Position numbers and translations under genes: made by a program. Source: a virus. From it: 22,800 nt of DNA. This document shows, in pieces, positions 1-22,800 of this stretch; position 1 is the first letter of the stretch, and every line of letters starts with the position of its first letter. Location: IMG/VR virus record IMGVR_UViG_3300025093_000135, positions 1-22,800 of that record; one strand, given 5' to 3'. The notes beneath the pieces are model-generated. The model worked only from the letters and a program-made list of their open reading frames with translations. It was not told the DNA's origin and did no database searches.

Positions 1-75
1 GATCAATGCAACTATACTAAAGTAATTCAAGCTAGGATTAAACAGTTAAAAGATTCTAATAAAGAGAGTGCCTAG
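1..75 (+). CDS. 3' end of a truncated upstream gene
   Basis: Frame 1 is open from the window edge to a TAG at 73-75 and gives 24 residues with a lysine-rich helical end (VIQARIKQLKDSNKESA). The reading direction and composition match the neighbouring rightward genes, so this is probably the C-terminus of a gene starting to the left. The fragment is too short to identify. Its last codons overlap the left arm of a possible RNA structure at 63-125. A chance open frame of this length cannot be excluded. Confidence 0.4.
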   Translation, partial: DQCNYTKVIQARIKQLKDSNKESA

Positions 76-125
76 CCATCAGCACCACCTGATTATATTG
101 CAAAATTGCATGCAAGACACTCTCT
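63..125 (+). ncRNA. Possible three-way-junction RNA element
   Basis: An 8-bp perfect stem (AGAGAGTG at 63-70 with CACTCTCT at 118-125) encloses two smaller hairpins: ATCAG/CTGAT (78-82 with 89-93, loop CACCAC) and TTGCA/TGCAA (98-102 with 111-115). Together they can form a compact three-stem junction. There is no T-run after it, so it is a poor intrinsic terminator. It lacks the D-arm, T-loop sequence and 3' CCA of a tRNA. It overlaps the stop of the upstream frame and lies 45 nt before the next start codon, so it could be a 3' end structure or a 5' leader element. The fold is read from the sequence; the function is unknown. Confidence 0.35.
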
Positions 126-139
126 CATCATTATTAACT

Positions 140-165
140 AAATACAATACAAATCTAATAAATTA
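140..165 (+). repeat. 26-bp leader repeat, copy 1
   Basis: This A/T-rich segment begins AAATACAATACAAAT and ends TAATAAATTA. It matches 24 of 26 bases of the segment at 415-440, and both lie just before a start codon (171 and 440). It may be a promoter or a translation leader. No Bacteroides-type -7 box could be assigned with confidence. Confidence 0.5.
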
Positions 166-170
166 AGAAG

Positions 171-416
171 ATGCCAACAACTAAAACATTTAAAAGGAAA
201 AACATTCCTTGTCAAAAAATAGAAGAGGCAAAAGAATGGATAACAAGTAATCCTAATTTAGCAAGAAGAAAACCAGAAGAAAATGATTGGTATGAAATTG
301 AAGTTTTTAGTTTTTTAAACCATAAAGAAGTAGCAGATGACTTAAATAAAGCATTAAAGGAATCAGGCTTTCTTGAAAAGTATCCATTATTTGGAATTAA
401 AATAGAACCAATGTAA
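171..416 (+). CDS. Hypothetical protein, 81 aa
   Basis: A small, soluble, charged protein with no signal peptide, membrane segment or cysteine pair; it has a single Cys at residue 14. It carries a Lys/Arg-rich N-terminus, a central WYEIEVF motif near residues 40-46 that could be a beta strand, and an amphipathic helix with ADDLNKALKESG. I do not recognise a family. The start is the ATG at 171, preceded by AAGAAG and by the leader repeat at 140-165. It opens a run of small rightward accessory genes, so an early, host-directed role is possible but unsupported. Confidence 0.65.
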   Translation: MPTTKTFKRKNIPCQKIEEAKEWITSNPNLARRKPEENDWYEIEVFSFLNHKEVADDLNKALKESGFLEKYPLFGIKIEPM

Positions 417-440
417 ATACAATACAAATTTGATAAATTA
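415..440 (+). repeat. 26-bp leader repeat, copy 2
   Basis: This copy has two mismatches to 140-165, both transitions. It starts within the TAA of the preceding gene and ends on the A of the ATG at 440. The same position relative to a start codon in both copies suggests a cis-acting leader or promoter rather than a chance repeat. Confidence 0.5.
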
Positions 441-571
441 TGCAAGATATTGATGTGCTAGAGGTATATAGATTTTACCTCATAGTATTAGGTATAGCTG
501 TTTTTATAACAGCTGCAATACTATGGGCATTTGTAAAAATTTATGCAAATAAAGAGGACAAGGAGGAATAG
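440..571 (+). CDS. Membrane microprotein, 43 aa
   Basis: The ORF runs from the ATG at 440 to a TAG at 569-571 and begins MQDIDVLEVYRFYL. About residues 12-34 form one strongly hydrophobic stretch (LIVLGIAVFITAAILWAFV), followed by a short charged tail ending EDKEE. This is a single-pass inner-membrane topology. It sits directly behind leader repeat copy 2, and its last codons contain the AAGGAGG that serves as ribosome binding site for the next microprotein, so the two are probably co-expressed. The family is unknown. Small phage membrane proteins of this kind can be holin-like, antiholin-like or host-envelope modulators; nothing here decides between these. Confidence 0.55.
   Translation: MQDIDVLEVYRFYLIVLGIAVFITAAILWAFVKIYANKEDKEE
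560..566 (+). promoter_or_regulatory. Strong Shine-Dalgarno site for the 36-aa gene
   Basis: AAGGAGG lies 8 nt before the ATG at 575. This is unusual here, because most genes in the window have only A/T-rich leaders. It supports the reality of the very small downstream ORF. Confidence 0.6.
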
Positions 572-574
572 AAC

Positions 575-685
575 ATGTTTGGAGGATTTATGATATTCTT
601 TATGCTAGTTATACTCTTTGCTGCATTATCTATGCTAGATGATTTAAACAAAAAAGATAAGAAGAATAATAATGACACTAAATAA
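575..685 (+). CDS. Membrane microprotein, 36 aa
   Basis: The ORF reads MFGGFMIFFMLVILFAALSM followed by a polar, Lys/Asn-rich tail. The first 20 residues are one hydrophobic helix and the tail is cationic, giving a single-pass membrane protein with a charged cytoplasmic end. The start is supported by AAGGAGG at 560-566. The stop (683-685) overlaps the start of the next gene at 672 in another frame, a 14-nt overlap typical of a coupled phage operon. Function unknown. Confidence 0.55.
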   Translation: MFGGFMIFFMLVILFAALSMLDDLNKKDKKNNNDTK

Positions 686-1061
686 AAACGTAGCAAAAGG
701 AATCAAGACAAGACAGGAAAATGAATTGCTTGAGAACAATAAACTAATAGCAGAATTTATGGGACTAATTATCAGAGATGACGAAGGAAATCTACCTGTA
801 AGCAGTCAACAACATGAGCTATTCATAAAAGAAGAATGGGATAAACTAGATGTATGTAGCCCTTATAGTCCTAATGGAGTAGATTACCACACCTCATGGG
901 ATTGGCTGATGCCAGTATCTCAAAAGATAGATAAATATTTAGAGGACAATATAGGTAAGATAGGATACTTTGATGATTGTTTACTATCTAATGATATAGA
1001 CGTAAGATACCAAGCAGTAGTAGAATTTATTAAAGAATATAACAAAAAGAAGGAGGACTAA
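672..1061 (+). CDS. Hypothetical protein, 129 aa; paralogue of the next gene
   Basis: A soluble acidic protein. It contains NKLIAEFMG (about residues 23-31), an aromatic HTSWDWLMPV segment (about 75-84) and a C-terminal helix with AVVEFIKEYN. The neighbouring gene at 1064-1480 has the same landmarks in the same order (LIAEFKG, KSWDML, IVAEYIEKFN), so the two look like a tandem duplication that has diverged. Similar short proteins with the IAEFMG and SWDWLMPV elements are common as unnamed proteins in Bacteroidota phages (from memory, unverified). Function unknown. Confidence 0.7.
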   Translation: MTLNKNVAKGIKTRQENELLENNKLIAEFMGLIIRDDEGNLPVSSQQHELFIKEEWDKLDVCSPYSPNGVDYHTSWDWLMPVSQKIDKYLEDNIGKIGYFDDCLLSNDIDVRYQAVVEFIKEYNKKKED

Positions 1062-1063
1062 TT

Positions 1064-1480
1064 ATGACAACAGATGAAAGAAACATATTAATAGCTGAGT
1101 TTAAAGGCTGGAAATACAATGAAGAAACTGAGAGACTTACAAAAGGATCATTAGCTTTCCGTTTAGGGTCATTTGAATATGACAAAAGTTGGGATATGTT
1201 AATAGGAATCATAAAACTTATAACTACAAGGTTTGATGATATGATGAAAGATCCAAACAAAGGTATATATGAATACTTTGATGATAATCAAATTGATTTG
1301 TTAGAAGAAGAGTATTATTGTATATCTGATGATATAGGCACTGCAGTTATGACAAATGATATTGAATTTGCTCATAAGATTGTAGCTGAATATATTGAGA
1401 AGTTTAACAATGCGTATGAGGATGCTAAACAGCAACATGCTGCTGAAAAGTATGAAGGGAGTGATTATGACCAGGGGTAG
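1064..1480 (+). CDS. Hypothetical protein, 138 aa; paralogue of the previous gene
   Basis: An acidic soluble protein sharing LIAEF-G, SWD-L and a terminal AEYIEKFN helix with the 129-aa protein just upstream. It has an extra acidic middle part (YEYFDDNQIDLLEEEYY). The start at 1064 is preceded by AAGGAGG (1051-1057), a good Shine-Dalgarno site located in the last codons of the upstream gene. The TAG stop at 1478-1480 lies inside the start of the next ORF (ATG at 1467), giving a 14-nt overlap. Function unknown. Confidence 0.7.
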   Translation: MTTDERNILIAEFKGWKYNEETERLTKGSLAFRLGSFEYDKSWDMLIGIIKLITTRFDDMMKDPNKGIYEYFDDNQIDLLEEEYYCISDDIGTAVMTNDIEFAHKIVAEYIEKFNNAYEDAKQQHAAEKYEGSDYDQG

Positions 1481-1952
1481 TGCATATTGTTTTCATGTTA
1501 TAGATAATATTATGCAGATAGCTTTCACAGATGAGTGGAATGGAGGAATGGCTCCAGATGATTTAGGTGAAGAACTAGTTAATAAAATGAAAAGGTCAAG
1601 GGATGTGACAGAGTTTATGTTTGCTTGTTATGAGTTTAATAAAGAAAACCATAACTATACAGACTTTAAATGTCACACTCTACCTCTTCATAGATATCTA
1701 GAAAATAATGATGAGATACTATGTGACCCTCTAGGTGGTAATATACCCTATGAGATAAATATGGCTGATGATTATTATAGATATTGGTTTAGTGATTACA
1801 CCTACTTTGTAAACCTTTCAGATAAGCCAATAAGATTCTCAAGAGATACAACAGAACAAACACTCTTACTAATGGATAATCAAACAACAGTATTAACCTT
1901 TGGTAAACCTATGCAAGTAGCACCTAGAAATTTTGTAATAGAAAACTTTTAA
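1467..1952 (+). CDS. Hypothetical protein, 161 aa
   Basis: I place the start at the ATG at 1467 (MTRGSAYCFHV), preceded by AAGGGAG; a longer frame reaches back to 1395 but only through the preceding gene. The protein is acidic and aromatic-rich with several Cys. Its C-terminal half (residues about 110-161) alternates hydrophobic strands, such as YTYFVNL and TTVLTFGKPMQV, suggesting a small beta-rich domain. No family recognised. It is the last rightward gene before the convergent lysis-like cassette, with only 39 nt between the stops. Confidence 0.65.
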   Translation: MTRGSAYCFHVIDNIMQIAFTDEWNGGMAPDDLGEELVNKMKRSRDVTEFMFACYEFNKENHNYTDFKCHTLPLHRYLENNDEILCDPLGGNIPYEINMADDYYRYWFSDYTYFVNLSDKPIRFSRDTTEQTLLLMDNQTTVLTFGKPMQVAPRNFVIENF

Positions 1953-1968
1953 TTTCTGTTACTATGTG

Positions 1969-1990
1969 GCTTTGTTACTATCATCAAAGC
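1969..1990. terminator. Weak hairpin at a convergent junction
   Basis: GCTTTG (1969-1974) can pair with CAAAGC (1985-1990) around a 10-nt loop, in the short gap between a rightward gene ending at 1952 and a leftward gene ending at 1992. There is no clear T-run on either strand. Its position favours a termination role, but the stem is weak. Confidence 0.25.
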
Positions 1991-1991
1991 A

Positions 1992-2399
1992 TCACCTACT
2001 CAACAACATTACAACTATAGCAACTCCAGCTCCAATCAAACCAGCTCTCGTTAACCACTCTCTCCTCTTAATCTTCTTTTCATTCTTTCTTAGAGAATCA
2101 ATTTCAATATTCAATCCAATTATTATTTGCTCTTTGGTAGTTATAACATTTTTAGACAGATCAATAATGGAATCCTTGGCAGATAACATTTCATCCATAG
2201 CTTCTATTTGATGTCTATTAGCATCAAGCCTTCTTTTAACTAAGTTTAAAAGAGTATCACACTCCTTAGCTCTAACAACCCTGGTAGCAATCTTTTGCAT
2301 CTCCTCGTTGTTATAGCAGGTTACTGTATCACCAGTTTGAGCGTATGATGCTGTCAAGTTTTGCATTAGTAGAATTATTAATATCCCTATATATTTCAT
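1992..2399 (-). CDS. Outer spanin-like protein with signal peptide and C-terminal membrane anchor
   Basis: I choose the Met at 2399 (MKYIGILIILL) rather than 2426: it gives a clean signal peptide with a possible SPase I site after SYA, and a smaller overlap with the upstream gene. The mature part is a long charged coiled coil (about residues 25-110, with DSIIDLS and NIEIDSLRKN) ending in a hydrophobic helix, AGLIGAGVAIVVMLL. The two Cys are not in a lipobox. It overlaps the preceding leftward gene by 71 nt in another frame, as in Rz/Rz1-type spanin pairs. Spanins join inner and outer membranes for the last step of lysis. The assignment rests on topology and context; an unrelated envelope protein is possible. 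Confidence 0.5.
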   Translation of the reverse strand: MKYIGILIILLMQNLTASYAQTGDTVTCYNNEEMQKIATRVVRAKECDTLLNLVKRRLDANRHQIEAMDEMLSAKDSIIDLSKNVITTKEQIIIGLNIEIDSLRKNEKKIKRREWLTRAGLIGAGVAIVVMLLSR

Positions 2400-2652
2400 G
2401 ATAATGATGTATAATTTCAGGTTCAAGTGATTCTAAGCTGTCATTTAAGCGTCCAAGAGAGTCTATAGATTTTGATAGTCTTATTGTTTCACGTTGCCAA
2501 AAGTCAATCTGTTGATTTTTGTCTTCTATATCTTTCCTTAATTGTGAATCATCAAAGCTATCAACAATAGAAACGGGTTTCCATAAAAGGATTCCCGTTT
2601 CTATAATTATAACTAAACAAAGTAAGGCTATTATTAAATATGCCTTGCTCAT
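2329..2652 (-). CDS. Inner spanin-like protein (Rz-like), 107 aa
   Basis: An N-terminal membrane helix (about residues 4-24, YLIIALLCLVIIIETGILLW) is followed by a polar coiled coil rich in Asp, Ser and Leu heptads, then a conserved-looking tail (HHYHEIYRDINNSTNAKLD). Its length and topology fit an inner-membrane Rz-type spanin subunit. Its start ATG directly follows the TAG stop of the upstream holin-like gene, and its 3' end overlaps the next gene by 71 nt out of frame. The coding sequence contains a striking 11-bp inverted repeat at 2567-2604, just after the membrane segment codons. The role is inferred from topology and gene order. Confidence 0.55.
   Translation of the reverse strand: MSKAYLIIALLCLVIIIETGILLWKPVSIVDSFDDSQLRKDIEDKNQQIDFWQRETIRLSKSIDSLGRLNDSLESLEPEIIHHYHEIYRDINNSTNAKLDSIIRSNW
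2567..2604. repeat. 11-bp perfect inverted repeat inside the spanin-like gene
   Basis: ATAGAAACGGG (2567-2577) is the exact reverse complement of CCCGTTTCTAT (2594-2604). After a 2x2 mismatch, a further 3 bp (TCC/GGA) closes a 6-nt loop. This is the longest perfect stem I found in the window. It lies within codons of the inner spanin-like protein, 48 nt after its start, and would form a stable hairpin in the mRNA or a two-fold protein-binding site in DNA. Confidence 0.6.
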
Positions 2653-2844
2653 CTAAGATGCTTCTTTCTTGGGCGTTAATCCAATCAAGGAGTCTTTAGA
2701 TCTTAAAAATATTAGTGCTAATGCTCCAAGCTCAGCAGCTTCCATTGAAGTGTGATCTTTTGACATGTACAAATAAACTGCACCAGCCATTAGCAATACA
2801 CCAATAATTGTGGTTATTAAACCATCTGTAAATAATCGTTTCAT
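2653..2844 (-). CDS. Small holin-like membrane protein, 63 aa
   Basis: A hydrophobic N-terminal helix (about residues 9-27, LITTIIGVLLMAGAVYLYM) is followed by a polar turn and a second moderately hydrophobic helix (AAELGALALIFLRS), ending in a Lys-rich tail with RSKDSLIGL. Small two-helix proteins with this C-terminal signature are frequent beside spanin-like genes in Bacteroidota phages (recalled, not checked). As the first gene of the leftward cassette it is the best holin candidate. Holins form inner-membrane lesions that time lysis. No endolysin gene is adjacent, so the enzyme must be elsewhere. A non-holin small membrane protein is the alternative. Confidence 0.5.
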   Translation of the reverse strand: MKRLFTDGLITTIIGVLLMAGAVYLYMSKDHTSMEAAELGALALIFLRSKDSLIGLTPKKEAS

Positions 2845-2902
2845 AGTGATTTATTTCTTATAATATACATAAATTAAAGCTATTACCAAAATCAACAAGC
2901 CT
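2845..2902. promoter_or_regulatory. Divergent intergenic region, likely promoters
   Basis: This is the only divergent junction in the window: the lysis-like cassette leaves leftward and the replication block leaves rightward. The 58 nt are A/T-rich and contain TATAAT at 2859-2864 on the plus strand, but no convincing -35 box at the right spacing and no clear Bacteroides TAnnTTTG box. Promoters in both directions are expected here from gene arrangement; the exact sites are not resolved. Confidence 0.35.
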
Positions 2903-3514
2903 ATGCCAAACAAGAAATTATTAAAGCAAATGGAGATTTTCAATAAGATATCTTCACATGAATTAAGTCCTGATGAGTATTATTTACTCTGTTGTATTAA
3001 AGAGTCTACAACACCATTGTATATCAATCTCAACCTAAATATGAGGACGTTAAAGATAAAAGGTTTTCTAAATGAAGACAATGAAATATCATCAGATGGA
3101 GCGTTGCTTATCCAATCTGTTGAAAGGCTCTTTACAGTACAGAAAAAGAAAACATCCCTGCAGATACTAGGAGATGATTACAAAGAAAAAATTAAAGCAT
3201 ACAGGGAGTTATTCCCTAATAAAAAGTTACCCAGTGGTAAAGCAGCTAGATCTAACCCATCCAATTGTGAAAATGCATTTAGATGGTTCTTTCTAAATAA
3301 TGACTATAACTGGGAAACTATTCTTCAAGCCACAGCTAATTATGTCTGGGAGTTTGAACAGAATAATTATAAGTACATGAGAACAGCTCAGTATTTCATA
3401 AGAAAACAAGAAGCAGATAGAACTTTTAGCTCAGACCTAGCTGATTATTGTGATGCGTTAATCACAGGGACTGATCTTCAAGATGATGCTAAATTTAAAA
3501 GCAAAGTAGTATGA
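2903..3514 (+). CDS. Replication-associated protein with winged-helix-like N-terminus, 203 aa
   Basis: The N-terminal 80 residues (SPDEYYLLCCI, then LNMRTLKIKGFL and ISSDGALLI) look like a small winged-helix domain. The middle is basic (NKKLPSGKAARSNP). The C-terminal part is helical and aromatic (FRWFFLN, TANYVWEF, MRTAQYFIRK). This layout resembles phage replication-initiation or helicase-loader proteins, and the gene heads the operon that leads into the SF4 helicase, which fits that role. It ends in a 4-nt ATGA overlap with the next gene. The assignment is by architecture and position only; it could be a regulator instead. Confidence 0.5.
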   Translation: MPNKKLLKQMEIFNKISSHELSPDEYYLLCCIKESTTPLYINLNLNMRTLKIKGFLNEDNEISSDGALLIQSVERLFTVQKKKTSLQILGDDYKEKIKAYRELFPNKKLPSGKAARSNPSNCENAFRWFFLNNDYNWETILQATANYVWEFEQNNYKYMRTAQYFIRKQEADRTFSSDLADYCDALITGTDLQDDAKFKSKVV

Positions 3515-3774
3515 CAAAAGCTCAAAAAATAGCAGACCTATCTATAAGACTTATATCACATGCAGCCATAATATTTTTGACTTACTTGACAATAGACATT
3601 TTTATCCTAGAAATGAGCTTTGGGAGGTTCATTTTAATGATAATTATTTATCATTTGTTCAGTAAATTTCATATATTTATACTAGATAAAGCAGAGATAG
3701 AAAGAGAGAGTTCAAACCTTAATAATAATTCACATGTGGAAGAGTCAGAAAGAGAGCTACCAAGAAGCTCTTAA
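3511..3774 (+). CDS. Small integral membrane protein, 87 aa
   Basis: There are two hydrophobic helices (about residues 14-32, ISHAAIIFLTYLTIDIFI, and 37-55, GRFILMIIIYHLFSKFHIFI) followed by a polar, Asn/Glu/Ser-rich C-terminal tail. It is coupled upstream by an ATGA overlap and overlaps the helicase start by 41 nt in another frame. A membrane protein embedded in a replication operon may anchor the replisome or act on the host envelope; neither is shown. No family recognised. Confidence 0.6.
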   Translation: MTKAQKIADLSIRLISHAAIIFLTYLTIDIFILEMSFGRFILMIIIYHLFSKFHIFILDKAEIERESSNLNNNSHVEESERELPRSS

Positions 3775-4717
3775 GTATCTTGCTGACCGCAAGAATGGCA
3801 ACATTACTAGCTTTAAAACACCATGGCCAAAGGTAAATGATGCAGGTGTTGGTGGTTGGGAATGGCACAATATGATTGTTATAGGAGGTAGACCAGGCAC
3901 AGGTAAAACTCTAGTAAAAGACCAGATTGTAAGAGAAGCTTTCAAACTAAATCCTAATACTGATATGAGGATATTAGAGTTTCAGTTTGAGATGCTTTCT
4001 CGTGCATCTGCAGTTAGAGAGTTTTCAAGTGTAATTAATCAATCATATAAGCATATATGTAGTGCAGATAAAGACCATAAATTAACAGATGCAGAGCTTA
4101 AAAAGTGTTTTGAATACGCAAAAAAACAAGTAAAGAACCCTGTTGATATAGTAGAAAAGCCTACAAGTGTAAACGAGTTCTATAATTGTGTAAGTGATTA
4201 TATGAAAGAGCACTCAGAGATGAGAGATGGAGATAGAGTAGAGTATAAAAAGACTTTAATCACATTAGATCATAGTTATTTGTTAAAGAAAGCAAAGAAT
4301 GAGTCCACTAAAACAGACATGTTATATAATCTAGGGGAGGCAGCTACAGAACTGAAGAGGAAATTTCCTTGTCTTTTTCTTTTTTTATCGCAACTCAAGA
4401 GAGACACAGATAGACCTGAGAGAAATGAAGATGGTAAGTATGGGAATTACATATTAGAATCAGATATTCTAGGTGGAGATGCTTTAGTTCAGCATGCAGA
4501 TATGGTTATTGGTATGAATAGACCTGCCCAAAGGTATATAAAATACTATGGTCCAGATAGATATATAATTGCAGATGATTCAGTTTTAGCGTGGCACTTT
4601 CTTAAAGTTAGAAATGGAGATCCTAGAATGAGTTTTTTCAAAGCAGTATATGATCAAATGAAAGTTGTTGACATGGCTACACCAGGATGTCAACAGAAAA
4701 AAGTACAAACATTTTAA
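3734..4717 (+). CDS. Replicative DNA helicase, SF4 (DnaB-like ATPase domain)
   Basis: This is a RecA-fold hexameric helicase expected to unwind DNA ahead of the phage polymerase. Walker A is GRPGTGKT at residues 52-59. A FQFEM element follows (about residue 78), then a Walker B-like LITLDHSYLL, the SF4 motif LSQLKRDTDRPERN, and GGDALVQHADMVIGMNRP, which matches the DnaB segment that positions the arginine finger. At 327 aa it covers essentially only the C-terminal ATPase half; the DnaB N-terminal primase-binding domain is missing or much reduced. The start is the ATG at 3734, inside the preceding gene. The next gene follows after 10 nt. Confidence 0.85.
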   Translation: MWKSQKESYQEALKYLADRKNGNITSFKTPWPKVNDAGVGGWEWHNMIVIGGRPGTGKTLVKDQIVREAFKLNPNTDMRILEFQFEMLSRASAVREFSSVINQSYKHICSADKDHKLTDAELKKCFEYAKKQVKNPVDIVEKPTSVNEFYNCVSDYMKEHSEMRDGDRVEYKKTLITLDHSYLLKKAKNESTKTDMLYNLGEAATELKRKFPCLFLFLSQLKRDTDRPERNEDGKYGNYILESDILGGDALVQHADMVIGMNRPAQRYIKYYGPDRYIIADDSVLAWHFLKVRNGDPRMSFFKAVYDQMKVVDMATPGCQQKKVQTF

Positions 4718-4727
4718 ATGAATAAAT

Positions 4728-5273
4728 ATGTCAGAAGTAAAACTTAGCAGAAAAGAAAAAGTAGCAGAGCTAAAGAAGCATCATATGAAAACGTTTGATG
4801 CTAACAACCTTGACTATGATTCAGTTAAATACATACCTAAGATGGCTTATGTTCCAAGAGGAGGAGATGAAAGAGTTCTTGCCTTCTTTAAGAATGAGCT
4901 TGCAGGTGGCAAGGACATCTATACAGAATTTGTAAGTAGAGATGTTGAGTCTGAAGATCCAGACAGAGTATTGTATTTATGGAAATGGAACCCACACTTT
5001 GAAGATGAATATCATATTCAAGAGTCAGAGGGTATGATATCAGAAAGATATTGGATTCCAGTTGCTGAACTGATTCCTATAGAAAAGGTTGATGTAATTC
5101 AAAAGAAAAGTAAAATAAGAACAAGTAGTCAAACAGCACTCTTTGAAGAAATTAAAGATGATGAACCAATCAGTGAGTTAACTATACGTGACAAAGCTGC
5201 TATTGAATGGAGGCTACCTGTAAGTAATAAAGAATGGTTAAACAACTTAATAAAAGAAAAATTCAATGAGTGA
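4728..5273 (+). CDS. Hypothetical protein between helicase and Sak4-like ATPase, 181 aa
   Basis: A charged soluble protein: a basic N-terminal helix (SRKEKVAELKKHHMKTF), a central aromatic, probably beta-rich region (VLYLWKWNPHFEDEYHI), and an acidic C-terminus. It overlaps the Sak4-like gene by 8 nt, so it is translated with the recombination and replication proteins. I recognise no catalytic motif. An accessory replication factor such as a helicase or recombinase partner is the reasonable guess from position. Confidence 0.6.
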   Translation: MSEVKLSRKEKVAELKKHHMKTFDANNLDYDSVKYIPKMAYVPRGGDERVLAFFKNELAGGKDIYTEFVSRDVESEDPDRVLYLWKWNPHFEDEYHIQESEGMISERYWIPVAELIPIEKVDVIQKKSKIRTSSQTALFEEIKDDEPISELTIRDKAAIEWRLPVSNKEWLNNLIKEKFNE

Positions 5274-6048
5274 TACAGAAATTAAATTACCTACAAAGAA
5301 AGTAAAAGCTAAGACTCTAAGTCCCAAGAATCTTATTATTTTTTCAAAGCCAAAAGTTGGTAAGTCAGCTTTGCTTGCAGGCTTAGATAACTGTTTACTT
5401 ATAGATACTGAAGATGGATCTGATTACTTAGATGCATTAAAGATAAAAGCAAACAGCTGGGAAGACATACAAAAAATTGGAAAAGCTATAAGAGAATCTG
5501 ATCATAAATATGATTATATTGCTCTTGATACAATAACAGCACTAGAATCTATGTGTATGCCATATGCTGAGGTTCTATATGCAAGACAACCAATTGGAAA
5601 GAATTGGTTCAAGAAAGACAAGGATGGGAATCTAGATGTAATGAGTGGTAAGAACATGTACGGGAGTATAATCAATCTACCAAATGGCCAGGGTTATGGT
5701 TACTTAAGACAGGCTTTCTTTAAAATCATTGACTACGTTAAAACATTAAGTCCAAGAATAATACTTGTTGGACACGTTAAAGACATTGTCTTAGACAAGA
5801 ATGGAAATGATGTAAATTCAATGGAATTAGATTTGACTGGTAAAATAAAAAGAATTATTTCTTCACAATCAGATGCAATTGGTTATCTTTATAGAAAAGG
5901 CAATCAAAATATTCTTAGTTTCAAAACAGATGATACAGTCACCTGTGGTGCTAGATCTCAACACCTAAGAAATAAGGAAATAGTTATCTCTGAAATGGAT
6001 GAGAAGGGTAATTTGTCAACTTACTGGGACAAAGTTTATATTGATTAA
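5266..6048 (+). CDS. Sak4-like RecA-family ATPase (recombination/annealing)
   Basis: The N-terminus carries a P-loop, SKPKVGKS (residues 27-34), followed by LLIDTEDGSDYL, and a Walker B strand in YIALDTITALE, then ILVGHVKD. This is the compact RecA-core arrangement of phage Sak4/AAA_24 proteins (about 230-270 aa), which bind single-stranded DNA and promote annealing with an SSB. The first position of the P-loop is Ser instead of Gly, a mild departure. It sits between a hypothetical partner and an SSB-like gene, the usual pairing for Sak4. Family assignment is from motifs; a replication-coupled ATPase of another RecA subgroup is possible. Confidence 0.78.
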   Translation: MSDTEIKLPTKKVKAKTLSPKNLIIFSKPKVGKSALLAGLDNCLLIDTEDGSDYLDALKIKANSWEDIQKIGKAIRESDHKYDYIALDTITALESMCMPYAEVLYARQPIGKNWFKKDKDGNLDVMSGKNMYGSIINLPNGQGYGYLRQAFFKIIDYVKTLSPRIILVGHVKDIVLDKNGNDVNSMELDLTGKIKRIISSQSDAIGYLYRKGNQNILSFKTDDTVTCGARSQHLRNKEIVISEMDEKGNLSTYWDKVYID

Positions 6049-6072
6049 TACTAATATTTAATTAACAAAATC

Positions 6073-6750
6073 ATGGGATTAAGTACAAAAGATGTAAAAA
6101 CAGGAGGAGATTCAGACTTCGTAAACAAAACAATTCAACCAGGAAATATGGAAGCAAAGCTCAATAGTATTGAGTTACACCAGCCTTCTTTTCTTGAAGC
6201 TGATAATGGTTACTATTTGATATTGAATCTTGAAACAAAGAAACCAAGTGATAATTTTGAGGGTTTTCTACTAGATAGAGATAACCCAGAAGGAGGTAGA
6301 TATGAAGGTCAAGTTGGTAGAGTAAAAGCTAGCAAGTGGCCATATAGAGATGCAACAACTAAGTCAGGTATTGAGATCAGCAGAGATAATGAAATCATGA
6401 AAGTGATGAAGAATCTATGTGAGAACTTAAAGCTTACAGCTTGGTGGAAGAAAGTTGATCAGAAGTATGATACAATTGAGGACTTTATAGAGGGTTTCAA
6501 CAATAATGCTCCATATAAAGATAAGTACATGCACTTTTGTGTATGTGGTAAGGAGTATTATAATAAGTCTAATTACATAGCTTATGATTTACATCTCCCA
6601 AAATACAGCAAAGAAGGTATTGGATTCAGTAAAGACTCTGATAAAGTGCTAGAGTTTGATGCTGATAAGCATATTGATCATGCACAAAAGCCAGCTGAGG
6701 TAGAAGGATTTGGTAAAACTAATGATGTACCTACTGAATTTGAATTATAA
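6073..6750 (+). CDS. Putative single-stranded DNA-binding protein
   Basis: A 225-aa protein that starts like many phage SSBs of Bacteroidota: a short polar lead, then TIQPGNMEAKLNSIEL and YYLILNLETKK, consistent with an OB-fold core. A Trp- and Lys-rich middle follows (KASKWPYRD, LTAWWKKVD). The C-terminus is acidic and ends FEL (DVPTEFEL), as in SSBs that recruit partner proteins through an acidic tip. Position directly after the Sak4-like ATPase and before the primase fits. I cannot prove the OB-fold from sequence alone, so the call leans on context and tail. Confidence 0.6.
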   Translation: MGLSTKDVKTGGDSDFVNKTIQPGNMEAKLNSIELHQPSFLEADNGYYLILNLETKKPSDNFEGFLLDRDNPEGGRYEGQVGRVKASKWPYRDATTKSGIEISRDNEIMKVMKNLCENLKLTAWWKKVDQKYDTIEDFIEGFNNNAPYKDKYMHFCVCGKEYYNKSNYIAYDLHLPKYSKEGIGFSKDSDKVLEFDADKHIDHAQKPAEVEGFGKTNDVPTEFEL

Positions 6751-6757
6751 GATGAGT

Positions 6758-6783
6758 GTTTAATGTTTCAGCCAACGTTAAAC
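6758..6783 (+). other. Inverted repeat upstream of the primase hairpin
   Basis: GTTTAATG (6758-6765) pairs with CGTTAAAC (6776-6783), seven Watson-Crick pairs plus one G-U, loop of 10 nt. It lies 8 nt after the SSB-like stop and just before the hairpin-T-run at 6796-6826. Two consecutive hairpins in this gap suggest an attenuator, a promoter operator or an RNA-processing site. Confidence 0.4.
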
Positions 6784-6795
6784 TTAACCCAAAAA

Positions 6796-6826
6796 GGAGG
6801 TGTTATCTGATAGCATCTCCTTTTTT
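6796..6826 (+). terminator. Rho-independent terminator or attenuator before primase
   Basis: GGAGGTGTTA (6796-6805) pairs with TAGCATCTCC (6811-6820), ten pairs including two G-U, with a 5-nt loop and six T residues. It is a canonical intrinsic terminator in form. It ends only 12 nt before the primase ATG, leaving no room for a promoter after it, so it probably attenuates rather than fully separates the transcripts. Confidence 0.75.
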
Positions 6827-6838
6827 ATGCTTTATACT

Positions 6839-7831
6839 ATGATCAGAACAGTTACTATAGTATCAGAGCTATCTGAAGTTCCAATTGAATGGGTATTTGA
6901 ACATTATCTAAACCTTCCTGAAAAGTTATCAGGACAAGATGTAAAAATCAAATCCGTGTTTGGAAATAAAGATAGAAATCCATCTTTATGCGTGTATTAC
7001 TCAATGACCAAGAGAAAGTATATGTTTAAAGATTTTTCTGCAGATAAGGGTGGTGATCACGTAAACCTTGTAAAAGAGTTATTCAATTATCCAAAAGCAA
7101 CTCAAGCTATAATGAAGATTATATCTGATTACAATCAATATACTCTAACTAATGGTACACATATCATTAAAGAGTTTAAAGTGCGTAACAAGTATAAAGT
7201 TTCAGAATACCAGCTTAGAAATTGGACAATATATGATCAGAAGTATTGGATGAATTATAGAATTGATTCAAAGACTCTTGAGAAATATAACGTGACTCCC
7301 TTAAAAGGCTATAAAATGTCTAATGATGATGGGACAATGTCAATAAATGGTTTGTATTTGTATGGTTACTTTACTAAAAAGGGCGTTCTATACAAGATAT
7401 ATCAACCAATGACTGAAAAAAGCAAGTTTATAAAAGTAAGCAGCTATATACACGGTCATGATCAACTGACCTTTGACAAGCCTTATTTGGTCATATGTAG
7501 TTCTCTAAAAGATGTAATGGCTTTTGATAAGCTAGGATTTAAAAATGCTGAAGCTATTGCACCTGAAAGTGAAAACACTCTGATACCAGAAAACATAATG
7601 GAAAAATACATAGACAGATATGATAAAGTCTGTACTCTATTTGATAATGATGTCCCTGGTATTAGATCTATGGAGAAATACAAAAATAAATATAGAATAA
7701 AATCAGTTCGCTTAAAGCTTGAGAAGGATTTATCTGACTCAATAGAAGCTCATGGGATAAACAATGTAAGAATACATTTATATCCTCTGCTAACAAAAGC
7801 TTTAACAGGAACAATAAAAAACATACCATGA
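6839..7831 (+). CDS. DnaG-type primase with Toprim domain
   Basis: The protein should make RNA primers for the phage polymerase. I use the ATG at 6839 (MIRTVTIVSEL); GTG 6800 and ATG 6827 lie inside the terminator hairpin or its T-run. The N-terminal part carries KYMFKDFSADKGGDHVNLV, the fold seen in primase zinc-binding domains, but without the Cys/His ligands. The Toprim core shows VICSSLKDVMAF, then IAPESENTL, and LFDNDVPGIRSMEKY with the DxD-type acidic pair. The usual Glu of the first Toprim motif is replaced by Ser within SSLKDV. At 330 aa it is shorter than bacterial DnaG and lacks a helicase-binding domain. It ends in an ATGA overlap with the nuclease gene. Confidence 0.8.
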   Translation: MIRTVTIVSELSEVPIEWVFEHYLNLPEKLSGQDVKIKSVFGNKDRNPSLCVYYSMTKRKYMFKDFSADKGGDHVNLVKELFNYPKATQAIMKIISDYNQYTLTNGTHIIKEFKVRNKYKVSEYQLRNWTIYDQKYWMNYRIDSKTLEKYNVTPLKGYKMSNDDGTMSINGLYLYGYFTKKGVLYKIYQPMTEKSKFIKVSSYIHGHDQLTFDKPYLVICSSLKDVMAFDKLGFKNAEAIAPESENTLIPENIMEKYIDRYDKVCTLFDNDVPGIRSMEKYKNKYRIKSVRLKLEKDLSDSIEAHGINNVRIHLYPLLTKALTGTIKNIP

Positions 7832-8286
7832 GTTGGAGATATCACAATGGCAAAAAGCCTGTTGAGTTTACAGATAATATGATACCTGAAGGTGCATATG
7901 GTTTTATCTATCTAATGACTGTTGAAATAGATGGAGATGTAAAGTCTTACATAGGCAAAAAGAATTTCTATTCAAACCGTAAAAAGAAGTTTGGGAAGAA
8001 AGCTCTTGCAGCTATGACAGACATGCGTAAAAAGAAGTATGAGATAGTTAAAAAACTCTCATATCAGAACTATTATAGCAGCAATGAAGTGATAAAACAA
8101 GCTCATAAAGATGGTGTAAATGTAGATAGACATATACTTAAGATATGCTATAGCAAAGCTGAACTAACTTATGAAGAAGTTAAAGCTCAGTTTAAATATG
8201 AAGTGTTAGAGGATGATAAATATCTGAACTCTAACATATTAGGTAAATTTTATAAGAGATGTAAAGATGATGTACACAAGAAGTAA
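7828..8286 (+). CDS. GIY-YIG-like endonuclease, 152 aa
   Basis: GFIY (residues 25-28) and YIG (41-43) lie 16 residues apart on predicted strands, the diagnostic pair of GIY-YIG nucleases. A basic helix follows (RKKKFGKK), and a C-terminal segment has a Glu and Asn (EVLEDDKYLNSNILGKF) that fit the later catalytic positions. The size matches the compact T4-like GIY-YIG endonucleases. It is translationally coupled to the primase (ATGA), so it may process replication or recombination intermediates, degrade host DNA, or be a homing-type enzyme that has become fixed. No intron is visible beside it. Confidence 0.72.
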   Translation: MSWRYHNGKKPVEFTDNMIPEGAYGFIYLMTVEIDGDVKSYIGKKNFYSNRKKKFGKKALAAMTDMRKKKYEIVKKLSYQNYYSSNEVIKQAHKDGVNVDRHILKICYSKAELTYEEVKAQFKYEVLEDDKYLNSNILGKFYKRCKDDVHKK

Positions 8287-8710
8287 ATTAGAAAAATTTT
8301 CAGGTCTCCTAAGCCTAGAAAATAAAAACATAAGGTTTGTATATATAACCTATGATGGCTCTGGAGATGATGGATCAATTGAAGGAATATATGCATTCAA
8401 TTTAGAATCAGCTATGGAACATATGGGGTGGGATAATCTACCAGAGGATTATATACAAGAATTAGTTGAAAATTTTGATGGAATTTGGATTTTACCACGC
8501 ACAATAACAGAAATTAAAGTTAATGAGGAAGATAGAAAGCTCCTTGAAGATTTTGGTTACAATGCTCTAAGTGGGATTGGTGATTGGTATAATAATGATG
8601 GTGGTTATGGATTCATGGTTATAGACTTGCTATCTACAGAGTACTATATAGATGCCAAGTTTAGGTATATGTCTGAAGAAACTGAATATAAATCTGGAGA
8701 ACTATTTTAA
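8267..8710 (+). CDS. DUF6878-like protein, 147 aa
   Basis: The sequence has the two landmarks I associate with DUF6878: an early YITYDGSGDDGSIEGI (about residues 26-41) and a late GDWYNNDGGYGFMVID (about 105-120), both acidic and Gly-rich, with a helical middle. Function unknown. The Asp/Asn-Gly clusters could bind metal. The gene overlaps the GIY-YIG gene by 20 nt and is followed after 2 nt by a DUF6915-like gene, all leading into the VWA/MoxR pair. The family name is recalled from pattern and needs a profile search. Confidence 0.5.
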   Translation: MMYTRSKLEKFSGLLSLENKNIRFVYITYDGSGDDGSIEGIYAFNLESAMEHMGWDNLPEDYIQELVENFDGIWILPRTITEIKVNEEDRKLLEDFGYNALSGIGDWYNNDGGYGFMVIDLLSTEYYIDAKFRYMSEETEYKSGELF

Positions 8711-8712
8711 CT

Positions 8713-9054
8713 ATGGCACATCCAATGGAACATGCAAAATCTTCAGTTAGAAAGTGGGGAGGAGTACCAGAAGATTATTTACAAATACATGAATGGTTTG
8801 ATGAAACTAAGGCTTGGATAGGTCATAGTAAGCACAGACTATTCAGACATCACAGTGAAGGAATCTTTGAATGTGAAAAGACATTTGGTAAATCCTTTGT
8901 TAACTCAGATGACAAAATTGTATATACAAGATATGTTGGAGAGCAACATGTTAAAGAAGACTGTTATGGTCACATACCATCTGCTAAAGAGTGGATAGAT
9001 AATTTAAACACTCCTAAAGAGTGGATGCTAAGAACACAAAAAATACAAGACTAA
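8713..9054 (+). CDS. DUF6915-like protein, 113 aa
   Basis: A short His/Trp-rich protein starting MAHPMEHAKSSVRKWGG, with PEDYLQIHEWFDETKAW, then HRLFRHHSEGIFECEKTFG and VGEQHVKEDCYGHIPSAKEW. This ordered set matches the family I know as DUF6915. Several His residues (HEW, HRLFRHH, EQHVKED) could form a metal site. Its stop overlaps the next ATG as TAATG, so expression is coupled. No function is known for the family to my knowledge. Its frequent occurrence in phages and mobile DNA is recalled, not checked. Confidence 0.65.
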   Translation: MAHPMEHAKSSVRKWGGVPEDYLQIHEWFDETKAWIGHSKHRLFRHHSEGIFECEKTFGKSFVNSDDKIVYTRYVGEQHVKEDCYGHIPSAKEWIDNLNTPKEWMLRTQKIQD

Positions 9055-9455
9055 TGGAAGTAATATTAACTAAAGATAAAATAGAAAGAGTTAGAAAGAT
9101 GCTCAGTAGTGTTAATGAGGAAGACAGAGTAGTAGCCTTTGAAACAATGGAGCAGCTTAACTTTAAAGAAAACGTAGCTCATATATTGATTGCTATAAAA
9201 GAATCAAGGTATACAAATATTAATACTAAGTATTATACTGAACATTTTCCAAGCTTTGTAAAGCATGTAGGAGAAATTCATTCTAATGCTCTTACATATG
9301 AAAAGATCCTGGAGATAACACACAAAACCAATCCTGATAAAACAGACGTTGTAAAAGAATATATAGAAGAAAGAATTCTACATCATCTAGAAAACGTTCA
9401 AATAGATTTTATTGAGGATATAAAAATAACTTTAGATGGAAGATTTAGCAGATAA
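9054..9455 (+). CDS. Helical (HEAT-like) protein, 133 aa
   Basis: I start at the ATG at 9054 (MEVILTKDKI); a longer frame begins with GTG 9021 inside the previous gene. The protein is all-helical. Residues 13-51 (VRKMLSSVNEEDRVVAFETM and the following helix with FKENVAHILIA) resemble residues 242-280 of the 374-aa protein at 12014-13138, with about 9 of 39 identical plus conservative matches. Such helix pairs suggest a HEAT/ARM-like scaffold. It overlaps the VWA gene by 20 nt. The position before the VWA/MoxR pair suggests an adaptor role (inference). Confidence 0.55.
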   Translation: MEVILTKDKIERVRKMLSSVNEEDRVVAFETMEQLNFKENVAHILIAIKESRYTNINTKYYTEHFPSFVKHVGEIHSNALTYEKILEITHKTNPDKTDVVKEYIEERILHHLENVQIDFIEDIKITLDGRFSR

Positions 9456-10680
9456 AATTTATTCAACAGCTGAGCTTAAAGATAGCTTAGCAAGAGTATG
9501 TAAAGATCTGATGTTTGATGAACCCTACTATGGTTTATTTCTACTTACAGTAAATAAATCATGGCAGGATAACATAGGAACAGCAGGAGTATGTCTAAAT
9601 GGTATAAACTATGATTTAAGAATCAGTCCAAAGTTTTGGTCATCTTTGTCTAGTGATCATCAGAAAGGCTTGCTTAAACATGAGCTTCTTCATATTGCAT
9701 TTTTTCATTTGACTGACTATAATCATTTAACTGATGCTAGAGTTAGAAACATTGCAATGGATATGGAGATTAATCAGTACATAAAACCTGAGTGGTTACC
9801 TGAAGGTGGAGTAGATATAGATTCTCCAGAGTTTGCAGCTATGAATCTGAAAAGAAAGGCTGGTACTCAGTATTATTATGATGAGCTCATGAAGCAGTGT
9901 AATACTAATTGTAATAACCCAAACCCAGTTGTAATCATTTGTGATGCAATGGATAATGGAGATCAAACATGCACTCTTCCTGATGGTACACAAATAATTG
10001 TACCAGATCATGATTGGCAAGACATGGAAAATGTAGATGAAGCTACTAAGAAAATGATACAAGCTCAGACAGGACATATTCTTAAAGAAATTGAAGAACA
10101 GGTCAAGAAGTCTAATCCAGGTAACATACCAGGAGAGCTAGCAGAAATACTTGAAAAGCTATCTATTATAATTCCTCCTAAGTTTGATTGGAAAGGTTAT
10201 ATGAGAAGATTTGTAGGGAAGTCTACTAAGATTTACACTAAGAAATCTAGAAGAAAGCTCAACAAAAGACTTCCAGATTTTCCAGGGTTAAAGATCAAAA
10301 AGCAAAAGCATGTACTTGCAGCAATAGATACATCAGGTTCTGTTAATAAAGATGAGCTTAAAGAATTCTTTAATGAATTATATCACATTAACAAGACAGG
10401 AACAGATGTAACAATAGTTGAATGTGATACTGCTATTTCGTATATTGGAGAGTTTGATCCCAACAAAGATTTGGAGATACATGGTAGAGGAGGTACATCC
10501 TTTCAGCCAGTAATAGATTACTATAACAAAAACCTAAATAAATATAGTTGCTTATTCTATTTCACAGATGGAGAAGCATCTACACCCCATGATGCAAAAG
10601 GTAATATTCTATGGGTATTATCTAGTGTTTCAAATATGAATGAAAATTTACCAGGAAGCGTAATTAAATTAGAACTATGA
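9436..10680 (+). CDS. Metallopeptidase-like / VWA domain protein (DUF2201-type)
   Basis: A two-domain protein of 414 aa. The N-terminal domain has the zinc-metallopeptidase signature HELLHIAFFH (residues 82-91) and a following NIAMDMEINQYI (105-116) that could supply another ligand. A long linker leads to a C-terminal von Willebrand A-like domain with MIDAS residues DTSGS (298-302), Thr354 in GRGGTSF and Asp378 in FTDGEA. This is the architecture of DUF2201-type proteins, which pair with MoxR AAA+ ATPases. The pairing is seen here: its stop overlaps the ATPase start by 4 nt (ATGA). Such pairs generally act as metal-dependent chaperones or remodelling machines. Whether the HExxH site is proteolytic is unknown. 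Confidence 0.82.
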   Translation: MEDLADKIYSTAELKDSLARVCKDLMFDEPYYGLFLLTVNKSWQDNIGTAGVCLNGINYDLRISPKFWSSLSSDHQKGLLKHELLHIAFFHLTDYNHLTDARVRNIAMDMEINQYIKPEWLPEGGVDIDSPEFAAMNLKRKAGTQYYYDELMKQCNTNCNNPNPVVIICDAMDNGDQTCTLPDGTQIIVPDHDWQDMENVDEATKKMIQAQTGHILKEIEEQVKKSNPGNIPGELAEILEKLSIIIPPKFDWKGYMRRFVGKSTKIYTKKSRRKLNKRLPDFPGLKIKKQKHVLAAIDTSGSVNKDELKEFFNELYHINKTGTDVTIVECDTAISYIGEFDPNKDLEIHGRGGTSFQPVIDYYNKNLNKYSCLFYFTDGEASTPHDAKGNILWVLSSVSNMNENLPGSVIKLEL

Positions 10681-11927
10681 ATCAAATTAATTTAGACTCA
10701 GCAGAGATGAAGGATTTTCTTCATCACATAATAACAAATAATAGATATATACAGAATACAGGAAAGGTTCCTGTATCAACAGAAATCATTGGAGATTCTG
10801 GTCTTGGTAAGACTAGTATAGCGTTGCAACTTGCTAAAGAGTATGACTTAAACTTTGTCAAGCTTAATTTAGCACAGATTGAAGAGCTAGGTGACCTAGT
10901 TGGTTTTCCAGTTAGACAGTTTCAATTGTCTAAAGGTGGAGAAACCAAAACTAAAATGGTAAAGGTTACTGATGCTGATGGAAAGGTATCTTTTCAGAAG
11001 AAAGAGGTTCCAGGTGGTAAGACAGTATGGGTAGATGAGAACGCAACTGATGAGTATGCTAAACAAGGATTCTCTTTCACTGGTAAGAAGAGAATGTCTT
11101 ATTGTCCACCTGAATGGATTGCTGATAAAAAAGGTGGTGGTATTTTGATTCTAGATGACTGGAACAGAGCTGACATAAGATTTATTCAAGCTGTTATGGA
11201 ATTAGTAGACAGACAGGAATATATCTCATGGAAGCTTCCTAAAGACTGGCACATAGTTTTAACAGCTAATCCAGACAATGGAGAATACTTAGTTAATACT
11301 ATTGACGTAGCTCAGAGAACTAGATTTGTTAGCACAAGCTTAAAGTATTCTAGTGACAGATGGGCAGAGTGGGCAGAGAAAGAGAATGTAGATTCTAGAT
11401 GTATAAACTTTATGCTAATGCATCCAGAGGTTGTATCAGAAAGAGTTAATCCAAGAAGTATAACTACATTCTTTAATTGCATCAGTTCATTTAAATCATT
11501 TGAAGACAATCTTCCAATGATACAAATGGTTGGTGAGGGTTCTGTGGGCCCAGAAGTAGCCACACTATTTACTCAGTTTATTAATAATAGACTAGATAAA
11601 ATAGTAACACCAAAGCAGATATTGTTTGGAGATGATAACGTAACTGTTAAGACTTCAATATTATCAGCTACAGGTAGAGGACAAGACTTTCGTGCAGATA
11701 TAGCTAGCGTTATAACTACAAGGGTAGTCAATTATATACTCAACTATGCAGAGAATAACACAGTAGCAGGAGATGTTATTAGCAGGTTGAATTTCTTAGT
11801 AAACGATGAGGATTTATTTACTGATGATCTTAAATACATTATTGTAAGAAGATTGATTAATGGAAATAAACTTAAGTTTCAAAAGATGTTGACTAATCCT
11901 AAAGTGCAGGAAATGACTTTAAAATAA
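10677..11927 (+). CDS. MoxR-type AAA+ ATPase
   Basis: Walker A is GDSGLGKT (residues 39-46). The Walker B strand ILILDDWNRAD (D160, D161) has Asp in place of the usual Glu but keeps the N-R-A that is typical of MoxR (consensus LDEINRA). Sensor 1 is LTANPDNGEY and an arginine-finger region is AQRTRFV. The protein has 416 aa with a long insertion between Walker A and B (about residues 60-145). It is coupled to the VWA/metallopeptidase gene by a 4-nt overlap. MoxR ATPases use ATP to drive conformational change in targets recognised by VWA partners. The block ends with a hairpin at 11966-11991. Confidence 0.82.
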   Translation: MNQINLDSAEMKDFLHHIITNNRYIQNTGKVPVSTEIIGDSGLGKTSIALQLAKEYDLNFVKLNLAQIEELGDLVGFPVRQFQLSKGGETKTKMVKVTDADGKVSFQKKEVPGGKTVWVDENATDEYAKQGFSFTGKKRMSYCPPEWIADKKGGGILILDDWNRADIRFIQAVMELVDRQEYISWKLPKDWHIVLTANPDNGEYLVNTIDVAQRTRFVSTSLKYSSDRWAEWAEKENVDSRCINFMLMHPEVVSERVNPRSITTFFNCISSFKSFEDNLPMIQMVGEGSVGPEVATLFTQFINNRLDKIVTPKQILFGDDNVTVKTSILSATGRGQDFRADIASVITTRVVNYILNYAENNTVAGDVISRLNFLVNDEDLFTDDLKYIIVRRLINGNKLKFQKMLTNPKVQEMTLK

Positions 11928-11965
11928 TCAATCAAACATTTTAGTAGGCCTTAATCACTAATTAA

Positions 11966-11998
11966 CAGGGGACTGTATGGCGTGTCCCCTGATGTTTT
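11966..11998 (+). terminator. Hairpin terminator after the MoxR gene
   Basis: CAGGGGAC (11966-11973) and GTCCCCTG (11984-11991) form a perfect 8-bp GC-rich stem with a 10-nt loop, followed by ATG and four T residues. It ends 15 nt (from the T-run) before the ATG at 12014, so it may attenuate into the following gene rather than fully stop transcription. Confidence 0.65.
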
Positions 11999-12013
11999 AT
12001 TAATAGAAAGAAG

Positions 12014-13138
12014 ATGAAAAAATACACAATATTATATATTGATGATGCTGGAGAATTAAATATCAAATACAAAAAACTTTATAGCTCAACTCACTTTGAA
12101 CAAAAGTCAAAACGTTTTCTACGTAAAGTAGATGATGAAAAGAAGTGGGATGGTGCTAATGAGCCTGTATTTATAGGCCCAAATTGTACATTATCTAGAT
12201 TTAAAGTAAGAGAAAAAACATCTATAACTTACTCTTTTGAAAAGAGTCAAGCTGCATTCTTTGATTTAGGGGATATATATGGTTTTTCACCAAGCCAATT
12301 TGTAAACTCAAACTTTTATGTTAAAGAAGAATATACAAAGATGGGTGCTTCTGATAAATGGTTTACAGAACTTTTACTTCTTGCAAAATCAGATAAAGTT
12401 GAGGGTGTTACAGCCAATATCAATAAGATTCTGAACTTTAAAAAGTTAGCTCAATCTAATAATGAAGGTGTTGCAACTTGGTTACTAGAAAGAGAATCCA
12501 CTAGTAGTATTATAAAACTGCTTTGTGATAACTTTAATTTAAATCTTACTCAGTTAGATCATCGTATAAGATATTCTTATGCTGAAGGATATTATGTGCC
12601 TAGTGAAAAGCTTGGTAGAGATATAATCGCAGCTGAAGATAATGATCCTATCTTTGATAAGATTTATGACATAGGTTGGTTAAGTACATTTATTCAAGGT
12701 GAAGCTATAGTTATAGATCAAAATAAGTATGAAGAGCTTAGTAAAATGTTAAACACTAGAGATGAATCAAATGTGACATTAGCTATGGAGATAATGGCTA
12801 ATACTAAGTTTGAAGAAAGCTTTCATTATTTATTCATGCTATTTTATAATCATAGTAATGAAATAGAGTGTTCAAAAACAAGGAATCATGTAAACTTTAA
12901 ATCATTAACTAAAAAGTTCAATAGTTTTGGCAGGAGCTGGGATCAGATATATTCTGCAGACAATTGGTCATCTGCTAACTTGCAGTATGTTACTGCAGCA
13001 TTAATTAAAATGAATCAGTTTACAGAAGAAAAGATGAGCATGCTTATAGATCTACTTAAGCCTAAAATGTTTAGTGACAATGAGTATTATGATTTAGCTA
13101 TAGAACCAAAGGAAGGAGCGTTTGATGATGGAGAATAA
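12014..13138 (+). CDS. Hypothetical helical protein, 374 aa
   Basis: An unrecognised soluble protein. The N-terminal 100 residues are basic and partly beta (KKYTILYIDDAGEL, KWDGANEPVFIGP). The rest is helical with aromatic residues. Residues 242-280 (LSKMLNTRDESNVTLAMEIM and the following helix with FEESFHYLFML) resemble the helical segment of the 133-aa protein at 9054, hinting at a shared HEAT-like fold. It lies between the MoxR gene and the PD-(D/E)XK nuclease, after a hairpin, and its end overlaps the nuclease start by 14 nt. It could be a partner of the VWA/MoxR module or a recombination factor; neither is shown. Confidence 0.6.
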   Translation: MKKYTILYIDDAGELNIKYKKLYSSTHFEQKSKRFLRKVDDEKKWDGANEPVFIGPNCTLSRFKVREKTSITYSFEKSQAAFFDLGDIYGFSPSQFVNSNFYVKEEYTKMGASDKWFTELLLLAKSDKVEGVTANINKILNFKKLAQSNNEGVATWLLERESTSSIIKLLCDNFNLNLTQLDHRIRYSYAEGYYVPSEKLGRDIIAAEDNDPIFDKIYDIGWLSTFIQGEAIVIDQNKYEELSKMLNTRDESNVTLAMEIMANTKFEESFHYLFMLFYNHSNEIECSKTRNHVNFKSLTKKFNSFGRSWDQIYSADNWSSANLQYVTAALIKMNQFTEEKMSMLIDLLKPKMFSDNEYYDLAIEPKEGAFDDGE

Positions 13139-14138
13139 TCAAAAACGTATATTAGATAAAGGTTTTTGTTTCAGTTATTCAAGTCTAAATAAGCTAGTTA
13201 ATCATCCACAGCTTTTTTACAAAGAATATATCCTAAAGGAAAAGGAAATAAAAACAGAGAAATATTTGGTTGAAGGTGCAATAATACATAACTTGCTACT
13301 TGAACCTGATGCATTTGATGACAAGTTCATAACAACTCCAGAATTACCAAGTCCAAATTCAATTAAAGTAGTTACTCATATACATAAGCTGTATGAGGAA
13401 AGACTTAACCTAAGCTCAAACCCATTAGCTGGTGAGCAAATTAAAACCAAATCTAGTTTAGCTGACTTTGAAGATGAGATATTAGATTACCTAGAGGAAA
13501 TCAATCTACATCAAAAAGTAAGCAAAGAAAAAAGAGCACTCAAAATTATTGAACCAAAATCAATTGACTATTTTGAACATCTAAAGAACAGTAAAGACAA
13601 AACCATAATAGATTCAGAAGTACTTGCTAAATGTGTTGATGCTATAGAAATCATCAGACAAGATAAAGGCATTATGGATCTGTTGGGACAAGGAGAGGAA
13701 AGTGAAGATAAAGCAGTGTTCAATGAATTAGAAATTATAGAGGAGGAAATTATTCTTAAGGGAATAGTTGATAACGTTGTAATTGATAAGAAGAATAAAG
13801 AGATAGTCATAAATGATTTCAAGACTACAAGTAAAACTCTTAGTGACTTTGAGAACACAGTTGAATTCTATAACTATAATCTCCAAGCAGCTATTTATGA
13901 AATACTTGTTAGTACTTGGTGTTCTGAATTAATTGAAGATTCAGAAGAATATTCAGTTAAGTTTAATTTTATTGTGTTTGATAAGTACAATTACTTGTAT
14001 GCTTTTCCAGTGACAGAAGAAACAATGGTCAGATGGAGAGAGGATTTAAGTAAAGCTTTGGAGAAAGCTATGTATCATATTAAGAACAAGAATTATAATT
14101 TACCGTATGAGTATATAACAGGTTTAGTCAAACTCTAA
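13125..14138 (+). CDS. PD-(D/E)XK nuclease (RecE/Cas4-like exonuclease)
   Basis: I take the ATG at 13125, six nt after AAGGAG (13113-13118); a TTG at 13122 is less likely and ATG 13128 also possible. The N-terminus has SYSSLNKLVNHPQLFYKEYI and EGAIIHNLLLEP with the motif-I His. The catalytic core is GIVDNVVID (Asp216) followed by NDFKTT (Asp231, Lys233), then a QAAIYEIL helix, the QxxxY-type motif. This order is that of RecE/Cas4/DUF3799-like nucleases, which chew double-stranded ends to expose single strands. With the Sak4-like ATPase and SSB-like protein it completes a plausible recombination set. Confidence 0.8.
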   Translation: MMENNQKRILDKGFCFSYSSLNKLVNHPQLFYKEYILKEKEIKTEKYLVEGAIIHNLLLEPDAFDDKFITTPELPSPNSIKVVTHIHKLYEERLNLSSNPLAGEQIKTKSSLADFEDEILDYLEEINLHQKVSKEKRALKIIEPKSIDYFEHLKNSKDKTIIDSEVLAKCVDAIEIIRQDKGIMDLLGQGEESEDKAVFNELEIIEEEIILKGIVDNVVIDKKNKEIVINDFKTTSKTLSDFENTVEFYNYNLQAAIYEILVSTWCSELIEDSEEYSVKFNFIVFDKYNYLYAFPVTEETMVRWREDLSKALEKAMYHIKNKNYNLPYEYITGLVKL

Positions 14139-14150
14139 ACTTGAAATTAC

Positions 14151-14765
14151 ATGATACAAATTAAATCTTTATATAAAGACTATGTTCAAAAGAGTAGATT
14201 ATTTTTATATCCTACTCTTGGGATTCCTCGTGGTGTAAGTGTTACTCCTATTCAAACATATATGGAATGGGAGGGACTCTACACTGTTAAAGATTGTAAA
14301 TTAATTGCTGTATATCATCTAAGGAATGATCCAACATTTAAACATTTTGAAAGCAAAAAGCTTTTAGATAATTTTAGATTTGATGATTTCATTCAACTAG
14401 AGGATAATAAAGGAGCATATGTATTTGATTTTACAGATACTAAGTCAAACTATGATAAAATAGTAAAGGGGGAATATTCAAAATTAGAACCTCGCTATAA
14501 GTACTCAGTGCTTGACTTCTTTAAAAATCATCGTGCTCATCATGCATATATTGAGAGTTATTTATATCCAGAGAAATACTTTACAATGTACTCTGATTTA
14601 TTAAATGTAGATACTAAGTTGCTACATGAGGTTGGAGAGCTCTGCTCAAAGCCTAATTTTACAGATGAATCAAATGAGATGACAACTGAAGTATTGTCTG
14701 CAGAAATAAAAATTATGAATTCTGATACTATTAACTTAAATTTACCAGATAAACCAACTAAATAA
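14151..14765 (+). CDS. Conserved phage hypothetical protein, 204 aa
   Basis: The N-terminus has LYKDYVQKSRLFLYPTLGIPRG followed by SVTPIQTYMEWEGLY, a strongly patterned start that I recall from unnamed proteins of large Bacteroidota and other phages. The middle contains ESKKLLDNFRFDDF and a HRAHHAYIESYLYPEKYF segment rich in His and Tyr. No catalytic signature is identifiable. The gene sits between the nuclease and PolB with short spacers (12 nt and 2 nt), so it is expressed with the replication genes. Function unknown. Confidence 0.65.
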   Translation: MIQIKSLYKDYVQKSRLFLYPTLGIPRGVSVTPIQTYMEWEGLYTVKDCKLIAVYHLRNDPTFKHFESKKLLDNFRFDDFIQLEDNKGAYVFDFTDTKSNYDKIVKGEYSKLEPRYKYSVLDFFKNHRAHHAYIESYLYPEKYFTMYSDLLNVDTKLLHEVGELCSKPNFTDESNEMTTEVLSAEIKIMNSDTINLNLPDKPTK

Positions 14766-14767
14766 TT

Positions 14768-15220
14768 ATGGCAGAATACGGTAAAAATATGCGTCTATAT
14801 ACCTCTTATTGGGGAGAAAGTAAAACTTTTAAGCTTATGCCTGTGGTAGAAAGCTGTCCCTATGTAGAAGCTATATATGATCCTCTAACAGATATGCTAG
14901 TTGTTATTAGCAAAAATCAAAAGCAAAATCTACAACTAGTACCTAGGTTAGATGAGAACGGTAATAAAGTAAAATCAACCAAGCCAAAGCAAAACAACAT
15001 TCCCTACAAGGAGCAAAGAGTTACCATGGATGTTCTCCAAGAACACTACTTAATTGATAGAGAAGAACAAGAGAATTTTCTTATGAAGTTTGCTGTAAAC
15101 ATGGACAGTTATGACTATGAGCAGTTCTTTAAAAAAGATGAAGCAGAACTTGTTATTCCAGAAGCAACTCCACTTGTAGACGATAAAGGTGTTCCTTTGA
15201 AGCCCATTACTTCAAAGTAA
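14768..15220 (+). CDS. Conserved phage hypothetical protein, 150 aa
   Basis: A small protein with aromatic N-terminus (MRLYTSYWGESKTFKLMP), a strand pair YVEAIYDPLTDMLVVIS, then a basic linker (NKVKSTKPKQNNIPYKEQR) and an acidic helical part (EHYLIDREEQENFLMKFAVN). It begins 2 nt after the preceding gene and probably works with it. Nothing identifies a function. It is the last gene of its block, ending 17 nt before the hairpin terminator at 15238-15267. Confidence 0.65.
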   Translation: MAEYGKNMRLYTSYWGESKTFKLMPVVESCPYVEAIYDPLTDMLVVISKNQKQNLQLVPRLDENGNKVKSTKPKQNNIPYKEQRVTMDVLQEHYLIDREEQENFLMKFAVNMDSYDYEQFFKKDEAELVIPEATPLVDDKGVPLKPITSK

Positions 15221-15237
15221 CCGTCTAGCACATAGAA

Positions 15238-15267
15238 GGAGAGTTTAGCATAAGCTCTCCTTTTTTT
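15238..15267 (+). terminator. Rho-independent terminator or attenuator before PolB
   Basis: GGAGAGTTTA (15238-15247) pairs with TAAGCTCTCC (15251-15260), ten pairs with one G-U, GCA loop, followed by seven T residues. It is the best formed intrinsic terminator on the plus strand. The PolB start codon lies 19 nt after the T-run. Confidence 0.8.
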
Positions 15268-15286
15268 GGCTTTAAACATTATTAAT

Positions 15287-17275
15287 ATGAATCATTGGGT
15301 ATATGATTATGAGACCTTGAAGAATTGTTTCTTAGGTGTCTTTGAACATTATAAGACAGATGAGGTTAAGGTTTTCACAATTTGCAAGTACCGCAATGAT
15401 TCAGAAGACCTGATTGATTTCTTCAAGCAGAATATACAGTTTAATGAATGGCACATAGGTTTCAACTGTATCTCTTTTGATGCTCAAATAACTCAGTATA
15501 TTATAAAGAATGCTGATGGGTTATTAGAGTTAGATGCAGAAGAAGCTGCAAATGCTATATATGGAAAAGCTCAGGATTGTATAGATAGACAAGACAAAAA
15601 AGAGTGGCAAGAGTACACTGAAAGACAAATAAGAATAAGACAGATAGATATATTTAAGCTGAATCACTGGGACAACCCAGCCAAAAGATCCAGCTTAAAG
15701 TGGATACAGTTTTCTATGGATTGGTATAATGTACAAGATATGCCTATTCATCATGCTGATGGCATACATTCAATTGATGATTTAAAGATGGTAGCATCTT
15801 ATTGTAGGAATGATGTCAAGAGTACTAAGGAAATATACAATAGATCAAAACAACAAATAAAACTTAGATTAGACTTAACCAAAGAGTATAGGATAAATTT
15901 AAACAGTGCTTCTGAGCCCAGGATATCAAAGGAAATATTTATGTATTTCTTATGCAAGGCTACAGGTGCAAAGAAGGGTTATATTAAAAATCTTAGGACA
16001 TATAGACAGGAGATAGTTTGTAAAGACTTGCTTCTAGACTACATAAGTTTTGATAAAAATCTAACTCAGTTCAATGAGCTAAAAGAACTGTTTAATAATC
16101 TTGTAATTTACAATGGTGAGACTAAGGGTAGTTTTAAGCACTCTATAAAATATAGAGGTGTTAAAACAGATTTTGGTCTTGGTGGTGTACATGGAGCAAA
16201 GAGAGGTATATATGAGTCAGGTAATGGTATGATTATTATGTCATCAGATGTTACTAGCTTTTATCCAAACCTTGCTATTCAAAATAAATGGTCTCCAGCA
16301 CACTTGCCAAAAGATATATTTTGTGAGCAGTATGAATGGTTCTTCAAAGAAAGAAAGAAGATACCTAAATCTGATCCTAGAAACTATGTATATAAGATTA
16401 TACTGAATGCAACTTATGGTTTAAGTAATGAGGAGAATAGCTTTCTCTATGATCCAGAATTAACAATGCGTATAACTATCAATGGTCAGCTAAGTCTTAT
16501 GATGTTATATGCTATGCTTCTAGAAAATGTACCAGGTGCAATTCCAATCATGCAGAATACAGATGGTCTAGAAACAATGATTCCTGAAAATCAGCAGGAA
16601 AAATATCTAGACATATGTAAGGAGTGGGAGGACTTAACCAATCTAAATCTAGAACATGACACCTATCTAAAGATGATCGTGCCTGATGTAAATAATTACA
16701 TAGCACTTCATAATTACAAAGAGATATCTCTTGATGAATATGAAAAATTATCTAAAGATGGAGTAAGTATTGTTAAGAAAGAAGATGGTAAAGCTTATCA
16801 CGCTAAGACTAAATGCAAAGGTAGATTTGAATTTCCAAAAGCTCTTCATAAAAACAAAAGCTATCAGGTAGTTTCAAAAGCTCTTTATCATTATTTTCTA
16901 AATGGTGTTGAACCAGAGGACTACATAAAGAGTAATAGGAACATATTTGAATATTGTGCAGGTGTTAGAATAAAAGGCAATTGGCAGTTCAAGCAGACAT
17001 GTGTTATTAATGGAGATGTGACCAGTGAGGATATGCAAAAGACAATCAGGTATTATGTATCCAAACAAGGTTGTAAGATTATTAAAGAAAATAAATCAGA
17101 TAAACGTGTAATTCAAGTAGAAGCAGGAAGATGGCTACAAACTGTTTATAATGAGCATGTAGACATTCCGTGGGATGAGTATGATATAGATGAAAGATTC
17201 TACATTGAAAAGATTAACAAAGAAATAAAAGCTCTCGTTCCAGAGAAGTTTGACTTACAAATCAAAATGTTTTAA
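15287..17275 (+). CDS. DNA polymerase, family B, with 3'-5' exonuclease
   Basis: I use the ATG at 15287 (MNHWVYDYETL); an alternative TTG at 15266 lies inside the terminator T-run. The exonuclease domain has Exo I YDYETL (Asp7, Glu9), Exo II HIGFNCISFDAQ and Exo III YCRNDVKS. The polymerase domain has motif A SSDVTSFYPNLAI (Asp321), motif B KIILNATYGLSNE (Lys370) and motif C MQNTDGLET (Asp426, NTDG for the usual DTDS). All catalytic Asp residues are present, so both activities are expected. The length of 662 aa is short for T4-like enzymes and nearer to compact phage PolB. It replicates the phage genome with the helicase and primase encoded upstream. Confidence 0.9.
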   Translation: MNHWVYDYETLKNCFLGVFEHYKTDEVKVFTICKYRNDSEDLIDFFKQNIQFNEWHIGFNCISFDAQITQYIIKNADGLLELDAEEAANAIYGKAQDCIDRQDKKEWQEYTERQIRIRQIDIFKLNHWDNPAKRSSLKWIQFSMDWYNVQDMPIHHADGIHSIDDLKMVASYCRNDVKSTKEIYNRSKQQIKLRLDLTKEYRINLNSASEPRISKEIFMYFLCKATGAKKGYIKNLRTYRQEIVCKDLLLDYISFDKNLTQFNELKELFNNLVIYNGETKGSFKHSIKYRGVKTDFGLGGVHGAKRGIYESGNGMIIMSSDVTSFYPNLAIQNKWSPAHLPKDIFCEQYEWFFKERKKIPKSDPRNYVYKIILNATYGLSNEENSFLYDPELTMRITINGQLSLMMLYAMLLENVPGAIPIMQNTDGLETMIPENQQEKYLDICKEWEDLTNLNLEHDTYLKMIVPDVNNYIALHNYKEISLDEYEKLSKDGVSIVKKEDGKAYHAKTKCKGRFEFPKALHKNKSYQVVSKALYHYFLNGVEPEDYIKSNRNIFEYCAGVRIKGNWQFKQTCVINGDVTSEDMQKTIRYYVSKQGCKIIKENKSDKRVIQVEAGRWLQTVYNEHVDIPWDEYDIDERFYIEKINKEIKALVPEKFDLQIKMF

Positions 17276-17276
17276 T

Positions 17277-18590
17277 ATGATAACAAGAAGAACAGATTTC
17301 ACAACAACTAAGAGTGTGTTGTTGAATCAACCGTTGCCACTAGCAACGGAAACTTATGCAGTTATTTCTAACCAGTTCATTATGAATAAGTTAGAAAAGC
17401 TGTTTAAAAATAATAACTTTGAAATAAAGAGAGAGTTATATGCTGCTTATAATAACAATGATGTGGCTATAGGTAAGTATATAATCCAACACAGTGGAGA
17501 TGAAGACATGTCAATGCTATTCTATTTTGTAAACTCTTATGATAAGACAAACAGATTTAGATGTGGTATTGGTGCTATTGTCAATGAGAATGATGCAGTA
17601 ATAGTAAGTGATTCAGCAAACTATAGCAGGATCCATAAGGGTACAGCATTAGAAGATGCTGAATCTTGTATGGTGTCTCAAATTACTGCAGCTGGTAATG
17701 CATTCAATGCTCTTGTAAAGCACAAAGAAGCAATGAAGACTATTGAGTTTACAGATGAACAGTTTTATGCTCTAGTTTCTGAGTTATACTTTAAAGATTT
17801 GATTTCAATCAGACAAGTATCAACTATTAAACAAGAGTTTAAAACCCCATCTTATGCATATGTAACAGGTGAGAAAAATCTATGGACGTTGTATAACCAC
17901 ATCCAGGTAGCACTTAAGAAAACACATGCTAAAGATTCTATTGCTAACTCAAGACTTGTTCATTACTATGTTTGTAACAAGTACAAGATACTTACACACC
18001 CAATAGTTCTTGGAATACAAACTCCTCAGACTCAACAAGTTGAGACAGAAGAAAACTTTGTAGATCCAAATCAAACAAATCTTTTAGATGAAATAGAACA
18101 TCTTGAAACAACTCAAGAAGATCTAGATCAGCAAATAGAAGAAACAATTGGAAAGACTGTAGAGGAAACAATATCTGAAACTGCATCTCTTGTAAGAGAA
18201 ATGTTAGATGATGATATGAGCTCTTGTCCAGATGAGGAAGATGAGCCTGATGAAGGTAACACAAGAATCATTGAGGAGATGCAAGCTGATGAAGAAGCTG
18301 ATATGATCAAGAATGAAGAGATCATAGAGGAGAGAGAAGAAGAGGATCAAGTAACTAGTTTCTTAGATGAATCTGAAGTTTTAATAGATGAAACAACAGA
18401 TGAAGAAGATAGAGTTACTGAAGCTACTAGTGAAGAAGAAACACTAGAGCAGAAAATAGCTAATGTTTTAGAAGATGTATATGAGATAGATTCAGAGGGA
18501 TTTGAATATGAGGAGAAAGATGATGAATATATAGTTACTACTGCAGGTGGTGACACTCTGTACTTTGATAAAGCAGATTTTGTAGAATAG
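17277..18590 (+). CDS. DUF932-like phage protein with acidic C-terminal tail, 437 aa
   Basis: I use the ATG at 17277, one nt after the PolB stop; the TTG at 17250 is inside PolB. Residues 1-250 match the DUF932 type of phage/plasmid protein: LLNQPLPLATETYAVIS, MLFYFVNSYDKTNRFRCGIGA, HKGTALEDAESC and LWTLYNHIQVALKKTH. Residues about 265-425 are very rich in Glu and Asp and probably disordered. DUF932 proteins have no established reaction. Such acidic tails often mimic DNA or recruit partners (inference). Tandem hairpins occur near the 5' end (17302-17349). It is tightly linked to PolB. Confidence 0.72.
   Translation: MITRRTDFTTTKSVLLNQPLPLATETYAVISNQFIMNKLEKLFKNNNFEIKRELYAAYNNNDVAIGKYIIQHSGDEDMSMLFYFVNSYDKTNRFRCGIGAIVNENDAVIVSDSANYSRIHKGTALEDAESCMVSQITAAGNAFNALVKHKEAMKTIEFTDEQFYALVSELYFKDLISIRQVSTIKQEFKTPSYAYVTGEKNLWTLYNHIQVALKKTHAKDSIANSRLVHYYVCNKYKILTHPIVLGIQTPQTQQVETEENFVDPNQTNLLDEIEHLETTQEDLDQQIEETIGKTVEETISETASLVREMLDDDMSSCPDEEDEPDEGNTRIIEEMQADEEADMIKNEEIIEEREEEDQVTSFLDESEVLIDETTDEEDRVTEATSEEETLEQKIANVLEDVYEIDSEGFEYEEKDDEYIVTTAGGDTLYFDKADFVE
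17302..17349 (+). repeat. Two adjacent 7-bp inverted repeats in the 5' end of the DUF932-like gene
   Basis: CAACAAC (17302-17308) pairs with GTTGTTG (17318-17324), and CCGTTGC (17331-17337) pairs with GCAACGG (17343-17349, loop CACTA). Both are perfect and side by side, 25-73 nt after the start codon. They could slow or regulate translation, or be coincidental. Confidence 0.35.
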
Positions 18591-18595
18591 TAGAA

Positions 18596-18611
18596 GGGGG
18601 AGCAATCCCCC
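18596..18611 (+). other. GC-rich hairpin before the 61-aa gene
   Basis: GGGGGA and TCCCCC form a perfect 6-bp stem with a GCAA tetraloop (GNRA type). There is no T-run, so it is not a classical terminator. It begins 5 nt after the preceding stop and ends 21 nt before the ATG at 18633. Confidence 0.5.
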
Positions 18612-18632
18612 AACTACATAATAATTGTAAAT

Positions 18633-18818
18633 ATGAATAAGTATCTAACAGGCAAGCTAAATGGTAAGGAAATACATATAACATATGTATCTGGGGATTT
18701 AAAGTGGGTCCTAGCAACCTATGATACTGAAAATCACAGAGGCTTATTTAAACTAAATGCTAGTGATCTAAACATGGAAGCTAGCAAATTAGAAAAGCTT
18801 GTCGATAAATATGAATAA
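18633..18818 (+). CDS. Hypothetical protein, 61 aa
   Basis: A small polar protein with an N-terminal beta-hairpin-like part (YLTGKLNGKEIHITYV, LKWVLATYD) and a C-terminal helix (MEASKLEKLVDKYE). No membrane segment or known motif. It is the last rightward gene before the convergent terminator at 18822-18851. No Shine-Dalgarno site is seen; the leader is A/T-rich. Function unknown. Confidence 0.6.
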   Translation: MNKYLTGKLNGKEIHITYVSGDLKWVLATYDTENHRGLFKLNASDLNMEASKLEKLVDKYE

Positions 18819-18821
18819 ATT

Positions 18822-18851
18822 AAAGGGGGTTTTATACCCCCCTTTTTTTTT
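18822..18851. terminator. Bidirectional terminator at the convergent junction
   Basis: A G5/C5 stem (GGGGG at 18825-18829 with CCCCC within 18837-18842) is flanked by AAA and by nine T residues (18843-18851). It sits between the rightward gene ending at 18818 and the leftward gene ending at 18850. The T-run is strong for rightward transcripts; leftward transcripts get a weaker TTTAATTT. It marks the end of the replication block. Confidence 0.8.
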
Positions 18852-21800
18852 ACTTGGCTTTAGACATAGCCTGAGCAGTAGTGATGCCTTTCATACCCTT
18901 GGCAGGATCTAAGCTACTACCAGTTAGACCAAGCATTCTACCAAACTGAGCCCATACTTTATTACCCCCTTCTTGTTGCCAAGCATAAGGACCTACTGTT
19001 CTTTTATAGTAAGACTTAGTACCGCCAGTTGCTATATCATAAGAGTTTTCAATAATCTGTTTATAACTCATAACTGTTGGACCAAATACAATTGACTTCA
19101 AATCTAACATGCTAGTTAGTGAGCTTAATCCCATACTTGGTAAAGGAATGAATTGTTCGTTCTCAGTTCTTATATTATACAGTAATAGTAGAGAATGATT
19201 CTCAAGCCAGCCTCCAATATTAAATGGTCTATCCATATCTGCATTAGTCATAAAGAATGGTAGAGCCCCACTCTTTTCTCTAAGCTTAGCAAATCTTTCT
19301 TCATCATCAGGATCCCACCCAAGCAACGCACTCATAAGAATTGGTAATGATATAAGCATTCCTACTTCAGTTATAACTTTTAGAGCAGCAGATTTTTCTT
19401 CTGCATTCATATATGGCAAGTTAGCACCTAATTTAGATACTGTTTCTCCTGCTGTTTTTAGGAACTGAACATAGTATCCCATTTGTACATCACCCATTCC
19501 AGGATTAAGTCTTGGTTTTGGATCCCAGATGCTACCAGAAAAGCCATACCTGTTAACCATCATACTAGTAAAGTATCTTCTCAAGTAAGATAAGAATCTA
19601 AAAGCTAGATATCTTTGTGCTTCAGGTTGATCAAACTTTGCATAAGTACCCTGCAGATTATTCATAACCTGCTGCATCTTATTCTTGTAGAAGTTAAACT
19701 CACTATTCTTAATAGTAATAGTCTTAGCCTCATCAATTTTACTCTGATGATAACTCTTGATGTTCTCAATTTTATCCTTTAACAGCTGTTCTTCTTCAGG
19801 AGTTTTAGCTGTAGACACATCCACGTTAGCAACCTTCTCATCTCTTTCTTTCTCAATCTTAGCAACCTTTTCATTAATGTTGTCAATTGAATATTTTCTA
19901 AAGACCTCATCTACATCTTCCTTTGGGATATTATATTTTTCAGCTATTTGCTCAAAAGTTTCACCATCCTGCATAAGATGTTCAGTTGAAGTATTATTCC
20001 ATCTAACATCAATGCCTTGCTTTAATACAATTTGTTTATCCTCATTCAACTCCCAAGCATCAACATAGTTCAGTTGTTTCTTTGTACCATCGCTTAAAAC
20101 CTGGTCAACTTTTTGTCTATACATCATACCACCAAATATTTGCGTGGTTGCTTGAAGTTCTACCCATTTACGTGGAGAGTATAACCAACTAAACTCAGCA
20201 GTATCTTTTAAAACAGTTCTAGATAAACCTTCACCAAACTTATCAGCAAATCTGTCCTGAGATGGATCAAAAATTTCCATGATCTGCTGCCTTAAAGATT
20301 TGGGCCCTTTTTTATAAAGCTGGTTATTAAAACTTAATTCAGCCATTGTAGTATAAGACCAAGCATTTCCTTTTTGAAATTCAATATGATTATAGTATTT
20401 TCCTGCTGATGCTTCAATCATTCCCTGGAATTTTGCACCGTAGGAGTTTTTCAAAGCAGATGGAATGTTTAATGCAAAGAATCCAAAAGATGCTCTACTA
20501 AAAAGCTTATTAGCAAAGTTATTTAGAAATACAGAATTAGCACCAGCACCTGTCATTGTCTCACCTTCAAATTCTCTAGCAATAAAATTATCAATAGCTT
20601 TCTCCCTCACACTCTTAGTCCCTTTCTTATTCTTAGGTAAGAACTTTAATATGTTTCTATTAAGCCAAGTTTCTTTATTCACTTTAAGTGGATCCTTTAT
20701 CTGACCAGTTCTTTTAACAACACTTTGTATTGCCTCAGCAGCAGGAGATGCTTTAATCAGAGCTTTTTGTCTTTCAGCAGAAAGCATATATCTCATCATA
20801 GAAGTAGTAATATCCGTGGATACATCACCTATGTCTATATCATATAAGCCAGAGATTGGTACACTAGTCTGCTCATTATCAAACATATCTGCTCTAATCA
20901 AGTTAAATTCATCTTGATAATTGAATCCGCTTTCAGCATCATCTGCAGTTCTCCTGAAAAAGTCTTTAACACGTTGAGCCCAAATAGTAAGTGCATTAAC
21001 TCTTTTCTTAGCTCTACCTTTTACAGATGTTGTTTGCCATACCTCAAGATTAGACTTTCTATATCTAGGCATATCAAGATAAAGCCTGCTTCTATAGTTT
21101 AATCCTTTTTGGTTTTCTAGATGATGCTCTTTAAGTTTTTCCAGTAACTCAAATAAAGGTTTGTTATTCTCCTTCATTTCATAGTACTTCTCATTTATGT
21201 ACTTTGTGTTTTCAGGATCTACTTCATCTTTACCTCTAGGTAACCATTGACCTCTATTGTCCACAGTTTCACCTACTACTCTAGGAGTTCTAAACTTAGA
21301 CTTTAAAACACTTGCATAGTATTTTCTAGCAGGAAGACCCATTACAGTTTCCTCTTCCCCTTTACTATTTACAATTGTATGTGTCTCATAATACTTTTCA
21401 TCAGATGGTTTAGTTACAGTCCAAGCATATGTTGGTTTATACTCTGTTACTTCTACTCCTTTTCTGCTTCCTTCAACACGTTTAAAAAAAGTTTTAGACA
21501 TGTGATTTGTGGTAAACCATTTACTGAATTCAGGTGATTGTGATTTTAAATATGCTACAAGACTTTCATTAGTGAGTATAAGATTAACATTAGATTTATT
21601 AATACTTGTGTTCTCTCCTAGAACTGCCTGTATCTCACCTAAAGCCTCTTCATTGAATCTAGTTACAAAATTATTAAATGTATCTACATAGTCATCTGTT
21701 ACAGATGAGCTCATCATTTCTGCAAGCTGATTATAAAGTTTATTGAGAGTATCAATGTCTTCTTTACTCAACTTATCTCCTCTAAGCTCATTTAGTTTAG

Positions 21801-22800
21801 AGTATTTGATAAAATCATCTGGTCTGGAGTTTTTAAAGTTATTATAACCCATCTCATCAATCATAGATAGAAACTCTCTATAGTCAGCATTCTCTTCTTT
21901 AGTAAGACCTGTTATACCTTTTTGTCCAGATTTTATTTTCTCAATCTCATCCTGAAGATCTTTTATACCCTGTAAAGCACCTTCATCTAATTGATTACCT
22001 CTAGGTTGACCATTCTCATCTTTAAATCCAGCCGTGAGATCAAAAATTTTTTTCCATCTTTCTGATATATCTAAATCAGCCTTTGCTCTAGAACCAAGCT
22101 TAGACATTATAAAAGCAATGTTATCCAGTATAACCTTTCTTTGCTCAAACCATTCTGGCTTAATCTTAGTTACTATATTCTTGTCAATCCAAGCAGACCT
22201 AAGAGTATTGTAATAATCTTCAGTTGTAGGATTATCAGGTGTAATACCTCTATCAATTAGAGATATTTCATATGCATGCAGAGAGTTTTCAAAAACATCT
22301 TTTCTTAGTTTTTGATCATACATACCTTTAGTAAGCTCATTGTATTCTTTAATACGTAAAGCAATAGATTTATCAAATATCCCTTGCTCAGGTATATCAA
22401 CTTTAGGTTGACCATTTAAATAGTACAATGATGAAAGCTGTCTGTATTCTCTCCAGAGCATATCCAGACGTTGCTCTTTTTCTAAATCTTCACCAATTTC
22501 AACATCATCAACTATTGAGTTGATTTGCTCCATTATAGTCTTTCTTCTATATGCAGCTTCAATACCAATTTCATCTTTTTCAAAAAGTTCCTGCCTCTTG
22601 TAGTAATCAGCAGTAAACTCATCATGCATGTATTTTCTTTTGAAATCATTAAAGTCTGCAATAGCTCTAATCATTTCTTTCCTAGATTTTTCAGTTCCTT
22701 GGTCAGAATGATTAACAGTAGCTTTTTCTACAGCATCAGCAAGAACATCATAATCATATCTCCAATTCTTATGAGGGTTGAGGAAAGTAAGAACTTCTTT
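18850..22800 (-). CDS. Giant virion-associated-type protein, C-terminal part (5' end outside window)
   Basis: The leftward frame is open from the right edge to TAA at 18850-18852 (1316 codons visible, no stop). The ATG at 22674 is internal: 42 further codons continue beyond it, including FLNPHKNWRYDYDVLADAVE, in normal composition. The protein is charged and mostly helical, with a coiled-coil region (about 19670-19900), a LysM-like stretch (DGETFEQIAEKYNIPKEDV, about 19920-19980), a hydrophobic segment (VGMLISLPILMSALLGW, about 19320-19380), and a C-terminal YYKRTVGPYAWQQEGG motif. A giant ORF on the strand opposite the replication genes fits the large virion-packaged proteins of crAss-like phages (RNA polymerase and cargo proteins). 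I see no RNA polymerase catalytic motif in this part. Confidence 0.7.
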   Translation of the reverse strand, partial: KEVLTFLNPHKNWRYDYDVLADAVEKATVNHSDQGTEKSRKEMIRAIADFNDFKRKYMHDEFTADYYKRQELFEKDEIGIEAAYRRKTIMEQINSIVDDVEIGEDLEKEQRLDMLWREYRQLSSLYYLNGQPKVDIPEQGIFDKSIALRIKEYNELTKGMYDQKLRKDVFENSLHAYEISLIDRGITPDNPTTEDYYNTLRSAWIDKNIVTKIKPEWFEQRKVILDNIAFIMSKLGSRAKADLDISERWKKIFDLTAGFKDENGQPRGNQLDEGALQGIKDLQDEIEKIKSGQKGITGLTKEENADYREFLSMIDEMGYNNFKNSRPDDFIKYSKLNELRGDKLSKEDIDTLNKLYNQLAEMMSSSVTDDYVDTFNNFVTRFNEEALGEIQAVLGENTSINKSNVNLILTNESLVAYLKSQSPEFSKWFTTNHMSKTFFKRVEGSRKGVEVTEYKPTYAWTVTKPSDEKYYETHTIVNSKGEEETVMGLPARKYYASVLKSKFRTPRVVGETVDNRGQWLPRGKDEVDPENTKYINEKYYEMKENNKPLFELLEKLKEHHLENQKGLNYRSRLYLDMPRYRKSNLEVWQTTSVKGRAKKRVNALTIWAQRVKDFFRRTADDAESGFNYQDEFNLIRADMFDNEQTSVPISGLYDIDIGDVSTDITTSMMRYMLSAERQKALIKASPAAEAIQSVVKRTGQIKDPLKVNKETWLNRNILKFLPKNKKGTKSVREKAIDNFIAREFEGETMTGAGANSVFLNNFANKLFSRASFGFFALNIPSALKNSYGAKFQGMIEASAGKYYNHIEFQKGNAWSYTTMAELSFNNQLYKKGPKSLRQQIMEIFDPSQDRFADKFGEGLSRTVLKDTAEFSWLYSPRKWVELQATTQIFGGMMYRQKVDQVLSDGTKKQLNYVDAWELNEDKQIVLKQGIDVRWNNTSTEHLMQDGETFEQIAEKYNIPKEDVDEVFRKYSIDNINEKVAKIEKERDEKVANVDVSTAKTPEEEQLLKDKIENIKSYHQSKIDEAKTITIKNSEFNFYKNKMQQVMNNLQGTYAKFDQPEAQRYLAFRFLSYLRRYFTSMMVNRYGFSGSIWDPKPRLNPGMGDVQMGYYVQFLKTAGETVSKLGANLPYMNAEEKSAALKVITEVGMLISLPILMSALLGWDPDDEERFAKLREKSGALPFFMTNADMDRPFNIGGWLENHSLLLLYNIRTENEQFIPLPSMGLSSLTSMLDLKSIVFGPTVMSYKQIIENSYDIATGGTKSYYKRTVGPYAWQQEGGNKVWAQFGRMLGLTGSSLDPAKGMKGITTAQAMSKAK

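Follow-up and report, generated by a model that had tools for sequence, protein, structure and literature searches.

Several systems in which a MoxR-type AAA+ ATPase is paired with a VWA protein have been described. Group 2.2 jumbo phages encode a MoxR together with a vWA protein carrying an N-terminal metallopeptidase, for which a role in virion assembly was proposed (PMC7824862). N4 gp24/gp25, an AAA ATPase and a vWFA protein, belong to the core gene set of N4-like phages (PMC4193335, PMC2784036), and MoxR-VWA pairs thereby rank among the core genes of whole phage groups. MoxR p618 and VWA protein p892 of Acidianus two-tailed virus interact, with a proposed role in tail development (PMC4124505), and two subunits of a MoxR chaperonin have been reported from Bacillus phage 0305phi8-36 (PMC2147016). 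For NorQ-NorD, a mechanism was proposed in which the VWA domain sits as a plug in the AAA+ ring and holds an acidic residue of the target through its MIDAS, ATP hydrolysis being transmitted to this target without threading (PMC9976466). Finally, bacterial ternary conflict systems combine MoxR and vWA with VMAP or iSTAND components (PMC7159879).

The locus analysed here lies in a 22.8-kb IMG/VR fragment of 33% GC (the window, i.e. the whole stretch of DNA analysed) derived from an uncultured crAss-like phage. It encodes a MoxR with intact Walker A and B beside a MIDAS-bearing vWA protein with a fused N-terminal metallopeptidase (zincin), and both the adjacency and the domain order are identical to those of the jumbo-phage pair (PMC7824862). 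The passage of that paper on the pair mentions no partner, whereas our locus has a constant partner protein, called BIG below, often with a small paralogue, and its genes belong to the replication operon of a smaller, crAss-like phage. The pair also resembles N4 gp24/gp25, an AAA ATPase and a vWFA protein whose zincin-VWA moiety is homologous (25-28% identity), but the N4 order is MoxR-then-VWA, unlike in the window, and two N4-like regions searched for BIG-family proteins yielded none. Acidianus two-tailed virus likewise combines a viral MoxR with a VWA protein (PMC4124505); it is, however, an archaeal virus, the domain sizes of p618/p892 differ from those of the window pair, and its VWA protein is without the peptidase domain (PMC7824862). 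As in NorQ-NorD and RavA-ViaA (PMC9976466, PMC10585395), a MoxR AAA+ is associated with a MIDAS-bearing VWA partner, but these systems act on cellular metalloenzyme or respiratory targets and have neither a DUF2201-type zincin nor a phage partner family.

The ternary conflict systems share with our locus a MoxR, a vWA and a modular, fast-evolving third component (PMC7159879). They are, in contrast, found in multicellular bacteria, our locus being that of a phage, and their vWA proteins have C-terminal effectors whereas that of the window has an N-terminal zincin. It carries no variable C-terminal effector domains, the VWA domain (aa 295-412 of 414) ending the protein. Neither BIG nor its small paralogue matched VMAP, iSTAND or any other described third component in Pfam and PADLOC. 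The phage MoxR-metallopeptidase-vWA pair is therefore already known, from N4 (PMC4193335, PMC2784036) and from what the jumbo-phage passage reports (PMC7824862), whereas a preliminary description of the window had suggested that a phage version with its companions could be an undescribed system; what appears new here is the strictly linked BIG family. In the open-access literature (subscription papers being outside the search), we found no description of this family and no paper dealing jointly with crAss-like phages and MoxR. A strictly linked partner offers a direct handle on what MoxR-VWA machines act upon, and three defined proteins could help to tell models of virion assembly, replication and takeover apart.

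The locus and its phage

The window was placed by gene content. Using its primase as tblastn query, 94 phage records were matched, with crAss-like phages on top, and the gene order DnaB, Sak4-like AAA_24, primase, PDDEXK nuclease is common to the window, Cellulophaga phage phi14:2 and gut phage cr118_1. A crAss-type terminase and portal were present in all five long relatives of the window lineage (lineage A), though not in the window fragment, and three of these five carry an open frame of 4,000-4,600 aa related to the phi14:2 virion RNA polymerase; the terminase, portal and giant virion RNA polymerase expected of Crassvirales were thus found through relatives, and the placement is one by genes, not formal taxonomy. 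Other genes occupy the primase-PDDEXK slot of phi14:2 and cr118_1, and the window VWA and MoxR profiles had no match in the regions fetched from these two phages. A CbbQ-like AAA_5 ATPase adjoining a DUF7192 protein is present in cr118_1; this ATPase was not found among the five long crAss-like relatives.

All the genes that the preliminary description had listed at 6839-13138 are present at these positions, on the plus strand. The crAss-like Toprim primase (6839..7831; Pfam Toprim_2 1.5e-5, PHROG DNA primase, tblastn) is the upstream border of the slot and lies outside the machine. Its start at ATG 6839, as originally proposed, is preferred over GTG 6800 because a terminator-like hairpin followed by a U tract (6791..6825, plus strand; -18.2 kcal/mol, z -4.7) covers the latter, and because a matching ATG opens the primase in relatives. 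These also have a hairpin at the matching place 5′ of the primase, with different stem sequences. Downstream come a SegE-type GIY-YIG nuclease (7828..8286; Pfam SegE GIY-YIG 4e-19), possibly of the homing type, a DUF6878 protein (8267..8710; Pfam 1e-9), a DUF6915 protein (8713..9054; Pfam 1e-41) and an all-helical protein of 144 aa, the small partner (9048..9455; first possible start GTG 9021), whose gene overlaps the start of the VWA gene. The zincin-VWA gene (9436..10680; Pfam DUF2201_N 1.7e-15 and DUF2201 6.7e-16) in turn overlaps the MoxR gene (10677..11927) by 4 nt (10677-10680). The gene of the large partner BIG (374 aa, 12014..13138) follows after a gap of 87 nt. This gap contains a stem-loop (11966..11991, plus strand), its folding as a whole being barely above that of shuffles (z -1.2). 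The genes had been described as one run, but the gap with its hairpin sets the 374-aa gene apart from MoxR.

The zinc motif HELLHIAFFH (HExxHxxxxH; aa 82-91, nt 9679-9708) and the MIDAS DTSGS (aa 298-302, nt 10327-10341) of the VWA protein, like the 4-nt overlap, are exactly as initially read. Residues of both motifs are invariant in 49 unique VWA proteins, and HExxHxxxxH and DxSxS are also invariant in the PBS1, cyanophage, N4-like and Alteromonas homologues. Around the zinc motif, the VWA profile weakly matched the small archaeal protein MJ1213 (E 0.008). The ATPase is of the MoxR/AAA_5 type, with Pfam AAA/AAA_5 matches of about 7e-4 to 9e-4 that fall just short of curated cut-offs; the nearest solved structures to its profile are the Midasin AAA+ modules. 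Walker A (aa 39-46, nt 10791-10814), Walker B (nt 11145-11159, ending in D160 D161), TxNP and R216 are invariant in 56 unique MoxR proteins.

The partner family and its linkage to the pair

Neither the 144-aa nor the 374-aa protein matched a Pfam family above cut-off, single-sequence scans with either gave no match, and tblastn with BIG found nothing among isolated phages; detection of the family required iterated HMMs. A weak RSV_NS2 Pfam match of the 144-aa protein lay under the cut-off and was dismissed. The profile of the small partner matched BIG residues 231-352 (hhalign probability 96%, E 1.4e-9), so the small protein corresponds to the BIG C-terminal domain as a free protein, and the two proteins singled out earlier as helical form one partner family. 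BIG is composed of an N-terminal alpha/beta domain with a PRxK motif, a variable linker and the shared helical C-terminal domain (about nt 12695-13069), and is frequently present as a tandem pair. AlphaFold predicted a confident helical domain in both proteins; in BIG, confidence was limited to this C-terminal domain, the N-terminal part being poor. Foldseek searches of both models against the PDB gave nothing significant, whereas among viral models BIG found similar uncharacterised proteins from uncultured phages, one of them a crAss-like virus (1e-7, 7e-6).

The N-terminal region of BIG follows the pattern DxIYxxPxxxxPRxKxK...TxDxxKADxxI in 98 diverse members. Aligned with the BRCT domain of LigA, with matching registers, it gave hhalign P values of 1e-4 to 5e-4 and reached no curated cut-off; none of 100 column shuffles equalled this match, which was the top one among the profiles tried and was sought after the resemblance had been noticed. 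BRCT was also the commonest weak Pfam match of BIG (7 of 39 members, all below cut-off), and no BRCT match was obtained in the PDB or by Foldseek. From these profile comparisons, the BIG N-terminus (about nt 12149-12290) can tentatively be called BRCT-like.

Loci were collected by two independent viral scans, one MoxR-based and the other VWA-based, and one genome scan, and were annotated by iterated HMMs. The 86 loci spanning primase to PDDEXK nuclease were reduced to 59 by dereplication at 90% VWA identity. VWA, MoxR and BIG were each present in 59/59, a conservation that puts the gene order far beyond chance, and the order of the slot was constant throughout. The small partner was found in 46/59, GIY-YIG in 37/59, DUF6878 in 33/59 and DUF6915 in 32/59, DUF6915 being always accompanied by DUF6878. 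An initial count (15/81 loci) had made the last two appear rare; the VWA-based scan showed this to be a sampling bias. The earlier proposal of a MoxR/zincin-VWA module with dedicated companions in a replication operon is thus borne out in set and order by the survey of related phages, and narrowed as regards the companions: BIG and, mostly, the small partner qualify, whereas GIY-YIG, DUF6878 and DUF6915 are frequent yet optional neighbours. Within the slot, evolution is fastest in BIG and the small partner (mean pairwise identity 20-21%, compared to 44% for the primase, 53% for VWA, 57% for MoxR and 70% for DUF6915), as expected for a specificity subunit.

The VWA-MoxR-BIG set is also carried by a second phage lineage, where it is surrounded by terminase and portal genes at one locus (L042) and by baseplate wedge genes at two others (L050, L054); a search of its surroundings for the replication genes of the window found none. 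Since the trio there adjoins baseplate or terminase/portal genes, it is a portable module, not bound to replication. When counting was restricted to loci flanked by 1.5 kb or more on each side, BIG adjoined VWA-MoxR in 90/90 crAss-like loci and 20/20 second-lineage phage loci, i.e. the trio was together in 110/110, BIG lying before or after the pair across the two lineages. The sole flanked locus without BIG is L095, a distant bacterial MoxR-VWA pair. A cellular origin of BIG was considered and rejected: BIG-bearing contigs from the genome scan also have crAss-like genes, and the true bacterial pairs (L095-L097) have no BIG. Next to the pairs of N4-like, PBS1, cyanophage and Alteromonas AD45 phages BIG was undetected, and since pairs without a detectable adjacent partner exist, the partner is dispensable for some of them.

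A proposed three-component machine and its possible client

VWA, MoxR and BIG are co-encoded in all of the dereplicated and flanked phage loci counted above, which favours a phage-borne three-component remodelling chaperone composed of MoxR, the zincin-VWA protein and BIG as its own client or adaptor subunit. We give this reading a probability of roughly 55%; the joint travel of the trio in two phage lineages and the invariant active-site motifs of ATPase and zincin-VWA (Walker A/B, sensor, zincin and MIDAS residues) support it, whereas the pairs lacking a detectable adjacent partner and a BIG model confident in the C-terminal domain only speak against it. The MoxR protein would assemble into an AAA+ hexamer on which the VWA protein docks, its MIDAS metal gripping an acidic side chain of the target, as proposed for NorQ-NorD. 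The role of dedicated adaptor or first client would fall to BIG and its small one-domain paralogue: the helical domain of both would bind VWA-MoxR, and the N-terminal domain of BIG, which is variable, would pick the final target. ATP hydrolysis by MoxR would then remodel this target, with possible cleavage by the fused zincin.

The preliminary description had envisaged remodelling of replisomes. On such a reading, a BRCT-like BIG would recruit MoxR-VWA to primase, helicase, polymerase or DNA ends, aiding the assembly or turnover of replication complexes. The fixed site between primase and PDDEXK nuclease in all 59 dereplicated crAss-like relatives argues for this, as does the tentative LigA BRCT likeness of the N-terminal region of BIG (P about 1e-4, besides the weak Pfam matches in 7/39), and the position of the crAss-like trio in a replication operon, away from virion genes, counts against the chaperone reading. 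However, the second-lineage trio adjoins structural genes, with the window's replication genes not found nearby, and crAss-like phages from the gut and from Cellulophaga manage replication with a different gene content of the slot. A replisome role is thus disfavoured, and we consider it unlikely. The operon position also suggests early expression, which, together with the rapid evolution and varying copy number of BIG and the small partner, would suit a takeover or counter-defence device taking apart or cutting a host complex, with the partner tracking its host target. But rapid evolution fits adaptation to phage proteins equally well, and the core proteins match no defence model in PADLOC except for one weak match of the ATPase, so the anti-phage complexes suggested at the outset as targets gain no support from it; we hold this possibility to be quite unlikely. 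That VWA-MoxR is a two-part chaperone sharing its operon by history with BIG and the small protein as unrelated passengers would agree with the N4-like, PBS1, cyanophage and Alteromonas pairs without detectable adjacent BIG. It appears very unlikely to us, as two lineages that differ in backbone both retain the trio, BIG lying either before or after the pair.

For the three-component chaperone, a phage protein would, judged from the distribution of the trio, be a better candidate for the client than a replisome component; a virion or ejected protein is the most plausible kind, in line with the proposal made for the jumbo-phage pair. The more ambitious proposal of a phage-specific class of MoxR/zincin-VWA three-part machines, with an undescribed adaptor family (a BRCT-like N-domain joined to the helical domain, plus single-domain paralogues) roaming unrelated phages and a large virion or ejected protein as client, is speculative and, taken as a whole, rather improbable. 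Within this proposal, the packaged polymerase complex could be considered as client, since N4-like, PBS1/AR9-like and crAss-like phages each package their own RNA polymerase and all three carry such pairs; the correlation is loose, 121Q-like jumbo phages and cyanophages having a MoxR-VWA pair too.

Introns in the MoxR gene

In five relatives the MoxR gene is interrupted, near codon 166-168, just past Walker B, in four of them (L093, L120, L135, L173) and at codon 43/44, within Walker A, in L128. A group I intron above the Rfam gathering score was identified in four of these five genes, the exception being L120. Mobile introns prefer conserved codons in indispensable genes. Their targeting of active-site codons of the ATPase thus points to the importance of MoxR for the phage and suggests that its gene is indispensable. 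Judged by eye, open frames within the inserts of L128, L135 and L120 resemble GIY-YIG endonucleases. A free-standing GIY-YIG-like frame was also observed in the VWA-MoxR interval of L142.

Group I introns and endonuclease-like frames at the MoxR gene

In relatives of the window, the gene for the MoxR AAA+ ATPase is interrupted by group I introns, located in L093 (1467-1724), L173 (3408-3643), L128 (8002-8233) and L135 (3604-3830). These fall either inside Walker A (L128) or immediately past Walker B (the other three). Open frames that look GIY-YIG-like by eye are seen in L128 and L135. Another such frame, free-standing, occupies the VWA/MoxR interval of a further relative (L142:7223-7969), an arrangement like that of intronless homing.

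Family names, bins and an ATPase of a gut phage

The zincin-VWA family (window 9436-10680) is called 'HNH endonuclease' in PHROG phrog_1314 and in many phage records; on the same protein, Pfam recognizes a metallopeptidase and a VWA domain, and the endonuclease label is probably a spreading mis-annotation. The crAss-like contigs L090-L093 sit in genome bins labelled Campylobacteraceae, Pseudomonadales and Sphingomonadaceae, placements that are probably binning artefacts.

The gut crAss-like phage cr118_1 carries a CbbQ-like AAA_5 ATPase adjoining a DUF7192 protein (L087:19831-21810; NC_055872.1 gp28-gp29), whereas five long aquatic crAss-like relatives, in which this ATPase was not found, have MoxR-VWA instead.

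Neighbouring genes and hairpins

DUF6878 and DUF6915 (window 8267-9054) were found jointly in 32 of 33 cases, the latter being the most conserved protein between primase and PDDEXK nuclease (mean identity 70%).

Strong terminator-like hairpins lie 5′ of the primase (window 6791-6825) and of the polymerase (15234-15264); pre-primase hairpins also occur in relatives, but their stem sequences differ.

On the minus strand, the window holds the 3′ part (18850-22800) of a giant gene of at least 1316 aa, whose counterpart in relatives is a conserved frame of ~2,000 aa and whose product is possibly ejected together with the virion RNA polymerase. A row of three small membrane or coiled-coil proteins on the same strand (1992-2844) resembles, by eye, a lysis cassette with spanins.
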